Positions 1 to 64,000 of a DNA stretch of 64,000 nt are shown here, piece after piece (within the stretch, counting starts at the first letter, position 1; every line of letters begins with the position of its first letter). A program made the position numbers and the translations under genes. The notes under the pieces were generated by a model, which ran no database searches, was not told the DNA's origin, and saw only the letters and a program-made list of their open reading frames with translations. This stretch comes from Plesiomonas shigelloides (lineage in GTDB: Bacteria; Pseudomonadota; Gammaproteobacteria; Enterobacterales; CAMTGL01): contig NZ_LT575468.1 in the NCBI RefSeq assembly GCF_900087055.1, positions 372,001 to 436,000 of the forward strand, in the 5' to 3' direction.

Positions 1-686
1 TGTTCATTTTCCAGAATCTCTGCCGGAGTCCCATGTGCGATCATATGTCCTTGACTTACGATGTAGGCATGCTCGCACACATCCAACGTTTCCCGCACAT
101 TGTGGTCGGTGATCAGAACGCCCAGCCCGCTATCACGCAGGTGTTTAATGATGTTCTTAATGTCGATAACCGAAATCGGGTCTACGCCGGCAAAAGGCTC
201 ATCCAGCAGGATAAATTTAGGATTGGCGGCTAGGGCGCGGGCAATTTCTACTCGGCGGCGTTCACCGCCGGACAGTGCTTGCCCTAAGCTGTCACGAATG
301 TGCTGGATATGGAATTCATCCAGCAGCTCTTCAGCGCGTGCTTCACGGCCTTGCTGATCCAGATCGCTACGAGTTTCCAGTACCGCCATCAGGTTGTTGT
401 ACACCGTCAGGCGACGGAAGATAGAGGCTTCCTGAGGCAGATAGCCAATGCCACGGCGAGCACGGGCATGCATCGGCAGTAAGCTGATATCATCGCCATC
501 AATACTGATGCTACCGTTATCACGGGCCACCAGACCGACCACCATGTAAAAGGTGGTGGTTTTACCGGCACCGTTAGGGCCGAGCAAACCGACAATTTCA
601 CCGGATTTGACGGTCAAACTGACGTCGACCACCACTTTGCGGCCTTTATAGCTTTTGGCCAGATTTTCTGCGCTCAGGACTGCCAT
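1..686 (-). CDS. lptB: LPS export ABC transporter ATPase LptB (3' end cut by window)
   Basis: Cytoplasmic ATPase of the LptB2FGC complex, which extracts lipopolysaccharide from the inner membrane and feeds it to the LptA bridge. Reading down from 686, the Walker A motif GPNGAGKT lies at residues 36-43. It is followed by a Q-loop (YLPQEAS), the ABC signature LSGGERRR, Walker B ([11 protein letters not shown]) and an H-loop (ITDHN). About 228 codons are present; the family is about 241 residues, so only the last dozen or so codons are lost. The ATG follows the lptA stop with no gap, so the two are translationally coupled as the last genes of the kdsD-kdsC-lptC-lptA-lptB run. Confidence 0.95.
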
Positions 687-1211
687 TTAGTTGCTACTTT
701 TCTTGTTGGAGTTATTCAATTGTGACGGCTGCAATACGGTGACCACGCGCTGGCCTTTGTTGCTGAAGGCATCCATCTGTTGCTTTTGGATCAAGTAGGT
801 AATGCGATCGGCTTTTACGCTGCTATCTAATTGTTTGAGCTCAGCATTTCCGATCAGTTCCACAAAGTCTTTACCCAAGTCGTAACGAATCTTATCGGCA
901 TGGCCTTCAACGGGCTTGCCGTTGTCCTGCATCTGATAAAAGGTAGCCGGTTTACCGAAGCCTTCGATGATCTCTTTGCCTTTCTCATCTTTCGGGCGGA
1001 TCACCACCACTTTATCGGCTTTCACATCAATCGTACCTTGGGTCAGCACCACGTTGCCGGTGAACACCACGGTATTGGTCGCCAGATCCAGCGATTGCTG
1101 CTCTGAGTTGATGTTAATCGGCTGATCGGTATCCCCTTTGACCGCCAAGGCCGGCCGGCTCAGCGCCAGCAGCACACACACTGCCAGTAAGTTACGGTTT
1201 TTTAATTTCAT
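687..1211 (-). CDS. lptA: LPS transport periplasmic bridge protein LptA
   Basis: Periplasmic beta-jellyroll protein whose oligomers bridge LptC in the inner membrane to LptD in the outer membrane and shield lipid A in transit. The 174-residue product starts with a clear signal peptide (MKLKNRNLLAVCVLLALS, then a RPALA-type cleavage region). It continues as beta-rich OstA-fold sequence (DQPININSEQQSLDLATNTV, later VVLTQGTIDVKADKVVV). E. coli LptA is 185 residues. The start overlaps the end of lptC by 20 bases and the stop abuts lptB. Transport fits the neighbours, since Kdo synthesis and export genes share this operon. Confidence 0.95.
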   Translation of the reverse strand: MKLKNRNLLAVCVLLALSRPALAVKGDTDQPININSEQQSLDLATNTVVFTGNVVLTQGTIDVKADKVVVIRPKDEKGKEIIEGFGKPATFYQMQDNGKPVEGHADKIRYDLGKDFVELIGNAELKQLDSSVKADRITYLIQKQQMDAFSNKGQRVVTVLQPSQLNNSNKKSSN

Positions 1212-1749
1212 AGTAGGATTTTACCTGTTCCTGCAGCTCGGCCGTGCGGTTACGTAGGTTCCCGCGCATTTTCAGTCCGACTGAGGTGAAGTTGGCACCG
1301 TAAACGGTCACCTTGGCATCGGACGTAATATCCTGAGTGGTCAGATTAATCGTGGCCTGTGTGGTTTCCAGTTTTTCCAACTGGGAGTCCGGCGTCAGGC
1401 TGTTCACTTCGACATCGCCTTTCAGGTATAGCATTTTATCTTTGGTCAGCACGGCATCTTTGGCCTGTACCATCCAGATGGGTATTCCTTCTGCGGAATA
1501 CAAGGTCATCAGCGGTTGGCTGAAATCGGTGTTCCCGTTTTCAGCATAATATTTAACCTTGGTGGAGACCAATTTATAGTGCAATTTCCCGGTCGGGTCG
1601 TAAACCACGGTCAGCATGTTGTTGCCCCAGAACGACGGATCGCCTTGCACTGGGGCGGGCACTGTCGGCTCATTACCACCATTGGTGGCCAGCCAGCCGA
1701 GCAATACCAACGCTATCGCGCCGAGGAACAGACTCCAGCGGATATTCAT
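1192..1749 (-). CDS. lptC: LPS export inner-membrane protein LptC
   Basis: Bitopic inner-membrane protein that receives lipopolysaccharide from LptB2FG and passes it to LptA. The product of 185 residues has one N-terminal membrane helix (SLFLGAIALVLLGWLATN) and a periplasmic beta-jellyroll. E. coli LptC is 191 residues. A longer reading from 1806 exists, but the ATG at 1749 gives the family N-terminus. It overlaps the kdsC stop as ATGA, the usual coupling arrangement, so 1749 was chosen. Its 3' end overlaps lptA by 20 bases. Confidence 0.93.
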   Translation of the reverse strand: MNIRWSLFLGAIALVLLGWLATNGGNEPTVPAPVQGDPSFWGNNMLTVVYDPTGKLHYKLVSTKVKYYAENGNTDFSQPLMTLYSAEGIPIWMVQAKDAVLTKDKMLYLKGDVEVNSLTPDSQLEKLETTQATINLTTQDITSDAKVTVYGANFTSVGLKMRGNLRNRTAELQEQVKSYYEIKKP

Positions 1750-2297
1750 ATGGAGTGCCCTTGCGCCTGTTCCAGCTTGCCCTGTGCCAGCAAGATCAGA
1801 TCGCACAGTTCACGTACCGCGCCATGACCGCCACGCAGGTGGGTGGTGTAGTGGGCCCGCGGCAGCAGCATTGGGTGCGCATCGGCCACACAGACCGATA
1901 ATCCCACTTGTTGCATTACCGGCCAGTCAATCAGGTCATCGCCGATATAGGCCACTTGTTCTGGACGCAGTTGCAACTTGGCCAGCAGCGCATTGAAGGC
2001 GACGATTTTATCTAGTTGTCCTTGGTACAGGTGGTTGATGCCCAAGGTTTTGGCGCGATCGGCCACCAGTTGTGAGGAGCGACCGGTGATGATGCCGACT
2101 TCGATATCGGAAGTCAGCAGGCAACGGATCCCGTAGCCATCACGCACGTGGAAGGCTTTGAGCTCTTCGCCTTGGTTGCCCATGTAAATCAGCCCGTCAG
2201 ACAGTACACCGTCAACATCACAGATTAGCAGTTTAATCTGTGCCGCGCGCTCAACGACGCGGCGCTCAACGGCACCGTAACAGGTTTCTATCAGCAT
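1746..2297 (-). CDS. kdsC: 3-deoxy-D-manno-octulosonate 8-phosphate phosphatase KdsC
   Basis: Haloacid dehalogenase-family phosphatase that hydrolyses Kdo-8-phosphate to Kdo, the inner sugar of the LPS core. It acts in the cytoplasm, probably as a tetramer like its relatives. The catalytic aspartate motif is visible as LLICDVDGVLSDG near residues 23-35. The second HAD motif (IITGRSS) and the metal motif (YIGDDLIDWPVM) follow. Length is 183 residues against 188 in E. coli. The start overlaps the kdsD stop by one base (TAATG) and the stop overlaps the lptC start by four. Confidence 0.96.
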   Translation of the reverse strand: MLIETCYGAVERRVVERAAQIKLLICDVDGVLSDGLIYMGNQGEELKAFHVRDGYGIRCLLTSDIEVGIITGRSSQLVADRAKTLGINHLYQGQLDKIVAFNALLAKLQLRPEQVAYIGDDLIDWPVMQQVGLSVCVADAHPMLLPRAHYTTHLRGGHGAVRELCDLILLAQGKLEQAQGHSI

Positions 2298-3280
2298 TAT
2301 ACCACTCCGGCCTTTAACAAATCGTGCATGTGGATCACCCCGACCAGGGTGTCATTGTGTGTGACCAACAGACAAGAGACGCTGCGCTGTTGCATCAGAT
2401 TCAGGGCTTCGACCGCCAATGCGTCTGGCGAAATACGCAGTCCGCCCGGGGTCATGACATGTTGAATGATGATATTGTGCAGGTCATGGTGCAAATCGAA
2501 CACCCGGCGCAGGTCACCGTCGGTGAAAATGCCCTGAATATGCATCATGTCGTCGCAGATTACTACCATACCCAGTTTTTTGCGCGAAATTTCCAGCACG
2601 GTATCGCGCAGACTGGCGTCTGGGGCAACATGCGGTAATTCATCGCCGGTGTGCATGATGTCTTGCACTTTGAGCAGCAGTTTACGCCCCAAAGCGCCGC
2701 CTGGGTGAGACAGGGCAAAGTCATCCGCGGTAAAACCGCGCGCTTTGAGTAAGGCGACCGCCAGAGCATCGCCCATCACCAAGGTTGCGGTGGTACTGGA
2801 GGTTGGTGCTAAGCCGAGCGGGCAAGCTTCTTGCGGGACATGGATACACAGGTGCACATCGGCATTTTGCGCCATGCTGCTGTCTGGCTTGCCGGTCATG
2901 CAGATCATGCGGTTGCCAAGGCGTTTGATGACGGGGATCAAGGCCAGAATTTCATGAGCTTCACCGGAGTTGGAAATCGCCAGCACGACATCGTCTTTAC
3001 TCAGCATCCCCAGATCGCCATGGCTGGCTTCGCCCGGATGGACAAAAAAAGCCGGCGTACCGGTACTGGCCAAGGTGGCGGCAATTTTACGGCCGATATG
3101 GCCGGATTTGCCCATCCCCATCACCACCACTTTACCGCTGGCGGCGTAGATCAGTTGGCACGCACGGGCAAAGTCATCATTAATATACTGCTCGAGCTGG
3201 GCAATACTGTCCCGTTCGGTGGCGACCACATGGCGTCCCCAGTGCTGAAAATCAAACGCGTTTGGCATAATTATTCTCAT
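2297..3280 (-). CDS. kdsD: Arabinose 5-phosphate isomerase KdsD
   Basis: Converts ribulose 5-phosphate to arabinose 5-phosphate, the first step of Kdo synthesis. The 327-residue product has an N-terminal SIS sugar-isomerase domain (GMGKSGHIGRKIAATLASTG, ISNSGEAHEI) and two C-terminal CBS domains (VQDIMHTGDELP, IQHVMTPGGLRI). Two starts are possible, at 3280 and 3268; 3280 has a GGA four bases upstream and gives nearly the E. coli length (328). It is first in the minus-strand operon. In E. coli the cation antiporter gene yrbG lies just upstream; here that gene is absent and kdsD faces mlaF directly. Confidence 0.95.
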   Translation of the reverse strand: MRIIMPNAFDFQHWGRHVVATERDSIAQLEQYINDDFARACQLIYAASGKVVVMGMGKSGHIGRKIAATLASTGTPAFFVHPGEASHGDLGMLSKDDVVLAISNSGEAHEILALIPVIKRLGNRMICMTGKPDSSMAQNADVHLCIHVPQEACPLGLAPTSSTTATLVMGDALAVALLKARGFTADDFALSHPGGALGRKLLLKVQDIMHTGDELPHVAPDASLRDTVLEISRKKLGMVVICDDMMHIQGIFTDGDLRRVFDLHHDLHNIIIQHVMTPGGLRISPDALAVEALNLMQQRSVSCLLVTHNDTLVGVIHMHDLLKAGVV

Positions 3281-3443
3281 CGTTCCGTGTGATGCTGAAC
3301 TGCGGTAGTAAGCCGAGCCAGCGCAGGCTGGCGGGCAGCGAAATTAAACCCTTCACCAACGAGGCGGCGGCCGACCGCATTAACTGAAAACCGCGCGCAC
3401 AATCTATGGTTTAATATCGGTATCTGATTTTATGGTGCTAATT

Positions 3444-3471
3444 TTGACTGTCGCGGCGGCAAAAGTAAAAC
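3444..3471 (+). promoter_or_regulatory. Candidate mla operon promoter
   Basis: A TTGACT -35-like hexamer (3444-3449) and a TAAAAC -10-like hexamer (3466-3471) are separated by 16 bases, about 90 bases before the mlaF start. The kdsD-mlaF gap (3281-3561) must also hold the divergent kdsD promoter, which I could not place. Prediction by eye only. Confidence 0.35.
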
Positions 3472-3561
3472 GGCAAACCAAGCTCGGTTATTGAGATATG
3501 TATGGTTAATGCCTATTATGCCCGGCTACTTTATTATCGCTTTCAACCTATAGAGAATGTT

Positions 3562-4365
3562 ATGACTCAGGCGGAAACGAACTTAGTCGAAGTTCGTCAT
3601 ATGAGCTTCTACCGGGGAGAACGTCCGATCTTTGAGGATATTAACCTCGTCGTGCCGCAAGGCAAAGTGACGGCGATCATGGGCCCGTCCGGGATCGGTA
3701 AAACCACGCTGCTGCGCTTGATTGCCGGCCAGCTGCAGCCCTCTGCGGGCGAGATCTGGTTTGATGGGGAGAATATCCCTGCATTGTCGCGTCGCCGTTT
3801 ATATGACGTGCGGAAAAAGATGAGCATGCTGTTTCAGTCTGGGGCGTTATTCACCGATCTGAACGTGTTTGAAAACGTGGCCTTTGCGCTACGCGAGCAT
3901 ACCCGCTTGCCAGAGGAGTTGCTGCGTCAAGTGGTGCTGATGAAGCTGGAGTCGGTTGGGCTGCGCGGCGCGGCGCAGTTGATGCCATCGGAGCTGTCCG
4001 GTGGGATGGCGCGGCGTGCGGCGTTGGCGCGGGCGATCGCGCTCGACCCACAGCTGATTATGTTTGATGAGCCGTTTGCTGGCCAAGACCCGATCAACAT
4101 GGGCGTGCTGGTGACGTTAATTCGTCAGCTCAATCAGTCACTGGGCCTGACTTGTATCGTGGTGTCGCATGATGTGCCGGAGGTGCTCAGCATTTCTGAC
4201 TATGCTTACATCGTGGCAGAGCAGCATGTGATAGCGCAGGGATCCCCAGATACGCTGCGCGCGCATACCGATCCGCGGGTGCGTCAGTTCCTGGATGGTA
4301 AAGCCGACGGCCCCGTGCCGTTCCGCTTCCCGGCACAGGATTATCGTACGGAGTTATTCGGTTAA
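3562..4365 (+). CDS. mlaF: Phospholipid transport ABC ATPase MlaF
   Basis: ATPase of the inner-membrane MlaFEDB complex that moves phospholipids between the inner membrane and the periplasmic carrier MlaC, maintaining outer-membrane asymmetry. The 267-residue product shows Walker A (GPSGIGKTT), Q-loop (LFQSGALF), the characteristic [14 protein letters not shown] signature, Walker B ([13 protein letters not shown]) and an H-loop (VVSHD). An in-frame extension to 3502 is possible. The ATG at 3562, preceded by AGAGA, matches the family N-terminus (about 269 residues in E. coli). The stop overlaps the mlaE ATG by one base. Confidence 0.95.
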
Positions 4366-5147
4366 TGGTGTTAGATTCTTTGGCTGCGCTCGGACGGCGT
4401 GGCATGCATGTATGTGGGGCGTTTGGCCGTGCCGGTCTGATGCTATTTGGCGCGCTAGTGGGGCGCCCGCAACCGGCTAAGCAATTCCCGCTGTTGCTGC
4501 GTCAGCTGTATAGCGTGGGCGTGCAATCGCTGCTGATTATTATCGTGTCTGGCCTTTTTATTGGGATGGTGCTGGCGCTGCAGGGCTACATCATTTTGGT
4601 GGATTTCGGCGCTGAAACCAGCCTTGGTCAGATGGTGGCGTTATCGTTGTTCCGTGAGCTTGGGCCGGTGGTTACGGCCTTGCTGTTTGCTGGCCGCGCG
4701 GGCTCGGCGCTAACGGCGGAAATCGGCTTGATGAAAGCCACCGAGCAGCTTTCTAGCTTGGAGATGATGGCGGTCGATCCGCTGCGCCGAGTGATTGCGC
4801 CGCGTTTTTGGGCCGGGGTGATCAGCATGCCAATTTTGTCGATGATTTTTGTCGCCGTTGGTATTTGGGGCGGCGGCGTGGTGGGTGTCGATTGGAAAGG
4901 CATCGATCATGGCAGCTTCTGGTCGGTGATGCAGTCATCGGTTAGCTGGTCGTACGATTTACTCAACGGCCTGCTAAAGAGCGTGGTGTTTGCCATTACG
5001 GTGACTTGGATTGCGCTCTTCAATGGTTATGATGCGGTGCCGACTTCGGAAGGTATCAGTCAGGCGACCACCCGTACTGTGGTACATGCTTCGTTAGCCG
5101 TATTGGCGTTAGATTTTGTGCTTACTGCACTGATGTTTGGGAATTGA
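4365..5147 (+). CDS. mlaE: Phospholipid transport permease MlaE
   Basis: Integral inner-membrane permease of the Mla complex, a dimer holding the lipid path between MlaF ATPases and the MlaD ring. The 260-residue product equals the E. coli length. It shows five or so hydrophobic segments ([55 protein letters not shown]) and the conserved [20 protein letters not shown] stretch. It begins one base into the mlaF stop, and its TGA lies five bases before the mlaD ATG. Confidence 0.96.
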
Positions 5148-5152
5148 TCCAC

Positions 5153-5662
5153 ATGAAGCAGAATAAACGACAAGAAATCGGGGTAGGCATTTTCATGCTT
5201 ATCGGTTTGGCCGCGCTGGTATTTTTAGCCTTAAAAGTGGCCGATATTAAATCGCTGGGCAATGAGCCGACCTATCGTCTGACCGCGACATTCGATAATA
5301 TCGGCAGCCTTAAAGTGCGCTCACCGGTCAAAATTGGCGGTGTGGTGGTTGGACGGGTTACCAATATTACGTTGGATACCAAAACCTATCTGCCGAAAGT
5401 CGAATTAGCGATCTTGAGCCGTTATAACGAAATTCCGGAAACCAGCTCGCTCTCTATTCGCACCGCCGGTTTATTGGGCGAACAGTATCTGTCGCTGATC
5501 CCAGGCTTTGTGGATACCGATACCGCGATGCTTAAAGATGGCGATCGTATCGAAGACACCAAGTCAGCCATGGTATTAGAAGACCTGATTGGTCAGTTCT
5601 TGTATAACAGCGGCAGCAACAGCTCCGGCTCCGGTAATACTTCCGGCGCGCACAGCGAATAA
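5153..5662 (+). CDS. mlaD: Phospholipid-binding MCE protein MlaD
   Basis: Inner-membrane-anchored MCE-domain protein that forms a hexameric ring in the periplasm and hands phospholipid to or from MlaC. One N-terminal membrane helix (VGIFMLIGLAALVFLALKVA) is followed by the MCE domain (YRLTATFDNIGSLKVRSPVK, IGGVVVGRVTNITLD) and the YLSLIPGF and AMVLEDLIGQFLY helix. The tail is rich in Ser and Gly. A TTG codon at 5144 extends the frame, but the ATG at 5153 gives the usual MKQNKRQEIGVGIF start. Product is 169 residues, slightly shorter than the E. coli protein (183) in its tail. Confidence 0.94.
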   Translation: MKQNKRQEIGVGIFMLIGLAALVFLALKVADIKSLGNEPTYRLTATFDNIGSLKVRSPVKIGGVVVGRVTNITLDTKTYLPKVELAILSRYNEIPETSSLSIRTAGLLGEQYLSLIPGFVDTDTAMLKDGDRIEDTKSAMVLEDLIGQFLYNSGSNSSGSGNTSGAHSE

Positions 5663-5695
5663 TGCAGCAAAGGGCAATCTAAGAGGAGAACTCTG

Positions 5696-6319
5696 ATGTG
5701 GAAACGATTTGTAATGCTGGCGATGTTGATCGTCGCGCCTTGGGTTCAAGCACAGGCTGCGGATGCCACTAATCCTTATACGCTGATGAATCAGGTGGCA
5801 GATGAATTGTTTGCCAATTTGAAAAGTGCACAGCCACAGATTAAGCAAAACCCGAATCTGCTCAAAGATATCGTGCGCAAAGATCTGATGCCGCATGTGC
5901 ATGTACGTTATGCCGGTTCATTAGTGCTGGGGCGTTATTTTAAAGAAGCCAGCGAAGCGCAGCGTACCGCTTACTTTGCGGCTTTCGAGCGTTATTTAGT
6001 GCAGTCTTATGCGCAAGTACTGACTTTGTACAGCAACCAGAAAGTACAAATTGAACCCGCTAAGCCATTGGGTGACAGCAACATCATCTCGATTCGGGTG
6101 GATGTGTTGGAGCCGGGCAAACCGGCAACCCGTTTGGATTTCAAATGGCGTAAAAACACCAAGACCGGTGAATGGCAAGCCTATGACATGATTGCCGAAG
6201 GCGTCAGCATGATCACCACCAAACAAGGTGAGTGGGCGGGCATTTTGCGCACCGGTGGTATTGAAGCCCTGACCAAGCAACTGGATCAGGCGGCCGCGAC
6301 GCCGATTACCCTGAAATAA
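5696..6319 (+). CDS. mlaC: Periplasmic phospholipid carrier MlaC
   Basis: Soluble periplasmic shuttle carrying phospholipid between the MlaA-porin complex of the outer membrane and MlaFEDB. The 207-residue product begins with a signal peptide (MWKRFVMLAMLIVAPWVQAQA, cleaved before ADATNPY). The MlaC fold follows (DIVRKDLMPHVHVRYAGSLV, FKWRKNTKTGEWQAYDMIAE). E. coli MlaC is 211 residues. A GAGGAG ribosome-binding site stands seven bases before the ATG. It lies in the uninterrupted mlaFEDCB order. Confidence 0.95.
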   Translation: MWKRFVMLAMLIVAPWVQAQAADATNPYTLMNQVADELFANLKSAQPQIKQNPNLLKDIVRKDLMPHVHVRYAGSLVLGRYFKEASEAQRTAYFAAFERYLVQSYAQVLTLYSNQKVQIEPAKPLGDSNIISIRVDVLEPGKPATRLDFKWRKNTKTGEWQAYDMIAEGVSMITTKQGEWAGILRTGGIEALTKQLDQAAATPITLK

Positions 6320-6329
6320 AGGCGGTAAG

Positions 6330-6647
6330 ATGGCAGAACGTCTTCTCTGGCGCAGCGAGGCTGCGCCGCATTTCGCGTTGGAAGGTGAGCTAGATCGGGA
6401 AACCCTGCTTTCCCTCTGGCCACAACGCGAAAAACTGTTACCGGCGGGTGAGTCGGTACTCGACCTGAGCCGGTTGAGTCGGATAGACTCTGCCGGCCTT
6501 GCTTTTTTAATGACCCTGCTGGTGGACGCAGAGCGCCGTGGTAGCCAGTGCCGTTTGGTACAGGTTCCGCTGGCGATGCAAACGCTGATCAGCTTGTCCA
6601 ACCTGACTGAGATAATGGCACCGTACATGCCATCCGGCACTAACTGA
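6330..6647 (+). CDS. mlaB: STAS-domain protein MlaB
   Basis: Small cytoplasmic STAS-domain subunit that binds MlaF and stabilises the MlaFEDB complex. The 105-residue product carries the typical STAS core: VLDLSRLSRIDSAGLAFLM, in which the DSAGLA motif marks the helix contacting the ATPase. E. coli MlaB is 97 residues. It starts ten bases after the mlaC stop and ends nine bases before ibaG. Confidence 0.9.
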   Translation: MAERLLWRSEAAPHFALEGELDRETLLSLWPQREKLLPAGESVLDLSRLSRIDSAGLAFLMTLLVDAERRGSQCRLVQVPLAMQTLISLSNLTEIMAPYMPSGTN

Positions 6648-6656
6648 GAGCTTGCT

Positions 6657-6914
6657 ATGGATACCAACGAGATTAAACAAGTATTGATGTCCGCTTTGGC
6701 GCTGGATGACGCCTATGTCACCGGCGATGGCAGTCATTTCCAAGTGATCGCGGTCAGTGCCCAGTTTGCCGATATGAGCCGGGTCAAAAAACAACAAACC
6801 GTCTATGGCCCCTTAATGGACTACATTGCGGATAACCGCATTCATGCGCTGTCGATTAAGGCATTAACCCCTGATGAATGGCAGCGTGAGCGCAAATTCT
6901 TGCTGCCGAGCTAG
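6657..6914 (+). CDS. ibaG: BolA-family protein IbaG
   Basis: Small BolA/YrbA-family protein; relatives bind monothiol glutaredoxins through a shared [2Fe-2S] cluster and are linked to acid stress and iron handling. The 85-residue product has the family core ([35 protein letters not shown]) and the C-terminal [14 protein letters not shown] with the conserved His. E. coli IbaG is 84 residues. It lies between mlaB and murA, as in E. coli. The individual function here is inferred from the family. Confidence 0.92.
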
Positions 6915-6933
6915 CTGACTGAGAGCTGTCTGA

Positions 6934-8196
<1,263 letters not shown>

Positions 8197-8246
8197 TGAC
8201 GGCGTCATGGCGTCGGTGGTGTTAATGCCGAGCCACTCAAAACCAA

Positions 8247-8278
8247 TAAAAAAGCCACCGCATGCGGTGGCTTTTTTT
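8247..8278. terminator. Bidirectional terminator between murA and degS
   Basis: A perfect stem AAAGCCACCGC with its complement and almost no loop (8251-8274) has A-runs on the left and seven T on the right. It can therefore stop transcription from both converging genes. Confidence 0.9.
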
Positions 8279-8331
8279 ATGCTGTCGTTTTATGGCGTTC
8301 ACGTTAGATGGTCGTGAGGGCTAGCGTGCGC

Positions 8332-9396
8332 TTAATGAATCGGGTATTCGGTGATGGTGACCGGTAAGGTCATCTCTTTACCGTCACGGATAATGCTCAC
8401 CGGTACTTCTGAGCCGGGGCGGATCTCCGCAACCTGATCCATCACGCCAACAGCACTGACGGCCGGTTTGCCATCAATGGCCGTGACGATATCGCGCACA
8501 TGCAGGCCGGCTTTGGCGCCGGGGCCATTTTCATCCAGCCCAGCAATCATGATGCCCTGAATGCGCTCCATGCTAAAGCTCTGGGTGGTCGAAGGTACAA
8601 TTTCACGCCCTTGCACGCCGATATAGCCGCGGATCACCCGACCATCGCGGATCAGCTTATGCATGATTTTGGTGGCCAGCGCGACCGGAATGGCAAAACC
8701 AATCCCTTCGGCGGCCTCACCGGAGTTGCTCTTATCGAGGCTCAAGGTGTTAATGCCGACCAGCTCACCAAGGCTGTTGACCAACGCGCCGCCGGAGTTA
8801 CCGCGGTTAATCGAGGCATCGGTCTGCAAAAAGTTTTGGCGGCCAAAGGTGCTCAAACCAATCCGACCGGTGGCACTGATAATGCCTTGGGTGATGGTTT
8901 GGCCGAGGTTGTAGGGGTTGCCTATCGCCAGCACCACATCGCCAATGCGTGCCGGACGCTCAGCATTCAGTGGAATTTGCGGCAAGTTAGTGGCATCGAT
9001 TTTCAGCACCGCCAGATCGGTCATGGTATCGGAGCCCACTAACATGGCTTCATACACGCGGCCATCTTGTAAGGCGACAATGATTTGATCGGCGCTACTG
9101 ATCACATGTTGGTTAGTCAGGATATAACCACGCGGATCCATGATAACCCCGGAGCCTAAGTTGCGGATCCCGAGGGTTTGATCTTGGGTATTTTGCCCCA
9201 TACTGCGGTTATACACATTGACCACTGCTGGCGCGGCTGCGCGTACCGCCGAGTTAAAACTCATGGGCTCAGCACCCATCGAAAGATGCGGTGAGGGCAA
9301 GGGAATGGCACTTTTACGCAGCTCAGGATAGAGCCAGAGGATCAGCAGGGCAGCGAGCACACCCAGAACTATTGCTTTTAGCAGCTTTGCAACCAT
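8332..9396 (-). CDS. degS: Site-1 stress-response protease DegS
   Basis: Inner-membrane-anchored trimeric serine protease that cleaves the anti-sigma factor RseA when its PDZ domain senses misfolded porin C-termini, starting the sigma-E response. The 354-residue product has one N-terminal membrane anchor (IVLGVLAALLILWLY), a trypsin-like domain with His97, Asp127 and Ser201 (RGNSGGAL) and one PDZ domain (RVIRGYIGVQGREI onward). E. coli DegS is 355 residues with the triad at 96, 126 and 201. The ATG at 9396 was preferred over an upstream 22-codon extension. It lies 75 bases after degQ on the same strand. Confidence 0.96.
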   Translation of the reverse strand: MVAKLLKAIVLGVLAALLILWLYPELRKSAIPLPSPHLSMGAEPMSFNSAVRAAAPAVVNVYNRSMGQNTQDQTLGIRNLGSGVIMDPRGYILTNQHVISSADQIIVALQDGRVYEAMLVGSDTMTDLAVLKIDATNLPQIPLNAERPARIGDVVLAIGNPYNLGQTITQGIISATGRIGLSTFGRQNFLQTDASINRGNSGGALVNSLGELVGINTLSLDKSNSGEAAEGIGFAIPVALATKIMHKLIRDGRVIRGYIGVQGREIVPSTTQSFSMERIQGIMIAGLDENGPGAKAGLHVRDIVTAIDGKPAVSAVGVMDQVAEIRPGSEVPVSIIRDGKEMTLPVTITEYPIH

Positions 9397-9431
9397 AGGG
9401 GCCGTGATGATGTCGTGTGAGATGAGGATAA

Positions 9432-9462
9432 GTGTCAGGATACCACGCGGGTATCCTGACAC
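9432..9462 (-). other. Perfect 13-bp hairpin between degQ and degS
   Basis: GTGTCAGGATACC (9432-9444) and its exact complement (9450-9462) are separated by five bases. The right arm ends ten bases downstream of the degQ stop. Reading on the minus strand there is no U-run after it, so it is not a textbook terminator. It may be a pause, processing or 3'-protecting structure that separates degQ and degS expression. Confidence 0.75.
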
Positions 9463-9471
9463 GGGAGGAGA

Positions 9472-10836
9472 TTAACGCAGCAGAATATACAAAGAGGCAT
9501 CGCCACGCTGAATATTCATGGCAATCACTGGCGGTTTGCTGTCCAGGATCTTACGCAGCTCGCCTAAGTTCTTCACTTGCTGACGGTTAATACCGATGAT
9601 GATATCGCCATCTTGCAAGCCGATCCGCGCCGCTGGTGATCCTTTGGCCACTTTGGTGATCTGCACGCCGTGCGCATCGCCTTTGCTGTAATTCAGCAAA
9701 TCAGCGCCTTCCAGACCCGGATACAGGTTAGACGCGTTGGTCTGCTCCTGATCGTTTTGCGCCAGTGTCACATTGGTATCAATGTTCTTACCGTCACGCA
9801 TCAGTCCCAGTTTCACGGTCTTGCCCGCACCCATAGTGGCGATCTTAGCGCGCATTTCGGCAAAGCTAGTGATCGGTTGACCATCCATCGCCACAATTAC
9901 GTCACCGGCTTTGATACCAGCTTTGGCCGCAGCTGAGTTCGGTACCACTTCGCTGACAAATGCACCTTTTTGCGCGTTAACGTCAAATGCTTGCGCCAGA
10001 TCTGGGTTTAACTCACCGCCTTTGATCCCGAGCATGCCACGACGAACGCCGCCGAACTGGATGATCTGATCAACCAAGTTTTTGGCCATGGTGCTTGGAA
10101 TGGCAAAGCCAATACCAACGTTACCGCCGCTTGGCGCTAAGATCGCGGTGTTAATCCCGATCAACTCACCGTTCAGGTTCAGCAGCGCGCCACCGGAGTT
10201 ACCTTGGTTGATGGCCGCATCGGTCTGGATGAAGTTTTCAAAGTTCTCCAGATTCAGGCCAGTTCGGCCAAGCGCAGAAATAATCCCTGAGGTTACTGTC
10301 TGCCCTAAACCAAACGGGTTACCGACGGCCACGGCAAAGTCACCGACGCGCAGATTGTCAGAATTAGCAATCTTAATCGCAGTCAGATTTTTTGGATTTT
10401 CCACTTGCAGCAGCGCAATGTCAGACTGCTTGTCTGCACCAATCAGCTTGGCCTTCAGCTCACGGCCATCTTTCAGTTGTACGCTGATTTTATCCGCACC
10501 ATTAATGACATGGTTGTTGGTGATGATATAGCCTTTGGCGGCATCAATAATCACCCCAGAGCCCAAACCACGAAACGGTTTCTGGCTGGATTGCTCGGTC
10601 GGAAAATCCGGTCCGAAGAAGAATTTGAATTCTTCTGGCAGACGTTGGCGTTGTACTTGAGTCCCTTCCACTGAAATACCGACCACGGCCGGCAGTACTT
10701 TTTCCAGCATCGGCGCCAGACTGGGTACTGCTTGTCCATCTACGGTAGCCGGTAGAGCGGCCAAGGCCGGCGCCGGACTCATGGATAAGCCTAAACTTAA
10801 TGTTAAAGCACTCAGTAACAGCACGGGTTTTTTCAT
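9472..10836 (-). CDS. degQ: Periplasmic serine endoprotease DegQ
   Basis: HtrA-family periplasmic protease and chaperone that degrades damaged envelope proteins. The 454-residue product has a signal peptide (MKKPVLLLSALTLSLGLS, cleaved after ALA). A protease domain follows with His109 (IITNNHVI), Asp139 and Ser214 (QGNSGGALLN), then two PDZ domains. E. coli DegQ is 455 residues. A TTG codon at 10848 extends the frame, but the ATG at 10836 gives the normal signal peptide. No separate degP is in the window, so the copy could serve either DegQ or DegP roles; position next to degS favours degQ. Confidence 0.95.
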   Translation of the reverse strand: MKKPVLLLSALTLSLGLSMSPAPALAALPATVDGQAVPSLAPMLEKVLPAVVGISVEGTQVQRQRLPEEFKFFFGPDFPTEQSSQKPFRGLGSGVIIDAAKGYIITNNHVINGADKISVQLKDGRELKAKLIGADKQSDIALLQVENPKNLTAIKIANSDNLRVGDFAVAVGNPFGLGQTVTSGIISALGRTGLNLENFENFIQTDAAINQGNSGGALLNLNGELIGINTAILAPSGGNVGIGFAIPSTMAKNLVDQIIQFGGVRRGMLGIKGGELNPDLAQAFDVNAQKGAFVSEVVPNSAAAKAGIKAGDVIVAMDGQPITSFAEMRAKIATMGAGKTVKLGLMRDGKNIDTNVTLAQNDQEQTNASNLYPGLEGADLLNYSKGDAHGVQITKVAKGSPAARIGLQDGDIIIGINRQQVKNLGELRKILDSKPPVIAMNIQRGDASLYILLR

Positions 10837-10915
10837 ACACACACTCAATTAAAACGAAAACAGGGAAAAATACATACAATCGCTAGTATGACTGTCTGCT
10901 TCCAATTTAGTTCAA

Positions 10916-11308
10916 TTAGTGACCTACGTTTTTTTTTCCGCTTAGCAAACCGGAGTGCTCATCGGAGTAATCCCGCGGCATGCTGATAGGCGCCTGATCG
11001 TTATCGGCTTCGGTCAGACGATAGCGAAATGGGTTATCTTGCTTTGGCTGCTCAGGCAGCAATTGATTGGAGGTCTTGGCCATGTGCTGGTACAGCTTGC
11101 GGTAATCGTTAGCCATGTTGTCCAGCAGCTCGGCGCTATGGGCAAAGTGATCGGTCAGCTCCTGACGGTACTGCTCCAATTCATACTTATTTTTTTCCAA
11201 TTCGGATTGCATTTTCTTTTGCTTACGCAGATCCGTTTGGGTCAGACGGGCCAGTACAAAACCGGCAGCCAGGCCGAGGATAAAAATCAGCGCACTCATC
11301 CAAGTCAT
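10916..11308 (-). CDS. zapG: Z-ring-associated inner-membrane protein ZapG (YhcB, DUF1043)
   Basis: Small inner-membrane protein that links division and envelope growth; E. coli YhcB/ZapG mutants have shape and envelope defects. The 130-residue product has one N-terminal membrane helix (MSALIFILGLAAGFVLARL), then a long charged coiled coil (KKMQSELEKNKYELEQYRQE, HMAKTSNQLLPE) and the conserved QAPISMPRDYS tail. E. coli YhcB is 132 residues. It is divergent from zapE, as in relatives. Confidence 0.93.
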   Translation of the reverse strand: MTWMSALIFILGLAAGFVLARLTQTDLRKQKKMQSELEKNKYELEQYRQELTDHFAHSAELLDNMANDYRKLYQHMAKTSNQLLPEQPKQDNPFRYRLTEADNDQAPISMPRDYSDEHSGLLSGKKNVGH

Positions 11309-11466
11309 AATTACTCCTAGTGAAAACCGAGCTTAATCAGCAGGGTGGTAATGGTGTCACTATACCTGCTCTTACCTGCAGCGTGGTACTATAAGTGACA
11401 TCTTTTAGTGTGACGGATAGCACGCTAAGGACTATAACCAAAATAAATCAGGAAGTGGTCAGACAT

Positions 11467-12609
11467 ATGGATGTGACTAAGCCCAGCGCCCTGTTTCAGC
11501 AGGCGCTTACTCGCCATCATTATCAGGCTGACAGTGCGCAATTGCAGGCCATAGCGGCACTGGATCGGCTTTTCATGCAGTTACAACAGCGTCAGCATCA
11601 TCCGGTACACCCCGAGCGGATTTCGTGGCTGCGGCGCTGGTTACCGGGGCGCGGCCAGCACTCTGCACCGGCCGTCAATCGGCTGCGAGGGGTCTATTTA
11701 TGGGGCGGTGTCGGGCGAGGTAAGACGTGGCTGATGGAAGTGTTCTATCAAGCGCTTCCCGGTGAACGTAAGCTGCGTCAGCATTTCCATCGCTTCATGT
11801 ATGATTTACACCATGAGCTGACATTAAAAAAAGGCCAAGAAGACCCACTGCACAAAATTGCCCAAAGCTTAGCGGCGCGCTATGACGTTATTTGCTTTGA
11901 TGAGTGCATGGTGACCGACATCACCGATGCCATGCTGCTGGGGCGTCTGTTTACCTATCTGTTTGCCGAAGGGGTAGTACTGGTTACCACTTCGAATGTC
12001 GCGCCGGATGATCTGTACCGTAACGGTCTGCAGCGTGCACGCTTTTTACCGGCCATCGCGCAAATTAAACAGCATTGCGAAGTTTTGAATGTGGATGCGG
12101 GGTTGGATTATCGCCTGCGTACCTTACAGCAAGCCTCCATTTATCACTGGCCACTTAGCCATACCGCCAGCGCGCAGATGCAACAGTGCTTTACGCAGTT
12201 GACTGGAGAAAGCGCGCCAGTTGGTGAGCACTCACTGCATGTGCTGCACATTCATCATCGTCCACTGTCGGTGTTGGCGGCGCAGGCTGGCGTGGTGATG
12301 GTGGAATTTGCCGAACTGTGTCAAAAAGCGCGCAGTCCGGCTGATTATATTGAGCTAGCGCACCAGTTTCATACCGTGCTATTGGTCAATGTGCGTACGA
12401 TGAATAGCGAGCAAGAAGATACCGCGCGCCGATTTTTAGCGTTGGTCGATGAATTTTATGCACATCGCGTAAAATTAATTATTTCGGCAGAAACAGCGCA
12501 AAATCAGCTCTATCAGGGAAATTTATTAACTTTTGAGTACCAACGATGCTATTCCCGCTTGCAGGAGATGCAGAGCTTAGATTATCTTGCGCAGCCTCAT
12601 GGGGTTTAA
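11467..12609 (+). CDS. zapE: Cell division AAA ATPase ZapE (AFG1 family)
   Basis: AFG1-type ATPase that interacts with FtsZ and is needed for division under heat or low oxygen in E. coli. The 380-residue product shows Walker A (GGVGRGKT, residues 80-87), Walker B (VICFDECM), a sensor region (VTTSNVAPDDLYRNGLQRAR) and the family C-terminus (FEYQRCYSRLQEMQS). The frame is open from 11395, and AGGAAG lies about 14 bases before the ATG at 11467. A few extra N-terminal residues from another start cannot be excluded. E. coli ZapE is 375 residues. Confidence 0.92.
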   Translation: MDVTKPSALFQQALTRHHYQADSAQLQAIAALDRLFMQLQQRQHHPVHPERISWLRRWLPGRGQHSAPAVNRLRGVYLWGGVGRGKTWLMEVFYQALPGERKLRQHFHRFMYDLHHELTLKKGQEDPLHKIAQSLAARYDVICFDECMVTDITDAMLLGRLFTYLFAEGVVLVTTSNVAPDDLYRNGLQRARFLPAIAQIKQHCEVLNVDAGLDYRLRTLQQASIYHWPLSHTASAQMQQCFTQLTGESAPVGEHSLHVLHIHHRPLSVLAAQAGVVMVEFAELCQKARSPADYIELAHQFHTVLLVNVRTMNSEQEDTARRFLALVDEFYAHRVKLIISAETAQNQLYQGNLLTFEYQRCYSRLQEMQSLDYLAQPHGV

Positions 12610-12633
12610 CTGGCAAAGTGATGTAAAAAATAG

Positions 12634-12662
12634 TCGATTTTATCGGCGCTCTTCACTATAAT
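12634..12662 (+). promoter_or_regulatory. Candidate rplM-rpsI promoter
   Basis: A perfect TATAAT (12657-12662) lies about 150 bases before rplM; the -35 position holds only a weak TCGATT at 17-base spacing. The roughly 145-base leader that would follow is where relatives bind L13 for autoregulation; I see a short GAATC...GATTC stem but no proven site. Confidence 0.5.
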
Positions 12663-12789
12663 CCTCCGACCCCACGTTACATTGGTAGTCCCCGCCAATA
12701 CGGTGCTAGCAAACGCAACTCGAAGGGGTTGTTGTGCAGCATGTGAGCGTGAATCTTCATCATTCCCGACGTTGATTCACCGGGTGTAA

Positions 12790-13650
<861 letters not shown>

Positions 13651-13682
13651 TCTATACTGCTTCGGCAGTTACGATTATCCTC

Positions 13683-13711
13683 AAAAAGCTCGACTTCGGT
13701 CGGGCTTTTTT
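13683..13711 (+). terminator. Terminator of rplM-rpsI
   Basis: A GC-rich stem closing on a TTCG tetraloop (GCTCGAC-TTCG-GTCGGGC) is followed by six T residues. Confidence 0.88.
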
Positions 13712-13745
13712 GTATCCATAAATGTTGCAAAAAGGTTTTAATAAC

Positions 13746-13774
13746 TTGTCAAAAAGTGTTGTTTTTCTTATTAT
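13746..13774 (+). promoter_or_regulatory. Candidate petABC promoter
   Basis: TTGTCA (13746-13751) and TATTAT (13769-13774) are spaced by 17 bases, about 140 bases before petA, in an AT-rich stretch just after the rpsI terminator. Good match by eye. Confidence 0.6.
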
Positions 13775-13912
13775 CTGCCTGACTTTTGCAATTATGAGAA
13801 ACACATGCTAGTCGATTGTTAAAATCAGGCCGGCAGCGTTTCTTCATCAGGCAGCAATGATACCGCAGGGATAGATAACAATAACCAAGCGGGAGCGATG
13901 GGAGATAGAGGG

Positions 13913-14509
13913 ATGAACAATGCGCCTGTAAACAGCAGTCGCCGGCGTTTTCTTACCGTGGCCACGGGCGTTGTCGGTGGTGTCGGTGCGGTTTTTGCGG
14001 CAGTCCCCTTCATCAAATCCTGGAATCCCAGTGCCAAGGCTAAAGCGGCTGGTGCACCGGTACAGGTCGATATCAGTAAACTGGAAGAAGGTCAGCTGAT
14101 TCGGGTGGAATGGCGCGGTAAGCCGGTATGGCTGGTTCGCCGCCCGCAGGCAGTACTGCAAGAGCTGGCCAGCCATGATGGCAAACTGCGCGATCCGGCG
14201 TCCGCCGAACCTCAGCAACCTGACTATGCACAAAATGCGTACCGCTCGGTAAAACCGGATATTTTTGTCGCGGTGGGGATCTGTACGCACTTAGGCTGCT
14301 CACCGAGTTATGTGCCGGAGGGATTTGGCGTACAGGTGGAAGGGGTGCAGTCCGGCTTTTTGTGCCCGTGCCACGGCTCGAAATTTGATATGGCCGGACG
14401 GGTCTTTCAGGGCGTTCCTGCGCCACTGAATCTGATGATCCCGCCGTATAAGTTTGTGGATGACAACACCATCCTCATTGGCGTAGATGACAATGGAGTG
14501 GCTGCGTAA
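13913..14509 (+). CDS. petA: Ubiquinol-cytochrome c reductase Rieske iron-sulfur subunit
   Basis: [2Fe-2S] subunit of the cytochrome bc1 complex, taking the first electron from ubiquinol to cytochrome c1. The 198-residue product begins with a twin-arginine-type signal anchor ([20 protein letters not shown]) that would hold it in the inner membrane. The cluster ligands are intact: CTHLGC (Cys124, His126, Cys129) and CPCHG (Cys151, Cys153, His154). Starts at 13898 and 13913 are both possible; GGGAG eight bases upstream favours 13913. The stop abuts petB. E. coli lacks this complex. Confidence 0.95.
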
Positions 14510-15724
14510 ATGAATAAGTTGCTCGACTGGATCAACGCGCGGATCCCGCTCACCGCCACTTATAACAAGCATGTGGGTGAGTATCCGGCGCCGAAAAACT
14601 TCAACTTCTGGTACTTCTTCGGCTCACTGGCGATGTTGGTATTGGTCAATCAGATTATCACTGGGATCTGGCTGACCATGAACTACAACCCGTCGGCGGA
14701 AGGGGCGTTTGCCTCCATTGAATACATCATGCGTGATGTGGAATATGGCTGGCTGCTGCGTTACATGCACTCTACCGGGGCCTCATTTTTCTTTATCGTG
14801 GTCTATCTACACATGTTCCGCGGCCTGATTTATGGCTCCTACCAAAAGCCACGTGAGCTGCTGTGGATCTTTGGTATGCTACTGTTTTTGGTGCTGATGG
14901 CGGAAGCCTTCATGGGCTATCTGTTGCCGTGGGGCCAGATGTCGTTCTGGGGCGCGCAGGTGATCATTTCGCTGTTCGGTGCGATCCCGGGGATCGGCGA
15001 TGCGCTAACGTTGTGGATCCGCGGTGATTACGTGATCTCGGGCGTGACCTTGAACCGCTTTTTTGCGCTGCACGTGATAGCGCTGCCTTTGGTGTTGGTG
15101 CTGTTGGTGTTCCTGCACATCGTGGCGCTGCATGAGGTGGGGTCGAACAACCCTGATGGTATTGAGATCAAGAAAAACAAAGATGAAAACGGCTGGCCAA
15201 AAGACGCCATTCCTTTCCATCCGTACTACACCGTCAAAGACATTATGGGTGTTGCTGGCTTCTTGTTCTTCTTTTGCTACGTGATTTTCTTCAACCCAGA
15301 GATGGGTGGTTATTTCCTTGAGCCGCCTAACTTCGAAGCTGCTAACGGCCTGAAAACGCCTCCGCACATTGCGCCGGTGTGGTACTTCACCCCGTTCTAC
15401 GCCATCTTGCGGGCGATCCCCGATAAATTATTAGGGGTCGTGATGATGGGGCTCTCGATTGCGGTGCTGTTCTTGCTGCCGTGGATCGATCGCGGCAAGG
15501 TGCGCTCATTCCGTTACCGTAGCCGTTTCCATACCCTGAATATCGGGATGTTTGTGATTAGCTTTATCGCCCTTGGCATTCTCGGTACGTTACCGGCGAC
15601 ACCGCTGTATACCCTGTTATCGCAGATTTTTACCCTGTGTTATTTCATGTTCTTTGTCTTGCTGTTCTTCTACAGCAAAAATGAACGGACTAAACCGCTG
15701 CCAGAACGGGTGACTTTCAAATGA
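14510..15724 (+). CDS. petB: Ubiquinol-cytochrome c reductase cytochrome b subunit
   Basis: Integral membrane subunit carrying both b-type haems and the quinol oxidation and reduction sites of the bc1 complex. The 404-residue product has about eight membrane helices. Conserved stretches visible are LLRYMHSTGASFFFIVVYLH with a haem-ligand His, FMGYLLPWGQMSFWGAQV, RFFALHVIALPLVLVLLVFL, and the PEW-type Qo motif region (here PPHIAPVWYF). It starts directly after the petA stop and overlaps petC by four bases (ATGA). Confidence 0.96.
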   Translation: MNKLLDWINARIPLTATYNKHVGEYPAPKNFNFWYFFGSLAMLVLVNQIITGIWLTMNYNPSAEGAFASIEYIMRDVEYGWLLRYMHSTGASFFFIVVYLHMFRGLIYGSYQKPRELLWIFGMLLFLVLMAEAFMGYLLPWGQMSFWGAQVIISLFGAIPGIGDALTLWIRGDYVISGVTLNRFFALHVIALPLVLVLLVFLHIVALHEVGSNNPDGIEIKKNKDENGWPKDAIPFHPYYTVKDIMGVAGFLFFFCYVIFFNPEMGGYFLEPPNFEAANGLKTPPHIAPVWYFTPFYAILRAIPDKLLGVVMMGLSIAVLFLLPWIDRGKVRSFRYRSRFHTLNIGMFVISFIALGILGTLPATPLYTLLSQIFTLCYFMFFVLLFFYSKNERTKPLPERVTFK

Positions 15725-16461
15725 AAACATGGATTGTGATGTGTCTGGCCTTATTCTGCGCGGCTCCGCTCTCGGCGGCGGAGACCGGTGTGGCGTTAAT
15801 GCGGGCCAACAATGATTTAACTGATAAAGCCTCGCTACAAAATGGCGCGCGCCTGTTTATGAATTATTGCGCGGGGTGTCACTCCACCAAATATCAGCGT
15901 TATGAACGGGTCGCGACTGACTTGGGGATCCCGCCGGAGCTGATGAAGCAAAACCTAATCTTTGATAATCAGGCCAAAATTGGCGATCTGATGACCAATG
16001 CCATGCCGGAGAAAAATGCTGCCGGTTGGTTTGGTGCGCCGCCACCAGATTTGACCTTGGAAGCGCGTTTACGTAGCCCCGATTGGATTTATACCTATTT
16101 GCATTCGTTCTATGCCGACCCGGCTCGGCCATTTGGGGTGAACAACACCCTATTCCCGAACGTGGGGATGCCGCATGTACTGGAAGAGCTGCAAGGTACG
16201 CCGGAAGCGGTGGTCGAGATGCATGAAGTGGGCGGTCAACCGCACGCGGTGGTGATTGGTACTAAGATCGTGCGCCAAGGCGAAATGAACGCCGAAGAGT
16301 ATGATCAAGCGGTGCGGGATATTACCAATTTCTTGGAATATTCCGGCGAACCCATGAAGCAACAGCGTAAGCAAATTGGCTACTGGGTGTTTGCATTTTT
16401 GGTGGTATTTTTTATCCTCGCCTACTTGCTGAAAAAGGAATACTGGCGCGACGTACACTAA
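15721..16461 (+). CDS. petC: Cytochrome c1
   Basis: Haem-c subunit of the bc1 complex, accepting electrons from the Rieske protein and passing them to soluble or membrane cytochrome c. The 246-residue product has a signal peptide (MKTWIVMCLALFCAAPLSAA). The haem site CAGCH is at residues 50-54, a distal Met-containing loop follows (FPNVGMPHVL), and a C-terminal membrane anchor (FAFLVVFFILAYLL) ends in a positively charged tail. It is the last gene of petABC and is followed by a terminator. Confidence 0.95.
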   Translation: MKTWIVMCLALFCAAPLSAAETGVALMRANNDLTDKASLQNGARLFMNYCAGCHSTKYQRYERVATDLGIPPELMKQNLIFDNQAKIGDLMTNAMPEKNAAGWFGAPPPDLTLEARLRSPDWIYTYLHSFYADPARPFGVNNTLFPNVGMPHVLEELQGTPEAVVEMHEVGGQPHAVVIGTKIVRQGEMNAEEYDQAVRDITNFLEYSGEPMKQQRKQIGYWVFAFLVVFFILAYLLKKEYWRDVH

Positions 16462-16505
16462 TTATGCGAAACTGGTGCCTGTTTTTCGGTTTATCCGATC
16501 GGCAT

Positions 16506-16525
16506 GGGGGCTTGAGCCCCCTTTT
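16506..16525 (+). terminator. Terminator of petABC
   Basis: GGGGGC-TTGA-GCCCCC followed by four T residues; the T-run is short, so some read-through into sspA is possible. Confidence 0.7.
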
Positions 16526-16559
16526 GCCGTTTGTGTATTTGAGTTAAGTGGAGGGTTGA

Positions 16560-17201
16560 ATGGCTATCGCAGCTAACAAACGCTCGGTGATGACGCTATT
16601 TTCTGGTGCAACCGATATTTTCAGTCATCAAGTTCGCATTGTTCTGGCCGAGAAAGGCGTGAGCGTGGAAATTGAGCAGGTTGATGCCGAGCATCTGCCG
16701 GAAGACTTGCTGGATCTGAATCCGTACAACTCCGTACCGACACTGGTTGATCGTGAATTGGTGCTGTATAACGCACGCATCATCATGGAATACCTGGACG
16801 AGCGCTTCCCGCATCCTCCACTGATGCCGGTTTACCCGGTAGCGCGTGGCCAGAGCCGTCAGATGATGTACCGTATCGAACAAGATTGGTACAGTCTGCT
16901 GGACAAGATTGAGCAGGGAACTCCGGTAGAAGCCGACGCAGCGCGTAAGCAACTGCGTGAAGAGCTGCTGGCAATTGCGCCGGTATTCAATGAATTCCCA
17001 TACTTCATGAGCGAAGAGTTCAGTCTGGTGGATTGCTATCTGGCTCCGCTGTTGTGGCGTTTGCCGGTACTGGGTATCGACCTGATTGGTCCGGGTTCAA
17101 AAGAAATTAAAGGCTACATGACTCGCGTTTTCGAACGTGATGCGTTTTTGGCCGCCCTGACCGAGTCTGAGCGTGAGATGCGTTTGCACGGTAAGGTGTA
17201 A
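16560..17201 (+). CDS. sspA: Stringent starvation protein A
   Basis: RNA-polymerase-associated protein with a glutathione S-transferase fold, active in stationary-phase and acid-stress gene control in E. coli; it is not thought to have GST activity. The 213-residue product shows the N-terminal thioredoxin-like half (MTLFSGATDIFSHQVRIVLA, NPYNSVPTLVDRELVLYNAR) and the helical C-terminal half (YFMSEEFSLVDCYLAPLLWR). A GGAGGG ribosome-binding site precedes the ATG. sspB follows after three bases. Confidence 0.97.
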   Translation: MAIAANKRSVMTLFSGATDIFSHQVRIVLAEKGVSVEIEQVDAEHLPEDLLDLNPYNSVPTLVDRELVLYNARIIMEYLDERFPHPPLMPVYPVARGQSRQMMYRIEQDWYSLLDKIEQGTPVEADAARKQLREELLAIAPVFNEFPYFMSEEFSLVDCYLAPLLWRLPVLGIDLIGPGSKEIKGYMTRVFERDAFLAALTESEREMRLHGKV

Positions 17202-17204
17202 CAG

Positions 17205-17699
17205 ATGGAGTTAACCCAGATGAAACCTCGCCGACCGTATCTGGTTCGGGCGTATTATGACTGGTTGCTGGACAATAATTTAACCCCGCATCTGGTGGTG
17301 GACGCCATGTTGCCGGGAGTACAGGTGCCGATGGACTTTGTCCGTGATGGGCAGATCGTACTGAACATTGCTCCGCGGGCGGTAGGAAATCTGGAACTGG
17401 GCAACGACGCTATTCGCTTCAATGCCCGTTTTGGCGGTATTCCGCAACAAGTCGATGTGCCGATGGCGGCTGTGCTGGCGCTGTATGCGCGTGAAAATGG
17501 CGCTGGCACACTGTTTGAGCCGGAAGTTGCCTATGATCTTCCGGATGAAGACGAGTTTGCGGCGGCGGCAGAAGAAGAAGCGTCGGCCAATGCCGAGCCG
17601 AATCTGGTGCTGGTCGAAGAGCTGGCCGGTGATGATAACGGGCCAGATGATGAGCCGCCACGTCCGCGTGGTCGTCCGACTCTACGCGTAGTGAAATAA
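17205..17699 (+). CDS. sspB: ClpXP protease specificity-enhancing factor SspB
   Basis: Adaptor that binds ssrA-tagged proteins from stalled ribosomes and delivers them to ClpXP. The 164-residue product has the conserved substrate-binding domain (RRPYLVRAYYDWLLDNNLTP, GQIVLNIAPRAVGNLELGND). An acidic, flexible linker follows, then the C-terminal ClpX-binding peptide GRPTLRVVK. Both working parts are intact. It is coupled to sspA and ends before a strong terminator. Confidence 0.97.
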   Translation: MELTQMKPRRPYLVRAYYDWLLDNNLTPHLVVDAMLPGVQVPMDFVRDGQIVLNIAPRAVGNLELGNDAIRFNARFGGIPQQVDVPMAAVLALYARENGAGTLFEPEVAYDLPDEDEFAAAAEEEASANAEPNLVLVEELAGDDNGPDDEPPRPRGRPTLRVVK

Positions 17700-17777
17700 C
17701 CCACTGCGTGATAAACCGAAACCGTCCGGTGCCGGTTGTGCGCTGTTATCTGCGCATGCAACAAGAAATCCGGACAA

Positions 17778-17811
17778 TAAAAAATGCAGCCTAATGGGCT
17801 GCATTTTTTTT
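17778..17811. terminator. Bidirectional terminator between sspB and dolP
   Basis: AAATGCAGCC-TAAT-GGGCTGCATTT with flanking A-run and T-run serves both converging units. Confidence 0.9.
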
Positions 17812-17860
17812 AGGTCGGCGCTTACGTTAACTTAATTGGTTCGTACTTAATGAATTTGCG

Positions 17861-17895
17861 CTTAATTCACTTGTACTTAATTCACCTTAATTCAC
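17861..17895. repeat. Three copies of CTTAATTCAC at the dolP 3' end
   Basis: Exact copies lie at 17861-17870, 17876-17885 and 17886-17895. Degenerate copies at 17831 and 17846 share CTTAAT. The last copy contains the dolP stop codon and last two codons. It looks like local slippage duplication of the gene end. Confidence 0.8.
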
Positions 17896-18462
17896 ATAGT
17901 CGAACACTTTTACTACCCGCTTCACGCCACTGACGTTACGGGCAATATTGGTGGCCGCGTCGGCTTCTGCGCGGGTCAGTTTACCAATCAAGAACACTTC
18001 CCCGTTTTCGGTGGTGACCTTCACATTGCTGGCTTTGACCTTGTCACTGCCGAGCAGTTGTGAGCGCACTTTGGTGGTGATCCACGTATCGTTAGAGATG
18101 GTGCCGAAGCTGATCGGCTTACCAACACGGATCTCGTTATACACTGCCGTTACCCCTTGAACACCGGCCGCAATCTGGCCGGCGTGTTTGGCCAGCTCCG
18201 CGGTTGGCGTTTCGCCGACTAACAGTACGCGGCCTTCATAGGCCGTGGGCAGTACGCGGGCTTCTTTTTTCAACTGGGCATCTTTGCTCAGGGCATCGCC
18301 GACGCGCAGCTCCAGTGTTTCATCGTCAATCTGGCCGCCGACACTGCGTGGATCGGTGGCCACTTTGCCGGCCACTGCCGCGCCGCCGACGATAACGGCG
18401 CCGACACAACCTTGCAAGGCAAAGGCCAGCAATACAATGGCCAGTTTAGCGGTGATGCGCAT
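17887..18462 (-). CDS. dolP: Outer-membrane lipoprotein DolP (YraP, two BON domains)
   Basis: Dual-BON-domain lipoprotein that binds anionic phospholipid at the division site and supports outer-membrane integrity and the BAM complex in E. coli. The 191-residue product has a lipoprotein signal with lipobox LQGC (Cys19) and two BON domains (ELRVGDALSKDAQLK onward, and ITTKVRSQLLGSDKVKASNV onward). In E. coli, dolP is in the sigma-E regulon; I could not place a sigma-E promoter here. It is 27 bases downstream of diaA. Confidence 0.94.
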   Translation of the reverse strand: MRITAKLAIVLLAFALQGCVGAVIVGGAAVAGKVATDPRSVGGQIDDETLELRVGDALSKDAQLKKEARVLPTAYEGRVLLVGETPTAELAKHAGQIAAGVQGVTAVYNEIRVGKPISFGTISNDTWITTKVRSQLLGSDKVKASNVKVTTENGEVFLIGKLTRAEADAATNIARNVSGVKRVVKVFDYVN

Positions 18463-18489
18463 GGAGGCTCTCCTTGAAATGGGCTGAAA

Positions 18490-19080
18490 TTAATCGTCCT
18501 GATGTGGGAACAAGGTCCGGTCAATCAGATCGCACAGGCAGTTCAGGGTCAGCATATGCATCTCCTGAATGCGAGACTGGCGGTGGGACGGAATGCGGAT
18601 CTCCACATCCTGCTCACCCAATAAACCGGCCAGAATACCGCCGTCATAGCCGGTCAGGGCAATGATGGTCATATCACGGGTGACCGCAGCTTCCACCGCT
18701 TTGACGATATCTTTGCTGTTTCCCTTGGTGGAGATGGCCAGCAGAATATCGCCATTTTGACCTAACGCGCGTACTTGCTTGGAGTAGATCTCGGTTTGCA
18801 AGTCATCATTGCCGATAGCGGTCAGCATGATGCTGTCCGCCGTCAGGGCGATCGCCGGCAAGCTTGGACGCTCGGTTTCATAGCGATTCACCAGACATGC
18901 GGTAAAGTGCTGAGCATTGGCCGCCGAGGCACCATTGCCGCAGCAAAGAATTTTATTGCCGTTTAACAGGCACTGCGCCATCACCAGAGCGGCGCGGGCA
19001 ATGGCATCTGGCAGAGCTTCAGCCGCGGCTATTTGGGTTTGAATGCTTTCGGTAAAGCAGGCTTTGATTTGTTCTAACAT
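18490..19080 (-). CDS. diaA: DnaA initiator-associating protein DiaA
   Basis: SIS-domain tetramer that binds DnaA and promotes its assembly at oriC for timely replication initiation. The 196-residue product equals the E. coli length. It shows the SIS motifs ([40 protein letters not shown]) and the family C-terminus ([20 protein letters not shown]). GmhA is a related phosphoheptose isomerase, but the C-terminus and the yraN-dolP neighbours identify DiaA. Confidence 0.95.
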
Positions 19081-19088
19081 AGTGTCTG

Positions 19089-19454
19089 TTAATGGTAGTG
19101 TAAGATGTTCTGATACCAGCTAATACGGGCATCCGGCCCATCAAATGCCACAATATCAAAGCGGCAATTGGCGGTATCGATACTTTGTCCGCGTTGATGC
19201 AACCAAACTGACGCGCTGTGATACAAGCGACGTTGTTTGGTTGGCGTGACGCTGTCGACGGCAGAGCCTAAATGAGCATGGCGACGGTAGCGGACTTCGA
19301 CGAAAACCCAATCATACCCATCAAGCATGATCAGATCCAATTCACCGCCGCGCAGCGTGACGTTGGCGGCGATGAATTGCAGCCCCTGCTGTTCGAGATA
19401 CAGGCGCGCACGTTGTTCAAACTGCGCGCCTAAAGCCCGGCGGGAGAGGCTCAC
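19089..19454 (-). CDS. yraN: UPF0102 nuclease-fold protein YraN
   Basis: Member of the UPF0102 family with a restriction-endonuclease-like fold; the cellular role is not firmly known. The 121-residue product keeps the putative active-site pattern GGELDLIML followed by VFVEVRYR. The usual Lys of the VEVK motif is Arg here, as in some family members. It overlaps lpoA by four bases and is followed after eight bases by diaA. Confidence 0.9.
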
Positions 19455-21388
19455 TGAGCAAGAGGATCGGCCACGGTGGTGGCCGCAGGAGGCGTGGAGC
19501 TATCGAGCGGCGCATTCACCGGCAGTTCACCGGTTGGTGCGTTGGCGGCGGCGTTAGGATCGACACTCATCGATACTGGCAGCAGTCCTCCGTTCTGATA
19601 GCGCAGCCAGTTCAGCTGACGGTGCACGGTGCAGTTTTCACTGGCACTGAGCAGACCGGTCTGACCGGCAACCTGATAGCCACTGACCTGACGTAGCTCA
19701 TTGAAGTGGCTGGCCAGAGTCCAAGCATCCATCCCCATGGCGTACAGGCGGGACAGCGAGTAGTCCGGATTGCTCCAGATCTGGCTGACGCGCTGCGCGG
19801 CCGGTGAGTTTGGAATGGTCAGCATCGGGATATCGCTGAATTGCACGCCATCCATCTCCAGACGAAAATCTGGGCCATTACCGGCCTGATTGCTGCGTGA
19901 GCTGGTGTACAGCGCAGGACGTTGCTGACCGCTCAGCAGTGAGGCATCGATAAACGGCTTGAGCAGTGACAGCTCATCAGGGGTAGTGACCAGATAGATA
20001 GCATCGATGGCGCCGCGGTTGGCATCAGCGCTTAAGGATACCCCCAGCACTTGGCGCAGGATGTCAGCTTTGCCTTGGCTACGCAGGCTTTGGTTGATGC
20101 TCTGGCGCAGTGCGACGGTATCACCAAAATATTGCACGGTCGGCTCACTGCCGCTCAGCTGTTGCCACTGACGACGAAACGCATTGGCGACGCGCTGGCC
20201 AAACGGATTACCCGGTACCAGTACTAGCGGGGTGCGTTGGCCTTGATCCCAGATATGCTGCGCTGCATCGGCGGCTTCATCTTCTGGCGACAGGGCGTAG
20301 TAGCAGATGCTGTTATTGGCCGGTGGGTTTTCCGGTTGGTTTAGTGCCAGCACCGACATATCGGCCGGTAATTGCATTTTCAGCAGTTCATCGACCCGGT
20401 TTTTCAACAGCGGACCGACCAAGGTACGCACCCCTTCTTGCTGGGCTTGCTGAATGATGGCCGGCAGCGGTTTGCTGGCGGTGTCGTACACTTGTACGCG
20501 GGTATTCGGGTTACGACTGCTGTCATCCAGCATCCCAGCCATGAAGCCTTGGCGAATGGCATCGCCCAGTGCTTGGTTTTGGCCACTGACTGGCAGCAAC
20601 AGACCGATAGCATCCATGGTGGAAGCCGGTAGCGTCAGGTATTGGTTAAGCTGAGTCGGTAAAGTCAACGCGGCCGGATGTTTCGGGAAGCGCGCTTTCC
20701 AATCGGCAATACCGGCTTTCAGTTGTGGCAGATTATAGCGGTTTTCCTGATACACCCGCGCCAAGTCGAGCCAACCGAGCAAAATGGTTTCTTGCGGGCT
20801 GATCACCGCTTGTGCCAGTTCGCTGGCCGGTGCTTGACTTAGCACTTGCCAAGTTTGGTCTAGATTGGCCTGCTTTTGCTCTGGGCTGGTGAGGTACTCG
20901 GAAAGTGCGATATGATCACGCACGGATTCAATGATATTTCCTTTGGCGTCATCCACGGCGATACGCGTCTGGTAATAGCGCATCTTTTGCAGTGGCGTCA
21001 GCATGGCCACATTCAGCTCCGCCAAGTATTTGCTGGCGGCGGGCATGTTGTTTTTGGCCACGTCTAGCTCAGCACGTAACAGCAGCATTTCATGGCGCTG
21101 TACATCGCTTAGCGGCTCTTGTACCGCAGTTAAGGTTTGTTCGGCTTGTGGCAGGTTCTTCTCTTTGAGCAGTGCCTGTACCGCCAACAACTGCCACGTA
21201 GCTTTATCTTTCGCGCTGCTGGTGGCAGCTTGCTGCAGATAATAGGCCGACGAAGCCAATTGCTCGATACCCGGCACATTGCCAGAGCCTGATTGTTGTG
21301 GCGCTTGACAGGCTGCCAGAGCAAAGGCCATGAAAAGCGGTAAAATTACGCGTCTTGCATTGACGCCGGAGCATAAAGAGGGAAGCAT
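19451..21388 (-). CDS. lpoA: Penicillin-binding protein activator LpoA
   Basis: Outer-membrane lipoprotein that reaches through the peptidoglycan to stimulate the transpeptidase of PBP1A. The product is about 645 residues, with a lipoprotein signal ending LAAC, an N-terminal TPR-like helical domain and a C-terminal periplasmic-binding-protein-like domain (IGLLLPVSGQNQALGDAIRQ onward). The ATG at 21388 was chosen because a GGA lies six bases upstream; ATG 21394 and GTG 21403 are alternatives. E. coli LpoA is 678 residues. It is divergent from rsmI and overlaps yraN. Confidence 0.93.
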   Translation of the reverse strand: MLPSLCSGVNARRVILPLFMAFALAACQAPQQSGSGNVPGIEQLASSAYYLQQAATSSAKDKATWQLLAVQALLKEKNLPQAEQTLTAVQEPLSDVQRHEMLLLRAELDVAKNNMPAASKYLAELNVAMLTPLQKMRYYQTRIAVDDAKGNIIESVRDHIALSEYLTSPEQKQANLDQTWQVLSQAPASELAQAVISPQETILLGWLDLARVYQENRYNLPQLKAGIADWKARFPKHPAALTLPTQLNQYLTLPASTMDAIGLLLPVSGQNQALGDAIRQGFMAGMLDDSSRNPNTRVQVYDTASKPLPAIIQQAQQEGVRTLVGPLLKNRVDELLKMQLPADMSVLALNQPENPPANNSICYYALSPEDEAADAAQHIWDQGQRTPLVLVPGNPFGQRVANAFRRQWQQLSGSEPTVQYFGDTVALRQSINQSLRSQGKADILRQVLGVSLSADANRGAIDAIYLVTTPDELSLLKPFIDASLLSGQQRPALYTSSRSNQAGNGPDFRLEMDGVQFSDIPMLTIPNSPAAQRVSQIWSNPDYSLSRLYAMGMDAWTLASHFNELRQVSGYQVAGQTGLLSASENCTVHRQLNWLRYQNGGLLPVSMSVDPNAAANAPTGELPVNAPLDSSTPPAATTVADPLAQ

Positions 21389-21452
21389 GGGCATTCCAGT
21401 CACGTTTCTTCCTAGAGACGGTTAATCTTAAATCGGCAATGAAGTCTATACA

Positions 21453-22319
21453 ATGAAAGCTACCGAACAATCTTTCATCACTCCGGCAACTCTGTACATA
21501 GTTCCCACGCCAATTGGTAACTTAGAAGACATTACTCAACGGGCACTGAATGTATTACAGCAGGTCGATCTTATTGCCGCTGAAGATACCCGTCATAGTG
21601 GATTATTGTTACAACATTTTGGCATACAAGCGCGCTTTTTTGCGCTGCATGATCATAATGAGCAACAAAAAGCGGAAGTGCTGGTGGAAAAACTGTGCCA
21701 AGGCCACAGTATTGCACTGATTTCCGATGCCGGTACGCCGCTGATCAGTGATCCCGGTTTCCATCTGGTGCGTCGTTGCCGTGAAGCGGGGGTGAAAGTG
21801 GTGCCGCTGCCGGGGCCGTGCGCGGCAATTGCGGCATTGAGCGCCTCGGGAATTGCCTCCGATCGTTTTTGCTTTGAAGGCTTTTTGCCGGCGAAGACCA
21901 AAGGGCGTCAGGATACGCTGCGTGCCGTTGTGGAAGAGCCGCGCACGTTGATTTTCTACGAATCGACCCACCGTCTGCTCGATAGTCTGCAAGATATGGT
22001 CACCGTGCTGGGCGCCGAGCGTTATGTGGTGCTGGCGCGGGAGCTAACTAAAACCTGGGAAACCATCCATGGTGCACCGGTTGGTGAATTGCTAGCTTGG
22101 GTGCAAGAGGATGAAGTGCGTCGCCGTGGTGAGATGGTGCTAATTGTGGAAGGCGCGAAACCGGCCGAAGAGGATGCGTTGTCAGCAGCGGTGATCAAGA
22201 CCTTGACCTTGTTGGCGCAAGAGTTACCGCTGAAAAAAGCGGCGGCGTTAACCGCTGAGATCCACGGGGTGAAGAAAAATGCTCTGTACCGTTACGGGCT
22301 GGATTACTTGAGTGAGTGA
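21453..22319 (+). CDS. rsmI: 16S rRNA 2'-O-ribose C1402 methyltransferase RsmI
   Basis: SAM-dependent methyltransferase of the tetrapyrrole-methylase fold that methylates the 2'-OH of C1402 in the ribosomal P site, together with RsmH at the same nucleotide. The 288-residue product has the N-terminal [16 protein letters not shown], the AEDTRHSG motif, [13 protein letters not shown] and [16 protein letters not shown]. Its partner gene rsmH lies only about 1.1 kb downstream. Confidence 0.96.
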
Positions 22320-22360
22320 TTTCAGTGCGCTTTACACTGGCGCTGTGATCGCTTTCTCGT

Positions 22361-22366
22361 TATAAT
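22361..22366 (+). promoter_or_regulatory. rnpB promoter -10 element
   Basis: A perfect TATAAT lies eight bases before the expected first base of the RNase P RNA (22374). No clear -35 hexamer is visible at normal spacing. Confidence 0.7.
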
Positions 22367-22373
22367 CCGCCGC

Positions 22374-22750
<377 letters not shown>

Positions 22751-22757
22751 TTTCGAG

Positions 22758-22787
22758 AAAAAGCCACGTCTTTGACGTGGCTTTTTT
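22758..22787 (+). terminator. Terminator of rnpB
   Basis: AAAAGCCACGTC-TTT-GACGTGGCTTTT followed by more T residues, directly after the 3' end of the RNA. Confidence 0.92.
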
Positions 22788-22903
22788 CCTTTTTGGACTG
22801 AGTACGCCGCTTCTTATATTTATCTCGGATTCAGTTGCACGGATAAGCATATGAATTTTCTGATTTCCCCGAAAAATGGCGGCTAATCTGTGCTGCATCA
22901 CGC

Positions 22904-22933
22904 TTGACAAGCTTTTTCCCCCCTCCGTAAACT
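22904..22933 (+). promoter_or_regulatory. Pmra promoter of the dcw cluster
   Basis: TTGACA (22904-22909) and TAAACT (22928-22933) are 18 bases apart. The surroundings (CTTGACAAGCTTTT, TCCGTAAACT) resemble the E. coli mra promoter as I remember it. It would drive the cluster from mraZ onward. Confidence 0.8.
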
Positions 22934-22941
22934 TGCATTTG

Positions 22942-22976
22942 TGGGAATTTATGGGTTTTTGTGGTGAATTTTGGGT
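22942..22976 (+). promoter_or_regulatory. MraZ operator: four TGGGN-type direct repeats
   Basis: TGGGA (22942), TGGGT (22952), TGGTG (22962, one mismatch) and TGGGT (22972) recur exactly every ten bases, between the promoter and the mraZ start. In E. coli, MraZ binds TGGGN repeats with 5-base spacers and represses the cluster. Confidence 0.85.
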
Positions 22977-22997
22977 TGCAGGGGATACAAAACGACC

Positions 22998-23456
22998 ATG
23001 TTTCGTGGTGCCCTGTCCTTAAGCCTCGACAGCAAAGGACGCTTGGCGATACCAACCCGCTACCGGGATCACTTACTGAATGAATGTCTGGGACAGTTAA
23101 TCTGCACCATCGACATCCATCAGCCCTGTCTGCTGCTTTATCCATTACCACAGTGGGAATTTATTGAGCAAAAACTGGCTGGTTTATCCAGCATGGTGCC
23201 AGAAGAGCGGCGTATTCAGCGTTTGTTGCTGGGGCATGCCGCCGAGTGTGAGATGGATAGCGCAGGACGAATTTTATTGCCAGCCACCTTGCGCAGTTAT
23301 GCCCAGTTGCACAAAGAGCTGATGCTGGTCGGCCAGCTTAATAAATTTGAGATTTGGGATGCAGATGCATGGCAGCAGCAAATCCAACTTGATATTCAGG
23401 CGGAGCAGACCGGCCCTTCAGTGCTGTCTGCCCGATTACAGGATCTATTTTTATAA
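22998..23456 (+). CDS. mraZ: Transcriptional regulator MraZ
   Basis: DNA-binding protein of the AbrB/MraZ fold that represses its own dcw promoter. The 152-residue product equals the E. coli length. It has two tandem SpoVT-AbrB-like repeats, each with the DSxGR motif ([15 protein letters not shown] near the N-terminus and [14 protein letters not shown] in the second half). The frame extends upstream to 22971, but the ATG at 22998 gives the conserved MFRGA start and leaves the operator repeats free. Confidence 0.96.
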
Positions 23457-23458
23457 TT

Positions 23459-24397
23459 ATGTCAGAACAAACTTCCCATATTACCGTCCTGCTGCATGAG
23501 GCCGTGGGCGGTCTTGCTATTCGCCCAGATGGTATCTATATCGATGGTACTTTCGGTCGTGGCGGACACTCTCGCCTGATCCTGTCCCAACTTGGCCCAC
23601 AAGGGCGTCTGATTGCGATTGACCGTGATCCGCAGGCGATTGCTGAAGCGGCTACCATCGACGATCCGCGCTTTCAAATCGTGCATGGCCCGTTCTCGAA
23701 TGTGCAGCAGTATGTTGAAGAGCTGGGTTTGACCGGCAAAATTGACGGCTTCTTGCTGGATCTGGGCGTCTCGTCACCGCAATTGGATGATGCCGAGCGT
23801 GGTTTTAGCTTCATGCGTGATGGCCCACTGGATATGCGTATGGATCCGAGCAGTGGTTTTTCTGCCGCCGAGTGGCTGCAAAAAGCCGAAGCCGAAGACA
23901 TTGCGTGGGTGCTGAAAACTTTCGGTGAAGAGCGTTTTGCTAAGCGCATTGCGCGCGCGATTGTTGAGCGTAACCAGAGCGAGCCGATGACCCGCACCCG
24001 TGAGCTGGCTGAGCTGGTTGCGGCTGCTAGCCCAGTGAAAGAGAAGCACAAGCATCCGGCGACCCGTACCTTCCAAGCGATTCGTATCTATATCAATAGC
24101 GAATTAGAAGAGATTGAGCGTGCACTGGATGCCTCGTTGACCATTTTAGCGCCGGGTGGCCGCTTATCCGTGATTAGCTTCCATTCGCTGGAAGACCGGA
24201 TTGTGAAGCGCTTTATCCGTCGTCAGAGTAAAGGCCCAGAAATTCCTGATGGCCTGCCATTGACCGAAGCGCAGCTGGCCGGTGGGAAGAAAATGCTGAC
24301 CATTGGTAAAGCGATTAAGCCGTCAGAGGAAGAGATCGAGCAAAATGCACGCTCGCGCAGCTCGGTATTGCGTGTGGCGGAACGGATGGCTGACTGA
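23459..24397 (+). CDS. rsmH: 16S rRNA m4C1402 methyltransferase RsmH (MraW)
   Basis: SAM-dependent enzyme that methylates N4 of C1402 in 16S rRNA. The 312-residue product (313 in E. coli) begins with the typical [15 protein letters not shown] and the SAM-binding [17 protein letters not shown]. It also carries [35 protein letters not shown] and the C-terminal [11 protein letters not shown]. It starts three bases after mraZ and overlaps ftsL by one base. Confidence 0.97.
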
Positions 24398-24711
24398 TGA
24401 GCACCGAACGTCACTCACTGACTTCAATTATTGCGGAGGACTTGCTGCGGTTTGGCAAGATCCCGCTGTTGTTGCTGATCCTGGTGCTGCTCTCTGCGTT
24501 GGCGGTGGTGTTGAGTACTCACCGCACCCGCTTGCTGATTGTGGAGCGTGAGCACCTGATGTTAGAGCGGGATGCTCTGGATATTGAATGGCGTAACCTG
24601 ATTCTGGAAGAAAATGCGCTCGGCGATCACAGCCGAGTAGAACGGATTGCCACCGAAAAACTGCAGATGCAGCGGGTTTCTCCGGCACAGGAAAAAATGG
24701 TTAAACAATAA
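24397..24711 (+). CDS. ftsL: Cell division protein FtsL
   Basis: Bitopic inner-membrane protein that forms the FtsQLB complex, which triggers septal peptidoglycan synthesis by FtsWI. The 104-residue product has a short cytoplasmic N-terminus, one membrane helix ([20 protein letters not shown]) and a periplasmic coiled coil ([36 protein letters not shown]). E. coli FtsL is 121 residues, so the N-terminus is somewhat short. It overlaps both neighbours by one base. Confidence 0.94.
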
Positions 24712-26477
24712 TGGCGAAACCGATCCGAACGTCGAAAAATAAACGCCCGGAAGAGAAGAACGATTCCAGTTTTATTCGCTGGCGCTATGTGCTGGTGGGT
24801 GGGGTGATGGCAATGGCGCTGGTTGGCCTGTTGCTGCGTGCGGCATGGATCCAAGTGGTCAATCCTGATCGCTTGATCCGCGAAGGGGATATGCGCTCTT
24901 TGCGGGTGCAGTCCGTCAGTACGCCGCGCGGAATGATCACGGATCGGGCTGGGCGTCCGCTGGCGGTGAGTGTGCCGGTGGATGCGGTGTGGGCCGATCC
25001 GAAAGAGATTGCTGATACCGCGTCACTGGAAAGACACGAACGCTGGAATGCGCTGGCCGATGCGGTTGGTATTCCACTGGATAAGTTAACTTCACGGGTA
25101 AAAAGCAACCCGAACTCCCGTTTTATCTATCTGGCGCGCCAGATTAGCCCTTCTTTAGCGACCTACATTCGCGAACTGAAAATCCCCGGAATTTACCTTA
25201 AGCAGGAATCACGCCGTTTTTATCCGAGCGGTGAGGTGAGTGCGCACATCATTGGCTTTACCAATATCGATGGTAAAGGCATTGAAGGGGTAGAGAAGAG
25301 CTTTGATACCTGGCTGACCGGTGAGCCGGGTAAGCGGGTGGTGCGTAAAGACCGCTTTGGTCGTGTGGTCGAGAATATCTCGGCGGTGGAAAGCCGCGCC
25401 GCGCATGATTTGTCGCTCAGTATTGATGAGCGCTTGCAGGCGATGGCCTACCGTGAGCTGAAAAATGCGGTGACCTTCAACAAGGCTGAGTCCGGCTCCA
25501 TTGTGCTGCTGGATGTACAGACCGGTGAAGTGTTAGCGATGGCCAACTTGCCGTCATATAACCCGAATAACCGTGCCCAGATTGACAGCGCTCATTACCG
25601 TAACCGCGCGATCACCGATACTTTTGAGCCGGGTTCAACCGTGAAACCGTTGGTGGTGCTGACCGCGCTGGATCGCAAAGTGGTAAAAGAAAATGCGGTG
25701 CTCAACACCATGCCGTTTTACGTGAACGGCCACCGGGTGCGCGATACCGTGGTCTATCCAGAGCTGACGTTGACCGGCGTGCTGCAAAAATCCAGTAACG
25801 TAGGGGTATCCCACTTGGCGTTAGCGATGCCAGAAACCGCGCTGCCAGAAACGTACAGCAAGTTCGGTTTTGGCCAGCCAACTAACCTGGGTTTGGTCGG
25901 GGAAAGTAGCGGCATGATGTTACAGAAAAACCGCTGGGCTGACATCGAGCGCGCAACCTTCTCGTTTGGTTATGGTCTGATGGTAACGCCACTGCAACTG
26001 GCACGCGCCTATGCCACCCTCGGTAGTTTCGGTGTGTATCGCCCGTTGTCGATCACCAAAGTGGACCCGCCGGTAGAAGGCACACGGGTGTTCTCAGAAG
26101 AGCTGACCCGTAAAGTGGTGCACATGATGGAGGCGGTGGCCTTGCCGGGCGGTGGTGGTCGTCGTGCGGCGGTGGATGGTTATCGCATCGCGGTGAAAAC
26201 CGGTACGGCGAAAAAAATTGGTCCGAACGGCAAGTATGTCGATAAGTATATTGCCTATACCGCAGGGGTGGCTCCGGCCAGTAATCCGCGGTTAGCGCTG
26301 GTGGTGGTCATCAACGAACCACAGGCCGGTCAGTATTACGGTGGTGCGGTGTCTGCCCCGGTATTTTCCGCCATTATGGGCGGGGCACTGCGCATTCTGA
26401 ACATCCAACCTGATGCCTTGCCGTCAGAAGATGAAGTTGTGCTTAATAGGAGTGGGAACGCCCGTGTCAACACATGA
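24711..26477 (+). CDS. ftsI: Septal peptidoglycan transpeptidase FtsI (PBP3)
   Basis: Class B penicillin-binding protein that crosslinks septal peptidoglycan with the glycosyltransferase FtsW; a beta-lactam target. The 588-residue product equals the E. coli length. It has one N-terminal membrane helix ([20 protein letters not shown]), a pedestal domain, and a transpeptidase domain with Ser309 in EPGSTVKP, the SSN motif (KSSNVG) and the KTG motif (VKTGTAKK). A C-terminal tail follows. Its end overlaps the probable murE GTG start by 14 bases. Confidence 0.97.
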
Positions 26478-27951
26478 TTTGCGCTCGTTGTTAGCGCCTT
26501 GGGTAAAAGATGCTCCGGCGCGAGCGTTACGGGAGATGACGCTAGACAGTCGTACGGCCGCGGCCGGCGATCTGTTTATTGCGGTTCTGGGACACAAGAC
26601 CGATGGCCGCCGTTATATCGCGCAGGCCGTCGCGCAGGGTGTCGCGGCCGTGATTGCGGAAGCCGAAGGGGAAGCGTCAGACGGTTGTATCCGTGAAGTG
26701 CACGGCGTACCGGTGGTGTACTTAAGCCAGCTTAACCGCAAGCTGTCGGCATTGGCCGGCCGCTTTTATCATCAGCCGAGCGAACAATTAAAATTAATCG
26801 GCATTACCGGCACCAATGGCAAAACCACCACCACGCAACTGGTAGCACAGTGGGCGCAATTGCTGGGTGAAACTGCGGCAGTGATGGGCACAGTGGGCAA
26901 TGGCCTGCTGGGTAAGGTGATCCCCACCGAGAACACCACTGGCTCTGCGGTGGATGTGCAGCATGTGCTGTCGGATATCCGCGCGCAGGGTGCCACGGTA
27001 GCGGCGATGGAAGTCTCTTCCCACGGCTTGGTGCAAGACCGAGTAGCGGCGCTGCAATTTGCCGCAGCCGTGTTTACCAATCTTAGCCGCGATCACCTCG
27101 ATTACCACGGCACCATGGAGAACTATGCCGAAGCCAAGTGGCGTTTGTTCTCCACTCACCAGTTTGGGCAGGCCATTATCAACGCCGATGATGCCATTGG
27201 CCGTGAGTGGTTAACGCGTCTGCCGCACGCGGTGGCGGTCAGCATGCAGCCGACATTGCCGCTGGCGTGGGATGGCCGTTTCCTGTGTGTCACCGAGGTG
27301 GCATATCACCCACAAGGCGCGCGTATTGCGTTTCGCTCAAGCTGGGGCGATGGACAAATTGACAGCCCACTGATGGGCGCGTTTAACGTGAGTAACCTGA
27401 CGCTGGCATTAGCCACGTTACTGGCGTTGGACTATCCGCTGGCAGATTTGCTGCGTAGCGCCGCGCACCTGCAACCGGTCTGTGGTCGGATGGAAGTGTT
27501 CAGCGCGCCGGGCCGTCCAACCGTATTGGTGGACTACGCCCACACTCCAGATGCGTTGGAAAAAGCGCTGGAAGCGGCGCGCCTGCACTGCCATGGTCAG
27601 CTGTGGTGTGTGTTTGGCTGTGGTGGCGATCGAGACCGCGGTAAGCGTCCATTGATGGGCGCGCTGGCCGAGCAGTTGGCCGATCGCGTGGTGATCACCG
27701 ATGACAATCCGCGCACTGAAGATCCGCAGGCGATCGTGGCCGATATTTTGGCCGGTCTGGTGGCCCCGGGCGTGGCGCAGGTGATTGCTGGTCGCGCCGA
27801 GGCGGTCACCGCCGCGGTGATGAATGCCGCGCCGAATGACGTCGTACTGCTGGCCGGTAAAGGTCATGAGGATTACCAAATTGTCGGTCAGCGCAAGCTG
27901 GACTACTCCGATCGTGAAACCGCAGCCCGTCTGCTAGGAGTGGTGGCATGA
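26464..27951 (+). CDS. murE: UDP-MurNAc-tripeptide synthetase MurE (meso-DAP adding)
   Basis: Cytoplasmic ligase adding meso-diaminopimelate to UDP-MurNAc-L-Ala-D-Glu. Visible are the Mur-ligase ATP site ([12 protein letters not shown]), [14 protein letters not shown], and the DAP-selecting DNPR motif ([10 protein letters not shown]). The start is not an ATG: a GTG at 26464, with AGGAG eleven bases before it, gives 495 residues, the E. coli length. An in-frame ATG farther upstream (26413) would bury the N-terminus in ftsI. It overlaps murF by four bases. Confidence 0.95.
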
Positions 27952-29324
27952 TTGCCCTGTCGTTAGAACAATTGGCGCAGGTTGTCGGCGGTAAGCTGCT
28001 GGCCAGCGCACCAGAGGCGCAGCGCGCTATCGGTGAGGTGACTACCGATACGCGTAAAGTGACGGCCGGTGCGCTGTTTATCGCCCTGCGCGGTGAGCGC
28101 TTTGATGCCCATGATTTTGCCGCGCAAGCGCAAGAGCAGGGCGCGGCGGCATTGCTGGTTGAACGCGAGTTACCGCTGGCGGTCGCACAAATTGTGGTGG
28201 CTGATACCCGCTTGGCGTTAGGTCAGCTAGGCCATTGGGTACGCACTCAGTGCCGAGCGCGCGTGGTTGCCATGACCGGTTCATCGGGCAAAACCACCGT
28301 AAAAGAGATGACGGCAGCGATTTTGGCGCAGCGCGGTAACGTGCTGTATACCGCGGGTAACTTTAATAACGATATCGGTGTGCCACTGACACTGCTGCGC
28401 CTGACCAGCGAGCATGATTATGCGGTGATGGAATTGGGCGCTAACCATATCGGTGAAATTGCCTACACCACGGCACTGGTGCAACCCGAGGCTGCGCTGG
28501 TGAATAACGTGATGGCGGCGCATCTGGAGGGCTTTGGCTCACTGGCGGGCGTGCGGCAGGCGAAAGGCGAGATTTACCAAGGCTTGAGCGAGACAGGAAC
28601 CGCAATCGTCAATCTGGATATCGATGAGCATCAGAGCTGGCAACCGGCGTTGCAGGGTAAAACCGTGCGTACCTGGTCGATGCGCCAGCCGGCGGATTAC
28701 ACCGCCAGCGACATTCGCTGTGCGCGTGGGCTGACGACCTTTACCTTGCACACCCCTGAGGGTGAGCAGGCGATCGCGCTGCCTTATCCGGGGCTGCACA
28801 ATGTGTCTAATGCGTTAGCCGCTGCGGCGCTGAGTCTTGCTGTAGGCGCATCATTATCTGACGTGGCCGCGGGGTTAGCCTCGCTTCAGCCGGTGAAAGG
28901 GCGTTTATACCCATTGGCGCTAACACCATCGCTGTTGGTCTGGGATGATACCTACAACGCCAATGTCGGTTCAATGAAGGCGGGGATTGCGGTATTAGCG
29001 CAGCATGCAGGGCTGCGGATTTTGATTGCCGGTGATATGGGCGAGCTCGGTGATGAGAGCGCCGAATGTCATCAGGCGGTCGGTGACGCGGCGCGTGATG
29101 CCGGTATCGATCAGGTCTTCACCGTCGGCGTTCTGAGCCAAGCGATCAGTGCACCAAGTCAAGGGCAGCATTTCAGTGATAAAGCCGCGTTGCTGGCGGT
29201 ATTGCTGCCGTATGTCGCTCAACAATTACAACAAGATGCCAATATCACCCTATTGGTGAAAGGTTCGCGCAGCGCAGCTATGGAAGATGTCGTGCGGGCG
29301 CTGCAGGAGACGTTTACATGTTAG
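27948..29324 (+). CDS. murF: UDP-MurNAc-pentapeptide synthetase MurF
   Basis: Cytoplasmic Mur ligase that adds D-Ala-D-Ala to UDP-MurNAc-tripeptide, completing the soluble precursor. The 458-residue product shows the P-loop ([19 protein letters not shown]), [12 protein letters not shown], the [11 protein letters not shown] stretch and the C-terminal [17 protein letters not shown]. coli MurF is 452 residues. Overlaps: four bases with murE, seven with mraY. Confidence 0.97.
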
Positions 29325-30400
29325 TTTGGTTAGCGGAATTGCTGGTGAAGTATTACAGCGGATTCCATGTGTTTTCTTATCTTACCCTTCGCGCCATTGT
29401 CAGTTTGCTGACCGCCTTGGCCATTGCCTTGTGGATGGGGCCACACCTGATTGCGTGGCTGCAAAAATTGCAGATTGGCCAAGTGGTGCGTAACGACGGC
29501 CCGGAGTCGCATTTTAGTAAGCGCGGTACCCCGACCATGGGCGGTTTGATGATCCTGACCTCCATCAGCATTTCGGTGCTGCTGTGGGCCAATCTGAGCA
29601 ACCCGTATGTGTGGTGTGTGCTGTTTGTCCTGCTGGGCTATGGCGCGGTGGGCTTTGTCGATGATTACCGCAAGGTAGTACGTAAGAACACCAAAGGGCT
29701 GATTGCTCGCTGGAAATACTTCTGGCAGTCGGTGATTGCGTTGATTGTGGCGTTTGCACTGTACGCGACCGGTAAAGATACCGCTGCTACTCAGCTAGTG
29801 GTGCCATTTTTCAAAGACATCATGCCGCAACTGGGCTTGCTGTACATCCTGCTGACGTACTTTGTGGTGGTGGGAACCAGTAACGCCGTTAACTTGACCG
29901 ATGGTTTGGATGGCCTGGCCATCATGCCGACCGTGTTCGTGGCGGCGGGTTTAGCGCTGGTGGCTTGGGCGACCGGTAACGTGAATTTTGCCGAATACCT
30001 GCATATCCCGTATATCCGTCACAGTGGTGAGCTGGTGGTGGTATGTACCGCGATCGTGGGCGCCGGACTGGGCTTTTTGTGGTTCAACACCTACCCAGCC
30101 CAAGTTTTCATGGGCGATGTTGGCTCGTTGGCGCTGGGCGGGGCGCTCGGGATCATCGCTGTGTTGCTGCGCCAAGAGTTCCTGCTGCTGATCATGGGCG
30201 GCGTGTTTGTGATGGAAACCTTGTCAGTTATTTTGCAAGTGGGCTCGTTCAAATTGCGTGGCCAGCGGATTTTCCGCATGGCGCCAATTCATCACCACTA
30301 TGAACTGAAAGGCTGGCCGGAGCCGCGAGTGATCGTGCGCTTTTGGATCATCTCGCTGATGCTGGTTCTGATTGGACTGGCTACCTTGAAAATTCGCTAA
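29318..30400 (+). CDS. mraY: Phospho-MurNAc-pentapeptide translocase MraY
   Basis: Polytopic inner-membrane enzyme that transfers phospho-MurNAc-pentapeptide to undecaprenyl phosphate, giving lipid I. The 360-residue product equals the E. coli length and has about ten membrane helices. Family motifs are GFVDDYRKV (aspartate pair), [14 protein letters not shown] and [15 protein letters not shown]. It overlaps murF and precedes murD by twelve bases. Confidence 0.97.
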
Positions 30401-30412
30401 GGATTGTCTGTC

Positions 30413-31723
30413 ATGGCGTGCTATGCGGGTAAAAATATCGTCATTATCGGGCTGGGGAGTACCGGCCTGTCCTGCGTGGATTTTTTCATGCAACAGGGTG
30501 TGGTGCCGCGGGTGATGGATACCCGCAGCCAACCGGCGGGGCAAGATCGCTTGCCTGACGGCGTTGAGCTGCATACCGGCAGTTTGAACAGTGAGTGGCT
30601 GCTGGCCGCCGATCTGATTGTGGCCAGCCCAGGGATTGCGCTGGCGCGCCCTGAACTGCAAGCGGCGATCCGCGCCGGTGTGGAAGTGGTGGGCGATATC
30701 GAACTGTTCTGCCGCGATGCCTGCGCGCCGATCGTAGCCATTACCGGCTCGAACGGTAAAAGTACTGTCACGAGCTTGGTGGGTGAGATGGCGCGCTGCG
30801 CCGGCTTGCGTGTCGGCGTGGGCGGTAACATCGGCATTCCGGCCCTGTCACTGCTGAATGATGACTATGACCTGTATGTGCTGGAGTTATCCAGTTTCCA
30901 GCTGGAAACGACCTCGAGCCTGCACGCCAAAGCCGCCACGGTGCTGAATGTCACCGAAGATCATATGGATCGCTATCAAGGTATGGACGACTACCGCGCG
31001 GCTAAATTGCGCGTCTATCAAGGCGCCAAGACGTGCGTGGTGAATGCCGAGGATCCGTTAACGCTGCCGCAGCAACCAACCGCAGAAGTCGTCAGCTTTG
31101 CGCCGTCGCACGGCGATTACTGTCTGGGTGAGCATTTGGGTGAGACCTGGCTGATTGCCGGCGGTTTCCCGGTCATGCCGGTGGCGCGTATGAAGCTGGT
31201 TGGCCGTCATAACCAGGCCAACGCCTTGGCGGCGCTGGCGCTTGCTGATGCCGCGGGTATTAGCCGTCATGGCTCTGTGTTGGCGCTGGAAAACTTTACT
31301 GGCTTGGATCATCGCTTCCAGTTGGCGCATGAGTCTGCCGGTGTGCGTTGGATTAATGACTCCAAAGCCACCAATGTAGGCAGTACTGAAGCGGCACTCA
31401 ATGGCCTGCAAGTCGCTGGGCGTTTGTTCTTGCTGCTGGGCGGCGATGGTAAAGGCGCTGATTTCAGCTCACTACAACCGTTGCTGCAAGATAGTCATAT
31501 CCACCTGTACTGCTTTGGCCGCGACGGCGCGCAATTGGCAGCGCTGAAAGAGGGCGCCGTGCTGACCGACACCATGGAGCAGGCGATGCGCCTGATTCAG
31601 CCGCAAGTGACGGCGGGTGACATGGTGCTGCTGTCACCGGCATGTGCCAGCTTGGATCAGTTCAAGAATTTCGAAGTACGTGGTCATGAGTTTACCCGTC
31701 TGGCTCGGGAGCTGGCGGGATGA
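30413..31723 (+). CDS. murD: UDP-MurNAc-L-alanine:D-glutamate ligase MurD
   Basis: Cytoplasmic Mur ligase adding D-glutamate to UDP-MurNAc-L-Ala. The 436-residue product has the N-terminal nucleotide-sugar fold ([20 protein letters not shown]), the P-loop ([19 protein letters not shown]), VTEDHMDRY and the C-terminal [23 protein letters not shown] at 30404 extends the frame by three codons. The ATG at 30413, with AGGA ten bases upstream, fits the family start and length (438). It overlaps ftsW by four bases. Confidence 0.96.
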
Positions 31724-32916
31724 GAGGCTTTAACCTGTTCGGTCGCTTGAGTAACTGGGTGACCGGAACATGGGAAAACGATGATCCGGGCGTACAGCTG
31801 TATGACCGGACGCTGTTTTGGCTGGCGATTGGCTTGGCGGTGATCGGTTTTATCATGGTGACCTCGGCATCGATGCCGGTGGGGCAGCGCTTGGCTGACG
31901 ACCCGTTTTTGTTCGCCAAACGTCATTTGCTGTATCTGGTGTTAGCCTTCGGCTTGGCGCTGGTCACCTTGCGTATACCGATGAGCATGTGGCAGCAGCT
32001 GGGGGTTCCACTCTTGCTGCTGTCGATTGCCATGCTGATCGTGGTACTGGGGGTGGGGAGCTCGGTTAACGGGGCATCGCGCTGGCTGGCGCTGGGTCCG
32101 ATCCGTATTCAGCCGGCGGAGCTGACGAAGCTGTCGCTATTCTGTTACCTGTCTGGTTATCTGGTGCGTAAAGGCGATGAGGTGCGCGGCAGCCGTATCG
32201 GGTTCTTAAAACCGATGGGCGTGATGCTGCTGCTGGCCATGCTGCTGCTGTTACAGCCTGACTTAGGTACCGTAGTGGTGCTGTTCGTGACTACCCTAGG
32301 CATGCTGTTTTTGGCCGGTGCACCGCTGTGGCAGTTCATTGCCTTGATTATCACCGGCATCATGGCGGTGGTAGTGCTGATTTTGGCTGAGCCATACCGA
32401 ATTCGACGCGTTACCTCCTTCCTCGACCCGTGGCAAGATCCGTATGGCAGTGGCTATCAGCTTAGCCAGTCATTGATGGCGTTTGGCCGCGGTGATTTTT
32501 GGGGACAGGGGCTCGGTAACTCGATTCAGAAGTTGGAGTACTTACCAGAAGCGCATACTGACTTTGTTTTTTCGATTATCGGCGAAGAACTCGGTTATGT
32601 CGGTGTGGTTCTCATCCTGTTAATGGTATTCTTGCTCGCTTTCCGTGCGTTGGCCATTGGCCGGCGTGCATTAGAAGCCGAACTGCGTTTTTCCGGCTTT
32701 TTGGCCTGTGCCATCGGGATCTGGTTTAGCTTTCAGGCGTTGGTTAACGTCGGGGCGGCCGCCGGTATGCTGCCGACCAAAGGGCTGACGCTGCCGTTGA
32801 TCAGTTACGGCGGCTCCAGTTTGCTGATTATGTCCACCGCAGTGGTAATTTTATTGCGCATTGACCATGAGACTCGTCTGGCCAAGGCGCAGGCACATGT
32901 AAGAGGAAGCCGATGA
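31720..32916 (+). CDS. ftsW: Septal peptidoglycan glycosyltransferase FtsW
   Basis: SEDS-family inner-membrane polymerase that builds septal glycan strands from lipid II together with FtsI. The 398-residue product has about ten membrane helices. SEDS motifs visible are [51 protein letters not shown] and the C-terminal [20 protein letters not shown]. coli FtsW is 414 residues, the difference lying in the cytoplasmic N-terminus. It overlaps murG by four bases. Confidence 0.96.
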
Positions 32917-33980
32917 AGGCGAAGCGTTTGCTGGTGATGGCCGGTGGTACTGGAGGACACGTGTTCCCGGGGCTGGCCGTAGCACATCAGCTGATGGAAC
33001 AGGGTTGGCAGGTACGCTGGCTGGGCACGGCGGATCGTATGGAAGCGGATCTGGTGCCAAAACACGGCATCGAAATCGACTTTATCCAGATCTCCGGTTT
33101 ACGCGGTAAAGGCTGGCGTGCTCAGTTGGGCGCGCCGCTGCGCATTTGGCGTGCGATTCGCCAAGCGCGCCAGATTATGCGCGATTACCAGCCGGATGTG
33201 GTGTTGGGCATGGGTGGTTATGTCTCTGGCCCTGGCGGCGTTGCCGCTTGGCTGCAAGGCATTCCGGTGGTACTGCATGAGCAAAATGCCATTGCCGGCC
33301 TGACTAACCGCTGGTTATCACGTATTGCCGCCAAAGTGCTGCAAGCCTTCCCGGGCGCGTTTGCCAAGGCCCCGGTGGTTGGCAATCCGGTACGCCAAGA
33401 TGTGCTGGCGTTACCTGAGCCAGCGCAGCGTATGAAAGAGCGTAGCGGGCCGCTGCGCGTATTGGTTGTGGGTGGCAGTCAAGGGGCGCGTGTCTTAAAC
33501 CGCACCCTGCCTGCGGTGGCCGCCGCGCTGGGTGACCAAATCACCTTGTGGCATCAAGTCGGCAAAGGTGCGTTACCGGAAGTGGAGCAGGCTTATCAGG
33601 CTGCGGGCGCTACCGGGCACAAGATCACTGAATTTATTGATGACATGGCGGATGCCTATCAGTGGGCGGATGTCGTCATTTGCCGCTCCGGTGCTCTGAC
33701 CGTGTCTGAACTGGCCGCCGCTGGGGTTCCAGCGATTTTTGTTCCCTTCCAGCATAAAGACCGTCAGCAATACCTGAATGGTTTAACGCTGGAGAAGGCC
33801 GGAGCCGCTTACATTATTGAACAAGACCAGCTGACGGCGGAACGTCTGGAAGCGCAACTGTTGCTGTTAAACCGGCCGCAGTTACTGGCCATGGCGCAGC
33901 ATGCGCGAGCCGCGGCGATTCCAGATGCAACTGATCGGGTTGCCGCTGTTATTCAAGCGCTGGCAGACAAGAGAACATGA
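32913..33980 (+). CDS. murG: UDP-GlcNAc:lipid I N-acetylglucosaminyltransferase MurG
   Basis: Peripheral inner-membrane enzyme converting lipid I to lipid II on the cytoplasmic face. The 355-residue product has the GT-B fold, with glycine-rich loops [14 protein letters not shown] and [12 protein letters not shown], and the UDP-GlcNAc site [20 protein letters not shown]. Length matches the E. coli protein. It overlaps murC by four bases. Confidence 0.97.
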
Positions 33981-35449
33981 TGAACTCTATACAGACTCAA
34001 AAATTGGCGAAATTGCGCACCATGGTGCCGGAGATGCGCCGGGTGAGCCGCATTCACTTTGTCGGCATTGGTGGCGCAGGCATGGGCGGTATTGCCGAAG
34101 TCTTGGCCAATGAAGGCTATCAAATTAGTGGCTCGGATCTGGCGGAAAATGCCGTGACCGAACGTCTGCGTGCGCTTGGCGCTGAGATTTTCCTGCAGCA
34201 CGCCGCGCAGAACGTAACCGATGCCAGTGTGGTGGTTGTATCAACCGCCATCAAAGCGGAGAACCCTGAAGTGATGGCGGCGCGTGAAGCGCGCATTCCT
34301 GTGATCCGCCGCGCCGAGATGTTGGCCGAGCTGATGCGTTTTCGTCATGGCGTAGCCATTGCCGGTACTCACGGTAAAACTACCACGACCGCGCTGGTCT
34401 CCAGCATTTTTGCCGAAGCCGGTCGCGATCCGACCTTCGTCAATGGCGGTTTAGTGAAAGCCACCGGAACTAACGCGCGTTTAGGGGCGAGCCGTTACCT
34501 GATTGCGGAAGCGGATGAGAGCGATGCCTCTTTCTTGCATCTGCAGCCGATGGTGGCGGTGGTCACTAACATCGAAGCCGATCACATGGATACCTACAAA
34601 GGCAGCTTTGAGAATCTCAAGCAGACCTTTGTCGATTTCCTGCATAATTTGCCGTTTTACGGTCTGGCGGTGATGTGTATCGACGATCCGGTGGTACGTG
34701 AATTGCTGCCACGTATTGGACGTCATGTCGTGACCTATGGCTTCAGTGATGATGCGGATGTGCAAATTTGTGACTATCGTCAACAAGGCGCACAGGGTCA
34801 TTTCGTTATCTGCCGTAAGGGTTATGCGCCGTTACAGGTTAAACTTAATATGCCGGGTTGTCATAACGCCCTGAATGCCGCCGCGGCGATTGCCGTTGCG
34901 AGCGAAGATGGCATCGAAGATCTGGCGATTGTTCGCGCACTTGAAAGTTTTCAGGGAACAGGCCGTCGTTTCGACTGTCTAGGTGAGTTCAAGGTTGGCG
35001 ATGGTGATGTGATGCTGGTGGATGACTATGGTCACCATCCAAGCGAAGTGGATGTCACCATCAAAGCTGCCCGTGCCGGTTGGGCCGATCGCCGTCTGGT
35101 GATGATTTTCCAACCGCACCGCTACACGCGGACACGTGATTTGTACGAAGATTTTGCCAGTGTACTGTCACAGGTTGACGTATTACTGATGCTGGATGTC
35201 TATGCCGCCGGAGAAAATCCGATCGAAGGGGCTGACAGCCGCGCATTATGTCGTACAATCCGCGCGCGGGGTCAGGTTGATCCGATTTTTGTACCGGAAC
35301 AATCACAGTTACCGACGATTTTAAGCCAGGTGCTCAAAGGCGGGGATCTGGTTTTGGCTCAGGGAGCCGGGGATATTGGCAAAGTGGCCCGTCAGTTAGC
35401 GGCCATGCGGTTACAGCCGCAACAAGTGCAAGAGGACAATCATGACTGA
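33977..35449 (+). CDS. murC: UDP-MurNAc:L-alanine ligase MurC
   Basis: Cytoplasmic Mur ligase adding L-Ala to UDP-MurNAc, the first peptide-stem step. The 490-residue product shows the N-terminal [20 protein letters not shown], the P-loop ([20 protein letters not shown]), [12 protein letters not shown] and [16 protein letters not shown]. Two successive ATG codons open the gene; E. coli MurC (491 residues) fits either. It overlaps ddlB by eight bases. Confidence 0.97.
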
Positions 35450-36353
35450 GAAAGTCGCAGTATTGCTGGGCGGAACCTCCGCGGAACGTGAAGTCTCCCT
35501 GAACTCAGGTGCTGCCGTTGTGGCAGGTCTGCGTGAAGCCGGCTTTGATGCTCATCCGATTGATACCCGGGAGATCAGCGTCGCTGATTTGCCGGCACAG
35601 GGATTTAGCCGCGCGTTTATCGCTCTGCACGGTCGAGGTGGTGAAGATGGCTCCATGCAGGGGATGCTGGAGCAAATTGGTTTGCCATACACCGGGAGTG
35701 GTGTACTGGCCTCGGCGCTGGCGATGGATAAGATGCGTACCAAGCTGATCTGGCAAGCGCTGGGCCTGCCGTTGGCCGCGTATGAAACTGTCACATTTGG
35801 CCAGTTGGAGGATGCGCGTCTCACCGCTATAATCGCGCGCCTTGGGTTGCCGCTGATGGTCAAACCCTCTCTGGAAGGCTCCAGTGTGGGCATGAGCAAA
35901 GTGACCCGCGCCGAAGAGCTGCGTCCGGCGCTGGAAAAAGCGTTTGAGCATGACAGCACCGTGTTGGTTGAGCAGTGGCTGAGTGGTCCTGAGTATACTG
36001 TTGCGATTGTCGGCGATCAGGTGTTGCCATCCATCCGTATTCAAGCCGCCGGCACCTTTTATGACTATCAGGCCAAATACCTGTCCGATGAGACCGGTTA
36101 TTTCTGCCCGAGCGGTCTGAATGCCGAGCAAGAGCAACAGATCGCGGCACTGGCGAAAACCGCCTATGACGCACTGGGTTGCCGTGGCTGGGGCCGCGTA
36201 GATGTGATGATGGATGGTCAGGGCGAATTCAAACTGCTGGAAGTGAATACCGCACCGGGCATGACCAGTCACAGCTTAGTACCGATGGCGGCACGTCAGG
36301 CTGGGATGAGCTTTTCGCAATTAGTGGCTAAAATTATCGGACTGGCTGTCTAA
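35442..36353 (+). CDS. ddlB: D-alanine:D-alanine ligase B
   Basis: Cytoplasmic ATP-grasp ligase forming D-Ala-D-Ala, the substrate of MurF and the part of the stem recognised by transpeptidases. The 303-residue product has the N-terminal [36 protein letters not shown], the substrate loop region [13 protein letters not shown], and the C-terminal [20 protein letters not shown]. Cluster position identifies the B isozyme. ftsQ begins one base after its stop. Confidence 0.97.
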
Positions 36354-36354
36354 T

Positions 36355-37203
36355 ATGGCGCAGGCTTCCATTATTTCGCGGACACCAGAGGCGGCGCAGC
36401 GGCGTCGCTCTTCACAGCGAACCGTCGCTTCGTTTTTGGGTGGTTTGTTGTTCTTTCTGCTGGTAGCCGGGTATGGTGCGAAGGGATTGTGGTCAGCCAT
36501 TGATTGGTTACAAGACGGCCAGCGGTTACCGCTGTCACGGTTGGTGATCACCGGACAGCGTGAGTTTACCACCGACGATGATATCCGGCGCGCCATCTTA
36601 TCCATGGGGCCGCTGGGCAGCTTTATGACGCAGGATGCGCGTAGCATCCAACAGCAATTGATGCTGATGCCGTGGATCTCTCAGGTGTCAGTACGTAAAG
36701 AATGGCCGGATGTTTTGCGGATTAATCTGGCCGAATATGTACCGGTTGCACGCTGGAATGATATGCAATTGGTTGATAATCAAGGTAAATCATTCAGTGC
36801 TCCTTTAGACCGTATGGCCAGCCGGCAATTGCCGCTGTTATACGGGCCGGAAGGCTCCGAAAAAGAAGTGTTGGATGCGTGGCACAGCATGGAAAAGCTC
36901 ATGCAAGAGAATGGATTTCACCTTACAATGCTGGCATTGAGTCCGCGCCATTCCTGGCAGGCCGGGCTGGATGGCGATATCCGGCTGGAGCTAGGACGAG
37001 GCAACCGGATGGAGCGCCTTAAGCGGTTTATTGAGCTTTATCCGCTGCTGCAACAGCAAACGGATAAACGGATCAGTTATGTTGATTTGCGTTACGACAC
37101 CGGTCTTGCGGTAGGTTGGGCACCGTTATTGGTTCCGGCACCGGCGCAGGGCGGTAAAGCAAATCCGGTAACAACAAATCAAGCGAATACTAAGTCAGGT
37201 TAA
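36355..37203 (+). CDS. ftsQ: Cell division protein FtsQ
   Basis: Bitopic inner-membrane protein of the FtsQLB complex. The 282-residue product has a basic cytoplasmic tail (RRRSSQRTVA), one membrane helix (FLGGLLFFLLVAGYGAKGLW), a POTRA domain (LSRLVITGQREFTTDDDIRR) and a beta domain that recruits FtsBL. E. coli FtsQ is 276 residues. The stop lies three bases before ftsA. In E. coli promoters within this region feed ftsQAZ; I did not find a convincing one by eye. Confidence 0.95.
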   Translation: MAQASIISRTPEAAQRRRSSQRTVASFLGGLLFFLLVAGYGAKGLWSAIDWLQDGQRLPLSRLVITGQREFTTDDDIRRAILSMGPLGSFMTQDARSIQQQLMLMPWISQVSVRKEWPDVLRINLAEYVPVARWNDMQLVDNQGKSFSAPLDRMASRQLPLLYGPEGSEKEVLDAWHSMEKLMQENGFHLTMLALSPRHSWQAGLDGDIRLELGRGNRMERLKRFIELYPLLQQQTDKRISYVDLRYDTGLAVGWAPLLVPAPAQGGKANPVTTNQANTKSG

Positions 37204-37206
37204 AAA

Positions 37207-38463
37207 ATGACCAAGGCGACGGACAGAAAACTGGTTGTTGGATTAGAGATCGGGACCTTTAAAGTCTCTGCCCTTGTGGGAGAGGTACTTCCTGATGGAA
37301 TGCTGAATATTATCGGTGTAGGCAGCAGCACATCACGCGGTATGGATAAAGGCGGCGTAAACGACCTTGAGTCTGTCGTAAAGTCCGTACAACGTGCGGT
37401 GGATCAGGCTGAACTGATGGCGGATTGTCAGATATCTTCTGTCTATCTGGCTCTATCAGGAAAGCATATTAGCTGCCAGAATGAAATGGGGATTGTCCCG
37501 ATTTCTGATGAAGAAGTTTCGCAGGACGATGTGGATAATGTTATTCACACAGCGAAATCGGTAAAAACTAAGGAAGAGCACCGCATCCTGCATGTTATTC
37601 CTCAAGAGTATGCCATAGATTATCAGGAAGGGATTAAAAACCCAGTTGGGCTGTCCGGTGTACGGATGCAGGCCAAGGTTCACCTGATCACCTGCCATAA
37701 CGATATGGCAAAGAATATTGTCAAAGCCGTAGAGCGCTGTGGCCTGAAAGTTGACCAGCTAATTTTTGCCGGTCTGGCTTCCAGCTATGCGGTATTGACC
37801 GAAGATGAACGCGAGTTGGGTGTGTGTGTGGTTGATATCGGTGGTGGCACCATGGATATCGCGGTCTACACCGGCGGTGCGCTGCGTCATACCAAAGTTA
37901 TTCCGTATGCGGGTAACGTGGTCACCAGCGATATCGCTTACGCGTTTGGTACTCCGCCGACGGATGCCGAAGCCATTAAAGTGCGTTATGGCTGCGCGCT
38001 CGGTTCGTTGGTTAGCCGAGAAGAAACGGTGGAAGTGCCGAGCGTGGGTGGTCGTCCACCACGCAGCCTACAGCGCCAAACATTGGCCGAAGTGATTGAG
38101 CCTCGGTATTCCGAGTTGCTGAATTTGGTCAATGAAGAGTTGCAAGAGTTACAAGAACAGCTTCGGCAGCAAGGGGTTAAACACCACTTGGCGGCCGGTA
38201 TTGTACTAACCGGCGGTGCAGCGCAGATGGAAGGGCTGGCTGAATGTGCAGAGCGTGTATTCCATACACAGGTCCGGATTGGACAGCCGTTAAACTTAAC
38301 CGGTTTAACGGACTATGCACAGGCTCCTTATTACTCAACGGTAGTGGGATTGCTGCACTACGGCAAAGAATCACAAATGAATGAGGAAGCCGAGACTGAA
38401 AAACAACGCTCAGTCGGCGGCATGCTAAAGCGCCTCAATGGTTGGCTGAAACGGGAATTCTGA
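37207..38463 (+). CDS. ftsA: Cell division protein FtsA
   Basis: Actin-like ATPase that tethers FtsZ filaments to the inner membrane and recruits later division proteins. The 418-residue product begins with the phosphate-1 loop VVGLEIGTFKVSALVGEVLP and has the second phosphate loop VVDIGGGTMDIAVY and the adenosine motif VLTGGAAQMEGL. It ends with the amphipathic membrane-targeting helix (GGMLKRLNGWLKREF). E. coli FtsA is 420 residues. Confidence 0.97.
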   Translation: MTKATDRKLVVGLEIGTFKVSALVGEVLPDGMLNIIGVGSSTSRGMDKGGVNDLESVVKSVQRAVDQAELMADCQISSVYLALSGKHISCQNEMGIVPISDEEVSQDDVDNVIHTAKSVKTKEEHRILHVIPQEYAIDYQEGIKNPVGLSGVRMQAKVHLITCHNDMAKNIVKAVERCGLKVDQLIFAGLASSYAVLTEDERELGVCVVDIGGGTMDIAVYTGGALRHTKVIPYAGNVVTSDIAYAFGTPPTDAEAIKVRYGCALGSLVSREETVEVPSVGGRPPRSLQRQTLAEVIEPRYSELLNLVNEELQELQEQLRQQGVKHHLAAGIVLTGGAAQMEGLAECAERVFHTQVRIGQPLNLTGLTDYAQAPYYSTVVGLLHYGKESQMNEEAETEKQRSVGGMLKRLNGWLKREF

Positions 38464-38502
38464 TTTAGACCTGCTGCGGACAGGCACAAAACGGAGAGGG
38501 TT

Positions 38503-39672
38503 ATGTTTGAACCAATGGCAATGATTAATGATGCGGTGATAAAGGTCATCGGCGTCGGTGGCGGCGGTGGTAACGCCGTCGAGCACATGGTGCGTGAAAA
38601 TATCGAGGGTGTTGAGTTCTTCGCGGTCAACACCGACGCACAGGCCCTGCGTAAAACCGCAGTAGGCCAAACTATCCAGATTGGTGGCGGGATCACCAAA
38701 GGTCTGGGCGCTGGGGCTAACCCAGAAGTTGGTCGTGGTGCGGCGGAAGAAGATCGTGAAGCACTGCGCAATGCGCTGGAAGGCTCCGATATGGTCTTTA
38801 TCGCAGCCGGTATGGGCGGCGGTACCGGTACCGGTGCAGCGCCAGTGGTGGCAGAGCTGGCCAAAGAGCTGGGCATTTTGACCGTAGCGGTGGTGACTAA
38901 GCCATTTAGCTTCGAAGGCAAAAAGCGTATGGCCTTTGCCGACCAAGGGATCACCGAGCTGTCTAAGCACGTTGACTCCTTGATCACCATTCCAAACGAC
39001 AAGCTGCTGAAAGTGCTGGGTCGCGGTATTTCGCTGCTGGATGCATTTGGTGCGGCCAACGACGTACTGAAAGGTGCGGTGCAGGGTATTGCCGAGCTGA
39101 TCACCCGTCCGGGTCTGATGAACGTTGACTTTGCTGACGTGCGTACCGTGATGTCCGAAATGGGTTATGCCATGATGGGCTCCGGTGTGGCTTCCGGTGA
39201 AGATCGTGCAGAAGAAGCCGCTGAGATGGCGATTTCCAGCCCACTGCTGGAAGACATCGACTTGGCTGGCGCGCGTGGTGTGCTGGTTAACATTACTGCG
39301 GGCTTTGACCTGCGTCTGGACGAGTTTGAGACGGTCGGTAACACCATCCGTGCGTTTGCTTCTGACAACGCGACTGTGGTGATCGGTACCTCTTTGGATC
39401 CGGATATGGCCGACGAGCTGCGTGTGACCGTGGTGGCGACCGGTATCGGTGTTGAGCGTAAGCCTGACATCACTCTGGTGAGCAACAAGCATAACCCTCA
39501 GCATCAGCACCAACAAACGATGCAAGACCGTTATGCGGCACACAACATGACGCCAATCCAGCAGGAACCAAAACCAGCCAAAGTGGTCAATGAACCTGTG
39601 GCGGCGGTGCAGCCAGCGAAAGAGCCAGACTATTTGGATATTCCGGCCTTCCTGCGCAAGCAAGCCGATTAA
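38503..39672 (+). CDS. ftsZ: Cell division GTPase FtsZ
   Basis: Tubulin-like GTPase forming the cytokinetic Z ring. The 389-residue product has [17 protein letters not shown], the GTP signature loop [18 protein letters not shown], and the T7 synergy-loop region ([20 protein letters not shown]). A Gln- and His-rich linker leads to the conserved C-terminal peptide [14 protein letters not shown], which binds FtsA, ZipA, ZapD and others. A GGAGAGG ribosome-binding site precedes the ATG. E. coli FtsZ is 383 residues; the extra length is in the linker. Confidence 0.98.
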
Positions 39673-39713
39673 GAAAGCAACAATTTGGAATCTCCGTCAC
39701 TTGTGTTAACATG

Positions 39714-39786
39714 TCTGACTACTAAGTTGTAAGACTTTTATACCGAAAGCGAAGACGCCCGGATAAGAGTAGAGTTAGTAGTCAGA
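39714..39786. repeat. 12-bp perfect inverted repeat in the ftsZ-lpxC gap
   Basis: TCTGACTACTAA (39714-39725) and its exact complement TTAGTAGTCAGA (39775-39786) flank a 49-base interior. ATG before the left arm and CAT after the right arm add further complementarity with a 3-base bulge. It could form a long hairpin in read-through RNA from ftsZ or act as a DNA site. Confidence 0.8.
39715..39743 (+). promoter_or_regulatory. Candidate lpxC promoter
   Basis: CTGACT (39715-39720) and TTATAC (39738-39743) are 17 bases apart, about 80 bases before lpxC. The -35 element lies inside the left arm of the inverted repeat. Moderate match only. Confidence 0.35.
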
Positions 39787-39821
39787 TGACATGAGTTTGT
39801 TACGCAGACGAGATAGACAAG

Positions 39822-40739
39822 ATGATCAAACAACGGACCTTAAAACGCAGTATTGAAGCTACCGGGCTCGGTTTACATACCGGCCGTAAGGTAACGCTGA
39901 CCCTGCGCCCGGCACCGGCCAACACCGGGGTCATCTATCGTCGCACTGACTTGAATCCTCCGGTTGATTTTCCGGCTGATGCGAAATCCGTGCGTGATAC
40001 CATGCTCTGTACGTGTCTGGTCAACGACGATGATGTGCGGATCTCTACCGTTGAGCACTTAAATGCGGCTCTGGCGGGTCTGGGTATCGATAACATCATC
40101 ATCGATGTGGATGCACCTGAAATCCCAATTATGGATGGTAGCGCTAGCCCATTCGTGTACCTGCTGTTAGATGCCGGTATCGAAGAGCTGAATGTCGCCA
40201 AGAAATTCGTGCGCATCAAAGAAACCGTGCGCGTGGAAGACGGTGACAAGTGGGCGGAGTTTGTGCCATTCAACGGATTTAAGATCGATTTCACCATCGA
40301 CTTTAATCATCCGGCGATCGATGCGGGTGCTCAACGTTATCGTCTGGATTTCTCTGCCGATAACTTTATCAGCCAAATCAGCCGTGCACGTACCTTTGGT
40401 TTTATGCGGGATATCGAATACCTGCAATCCAAGGGCTTGTGCTTAGGTGGCAGTTTCAACTGCGCCATCGTGCTGGATGAGTACCGCGTGTTGAACGAAG
40501 ATGGCTTGCGTTACGATGACGAGTTTGTGAAACACAAAATCCTCGACTCGATCGGCGATCTGTACATGTGTGGTCACACCATCATCGGTGAATTCCGGGC
40601 TTATAAATCCGGTCACGCACTGAACAACAAGCTGTTGCAGGCGATGCTGGCGAAAGAAAGCGCATGGGAATATGTGACCTTCGCAAACGAAGCGCAAGTT
40701 CCAGTGACCTTTGCTGCGCCATCACTGGTTTACGCATAA
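39822..40739 (+). CDS. lpxC: UDP-3-O-acyl-GlcNAc deacetylase LpxC
   Basis: Zinc enzyme making the committed step of lipid A synthesis; in E. coli its amount is set by FtsH proteolysis through the C-terminal tail. The 305-residue product equals the E. coli length. The zinc ligands His79 (STVEHL), His238 and Asp242 (HKILD) and the catalytic His265 (SGHALNN) are all present. The tail ends in APSLVYA, hydrophobic as expected for FtsH recognition. It is the last dcw gene. Confidence 0.98.
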
Positions 40740-40851
40740 ACGTAGGCTAGTTAGCGACCGGTTATTTAGCAACAAGTTGTTCGGCAACAAAGTTATTCAA
40801 CGAGTAGCACCCAGTAGTGCCATCGGGTGCAACGCTCAGCGGCGTGAGCCG

Positions 40852-41340
40852 TTATTCTTGGTCTGCACTGGTCTCCTCTCCGGCCAGTGCAGCCAGTTTC
40901 TCCAGTTTTTCCCGCAATGCTTTTGGACTGTGACTGGCTAGCACACGCAGATGCTCGGCAGTTTGCGGACTGATTGTTCTTTTTTTATCCGTCTGGTAGT
41001 GACTTTGTGCAGTCTCCCGCACAGATGTGGCGGAAATTGCCAGCGCGGGATTGATTCGATGTTCAATTGTTACTAACGTTGGCAGGGTATTTTGGCGCAA
41101 TGCGCTGATTAATGCCGGTGTTTGATAGCGTAAACGTAAAGCAAAGCTGGCATTTGCGATTTCAAGGATTAAAATGCCTTGGCGGAAGTTAGCAACTCGA
41201 CAATGTGGTTGCAGTTCGCGCGGCAGCAAGGCACGTACTGCCTGATTGAGCTGCAACAATGCTGTGGCCCGTTGTTGTACATTGTGCAACTGGGAATCGC
41301 CGAGCAAAGTATCAATGGATTGTGGCCGGTGATCACGCAT
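40852..41340 (-). CDS. dciA: DciA-family protein (DUF721), replicative helicase loader
   Basis: DUF721 protein; the family (DciA) interacts with the replicative helicase DnaB and aids its loading in bacteria that lack DnaC or DnaI. The 162-residue product starts MRDHRPQSIDTLL and has the KH-like core (VANFRQGILILEIANASFAL, LRYQTPALISALRQ). A variable charged tail follows. The frame is open upstream to 41616, overlapping secM. The ATG at 41340 matches the family start and frees the divergent secM promoter. The position between lpxC and secM is as I recall for Vibrio. Confidence 0.88.
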   Translation of the reverse strand: MRDHRPQSIDTLLGDSQLHNVQQRATALLQLNQAVRALLPRELQPHCRVANFRQGILILEIANASFALRLRYQTPALISALRQNTLPTLVTIEHRINPALAISATSVRETAQSHYQTDKKRTISPQTAEHLRVLASHSPKALREKLEKLAALAGEETSADQE

Positions 41341-41370
41341 AGTAAATAATACCGTACAGGTTAGGTTCCG

Positions 41371-41399
41371 TTGAAATTCCGGGTAGTGTTGTGAATAAC
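41371..41399 (+). promoter_or_regulatory. Candidate secM-secA promoter
   Basis: TTGAAA (41371-41376) and AATAAC (41394-41399) are spaced by 17 bases, about 27 bases before the secM ATG and within the dciA-secM divergent gap. Confidence 0.45.
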
Positions 41400-41425
41400 A
41401 GGCCCGCAGACTAGAGACAGGGTGA

Positions 41426-42016
41426 ATGTCGATTCTGATTCGTTGTGTACAATTTGGCCGTCGCCATCTGTGGCCGCACCTATTATTAGGTGTGGTAGCC
41501 GCGGGTGTCAGTTCTGCCAGTACAGTAAACGAAGCTCGCCCTGAGAGTCCAGCGAATCCAGCCATCAGCCGCAGTGCGCAACCGGCTCTGGCCAATAGCG
41601 CGATGCGTCTGCGCAACGAATTAATTGCACCCTCTGCGCCTCACGTTGCGCTGCGTGTGTCGATTACGCAACCGGAGCAGGCCAGCGTTCAAGACTGGCG
41701 TCCGGTGTCTGGCTTTTTTGCCCGCTTAGCTAAGATTTTAGCACCCCATACCCCACACGCTGGCCCGTATGCTGGTGTTTGGTGGCCCGAGGCGGCCACT
41801 GAGCTCAACGTTGAGCCTGAGTTGGTGCTGGATACGCCACCTCTGCTACAACCTACGTATAGCGTCTTACTCTCTGCGGCGTTGCGCCTTGCGCAGCCTC
41901 GGCCGCATCTTGATCCGCAGCGGGATGTGATCCCGACTGCGTTCACCGCTTATCTGCCGTCACGCTGGTTAGCACAAGTTCAGGGGATCCGCGCCGGCCC
42001 GCTGCGTTTGGCGTAA
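41426..42016 (+). CDS. secM: Secretion monitor SecM (arrest peptide controlling secA)
   Basis: Periplasmically targeted monitor whose translation stalls unless its nascent chain is pulled by the Sec machinery; stalling exposes the secA ribosome-binding site. The 196-residue product has an N-terminal signal sequence (LLLGVVAAGVSSAS). It ends with the arrest motif: Trp181, then QGIRAGP with Arg189 and Pro192, followed by four residues as in E. coli. Two arrest positions differ from E. coli: Tyr176 where Phe150 stands, and Leu182 where Ile156 stands. E. coli SecM is 170 residues. secA follows after 109 bases. Confidence 0.92.
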   Translation: MSILIRCVQFGRRHLWPHLLLGVVAAGVSSASTVNEARPESPANPAISRSAQPALANSAMRLRNELIAPSAPHVALRVSITQPEQASVQDWRPVSGFFARLAKILAPHTPHAGPYAGVWWPEAATELNVEPELVLDTPPLLQPTYSVLLSAALRLAQPRPHLDPQRDVIPTAFTAYLPSRWLAQVQGIRAGPLRLA

Positions 42017-42125
42017 AGACACGCGGCCCGCGCCGCACTGTCGCCATATACCTAGCGGGATGTTTGGTTTATGCCGGATGCACCGGAAAGCCACGGATTG
42101 ACTCTGAATAAAGATGTAACCTGTT

Positions 42126-44834
42126 ATGTTGACTAAAGTTCTGACTAAAATTTTTGGTAGCCGCAACGAACGTACTCTGCGCCGTCTGCGTAAAGTGGTT
42201 CAGCAGATTAACGCACTGGAAGAAAGCTTTGCGGCGCTCAGCGATGATGAGCTGAAAGCGAAAACCCCGGAGTTTCGTGCGCGCCTTGAGAAAGGCGAGG
42301 CACTGGACTCGTTGATCCCAGAAACCTTTGCCACCGTACGTGAAGCCAGTAAGCGGGTCTTCGGTATGCGTCACTTTGACGTCCAGATGATCGGCGGTAT
42401 GGTGCTCAATGGCCGTAACGTGGCCGAGATGCGTACCGGTGAAGGTAAAACCCTAACCGCGACCCTGCCAGCGTATCTGAACGCGCTGACCGGCCGTGGC
42501 GTGCACGTGATCACCGTGAACGACTACTTGGCGCGTCGTGACGCCGAAACCAACCGTCCGCTGTTTGAGTTCTTGGGCCTGACAGTCGGCATTAACCTGC
42601 CGGGCATGCCGGCACCGGCGAAACGTGAAGCGTACGCCGCCGACATCACTTACGGTACCAACAACGAATTCGGTTTTGACTACCTGCGTGACAACATGGC
42701 GTTCAGCCCGGAAGAGCGCGTACAGCGTCCGCTGTATTATGCGATTGTCGATGAAGTGGACTCCATTTTGATCGATGAAGCGCGTACACCGTTGATCATC
42801 TCTGGTCCGGCCGAAGACAGCTCTGAGCTGTACATCAAGGTTAACAAGCTGATCCCGCGTCTGGTACAGCAGGAAAAAGAAGACAGCGAAGAGTTCCAAG
42901 GTGACGGCGATTTCAGCGTAGACGAAAAAGCGCGTCAAGCGCACTTGACCGAGCGTGGTCAGGTGAAAGTCGAAGAGCTGATGATTGAAGCTAATCTGAT
43001 GAAAGAGGGTGATTCCCTGTATTCACCAGCTAATATCTCGCTGCTGCATCACATCAACGCCGCTTTGCGTGCGCACGCGCTGTTCGAACGCGATGTCGAT
43101 TACATCGTGAAAGATGGCGAAGTGGTGATCGTCGATGAGCACACCGGCCGTACCATGCCGGGCCGTCGTTGGTCCGATGGTCTGCATCAGGCGGTTGAAG
43201 CCAAAGAAGGCGTGCAGATCCAAAACGAAAACCAGACACTGGCTTCAATCACCTTCCAGAACTACTTCCGTCTGTATGAGAAGCTGGGCGGGATGACCGG
43301 TACGGCAGATACCGAAGCGTTCGAATTCCAACAGATTTATCATCTGGACACGGTGGTTATCCCAACCAACCGTCCGATGGTGCGTAAGGACATGGCCGAT
43401 CTGGTGTACATGACCGAGCGCGAAAAATTCAATGCCATCATCGATGATATCAAAGCGCAAGTAGCGGCCGGGCGTCCAACGCTGGTTGGTACTGTGTCGA
43501 TTGAAAAATCAGAAGAGCTGTCTAAGGCGCTGAAAAAAGCCGGTATTCCACACCAAGTACTGAACGCCAAGTTCCACGCCTCAGAAGCGGATATCGTGGC
43601 ACAAGCCGGTAAGCCGGGTGCGGTAACCATCGCCACCAACATGGCCGGTCGTGGTACCGATATCCTGCTGGGTGGTAGCTGGAAAGCCGATGCTGCGGCG
43701 CTGGAAAATCCAACTGACGAGCAAATCGCTGCGCTGAAAGCCCGTTGGGATGAGCTGCATGAGCAAGTCATTGCCGCTGGTGGTTTGCATATTATCGGTA
43801 CTGAGCGCCATGAATCTCGCCGTATCGATAACCAGCTGCGTGGCCGTTCTGGTCGTCAGGGTGACCCGGGTTCTTCTCGTTTCTACCTGTCGATGGAAGA
43901 CAGCCTGATGCGTATTTTTGCCTCGGATCGCGTCAGCAACATGATGAAGAAATTGGGCATGCAAGAAGGTGAAGCCATCGAGCACCCATGGGTCAGCAAG
44001 GCGATTGAAAACGCTCAGCGTAAAGTGGAAGCGCGTAACTTCGATATCCGTAAGCAGCTGCTGGAATTCGATGACGTGGCTAACGACCAGCGTAAAGCGA
44101 TTTATGAACAGCGTAACGAGCTGCTGGATGCGCAAGAGATCGGGGCATCCATTGAAGGGATCCGCGCTGACGTATTTAACGCGGTGATTGACGAGTACAT
44201 TCCACCACAATCTCTGGAAGAGATGTGGGATGTTGCAGGTCTGGAAAACCGTCTGGCGAATGACTTTGACCTGCATCTGCCAATTGCGAAATGGCTGGAT
44301 GAAGACAACAACCTGCACGAAGAAACTCTGCGTGAGCAGGTGATTGCCGAGGCCGAAAAGCAGTATCGCTTGAAAGAAGAAGTGGTCGGCGAGCCAATGA
44401 TGCGCCATTTCGAAAAAGGGGTGATGCTGCAAACGCTGGATACCTTGTGGAAAGAGCACTTGGCGGCGATGGATTACCTGCGTCAGGGTATTCACCTGCG
44501 TGGTTATGCGCAGAAGAACCCGAAACAGGAATACAAGCGCGAATCGTTTGAGATGTTCACTGATATGCTGGAAAACCTGAAGCTGGATGTGATCAGCACC
44601 TTGAGTAAGGTGCGTGTGCGCATGCCAGAAGAGGTTGAGCAGGTGGAAGCGCAGCGCCGCGCTGAAGCGGAGCGTATCGCCCAAAAGCAAAAGTACAGCC
44701 ATGACGAGGCGGATGAGCAAGGTGAAACCGGTGGTACCGTCGTACGCGGTGAGCGTAAGGTCGGCCGTAATGAACCATGCCCATGTGGCTCGGGTAAAAA
44801 ATACAAACAGTGTCACGGCGTGTTGCAAGGCTAA
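42126..44834 (+). CDS. secA: Protein translocase ATPase SecA
   Basis: Motor ATPase that drives preproteins through SecYEG. The 902-residue product (901 in E. coli) has the DEAD-type Walker A ([17 protein letters not shown]), Walker B ([20 protein letters not shown]) and motif VI region ([20 protein letters not shown]). It ends with the C-terminal zinc site [14 protein letters not shown] that binds SecB and phospholipid. Expression is probably raised when SecM stalls; the 109-base gap to secM is the place for the regulatory stem. A strong terminator follows. Confidence 0.98.
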
Positions 44835-44848
44835 GCCGGACAGGATAC

Positions 44849-44881
44849 AAAAAGGGCATTACGGCAGTAATGCCCTTTTTT
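44849..44881 (+). terminator. Terminator of secM-secA
   Basis: AAAAAGGGCATTAC-GGCA-GTAATGCCCTTTTTT, a 14-bp stem with tetraloop and T-run. Confidence 0.93.
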
Positions 44882-44947
44882 GTGGCTGTACTTTGATGAC
44901 CAGTATTTTATGGCCAGTATTTTTAAGACAGTTCTAGCGGAGGCAGA

Positions 44948-45382
44948 GTGAAAAAACGGGTTCAGGTTGCCGTGGGAATTATTCGTAATGCGCAGCGGGA
45001 AGTGTTTTTGACCCAGCGTGGCGCAGATTCTCATCTGGCAGGCTTTTGGGAGTTTCCGGGCGGTAAGATTGAAGCGGGTGAGTGTGCCGAAGATGCGCTA
45101 CGGCGCGAGCTGGATGAAGAGATTGGCATTGAGGTGCAAGAGGCGCGTTTGCTCGATAGCCTGAGCTTCGAGTTTGCCGATCGGCATGTGCACTTGTACT
45201 TTTTCCTGATTGAACGCTATCAGGGCCAGCCGTATGGCCGCGAAGGGCAGCATTCGGCATGGGTGCCTCAGCATACCTTAACGCCCGAGATGTTTCCGGA
45301 GGCTAATGCGCCAGTGATCCGTACTCTGCTGGAGCAGGCTCGCGTCGAAGCTCAAGCTCAAGCGCCTTTGCGTGCCGAATAA
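44948..45382 (+). CDS. mutT: 8-oxo-dGTP diphosphatase MutT
   Basis: Nudix hydrolase that removes 8-oxo-dGTP from the nucleotide pool, preventing A:T to C:G mutations. The 144-residue product starts at a GTG with GGAGG four bases upstream. The Nudix box is complete (GKIEAGE, seven residues, RELDEEIGI). The N-terminal VAVGIIRNAQREVFLTQRG and the WEFPGG motif fit MutT. E. coli MutT is 129 residues; the extra length is an Ala- and Gln-rich tail. Confidence 0.95.
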   Translation: MKKRVQVAVGIIRNAQREVFLTQRGADSHLAGFWEFPGGKIEAGECAEDALRRELDEEIGIEVQEARLLDSLSFEFADRHVHLYFFLIERYQGQPYGREGQHSAWVPQHTLTPEMFPEANAPVIRTLLEQARVEAQAQAPLRAE

Positions 45383-45431
45383 GCGGTCAAGCAACAGTAA
45401 CGCAATGATAAAACAGTGATAAAACCGCGAT

Positions 45432-45455
45432 AAAAAACCGGCCAAGGGGCCGGTT
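45432..45455 (-). terminator. Terminator of the pilD-coaE-zapD-yacG unit
   Basis: AACCGGCC-AAGG-GGCCGGTT with an A-run on its left, which becomes a U-run for minus-strand transcripts. It lies just past the yacG stop and may also slow mutT transcripts. Confidence 0.8.
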
Positions 45456-45462
45456 GTGTACA

Positions 45463-45654
45463 TTATTCTTGTTCGCTCCAGCTTTCGCCGTCAGACAGAT
45501 CGTCAGGGCCAGGAATGCGTTTTTCCTCATCGGCCCATTCGCCCAGATCGATTAACTGACAGCGCTTGCTGCAAAACGGACGGAACGCAGATGCCGCGCT
45601 CCACTCGACATCCTGTCCGCATGTAGGACAGGCAACTACCAAAGGTTTGCTCAT
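45463..45654 (-). CDS. yacG: DNA gyrase inhibitor YacG (zinc-binding)
   Basis: Small zinc protein that binds the GyrB C-terminus and inhibits gyrase in E. coli. The 63-residue product has four zinc-ligand cysteines (CPTCG and FCSKRC) followed by [17 protein letters not shown]. coli YacG is 65 residues. It is separated from zapD by an ERIC-type repeat, unlike the tight spacing usual in this group. Confidence 0.94.
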
Positions 45655-45688
45655 TATCAGGCTCTCTCGTCAGACCGGACAGGCGATA

Positions 45689-45816
45689 TATACCCTTTCT
45701 ACATGAAGCTACAGCGGTGTTGGCTACGTTCGCTCACCCCAATCACATCGTTTGCCTATGCGCATGGGGATTCACTCACTTGCCGCCTAGCTGCAACTTC
45801 ACGTTGTTTGGCTATA
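45689..45816. repeat. ERIC/IRU-type intergenic palindromic repeat
   Basis: A 128-base element lies between zapD and yacG. It starts TATACCC and ends GGCTATA. Inside are CGCTCACCCCA and TGGGGATTCACTCACTTGCC, which match the core of Enterobacterial Repetitive Intergenic Consensus elements (about 127 bases) as I remember them, and imperfect arms GAAGCTACAGC and GCTGCAACTTC. It would be transcribed within the minus-strand operon as a long hairpin. Two overlapping open frames here are only chance readings of the repeat. Confidence 0.85.
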
Positions 45817-45838
45817 ACGTTCGGCTGTCCGAGTATTA

Positions 45839-46594
45839 TCAGCAGCAGGCCAGTTCAAAGGCTAACTGGGCCGGTACTTCACCGTGTTCACTGTCGAGTG
45901 GCAGGAAGCGGATCGCATAGCGGCTCTTATGGCCGGAGACTTGCGGGTACACCATATCATCGAGCTGCAGCCGCAGACGCAGCATTTCCGCATCGCCACC
46001 GTTGTCTTGGAAAAAGCCGCCATTCGCCGCGCACGGGTGAAATGGCGCAATTTGCCGTACTAACGTCAGCACCATCCGCAGTGCATTACGCAGTGGCGAC
46101 AAGGTTTCCATCCACACCAAAGCTTGGCGTGCTTGCTCGCTGTGCGGCAGATGCAGCCACAGGTGCAAGGTCGGCAGATCAAAGCTGCAGCAGCCGCCGG
46201 GAATACTCAGGCGCTGGCGAATAGGGCTGATGAAGCGGTCTTCGCGTAGCGCTTGACCCAAACGTGGCGCGGCCAGCAAATCGCTGTAGTGCTGTTTGAG
46301 CTGGGCGCGCAAATCTTGCAGCAGGCTTAAATCAACACCCGGTGAATCAATAAATTGGGCCAGTTTCTGCTGTTGGCGCTCCAGATCCTTTAACAGATCG
46401 GTGCGCACTTCTCCGCGATCTAATACTTCCAACAGATCGGCAATGGTACGGAAAAAAACCATCGCCTGCGCGGTATCGCTCAGGTGCTGGTTATCATCCA
46501 GCTGTTGCAGCAGATATTCAATGCGTAACCAGGCTCGCATCTTCTCATTCAGGGGATGTTCAAAAATCACTGAACGGGTTGAGTCATTCATCAT
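45839..46594 (-). CDS. zapD: Cell division protein ZapD
   Basis: Cytoplasmic protein that crosslinks FtsZ filaments through the FtsZ C-terminal peptide. The 251-residue product has the family start ([20 protein letters not shown]), the all-helical first half and the beta-rich C-terminal half ([20 protein letters not shown]). E. coli ZapD is 247 residues. Two ATG codons, at 46594 and 46591, open the gene. It lies in the minus-strand unit pilD-coaE-zapD-yacG but has 378 bases upstream of it. Confidence 0.94.
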
Positions 46595-46972
46595 GGGTCT
46601 GATTCATCGAAAAGAGAGTATTACGATAACAGAATATAGGCACGGCGAAAGGGCAAATTATCTCCACTCCTTTAGCCGGCTGTATTGCTGCAAATATGGG
46701 GGAAGTTTAAAACCAATTGTGAGCGGAGGGTATTGTTTTATGCATTCCCATTATCTTGCCGCTCTTGCTGTGCGCTATAAGCTGAACTATGTACTAAATA
46801 ATTGAGAGCGGCGTGTTAGAAGGAAATATTAAGCGGGCAAACTTACGCGCGGATCATCGCTATTTCAACCAGCCATGATGATGAGGAGGGATATTGTTTT
46901 TGTCTGTATAGGTAGTCTGTACTCGTGTGTCAGTGCATACGCGCCAGTTAATCCCCCCTCCGTGAGCACGGC
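46595..46972. other. 378-bp gap between coaE and zapD, no gene recognised
   Basis: No convincing coding region. Two similar segments, GGAGGGTATTGTTTT (46725-46739) and GGAGGGATATTGTTTT (46885-46900), lie 160 bases apart. The first stands before a 21-codon open frame (ATG 46741) whose product, if made, starts MHSHYLAALAVRY. A zapD promoter probably lies at the left end, on the minus strand, but I could not fix it. Confidence 0.5.
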
Positions 46973-47581
46973 TCAGGTGCGTTTAGCGGCGGCTAGCTGT
47001 AGATAGTGTTGATGCAGGCGTGCGACTTGCGCACTGAGTTGGCTCGGGTCGCCATCGTTATTGATCACATCATCGGCTACCGCCAGACGCTGTTCGCGTG
47101 TCGCTTGTGCTCGCAGAATTTGCTCAACTTGTGCGATAGGGACCTGATCGCGGTGATGAGTTCGCTGGATCTGCGTTTGTGGGCTGACATCCACCACCAA
47201 TACGCGATCGGCCTCGGTGTAGAGTTGATTTTCGACTAACAGCGGTACCACCCACAGTACATATTCGGAACGCGCGGCAGCCAGTGCTTGACGCATAGCC
47301 TGACCAATTAAGGGATGCAACAGCGCATTCAGCCACTGCTTTTCCTCAGGCTCAGCAAAAATCCGCGCACGCAGCGCGGCGCGATCCAACGCGCCATCGC
47401 TTTGCAGCACATCGGTACCAAAATGGGCGCGGATCGCGGCCAGCGCCGGAGTGCCCGGTTCGACAACGTGGCGGGCAATCACATCGGCATCCACTTGCTC
47501 AATACCGTATGGGGTAAACAAATTGGCGACAGTACTTTTGCCACTGCCAATCCCACCGGTAATGGCGACCACATAGCTCAC
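46973..47581 (-). CDS. coaE: Dephospho-CoA kinase CoaE
   Basis: Last enzyme of coenzyme A synthesis, phosphorylating the 3'-OH of dephospho-CoA in the cytoplasm. The 202-residue product starts [20 protein letters not shown], containing the P-loop GGIGSGKS. It has the [13 protein letters not shown] substrate region and the [13 protein letters not shown] lid. E. coli CoaE is 206 residues. pilD ends one base before its start, so they are coupled. Confidence 0.96.
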
Positions 47582-47582
47582 A

Positions 47583-48443
47583 TTAATATCCCATCAGTGC
47601 AAAATAGTGAGCGTATATGGTGTCACTAAACAGCAGGCTGATCCAGCCACCCAAGGCCAGCCATGGGCCAAATGGGATAGCCTGCTGCGTCTTACGCGCA
47701 ATCACGGCATATACCAGCCCACACACCGAGGCGAGCAGGGCAATCAGCAGCAGTTGGGTCGGGCCACTCCAAGCGCAGAGTGCGGCCATCAAGACAAAAT
47801 CACCGCGCCCCATGCCTTCTTTGCCGGTCAGCAATTTGAACATCCAAAACAGGCTCCATAGGCTCAAATAGCCCACCGCGGCGCCCAATACCGCATCATG
47901 CAGGGATAACGGCGAGTAACCGCCCCATGCCAGTAATAAACCGGCCCATAATAGCGGTTGGGTGAGGCTGTCGGGCAACCACATTCTATCTAAGTCAATC
48001 ATGCTGGCGGTGATCAGCACCGCACCAAACAAGGCGCATGCGACGCTCCAAATCTGTAACCCCCACAGCGCGACAGGCAGAGCAAAAACCAGCGCGGTGA
48101 GCAGTTCAATGGCTGGATAGCGTTTACTGATTGGGGCCTGACAATGGCGGCAATGACCACGCAGTACCAACCACGACAGCACGGGCAGGTTATCAAACCA
48201 GCGCACCGGATGTTGGCAGTGTGGGCAGTGAGAGCCAGGCAGGATCAAATCAAAGCGCGGTGCATCGGCCGGAGGAGTGAGTTCGGGGAATTGTTCGGCA
48301 CATTCAAGGTGCCAGCGCCGCTCCAACATCAGTGGATAGCGGTAGATCACGACATTGAGAAAGCTGCCGATCAGCAAGCCAAAGAGCGCCGCAAAGGCAA
48401 TGAGCAGGGTTCCGTCCAATGGATAATCCAGACTGTCTGTCAC
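47583..48443 (-). CDS. pilD: Type IV prepilin peptidase / N-methyltransferase PilD
   Basis: Inner-membrane aspartic protease that removes the leader of type IV prepilins and methylates the new N-terminal Phe. The 286-residue product has the [12 protein letters not shown] start. The four-cysteine cytoplasmic domain is present (CPHC and CRHC), as are catalytic aspartates in [11 protein letters not shown] and [16 protein letters not shown], and about eight membrane helices. Its substrates are probably PilA encoded at 53372 and minor pilins or type II pseudopilins elsewhere. Confidence 0.96.
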
Positions 48444-48502
48444 TGACAGGAATTTGAATAAATTTTATCGATTTTACAGGAAAAAAAAGAAAAATCGCAG
48501 TC

Positions 48503-48530
48503 TTGCCGAACGCTGAGTATCGCGTATGAT
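48503..48530 (+). promoter_or_regulatory. Candidate guaC promoter
   Basis: TTGCCG (48503-48508) and TATGAT (48525-48530) are 16 bases apart, with an A-rich stretch upstream (48479-48495) that could be an UP element. Transcription would start near 48537. Confidence 0.6.
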
Positions 48531-48536
48531 GTGGTA

Positions 48537-48706
48537 TTGGAGTGTCCGCTCCACGTACCATGCGAAACACAGTAGCAAAACTGCAATTTATTGCATGGTG
48601 ATTATTGTCCGATAATCACAGCAATATAACGACTATCTCCGACTGCCTGAGGATCGGCTAAAATCTACAGCGGCCGGAAATACAGAAGAAAAGGATTACT
48701 TATTTA
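48537..48706 (+). promoter_or_regulatory. Structured 5' leader of guaC
   Basis: Three hairpins follow the candidate start: TGGAG-TGTCCG-CTCCA (48538-48553), TGCAA-TTTA-TTGCA (48582-48595) and TGATTAT-TGTCCG-ATAATCA (48599-48618). The first and third have the same six-base loop. About 90 unstructured-looking bases and an AAGGA site lead to the ATG. I do not recognise a known riboswitch. Confidence 0.5.
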
Positions 48707-49747
48707 ATGCGTATCGAAGAAGACCTGAAGCTTGGCTTCAAAGATGTTCTGATCCGTCCGAAGCGCTCTACATTGAAGAGCCGTTCAGAGGTTACATTGG
48801 ATCGGAATTTTACGTTCAAGCATGCGGGTTGTCAATGGTCTGGCGTACCTATTATCGCTGCCAATATGGATACCGTAGGCACCTTCGGCATTGCTGCTGC
48901 GCTGGCGGGCTTTGAAATGCTAACCGCAGTTCACAAACACTACACCACCGAGCAGTGGGCCGCCTTTGTGGCTGCGCAGCCGGCTGAGGTGTTGAAGTAT
49001 GTGATGGTGTCGAGTGGTACCTCCGATCAAGATTTTATCAAACTGCAAGAAGTGCTGGCGCTGAGTGAGGCGTTGAACTTCATCTGTATCGATGTAGCCA
49101 ACGGTTACTCCGAGCATTTCGTGGCGTATGTACAAAAAGTGCGTGCAGCGTTCCCGAACAAGGTGATTTGTGCCGGTAACGTGGTGACCGGCGAGATGGT
49201 CGAAGAGTTGATCCTCTCCGGTGCGGATATCGTGAAAGTGGGCATTGGCCCAGGATCGGTGTGCACCACGCGCGTGAAAACCGGTGTCGGCTATCCACAG
49301 CTGTCGGCCGTGATTGAGTGTGCGGATGCCGCGCACGGTCTGGGTGGCCAGATTGTCAGCGATGGCGGCTGTACTTGCCCGGGTGATGTGGCGAAAGCCT
49401 TCGGTGGCGGTGCAGACTTTGTGATGCTGGGCGGCATGCTGGCGGCGCACCAAGAGTGTGAAGGACGCTTGCTGGAGCAAGATGGTCAGACATTCATGCA
49501 GTTTTACGGCATGAGTTCCGATACCGCAATGAACCGCCATGTTGGTGGCGTAGCGCAATACCGCGCCTCAGAAGGTAAAACCGTTCTGCTGCCATTCCGT
49601 GGTCCGGTGGAAAATACTGTGCGGGATGTATTGGGCGGCCTGCGTTCGGCTTGTACCTATGTGGGGGCGGCTCGATTAAAAGAGCTGACCAAACGCACCA
49701 CTTTTATCCGTGTGGCAGAGCAGGAAAACCGCGTATTTAACGGTTAA
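48707..49747 (+). CDS. guaC: GMP reductase GuaC
   Basis: NADPH-dependent enzyme converting GMP to IMP with loss of ammonia, rebalancing purine nucleotides. The 346-residue product (347 in E. coli) has the IMPDH-like barrel, with catalytic Cys186 in [20 protein letters not shown], the [13 protein letters not shown] start and [14 protein letters not shown]. It lacks CBS domains, separating it from IMP dehydrogenase. It is transcribed alone, between a structured leader and a terminator. Confidence 0.97.
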
Positions 49748-49766
49748 TCTCTCAACATAAGATAGC

Positions 49767-49806
49767 AAAAAATCCCGCGTATCCTTAGGAACGCGGGATT
49801 TTTTTA
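49767..49806 (+). terminator. Terminator of guaC
   Basis: AAAAAATCCCGCGT and ACGCGGGATTTTTT flank a ten-base loop (TCCTTAGGA region), with a long T-run. Confidence 0.92.
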
Positions 49807-49945
49807 TCTCTGTGATGCGTGATGCGGTAACTAAGTTGTACATGCCGTGGTTGAGTATGTTGTGACCAAGTATTGCTCGTAGTGGATCTTGCTAAGTGGC
49901 CGACTATGCTTAATGAGATTTTTACTTTTAAAGCGAGTGGCAGAT

Positions 49946-50500
49946 ATGTTTACGAAAAAAGCGATAGCGTGTCTGATGGTAGCGGGTGGCCTGAGTATGA
50001 GTGCGCAGGCGATGGATTTAAGCAGTCCAACGGTGGAAAACGGTAAGACCTTACAAAATGCGCAGATCTTTAATGGGTGGGGTTGTACCGGTAAAAACGA
50101 ATCACCGGCGCTGAAATGGAGTGATATCCCACAAGGCACCAAGAGTTTTGCCGTGACCATGTACGATCCGGATGCGCCGACTGGCAGTGGCTGGTGGCAC
50201 TGGGTGATGGTCGATATTCCTGCGGATGTGCATAGCCTGCCAGAAAATGTCGGCATGAAAGACAGCAAAGCGTTGCCGAAAGGGGCGATCCAGCTGCGTA
50301 ATGATTTTGGCTATGACGGCTTTGGCGGTGCATGTCCACCGGCAGGCGCTCAACCGCATAACTATCAGATCACTGTTTATGCGCTGAATGTGCCGAAACT
50401 GGATATTCCGGCCAACGCCTCACCAGCCTATGCGGGCTTTTTTATCCTGCAACATAAGATTGGTGAAGCGCGTTTGACCGCGCCGACGAATGCGCGTTAA
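49946..50500 (+). CDS. Secreted PEBP-family protein (YbhB/YbcL-like)
   Basis: Phosphatidylethanolamine-binding-protein fold of the bacterial YbhB/YbcL (Raf-kinase-inhibitor-like) group; the function of bacterial members is mostly unknown. The 184-residue product has a signal peptide (MFTKKAIACLMVAGGLSMSA, cleaved after AQA), so it is periplasmic. The ligand-pocket motifs are present: SPALKWSDIPQGTKSFAVTM, DPDAPTGSGWWHWVMVDIP and CPPAGAQPHNYQITVYAL. Two cysteines (GCTG and ACPP) could form a disulfide. It lies alone between guaC and pilC; no functional link to either is evident. Confidence 0.88.
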   Translation: MFTKKAIACLMVAGGLSMSAQAMDLSSPTVENGKTLQNAQIFNGWGCTGKNESPALKWSDIPQGTKSFAVTMYDPDAPTGSGWWHWVMVDIPADVHSLPENVGMKDSKALPKGAIQLRNDFGYDGFGGACPPAGAQPHNYQITVYALNVPKLDIPANASPAYAGFFILQHKIGEARLTAPTNAR

Positions 50501-50517
50501 TCCTGCTGCCTAAACAA

Positions 50518-50541
50518 ACATCCACCCGTCAGGGTGGATGT
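50518..50541. other. Hairpin between converging PEBP gene and pilC
   Basis: ACATCCACCC and GGGTGGATGT flank a four-base loop. It has no T-run on either side, so terminator function is uncertain. Confidence 0.55.
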
Positions 50542-50573
50542 GATGATGAAGATAGGGGCATGGCATGAGCGAT

Positions 50574-51809
50574 TTATCCAATCACGCTGCCCATATTGAA
50601 TATTGGCAAGTACATAGCTACCACCAGTGAGCCGACGATCCCGCCGATAATCACCATAATGAAAGGTTCTAATAAGCTCGACAGTGCGTCAACCATATCA
50701 TCCACTTCTTGCTCGTAAATACTGGCGATTTTATCCAGCATCCCATCGAGCGAACCGGACTCTTCACCAATCATCACCATCTGCGTAGTGATAGCGGGGA
50801 ACAGTTGTTGTTTTTGCATCGCCAAGTGAATGGGAATGCCTTGCTCCGCTTCTTTGCGTACCGCCAAAATGGCATTGCGGTAAACCAAATTACCGGAGGC
50901 GCCCGAGGCGGAAAGTAGGCCACTTAAGAGCGGCACACCGGCGGAGAAGGTCACCGACAGGGTACGCGAAAAGCGGGCGACCGAAGCTTTGTGCAGCATT
51001 TCACCGATCACCGGCATTTTTAGCATCACGGCATCTTGCTTCATGCGCACTTTCTCGGAGCTGCGATAGGCACGGCGATAGAGATAAAAGGCCAGCACAA
51101 TGCCGGCGGCGACATAGCCACCTTGTTCACGTAACAAGATAGAAAGATTGAGCACCATCTGAGTAAATGCCGGTAACTCAGAGCCAAAACCGTGATAAAG
51201 CTGTTCAAATTGCGGGATGACAAACAGCAGCATTAGCACAGAGACTCCGATGGCTACCAACATGACCATGGAGGGATAGAAGAGTGCTTTTTTGATTTTA
51301 GATTTCAACGCTTCCATTTTTTCGCGGTGGGTGGCGATCCTGTCCATCACCAGATCCAAGCGACCGGTGACTTCACCGGTACTGACCAGATCGCAAAAGA
51401 GATCATCAAAGATCAGCGGGTATTTACGCAGTGATTGCGAAATAGGGGTACCGCTTTCGACATCGGCGGCGATCCCGTTGATCAAACGGCGCATACTGGG
51501 TTTAGCGTGGCTTTCGCCAATTAAACGCAGTGCCTGTAGCACCGGAACGCCAGCAAACAGCATGGTGGAAAGTTGCCGACTGAAAAAGGCAATATCCGAG
51601 GGCTTTATGCGATCTTTAAGCTTGGCAAATACCGATTGCGAGACCTTCTTCGCTTCAATGCGGCTAAAGCCACGGCTCATCAGGATCACTTTCAGCTCAT
51701 CCAGTGAGCTGGCATCTAATTCGCCTGACGTCTCTTGGCCCTGCCGATTTACGGCCTTCCATTTATAGGCATACTGCTTGCGGACTTTCGGCTGGGTCAG
51801 TGCAGACAT
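50574..51809 (-). CDS. pilC: Type IV pilus inner-membrane platform protein PilC
   Basis: Polytopic platform protein on which pilin is assembled by PilB. The 411-residue product has two repeated GspF domains. The first has FFSRQLSTMLFAGVPVLQAL and the second ARFSRTLSVTFSAGVPLLSG. Three membrane helices lie between and after them (MVMLVAIGVSVLMLLFVIPQ, and MVIIGGIVGSLVVAMYLPIF at the C-terminus). It follows pilB by one base. Typical PilC length is about 405 residues. Confidence 0.95.
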   Translation of the reverse strand: MSALTQPKVRKQYAYKWKAVNRQGQETSGELDASSLDELKVILMSRGFSRIEAKKVSQSVFAKLKDRIKPSDIAFFSRQLSTMLFAGVPVLQALRLIGESHAKPSMRRLINGIAADVESGTPISQSLRKYPLIFDDLFCDLVSTGEVTGRLDLVMDRIATHREKMEALKSKIKKALFYPSMVMLVAIGVSVLMLLFVIPQFEQLYHGFGSELPAFTQMVLNLSILLREQGGYVAAGIVLAFYLYRRAYRSSEKVRMKQDAVMLKMPVIGEMLHKASVARFSRTLSVTFSAGVPLLSGLLSASGASGNLVYRNAILAVRKEAEQGIPIHLAMQKQQLFPAITTQMVMIGEESGSLDGMLDKIASIYEQEVDDMVDALSSLLEPFIMVIIGGIVGSLVVAMYLPIFNMGSVIG

Positions 51810-51810
51810 C

Positions 51811-53316
51811 TTACACTCCTGTTACACGCTCGATTTCTTCCAATGAGGTGATCCCCTCAACCACTTTGGCACAACCTGCTTGACGCAAGGTCAGCATGCC
51901 CTGTTGGCAGGCTATAGCGGTGAGCTCAGGGGCGTGAGCGCCGCGTAAAATGGCATCGGTCAGCTGGCCGGACATCGGCATCATTTCGTAAATACCGGTA
52001 CGCCCTTTGTAGCCACTGCTGCAGTGATCGCAGCCTTCTTTGTGGGCGCGGTAAATGGTGATCCCATCCGGTTGTAGCGGGGTGAACTCACGGGCTTGTT
52101 GTTCGGCATAGCTCAAGGTGATGGCTTCACGGCAATGCGGGCATAAACGCCTCGCCAACCGCTGAGCAATGATCAGATTCACCGAGGAGGCAATGTTGTA
52201 AGCTGGTACGCCCATATTCGATAGGCGGGTTAAGGTTTCGGCGGCTGAGTTGGTGTGCAGCGTGGAGAGTACCAAGTGGCCGGTTTGTGCTGCTTTTACC
52301 GCAATTTCGGCGGTTTCTAGATCGCGAATCTCCCCGACCATCACCACGTCAGGATCTTGGCGTAAAAAGGCGCGCAGTGCACTGGCGAAAGTCAGGCCGG
52401 CACGGGTGTTAATCTGGGTTTGGTTGACGCCGCTTAAGTTGATTTCTACCGGGTCTTCCGCCGTTGAGATATTGCGCTCAGGGGTATTCAGGCGTGATAA
52501 GCCAGTATACAAGGTGACGGTTTTACCGCTTCCGGTTGGGCCGGTAACCAGAATCAACCCCTGCGGACGTGCTAGGGCATTGATGTACAGCTGTTGGTCA
52601 CGGGCAGTAAAGCCCAGTTGCTCGATATCCAAACGGGCGGCAGAGGAGTCGAGAATCCGCAGTACCACCTTTTCGCCAAACAGAGTGGGCAGGGTGGAAA
52701 CCCGTAAATCAATGGTGGTGCCTTCGCTCAGTTTAAGCTTGATGCGCCCATCTTGTGGTACGCGGCGCTCGGCGATATCCAGCCGACTCATGATTTTTAG
52801 GCGTGCGGCGAGGCGCTGGGCCAGCTTTTGTGGTGGCGCAGTAATTTCTTGCAAGACGCCATCAATACGAAAGCGGACCCGATAGGTTTTCTCGTAGGGT
52901 TCGAAGTGAATGTCGGAAGCTTTTACCCGTACGGCGCGGCTGAGCATTTGGTTGATAAAACGCACAATGGGCGCTTCATCTTGCTCATCGGCTACTTCGG
53001 CGGTGTCGGTGCTGCGGCTATCACCGTCGAGCTCATCAAGCTCGCCCAAGGTTTCGCTGTCGGCGGCAGTAACAATGTCATCGACTTTTTGGCCGGTCAG
53101 CTCTTCAATACGGGCATACAGCTCTTTTTTATCTGCTTGCACCAGTTCGATATTTTTTCCGGTGGCGAAGCGAAAAGCATCGGCGGCTTTGTAGTTGTTA
53201 ATATCGGCGATGGATAAATAGAGCGTGTTGTCGTCTTCTTGTAGGGGAAGGGCTTTATATTCGATAAAAAGGAAAAATAGGTGATGATATTTGTTTATCG
53301 TGTTTTTCTTATCCAT
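51811..53316 (-). CDS. pilB: Type IV pilus assembly ATPase PilB
   Basis: Hexameric cytoplasmic ATPase that powers pilus extension. The 501-residue product has Walker A GPTGSGKT, the Asp box (EDPVEI), Walker B (DPDVVMVGEIRDLETAEIA), the His box (STLHTNSAAETLTRL) and a zinc site CPHC with CDHC. The N-terminal domain is short: typical PilB proteins are about 560-570 residues, and the first 60 or so are missing here. Only 55 bases separate it from pilA, so no room remains for them. E. coli HofB is similarly short. Confidence 0.93.
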   Translation of the reverse strand: MDKKNTINKYHHLFFLFIEYKALPLQEDDNTLYLSIADINNYKAADAFRFATGKNIELVQADKKELYARIEELTGQKVDDIVTAADSETLGELDELDGDSRSTDTAEVADEQDEAPIVRFINQMLSRAVRVKASDIHFEPYEKTYRVRFRIDGVLQEITAPPQKLAQRLAARLKIMSRLDIAERRVPQDGRIKLKLSEGTTIDLRVSTLPTLFGEKVVLRILDSSAARLDIEQLGFTARDQQLYINALARPQGLILVTGPTGSGKTVTLYTGLSRLNTPERNISTAEDPVEINLSGVNQTQINTRAGLTFASALRAFLRQDPDVVMVGEIRDLETAEIAVKAAQTGHLVLSTLHTNSAAETLTRLSNMGVPAYNIASSVNLIIAQRLARRLCPHCREAITLSYAEQQAREFTPLQPDGITIYRAHKEGCDHCSSGYKGRTGIYEMMPMSGQLTDAILRGAHAPELTAIACQQGMLTLRQAGCAKVVEGITSLEEIERVTGV

Positions 53317-53371
53317 ATTTACTTTCTGGTTTTGATAGGGAGGATATTACCTCCCTAAAATATACGAGATG

Positions 53372-53830
53372 TTATGATGCCGCTTTATCACAACCTTTCG
53401 GTGCTATCGCGTCTGTAATGTTTGTGCCGTCAACTTCGCATTTCCATGCGGATGTTCCAGCTTCCCGCGTCAATGTGACGGTTGCTCCATTTACTTTCTC
53501 GCTATTTCCGGTTGAATTAAAAGTGAAAATAATAGAGCCGTCACCCGCATCACCAACTTTAATAGAGGTAATTACACCATTAGTTGGTTTTGGCGCCCCC
53601 AATTTAGTTGCTGCTTCATCATTATCAGCAACTACAGGGAAATCACCATCTCTGGCTAGTTTATCTTCTACATTAGTTTTTAATGAAGCTAATGTAGAAA
53701 GAGCTGATCCTAATTCAGCCTTAGCAACGTAATTTTGGTATTGCGGAATCGCAATTGCCGCCAGTACGCCGATAACGGCCACCACAATCATCAATTCAAT
53801 CAGGGTAAAACCCTTGTTCACTGCTTTCAT
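53372..53830 (-). CDS. pilA: Type IVa major pilin PilA
   Basis: Structural pilin. The 152-residue prepilin has a short leader MKAVNKG cut before Phe8. A hydrophobic N-terminal helix follows (FTLIELMIVVAVIGVLAAIA), with Glu at mature position 5, then a variable globular domain. Two C-terminal cysteines (KCEVDG and KGCDKA) define the disulfide loop. AGGAGA lies seven bases before the ATG at 53830; an in-frame extension to 53881 was rejected because it would lengthen the leader. PilD is encoded at 47583. The gene is visibly richer in A+T than its neighbours. Confidence 0.94.
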   Translation of the reverse strand: MKAVNKGFTLIELMIVVAVIGVLAAIAIPQYQNYVAKAELGSALSTLASLKTNVEDKLARDGDFPVVADNDEAATKLGAPKPTNGVITSIKVGDAGDGSIIFTFNSTGNSEKVNGATVTLTREAGTSAWKCEVDGTNITDAIAPKGCDKAAS

Positions 53831-53951
53831 CTTGTTCTCTCCTAACCTCACACTCCGCAATCCGTATTTGCGGAAATCCATAAGCCACGCCCGTTTCCTT
53901 ATAGAAAAACGTATCTGTGGTTTTCCATCATCCGGCTGCTAAGCTTTGCTT

Positions 53952-53980
53952 GGTGCCGTTTGGTCAGGCACCGCTTTTTT
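53952..53980 (+). terminator. Plus-strand terminator-like hairpin upstream of pilA
   Basis: GGTGCC-GTTTGGTCA-GGCACC-GC followed by six T residues. No plus-strand gene ends here, so it might end an unannotated RNA or be fortuitous. Confidence 0.5.
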
Positions 53981-54518
53981 AAGGTAGTTAGCCAGTAATG
54001 TTGAGAGTCGGCAGGACAACGAGCAGCAGACCCTCAAGGCTATTGTGCTGACAGCATGAGGAGGTTTGCAAAGCCGGCTTGGTGAGTTGGAAAATGAATC
54101 ACAAAGATTTATGTATGTGAGATGAGAGGTGCCAGAGAGAGCGAGCAGTGGCTGCAATAAATTTCACATGCTTTGCAGGTTGGCGAATGGTACATTTTTC
54201 CACATTAGGCTTACGGCTATTTCGCTTGTTGTTGCTATTTAGACTGTACCTATGCTCGATGTGCTTATTCGCTATTTTTATTAAAAATATTTCCCCAGAG
54301 TTATTTCCTATGAGTGAATATGCGTATTAATTAGGCTTTATGAGTGAGGGTTAAATTAGCACGCGACTGAATTTAATAAAAGCCTCTTCTGTTTAATGAA
54401 TGTTGATTGGGTTTATAATTTTTGGTGATGCAATCAGCTATAGAAAATGATTGGCGAAAGCGCCTTGATGCTACAGGAAAACTTTAGGAGTTATTGATGA
54501 TGGTGAGGGAAAGAATAA

Positions 54519-54564
54519 CCCCATAATTAGCGTATTGTGTTGTGCAGGTGTGCTAATTATGGGG
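54519..54564 (-). repeat. 13-bp perfect inverted repeat past the nadC stop
   Basis: CCCCATAATTAGC (54519-54531) and GCTAATTATGGGG (54552-54564) flank 20 bases. Read on the minus strand, after nadC, the stem is followed by a U-rich GUUAUUCUUUCC. It may therefore be the nadC terminator, with a large loop. Confidence 0.6.
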
Positions 54565-54601
54565 AGATATTGATTGGTGCGTCTTCTTAATACACTACCG
54601 T

Positions 54602-55531
<930 letters not shown>

Positions 55532-55663
55532 TTAACTCCACTTTAAATCCTGCTGAAGATGGTAACGTACTGCGTGTATTTTCGCATCCGTCATGTAACA
55601 AACTCTGCGCTGCGCACGGCTGAAGCGGTTCTGGTAGCTCTTTGGGGTGTAAGCCGAAGCGGC

Positions 55664-55693
55664 ATGGCTATTGCTTAAATGGCTATTGCTTAA
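55664..55693. repeat. 15-bp tandem duplication upstream of ampD
   Basis: ATGGCTATTGCTTAA occurs twice head to tail without mismatch, followed nearby by the palindrome TGCTTAAGCA. Confidence 0.9.
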
Positions 55694-55827
55694 ATATCTG
55701 TGCAGTTATCTGCTTAAGCATAACCGCAGCAAGGTTAACTCTCGGCGACGTGAAGCGATGTTGTTAATTCAGGCGATTAATTGCGGTGCTGAATTTATGC
55801 TAGGTATTAGAGGCTAGGCATTAGAAG

Positions 55828-55856
55828 CTATGAATTCATAGTGAGCTTTTTATAAT
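55828..55856 (+). promoter_or_regulatory. Candidate ampD promoter with 14-bp palindrome
   Basis: CTATGAATTCATAG lies where the -35 element of the TATAAT at 55851 would be, suggesting an operator. No good -35 hexamer is visible. Confidence 0.4.
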
Positions 55857-55977
55857 GCTAACAGCATGCAGAGGGATGCGGGTTATGTTTGTGTTATGTT
55901 CGAATAACGCAGCAAGCTTACTGTTCAACTGGATTCAAAAACGCGATACAAAAGAGAACAACGAAAGGAACGAGGTG

Positions 55978-56583
55978 ATGACGGCAACACAGCAACCGGC
56001 CTTACAGTTGCAGGATAACTGGTTGAACGGCGCGGGGGTGCGTCACTGCCCTTCACCCCATTGTGATGCGAGGACGGCAGACGAGCCGGTATCGTTGCTG
56101 GTGGTGCACAATATCAGTTTACCGCCCGGTCAGTTTGGCGGGCCGTACATTGATCAGCTGTTTTGCGGCACTTTGCCGCCAGACGAACATCCGTATTTTG
56201 CCGATATTTATCAGCTACGGGTGTCGGCGCACTGTTTGATCCGGCGTGATGGTGAGATTGTGCAGTATGTTCCGTTTAATCAGCGGGCATGGCATGCCGG
56301 GGTCTCTGAGTACGCGGGGCGGCCACGCTGTAATGATTATTCGGTGGGCATCGAGTTAGAAGGCACTGACGACACGCCTTACAGCGATGCGCAATACCAG
56401 CGTTTAGCGGCACTGACGGCGCTGTTGCTAGACACTTATCCGGCCATGGTGACACCGGAGGGGTCTTTCAGGATCACCGGCCACAGTGATATTGCGCCGG
56501 GGCGCAAAACCGATCCGGGCCCAGCCTTTGATTGGGATGATTTTTATGCGCGGCTTGCCGTGGTTCGTGGTGAGTCGCATTAA
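55978..56583 (+). CDS. ampD: 1,6-anhydro-N-acetylmuramyl-L-alanine amidase AmpD
   Basis: Cytoplasmic zinc amidase that cuts the peptide from recycled anhydromuropeptides; its loss derepresses AmpR-controlled beta-lactamase where that system exists. The 201-residue product has zinc ligands His44 (VVHNISLP), His169 (ITGHSDIAPG) and Asp179 (KTDPGPAFDW). An in-frame extension to 55855 exists; the ATG at 55978 with AGGA eight bases upstream gives the family start. E. coli AmpD is 183 residues. ampE follows after about 75 bases. Confidence 0.95.
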   Translation: MTATQQPALQLQDNWLNGAGVRHCPSPHCDARTADEPVSLLVVHNISLPPGQFGGPYIDQLFCGTLPPDEHPYFADIYQLRVSAHCLIRRDGEIVQYVPFNQRAWHAGVSEYAGRPRCNDYSVGIELEGTDDTPYSDAQYQRLAALTALLLDTYPAMVTPEGSFRITGHSDIAPGRKTDPGPAFDWDDFYARLAVVRGESH

Positions 56584-56588
56584 TCGAA

Positions 56589-56621
56589 TATACCCTTCTT
56601 ACGCCAAGTCGCTTGGGTATA
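56589..56621. repeat. 33-bp inverted-repeat sequence between ampD and ampE
   Basis: It begins TATACCC (56589-56595) and ends GGGTATA (56615-56621). The first heptamer and the following TTCT are the same as the left end of the ERIC-type element at 45689. It may be an element reduced to its ends, or an unrelated hairpin. Confidence 0.55.
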
Positions 56622-56658
56622 CCAACGCAATACAATGCAATAAAGGAGTGCCGTGGGC

Positions 56659-57501
56659 ATGAAGCTGTTTAGCTTGCTGTTAATTCTGGCGTGGGAGCGT
56701 CTGTTTAAAACCGGCGAGCGCTGGCAACTGGATCACTGGTTGCAAGGGCTGTGGCCGAAAATTCGTCGCCCTTCGTTGGTGACCAGTTTTGCGCTCTGGC
56801 TGGGCGTGGTGGTGGTGACGTTGCTCTATCTGTGGCTGATCCGTGGGCATCTGTTTGGCTTGCTGACGCTACTGAGCTGGATTGCGCTGGGGTTATTGTG
56901 CATCGGGGCGGGATATAAACGGCGCCGTTATCATGCTTTTTTGACGGCGGCACGCCGTGGTGATAATGAAGCGGCCAGTTTAGCCGCCGAGCAATTGGCG
57001 CGTATTCACGGTTTGCCGGGGCAGGATGAGAAATCGCTGCTGATTGGGGTGCAAAGTGCGCTGCTGTGGACTAACTTTCGCTACTACATGGCGCCTGCGT
57101 TCTGGTTTGTGGTCGGCGGGCCGGCCATTATGCTCGGTTATACCGCGCTGCGGGCCTATCAAAGCTGGTTGGCGGAGCATGAAGATCCGCTGCTGCGAGC
57201 GCAGTCTGGGGTCGATCATCTGTTGGGGTGGTTGGATTGGATCCCGGTGCGACTTTGTTCGCTGGCCTATGTGTTTGCGGGCAGTGGCGAAAAAGCACTG
57301 CCGGCGTGGATGGTGTCGGTGATGGATTGGCATACTCCGGCGCATCGGGTGCTCGCTGAGATTGGTCGCTTTGCTTTGAGTCCGCAAGATTGTGATTCGT
57401 GGGAGCTGATGGCGCAAAACGCGGTTGCGCTGGCGCGTAAGGCGGCGTTGTGGCTGGTGATTGCGCTGGCAGTGCTGACCATTTATGGCTTATTGCTGTA
57501 A
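56659..57501 (+). CDS. ampE: Regulatory-signalling membrane protein AmpE
   Basis: Inner-membrane protein of the AmpE/CobD-like family, historically linked to beta-lactamase induction; the molecular activity is not established. The 280-residue product has an N-terminal helix, WERLFKTGERWQLDHWLQGL, about four membrane segments and the conserved ALLWTNFRYYMAPAFWFVVG and SGEKALPAW. GTG at 56653 is an alternative start, but only four bases follow the AGGAG; ATG 56659 matches the E. coli start. E. coli AmpE is 284 residues. Confidence 0.92.
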   Translation: MKLFSLLLILAWERLFKTGERWQLDHWLQGLWPKIRRPSLVTSFALWLGVVVVTLLYLWLIRGHLFGLLTLLSWIALGLLCIGAGYKRRRYHAFLTAARRGDNEAASLAAEQLARIHGLPGQDEKSLLIGVQSALLWTNFRYYMAPAFWFVVGGPAIMLGYTALRAYQSWLAEHEDPLLRAQSGVDHLLGWLDWIPVRLCSLAYVFAGSGEKALPAWMVSVMDWHTPAHRVLAEIGRFALSPQDCDSWELMAQNAVALARKAALWLVIALAVLTIYGLLL

Positions 57502-57903
57502 CGAGGCTCACTTGCTGTCATGCTGCATTTTAGTGTGAAGTGCCATCGGGCATACGCGATACATTGAGCCGACAGGCCGTTCAGTGATGGGCGGCCTGTT
57601 TTTTTGGTCAAGCCTGTGTGGCTGGCTTTCTGTCTTCTGTCTTCTGTCTGTCTTTTTGTTAATGCGTTTTTCTGGATGCAAAAAGACGACATTTTTATTT
57701 ATTCCTATCTCTTCCCCGCTAAAGGTGACATTTGAGCAGCGAATGTACGGTTTGTGCTGCGGTTATGTACGTGATCGGGAGGTCAATTCCCTGAGCGCGA
57801 TAAGCCAAAAATACGAGTTTCGCGCTAATAAGGCCGATTATTCCCGCCAGTTATAAAGCTGACTCGTTACAGCTTTAGCGAAGCGTTTAAAACGACAAAC
57901 GTT
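57502..57903. other. Gap after ampE, no gene recognised
   Basis: The E. coli gene aroP, which lies here between ampE and pdhR, is absent. The stretch holds the ampE terminator and a 7-bp unit TTCTGTC repeated three times (57628-57648). A plus-strand open frame (57584-57856) covers the repeat but has no family resemblance and no good ribosome-binding site. Confidence 0.6.
57572..57606 (+). terminator. Terminator of ampD-ampE
   Basis: ACAGGCCG and CGGCCTGT flank twelve bases and are followed by a T-run of about six. Confidence 0.85.
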
Positions 57904-57920
57904 AAATGGTCTGACCAATT
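57904..57920 (+). promoter_or_regulatory. PdhR-like box, distal
   Basis: AAATGGT-CTG-ACCAATT differs from the PdhR consensus AATTGGT-NNN-ACCAATT at one base. It is centred 139 bases upstream of the perfect box. Confidence 0.55.
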
Positions 57921-57999
57921 TAAGTATGACAAATGTTATGTTAGCTGAAGCGTTTTTGTTACCATTGGCGGTATAACATGATTCAGATCAATTTTCGTC

Positions 58000-58028
58000 T
58001 GGACACATTTTGGGGATTCTGGTAATTT
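58000..58028 (+). promoter_or_regulatory. Candidate pdhR promoter
   Basis: TGGACA (58000-58005) and TAATTT (58023-58028) are 17 bases apart. A start near 58035 would put the PdhR box just downstream of +1, as in E. coli. Confidence 0.6.
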
Positions 58029-58042
58029 TTATCGCACCGTAA

Positions 58043-58059
58043 AATTGGTAATACCAATT
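58043..58059 (+). promoter_or_regulatory. Perfect PdhR operator
   Basis: AATTGGTAATACCAATT matches the PdhR consensus AATTGGT-NNN-ACCAATT at every fixed base. It lies about 60 bases before the pdhR ATG, so PdhR should repress its own operon and release with pyruvate. Confidence 0.92.
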
Positions 58060-58117
58060 GACAGTCGGCGAAATTGATCCCAACGTAGCAGGCAGTTCAA
58101 TTCAAATGGATGTTTGC

Positions 58118-58882
58118 ATGGCCTACAGCAAAATTCGTCAGCCAAAGCTGTCTGATGTGATTGAACAGCAGCTGGAACGCCTGATATTGGAAGGAACATT
58201 ACGCCCGGGGCAGAAGCTGCCACCGGAGCGGGAACTGGCGGTTCAGTTTGATGTTTCGCGCCCGTCATTACATGAAGCTATTCAGCGCCTTGAGGCAAAA
58301 GGGTTACTCCTGCGCCGTCAGGGCGGCGGCACTTTCGTGCAGCAACAACTCTGGCACAGTTTCAGTGATCCGCTCAGTGAGTTGTTATCTTCCCACCCGG
58401 AGTCACAGTTCGATTTGCTAGAGACGCGTCATGCGCTCGAAGGCGTGTCGGCCTATTACGCGGCACTGCGTGGTACGGATGCGGATTTTGCGCGCGTACG
58501 CGAGAGTCAGCAGGCGATTGTGGCGGCGCAAGCCAAAGATGATCCGGCGGCCGAAGCCGATGCGGTGATGCAGTATCTGGTGGTGGTGAGTGAGGCGTCC
58601 CATAACGTGGTGTTATTACACCTGGTGCGCTGCTTAGCTCCGCTGCTGGAGCAGAATGTAAAACAGAATTTTGAGCTGCTGTATGCCCGGCGTGAAAAGC
58701 TGGCGCAGGTCAGCAGCCACCGAGCTGAAATTGTGGACGCAATTTTGGCTCGTCAGCCGGAGGCGGCACGCGAAGCATCGCACCGTCATTTGGCCTTTAT
58801 TGAGGAAACTTTGCTGGAACTTAGCCGTGAACACAGCCGTCAAGAACGGTCGTTGCGGCGGCTGCAGCAACGCAGGGATTGA
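58118..58882 (+). CDS. pdhR: Pyruvate-responsive repressor PdhR
   Basis: GntR/FadR-family repressor of the pyruvate dehydrogenase operon, released from DNA by pyruvate. The 254-residue product equals the E. coli length. It has an N-terminal winged helix ([34 protein letters not shown]) and a FadR-type C-terminal effector domain ([20 protein letters not shown]). Residue 52 is His (SRPSLHEAI) where E. coli PdhR and nearly all GntR proteins have Arg in the recognition helix. An in-frame extension to 58058 would overlap the operator and was rejected. Confidence 0.95.
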
Positions 58883-59011
58883 CCGGTAAACATATGCCGG
58901 CGAAAGCAGACCGAGAAGAAGGCGTTTTTCCGTCAGGTAACCCATACAGGGTCGCGGAAAGGCTTCCAGATTGAACAAAATTGACCGAACAAGCAGATAA
59001 GGAAGAACACC

Positions 59012-61669
59012 ATGTCAGACATGATGAAAAATGACGTGGATCCGATCGAAACCAGCGACTGGTTGCAGGCTCTCGAATCGGTAATTCGCGAAGAAGGTGT
59101 TGAGCGTGCCCAGTTCCTGATCGATCAGATCATGGATAAAGCACGTGTAAACGGTGTGTCACTGCCAAGTGGTATCCACACTGATTACATCAATACCATT
59201 CCGGCGTCTGAACAACCGGCTTATCCGGGCAATCATGAGCTGGAGCGTCGTATCCGTTCCGCGATCCGCTGGAACGCCATCATGACTGTACTGCGTGCCT
59301 CCAAAAAAGACCTGGATCTGGGTGGCCACATGGCGTCCTTCCAGTCTTCTGCCACCATCTATGATGTGGCATTCAACCATTTCTTCCGTGCGCGTAACGA
59401 GCAAGATGGCGGCGATCTGGTGTTCTTCCAGGGTCACATCTCTCCGGGGATCTACGCCCGTGCGTTCATTGAAGGCCGCTTGACTGAAGAGCAGCTGAAC
59501 AACTTCCGTCAGGAAGTGGATGGCAAAGGCGTTTCTTCTTATCCGCACCCGAAACTGATGCCTGAGTTCTGGCAGTTCCCGACCGTATCAATGGGCTTGG
59601 GTCCAATCAATGCGATTTATCAGGCGCGCTTCCTGAAGTATCTGAACGATCGCGGTCTGAAGAATACCACTGAGCAAACCGTATATGCCTTCTTGGGCGA
59701 CGGTGAGATGGATGAGCCAGAATCCAAAGGTGCACTGACTTTCGCGGCCCGTGAGAAGTTGGACAACCTGTGCTACGTGATCAACTGTAACCTGCAGCGT
59801 CTGGATGGCCCAGTGGTCGGTAACGGTAAGATCGTACAAGAGCTGGAAGGTCTGTTCCGCGGCGCTGGCTGGGAAGTGATCAAGGTTATCTGGGGTAGCA
59901 AGTGGGATGAACTGCTGAAGAAAGATACCTCCGGTAAACTGCTGCAGCTGATGAACGAAACTGTTGACGGTGACTATCAGACCCTGAAGTCCAAAGACGG
60001 TGCTTATGTGCGTGAGCACTTCTTTAACAAGTACCCAGAAACGGCGGCACTGGTTAAAGACATGACCGACGACGAAATCTGGGCGCTGAACCGTGGTGGT
60101 CACGATCCAGAGAAAGTCTTCGCAGCATTCCAGAAAGCCAAGCAGACCAAAGGTAAGCCAGTGGTTATTCTGGCCAAGACCATCAAAGGTTACGGCATGG
60201 GCGATGCGGCAGAAGGCAAGAACATTGCTCACTCCGTGAAGAAACTGGATATGGACAGCGTGAAGCAGTTCCGTGACCGTTTCAACATCAACCTGAGCGA
60301 TGAAGAAACCGAGAAGCTGCCATACATCAAGTTCCCAGAAGGCTCGGAAGAGTACAACTACCTGCACGGCCGTCGTCAGGCGCTGAAAGGTTATGTACCA
60401 ACCCGTCTGCCGAAGTTCACCCAAGAGCTGGCTATTCCAGCACTGGATGAATTCAAAGCACTGCTGGGCGAGCAGGCGCGTGATATCTCTACCACCATGG
60501 CGTTTGTGCGTGCACTGAATGTGCTGCTGAAAGACAAAGGGATTGGCCAGCATATCGTGCCAATCATTGCCGACGAAGCACGTACTTTCGGTATGGAAGG
60601 TCTGTTCCGTCAAGTGGGTATCTACAACCCGCAGGGTCAGAACTACACCCCGCAGGATCGCGAAGTTGTTTCTTACTACAAAGAAGACAAAGCCGGTCAG
60701 GTTCTGCAAGAAGGTATTAACGAACTGGGCGCAGGCTCTTCTTGGCTGGCGGCGGCAACGTCTTACAGCACCAACGATGTGCCAATGATCCCGTTCTACA
60801 TCTACTACTCCATGTTTGGTTTCCAACGTATCGGCGATCTGTGCTGGGCGGCGGGTGACCAACAAGCGCGTGGTTTCTTGGTCGGCGGTACCTCAGGCCG
60901 CACCACTCTGAACGGTGAAGGTCTGCAGCACGAAGATGGTCACAGCCATATTCAAGCACTGACTATCCCTAACTGTGTGGCTTATGACCCTGCCTACGCT
61001 TACGAGCTGGCCGTGATCATGCAAGACGGCGTGCGCCGCATGTATGGTGAGCAGGAGAACGTGTTCTACTACCTGACTACCATGAACGAAAACTACCATC
61101 AGCCAGCCATGCCAGAAGGCGCTGAAGAAGGGATCCGTAAGGGTATCTACAAGCTGGAAACCGTGGCCGGTGATAAGGCGAAGGTTCAGCTGATGGGCTC
61201 TGGCGCTATCCTGCGTCATGTGCGTGAAGCGGCGCAGATCCTGTCTGCCGACTACGGCGTGGGCTCTGACGTGTACAGCGTGACCTCGTTCACCGAAGTG
61301 GCACGTGAAGGCCAAGATTGTGACCGTTGGAACATGCTGCATCCAGAAGCGCAGCCGCGCGTACCGTTCGTGACTGCTGTGATGAACGATGCACCAGCGA
61401 TTGCTGCAACTGACTACATGAAGCTGTTTGCTGAGCAGATCCGTGCGTTCGTGCCAGCTAGCAGCTACCGCGTACTGGGTACTGACGGTTTCGGCCGCTC
61501 TGACAGCCGCGAAAACCTGCGCCGTCACTTCGAAGTGGATGCCCACTACGTGGTGGTTGCAGCGCTGACTGAACTGGCTAACCGTGGCGAAATCGCTAAG
61601 TCAGTGGTCGCCGAGGCTATCGCTAAGTTCGGTATCGATGCCGATAAAGTTAACCCGCTGTACGCATAA
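59012..61669 (+). CDS. aceE: Pyruvate dehydrogenase E1 component AceE
   Basis: Homodimeric thiamine-diphosphate enzyme that decarboxylates pyruvate and acetylates the lipoyl groups of AceF. The 885-residue product (887 in E. coli) starts with the E2-binding N-terminus (NDVDPIETSDWLQALESVIR). It has the ThDP/Mg motif GDGEMDEPESKGALTFAARE...NCNLQ, and FLVGGTSGRTTLNGEGLQHE further on. The operon order pdhR-aceE-aceF-lpd is intact. Codon bias indicates high expression. Confidence 0.98.
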   Translation: MSDMMKNDVDPIETSDWLQALESVIREEGVERAQFLIDQIMDKARVNGVSLPSGIHTDYINTIPASEQPAYPGNHELERRIRSAIRWNAIMTVLRASKKDLDLGGHMASFQSSATIYDVAFNHFFRARNEQDGGDLVFFQGHISPGIYARAFIEGRLTEEQLNNFRQEVDGKGVSSYPHPKLMPEFWQFPTVSMGLGPINAIYQARFLKYLNDRGLKNTTEQTVYAFLGDGEMDEPESKGALTFAAREKLDNLCYVINCNLQRLDGPVVGNGKIVQELEGLFRGAGWEVIKVIWGSKWDELLKKDTSGKLLQLMNETVDGDYQTLKSKDGAYVREHFFNKYPETAALVKDMTDDEIWALNRGGHDPEKVFAAFQKAKQTKGKPVVILAKTIKGYGMGDAAEGKNIAHSVKKLDMDSVKQFRDRFNINLSDEETEKLPYIKFPEGSEEYNYLHGRRQALKGYVPTRLPKFTQELAIPALDEFKALLGEQARDISTTMAFVRALNVLLKDKGIGQHIVPIIADEARTFGMEGLFRQVGIYNPQGQNYTPQDREVVSYYKEDKAGQVLQEGINELGAGSSWLAAATSYSTNDVPMIPFYIYYSMFGFQRIGDLCWAAGDQQARGFLVGGTSGRTTLNGEGLQHEDGHSHIQALTIPNCVAYDPAYAYELAVIMQDGVRRMYGEQENVFYYLTTMNENYHQPAMPEGAEEGIRKGIYKLETVAGDKAKVQLMGSGAILRHVREAAQILSADYGVGSDVYSVTSFTEVAREGQDCDRWNMLHPEAQPRVPFVTAVMNDAPAIAATDYMKLFAEQIRAFVPASSYRVLGTDGFGRSDSRENLRRHFEVDAHYVVVAALTELANRGEIAKSVVAEAIAKFGIDADKVNPLYA

Positions 61670-61681
61670 GAGGCACCTGTC

Positions 61682-63577
61682 ATGAGTATTGAGATTTTTG
61701 TTCCGGATATCGGTGCGGATGAAGTTGAAGTTACCGAAATTCTGGTGAGCGTCGGCGATAAAGTGGAAGCCGAGCAATCCCTGATCACCGTGGAGGGCGA
61801 TAAGGCCTCCATGGAAGTACCAGCCTCAGCGGGCGGTATTGTGAAAGAAATTAAAGTGCAGGTAGGCAGCAAAGTGTCTACTGGCTCACTGATTATGGTA
61901 TTCGAGCAAGAAGGGGCGGCAGCCGCCCCGGTTGCCGCGCAAGCGGCGCCAGCTCCAGCTGCTGCACCGGCGGCGGCAGCACTGAAAGAAGTGTGCGTAC
62001 CGGATATCGGTAGTGATGAAGTCGAAGTGACTGAAATCATGGTTGCCGTGGGCGACAGCGTGAGCGAAGAGCAATCTCTGCTGACCGTGGAAGGCGATAA
62101 AGCGTCCATGGAAGTGCCTGCACCGTTTGCCGGTGTGGTTAAAGAGATCAAAGTGCAAGCGGGTAGCAAAGTCTCTACTGGCTCCCTGATCATGGTGTTT
62201 GAAGTGGCGGGTGCCGCTCCAGCACAAGCGGCGGCTCCAGTAGCTGCTGCTGCGCCAGTTGCCGCTCCTGCGGCCAGCGCGGCGAAAGACGTTAACGTGC
62301 CGGATATCGGTGGTGACGAAGTGGAAGTCACCGAGATCATGGTTGCGGTTGGCGATAAAGTTGAAGCTGAGCAATCGCTGATCACCGTAGAAGGTGACAA
62401 GGCTTCGATGGAAGTGCCTGCGCCGTTTGCCGGTGTGGTTAAAGAGATCAAAGTTCAAGCGGGTAGCAAAGTGTCTACCGGCTCTCTGATCATGGTGTTT
62501 GAAGTGGCCGGTGCTGCTCCGGCTGTAGCAGTAGCCAGCGCGCCAGTCGCCAGTGCAGCACCTGCGCCAGCCGCGGTGAAAGCCGAAGCGCCAGCTGCCG
62601 CTGCTAAGCCAGCCGCTGCGGCTGAGTTTGCAGAAAACGATGCTTATGCTCACGCAACCCCAGTGGTACGCCGTTTGGCGCGTGAGTTCGGGGTTAACCT
62701 GGGCAAAGTGAAAGGGACTGGCCGTAAGGGTCGGATCCTGAAAGAAGACGTACAAGACTACGTGAAAGATGCGCTTAAGCGTCTGGAATCCGGTCAGGCT
62801 GCCTCGTCGGCGGCGATGAGCGGTGGCGCGGGTCTGGGTCTGCTGCCATGGCCGAAAGTGGACTTCAGCAAGTTCGGTGAAGTGGAAGAAGTTGAGCTGG
62901 GTCGGATCCAGAAGATCTCCGGCGCTAACCTGCACCGTAACTGGGTGATGATCCCGCACGTAACGCAGTGGGACGACGCGGATATCACCGAACTGGAAGC
63001 TTTCCGTAAGCAGCAAAATGCTGAACTGGAGCGCGCTAAGGCTGATCTGAAGATCACCCCGCTGGTGTTTATCCTCAAAGCAGTAGGCAAAGCCTTAGAA
63101 GTGATGCCGCGCTTTAACAGCTCACTGTCTGAAGATGGTCAGAAGCTGACGCTGAAGAAATACATCAACATCGGTGTTGCGGTGGATACGCCAAACGGTC
63201 TGGTAGTGCCAGTGGTACGTGATGTGAACAAGAAGAGCATCACCGAGTTGTCACGTGACCTGATGGAAATCTCCAAGAAGGCGCGTGCTGGCAAGCTGAC
63301 TGCATCTGATATGCAGGGCGGTTGCTTCACTATCTCTAGCCTGGGCGGTATTGGCGGTACAGCCTTCACCCCAATTGTGAATGCGCCGGAAGTGGCCATT
63401 CTGGGTGTGTCCAAGTCTGAGATGAAGCCGAAGTGGAACGGCAAAGAGTTCGCACCACGTCTGATGCTGCCTCTGTCACTGTCTTACGATCACCGCGTGA
63501 TCGATGGCGCTGACGGTGCCCGCTTCATCACATTCCTGAACAACGCGCTGTCTGACATCCGCCGTCTGGTGATGTAA
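61682..63577 (+). CDS. aceF: Pyruvate dehydrogenase E2, dihydrolipoamide acetyltransferase AceF
   Basis: Core of the complex, moving acetyl groups from AceE to CoA on swinging lipoyl arms. The 631-residue product (630 in E. coli) has three lipoyl domains, each with the lipoylation motif GDKASME (first Lys at residue 41). Ala/Pro-rich linkers and a peripheral-subunit-binding domain follow ([20 protein letters not shown]). The catalytic domain ends with the active-site [16 protein letters not shown]. Lipoyl domains 2 and 3 are nearly identical at the DNA level. Confidence 0.98.
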
Positions 63578-63586
63578 GACAGATCC

Positions 63587-63618
63587 GGTGCGGTTTCGGC
63601 TTAAGCTGTGACCGCACC
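63587..63618 (+). other. Hairpin between aceF and lpd
   Basis: GGTGCGGT and ACCGCACC flank 16 bases, nine bases after the aceF stop. There is no T-run, so it may attenuate or protect mRNA ends rather than stop transcription fully. Confidence 0.6.
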
Positions 63619-63649
63619 GACGAATAAGGCACAACGGGTGCAACATTGT

Positions 63650-64000
<351 letters not shown>

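Follow-up and report, generated by a model that had tools for sequence, protein, structure and literature searches.

Why should the messenger of a purine-recycling gene begin with one hairpin and, a little further on, display the same six-letter loop again on a second hairpin whose stem is unlike the first? The leader of guaC in the window (the whole stretch of 64,000 nucleotides that was analysed) raises this question. The gene's identity is well grounded: its product is a GMP reductase according to the NCBIfam models NF003470 (668 bits, cut-off 397) and TIGR01305 (640 bits, cut-off 492). Here we report that the two hairpins and their common loop are real and rare features of this leader, that a comparable arrangement with a covarying second hairpin precedes guaC in another group of genomes, and that both may serve a partner able to read the loops.

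The guaC leader and its hairpins

The features considered here all lie on the forward (+) strand of the window:

48503..48530, +, guaC promoter TTGCCG-16-TATGAT (pattern scan, and conservation upstream of guaC)
48538..48553, +, hairpin H1, TGGAG-TGTCCG-CTCCA, at the likely mRNA 5' end (sequence; fold -7.3 kcal/mol)
48543..48548, +, hexaloop TGTCCG, copy 1 (in H1)
48556..48600, +, middle hairpin of the predicted fold, joining 48556-48565 to 48591-48600 and, in an inner stem, 48572-48575 to 48581-48584 (fold)
48598..48619, +, hairpin H3, GTGATTAT-TGTCCG-ATAATCAC (sequence; fold -8.5 kcal/mol)
48606..48611, +, hexaloop TGTCCG, copy 2 (in H3)
48690..48695, +, Shine-Dalgarno-like AAAGGA (by eye)
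48707..49747, +, guaC, GMP reductase, 346 aa (open reading frame; NCBIfam)

The promoter consists of a -35-like TTGCCG (48503-48508), a spacer of 16 nt and a -10-like TATGAT (48525-48530), and scores 9/12 in the pattern scan. That scan alone is not above chance, having returned 2 sites in the region against 0.9 expected; it is conservation that bears out the good promoter which a preliminary description of this DNA had placed before the leader. A strict layout, CGCAGTCTTG-N14-18-GYGTATGAT, is shared by the window with 62/80 named relatives, there too upstream of guaC, and a looser one, CTTG-N14-26-TATGAT, is found in 73/80. Because this layout is conserved, guaC transcription likely starts near 48536-48540, on the 5' side of the hairpins. 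At the other end of the gene, AAAAATCCCGCG...CGCGGGATTTTTTT (49768-49805) has by eye the look of an ordinary intrinsic terminator.

The two outer hairpins of the earlier description are present in the sequence and recovered in the predicted fold: TGGAG-TGTCCG-CTCCA with 5 pairs, and TGATTAT-TGTCCG-ATAATCA, whose stem extends to 8, one pair longer than had been claimed. Their loops are identical (48543-48548 and 48606-48611), their stems unlike, as had been noticed, and the distance from loop to loop is 63 nt. Each hairpin folds alone, with 2/200 (H1) and 3/200 (H3) shuffles folding as well, and in the predicted fold the terminal U and G of each hexaloop pair with each other, so that GUCC alone stays unpaired. 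The H1 stem is followed by CTCCACGTACC and has no U-run.

The middle hairpin that had been described, TGCAA-TTTA-TTGCA, does exist in the sequence (48582-48595), but folding prefers the larger, competing hairpin at 48556-48600 (-15.8 kcal/mol; 1/200 shuffles as stable), and the picture of a three-hairpin leader is therefore confirmed in part. The region 48537-48622 folds with z = -3.57, and the entire 170-nt leader is only mildly more stable than shuffles (z = -1.99, 3/200 as stable).

The feature is real and non-random. Two hairpins with unlike stems of at least 5 Watson-Crick pairs and the same loop of 5-8 nt arose in 0/20,000 dinucleotide shuffles of the leader, and when the window was cut into 751 overlapping tiles, just 2 showed a twin loop of 6-8 nt, both of them overlapping the guaC leader feature. 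Two copies of TGTCCG lie 30-60 nt apart at 19 places in the 3.4-Mb genome; the backward-read control pattern does so at 31, and the bare words thus show no enrichment. Stems at both copies occur in the guaC leader only (5 and 8 pairs), the other 18/19 places having 0-1 pair. Eleven of the 19 places have one common sequence, and the single one scanned (L307) contains ribosomal RNA genes. A repeat element was considered and rejected: the leader is single-copy, and its other matches in its own genome (E up to 10) are scraps of 14-24 nt.

Twin loops upstream of guaC in other genomes

GuaC is encoded in 90/247 genomes of the order at E up to 1e-100, the window genome included. A DNA search of 40 genomes found no homologue of the window leader, returning the leader itself and otherwise essentially the guaC coding region alone (8/39 relatives). 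The one same-genus genome compared, 75% complete, shows no guaC, and its only match, at 38%, looks like IMP dehydrogenase. Nor do other guaC leaders carry TGTCCG hairpins: within 300 nt upstream of the gene, 0/80 named loci have at least 4 pairs around TGTCCG (L012 has 3).

The arrangement, as distinct from the word, was sought with a strict rule that takes a loop of 5-8 nt and a stem of at least 4 Watson-Crick pairs within the 200 nt upstream of guaC. Twin identical loops were found in the window (1/1), in 10/18 leaders of the group designated f21 and in that of Photobacterium salinisoli (L089). Under the same rule none were found in f25 (0/18), f10 (0/11), f23 (0/1), f7 (0/1), f12 (0/1), f11 (0/7), f2 (0/11), f20 (0/5), f6 (0/1) or f18 (0/15), nor in any of the other 79 named loci. 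As its leaders match that of P. salinisoli, f21 is probably Vibrionaceae.

Deeper sampling of f21 gave 109 leaders, L089 among them, of which 106 were parsed and 3 were not. Here we used a looser rule (the same hexamer in H1 and in the second hairpin, H2, whose stem has at least 3 pairs with GU allowed), and by this rule 101/106 leaders display one hexaloop on both hairpins, CUGCCA in 99 and CUGCAA in 2. The stem rule discards nothing, since the hexamer follows H1 in 102/106 leaders and such a stem is present in 102/102. The f21 H1, AAAACCGGAGCGU-CUGCCA-ACGCUCCGGUUUUUUU, starts 4 nt past the -10 element and takes the form of an intrinsic terminator, a 13-pair stem and then about 7 U; 10/13 of its pairs are invariant across 75 sequences.

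H2 is of another character, a nearly fixed loop on a freely varying stem with compensatory changes. In 67 distinct segments the selection rule guarantees the first three pairs; beyond its reach, the fourth forms in 63 against 32.3 when shuffled, and the fifth in 50 against 28.5. In an alignment of 75 f21 leaders each of the 4 H2 pairs has changed on both sides and 98.6% of H2 cells are paired, and RNAalifold recovers H2 unaided. Double-change cells number 120 over the whole f21 structure, where 500 shuffles give 31.9 +/- 7.6 and slid versions 2-24, although two of five covariation measures were not above shuffles (pairs with changes on both sides, 5 vs 4.1; further pair types, 13 vs 12.3) and the relatedness of the sequences inflates the other three. 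For each of the two main f21 subgroups (28 and 37 leaders), H2 is predicted to lie within an additional helix.

The two loops also tend to change or disappear together. CUGCAA stands in both hairpins of two leaders from two genera (L162/G146, g21; L239/G271, g91). Six leaders have a readable H1 and no H2 twin (L231, L245, L262, L266, L316 and L317, with L245 and L316 near-identical and counting as one type), and five of the six also have no CUGCCA in H1. The exceptions are L208, whose loops are unlike (CUGACA in H1, CUGCCA in H2), and L317, which keeps the H1 loop on a stem with a mismatch and has no H2 hairpin. On the whole this is what would be expected if one partner reads both loops, and a joint loop change in two hairpins is an unusual kind of evidence for such a partner. 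The suggestion in the preliminary description that the loop is read thus draws partial support from relatives, the covariation being that of the f21 leaders (a nearly fixed loop, compensation in the H2 stem, the joint change to CUGCAA).

The unit keeps company with the gene. H1, with up to 3 mismatches, occurs in 294/329 f21 genomes; among 159 that were checked, it is present in 137/141 with guaC (the exceptions being G250, G253, G259 and G267) and in 0/18 without, and four genomes with two copies of guaC (G352, G364, G370 and G377) have two copies of H1. The leaders fetched and the coordinates listed are those in which H1 was observed to stand before guaC. An order-wide search of 295 genomes with a covariance model of the f21 leader (R1) scored 15 first-look candidates per genome; among the matches listed, those of at least 59 bits (22 in f21, 1 in f12) are all at guaC, which led us to reject a wider regulon among those candidates, and weaker matches are listed at many places. 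Pairs of the bare word CTGCCA, taken in 5 genomes, give very many matches, words alone without the flanks. From the co-occurrence of H1 with guaC and the R1 matches at guaC, the f21 twin-loop unit looks like a cis element tied to this one gene.

Does the window leader belong with those of f21? A covariance search with a model from related guaC leaders, the check that had been proposed, gave no such link: R1 matches the window at 3.9 bits at best on the guaC strand (E 0.32 in 501 bases) and at 4.8 bits overall, on the opposite strand, the 22 top f21 matches having 80.6-95.3 bits. We therefore reject direct membership by sequence. By architecture the window leader does resemble them, with identical 6-nt loops, unlike stems, a first hairpin at the likely mRNA start and a position upstream of guaC; the U-run that gives the f21 H1 its terminator form is absent. 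With architecture in common and sequence not, the two leaders may well work alike, the window leader being a candidate and not a proven member, and the twin loops could be either homologous or convergent.

Known RNA families offer no ready label. A scan of the window at the Rfam gathering thresholds returned RNase P only and no family at cut-off in the guaC leader, and Rfam 15 gave no family at cut-off in any guaC leader among 15 related loci (E up to 0.5). The RNase P RNA is of bacterial class A and lies at 22374-22750 on the + strand (328 bits).

What might read the loops

Based on these observations, we favour with moderate confidence a cis-acting leader whose two loop copies serve one partner, a protein or a ligand, and so change guaC expression. 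The mRNA would start with this regulatory leader, presenting the hexaloop at its very 5' end and again about 60 nt later; one partner would bind both copies, and guaC expression would change as a result. The partner may be a small ligand or a protein, for which GMP reductase itself or an RNA-binding protein that responds to purines would be the simplest candidates, and the outcome would be feedback control of guaC. In f21 the terminator form of H1 means that early termination could be the output; in the window, where no U-run follows H1, another output would be needed, either translation or the stability of the mRNA. The observations are compatible with a protein reader and also with loops that dock through a ligand, less so with a trans-acting RNA, and purine sensing by this putative switch is plausible. 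In known autogenous leaders, such as those of ribosomal proteins, a protein reads the RNA through hairpins; the guaC leaders are like these in being tied to one gene and in keeping the identity of the loop while the H2 stem is free. A literature search found nothing on RNA binding by GMP reductase.

Against this reading stand the differences between window and f21 in the loops themselves (UGUCCG and CUGCCA), in spacing, in the fold of the linker and in the U-run, such that the twin loops could be convergent; and the enterobacteria, the nearest GuaC relatives, are without twin loops altogether under the strict rule. A bolder version, tentative and on balance doubtful, is that the twin loops represent a new class of RNA switch, so far confined to guaC of f21 and of the window genome, in which the hexaloops dock around a purine ligand or bind GMP reductase, the GMP-to-IMP route senses its own supply, and the loops are replaced in concert, still matching as lineages diverge.

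Some other partners were tried and set aside. For pairing of the loop with the Shine-Dalgarno sequence, the window offers GUCC opposite GGAU as a possible match, but CUGCCA of f21 hardly pairs with AAGGA (by eye). GGA loops of the CsrA type lie on the minus strand, are two only, and by eye have no ANGGA context, which we take to be the CsrA motif. A partner in cis was sought as well, and the window has no exact anti-loop word.

A known RNA with a comparable plan is the guanidine-II riboswitch (mini-ykkC, RF01068), which likewise has the same loop on two hairpins of one leader with a linker between them. If the guaC hairpins were a tandem riboswitch in this manner, their loops would dock directly or through a purine-type ligand, and two hairpins with a common loop, a freely varying H2 stem and a position before one metabolic gene would all be in keeping with it, as would the joint change to CUGCAA, which creates a self-complementary UGCA core. 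We nevertheless hold it to be unlikely: by eye, CUGCCA (2 GC pairs) and UGUCCG (2 GC and 2 GU) are only partly self-complementary, with U-C mismatches, and no riboswitch family reaches cut-off in the window or the 15 related loci. We know of no purine aptamer that resembles the twin-hexaloop leader. Guanidine-II loops dimerise and bind the ligand (PMC5486947, PMC7544219) and are ACGR tetraloops (PMC5486947); the window and f21 loops are hexaloops before another gene, and two ACGR stem-loops are not found in the window, where both loops read TGTCCG. Pairing of the loops with a trans-acting small RNA or an antisense RNA strikes us as improbable, even though identical loops would suit a kissing partner and there is a conceivable source for one, a minus-strand sigma-70-like promoter within guaC (48835-48807, 11/12, TTGACA-17-TAAAAT) that reads towards the leader. 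The homologous site has a best match of 9-10 of 12 in 103/108 f21 genes, and codon choice there is unlike that of neighbouring codons (TTT in 106/108 at codon 35 and CGT in 105/108 at codon 42, against TTC in 92 at codon 37 and CGC in 98 at codon 33). Yet the match could follow from the protein sequence, an equally good one (9-11 of 12) is present in 11/11 genes of f10, a group without twin loops, and a full antisense RNA needs no identical loops. As for the complementary words, TGGCA, which complements most of the f21 loop, occurs in the first 200 nt of guaC in 46/109 cases, 41 of them at one place; the full TGGCAG is found there in 17/109 only and in 0/109 of the last 120 nt of the f21 leaders. 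In the window, neither the leader nor guaC contains CGGACA, the exact anti-loop, and for the two leaders of the CUGCAA type TTGCAG is nearby in L162 but not in L239.

Hairpins at the 5' end stabilise mRNAs, and H1 stands at the very 5' end of a leader for which no sequence relatives were found, so H1 might merely protect the messenger from decay, the second loop being shared by chance or through past local copying. This we judge quite unlikely: chance has to contend with 0/20,000 shuffles, copying with stems that differ and so are not a copied block, and both with the recurrence of the twin-loop theme before guaC in f21. It is highly improbable, finally, that the dyads are read as DNA, that is, as operator sites for a repressor. 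In favour of this, H1 of f21 forms an inverted repeat at the very start site that hardly varies, 10/13 of its pairs being constant in the 75 sequences; a DNA reader sees half-sites, however, and it is the loop that is constant while the H2 and window stems differ, with H2 pairing surviving changes on both sides. Our preference accordingly stays with a leader in which two loop copies serve one partner; such twin-loop leaders point to an undescribed RNA switch on a purine-recycling gene. As the f21 leader is strongly conserved, matches no Rfam family at cut-off and has an analogue in the window, control of GMP reductase through it is directly testable.

Leader structures at guaC in other lineages

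We found no account of a guaC leader in open-licence papers. A small-RNA sequencing study of Vibrio cholerae (PMC3136459) lists reads between guaC and its neighbour, without giving their strand relative to guaC there. Several lineages thus seem to have a structured guaC leader, each of its own kind.

Enterobacterial guaC leaders resemble the pyrC type, in which the 5' end of the mRNA pairs with the Shine-Dalgarno sequence. Among the L010-L088 and f18 loci, they have CTGG no more than 20 nt from the -10 element and CCAG at the Shine-Dalgarno sequence in 89/94 cases (3 have neither word, 2 only one), so that the mRNA start could, as a prediction, mask the ribosome-binding site. The window leader is like the pyrC type in having a structured 5' end before a gene of nucleotide metabolism, and unlike it in that both window and f21 use twin loops and the 5' arm of the window leader is predicted to pair locally; in place of the enterobacterial words the window has TTGGAG where the mRNA likely starts and AAAAGGATTAC in the Shine-Dalgarno region. 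One locus with neither word (L078) shows CCGAT at the mRNA start together with ATCGG in the Shine-Dalgarno region, by eye a possible compensatory swap.

Intrinsic-terminator attenuators offer another comparison, to which the f21 H1 is like, with its 13-pair stem and about 7 U, and the window H1 unlike, being without a U-run. Since H1 starts at the 5' end, no upstream anti-terminator arm is possible. A hairpin of this form directly at the transcription start is in an unusual place for a terminator, which suggests attenuation at an early stage.

Terminator-like hairpins with a U-run were also seen at the guaC start beyond the twin-loop setting: besides f21 (e.g. L139 and L140), they appear by eye in f25, f11, f12 and f7. 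In one f11 leader (L151) the promoter and terminator-like hairpin weakly match the Rfam entry suhB/mmgR (28.2 bits, cut-off 41, E 0.05), and L148 has a weak match to V_AS5 (43.1 bits, cut-off 96) upstream of the promoter. In 11 f2 leaders (L165-L167, L169 and L172-L178) GCACAG at the start can, by eye, pair with CTGTGC before the start codon, enclosing a hairpin of the form AACCC...GGGTTTT.
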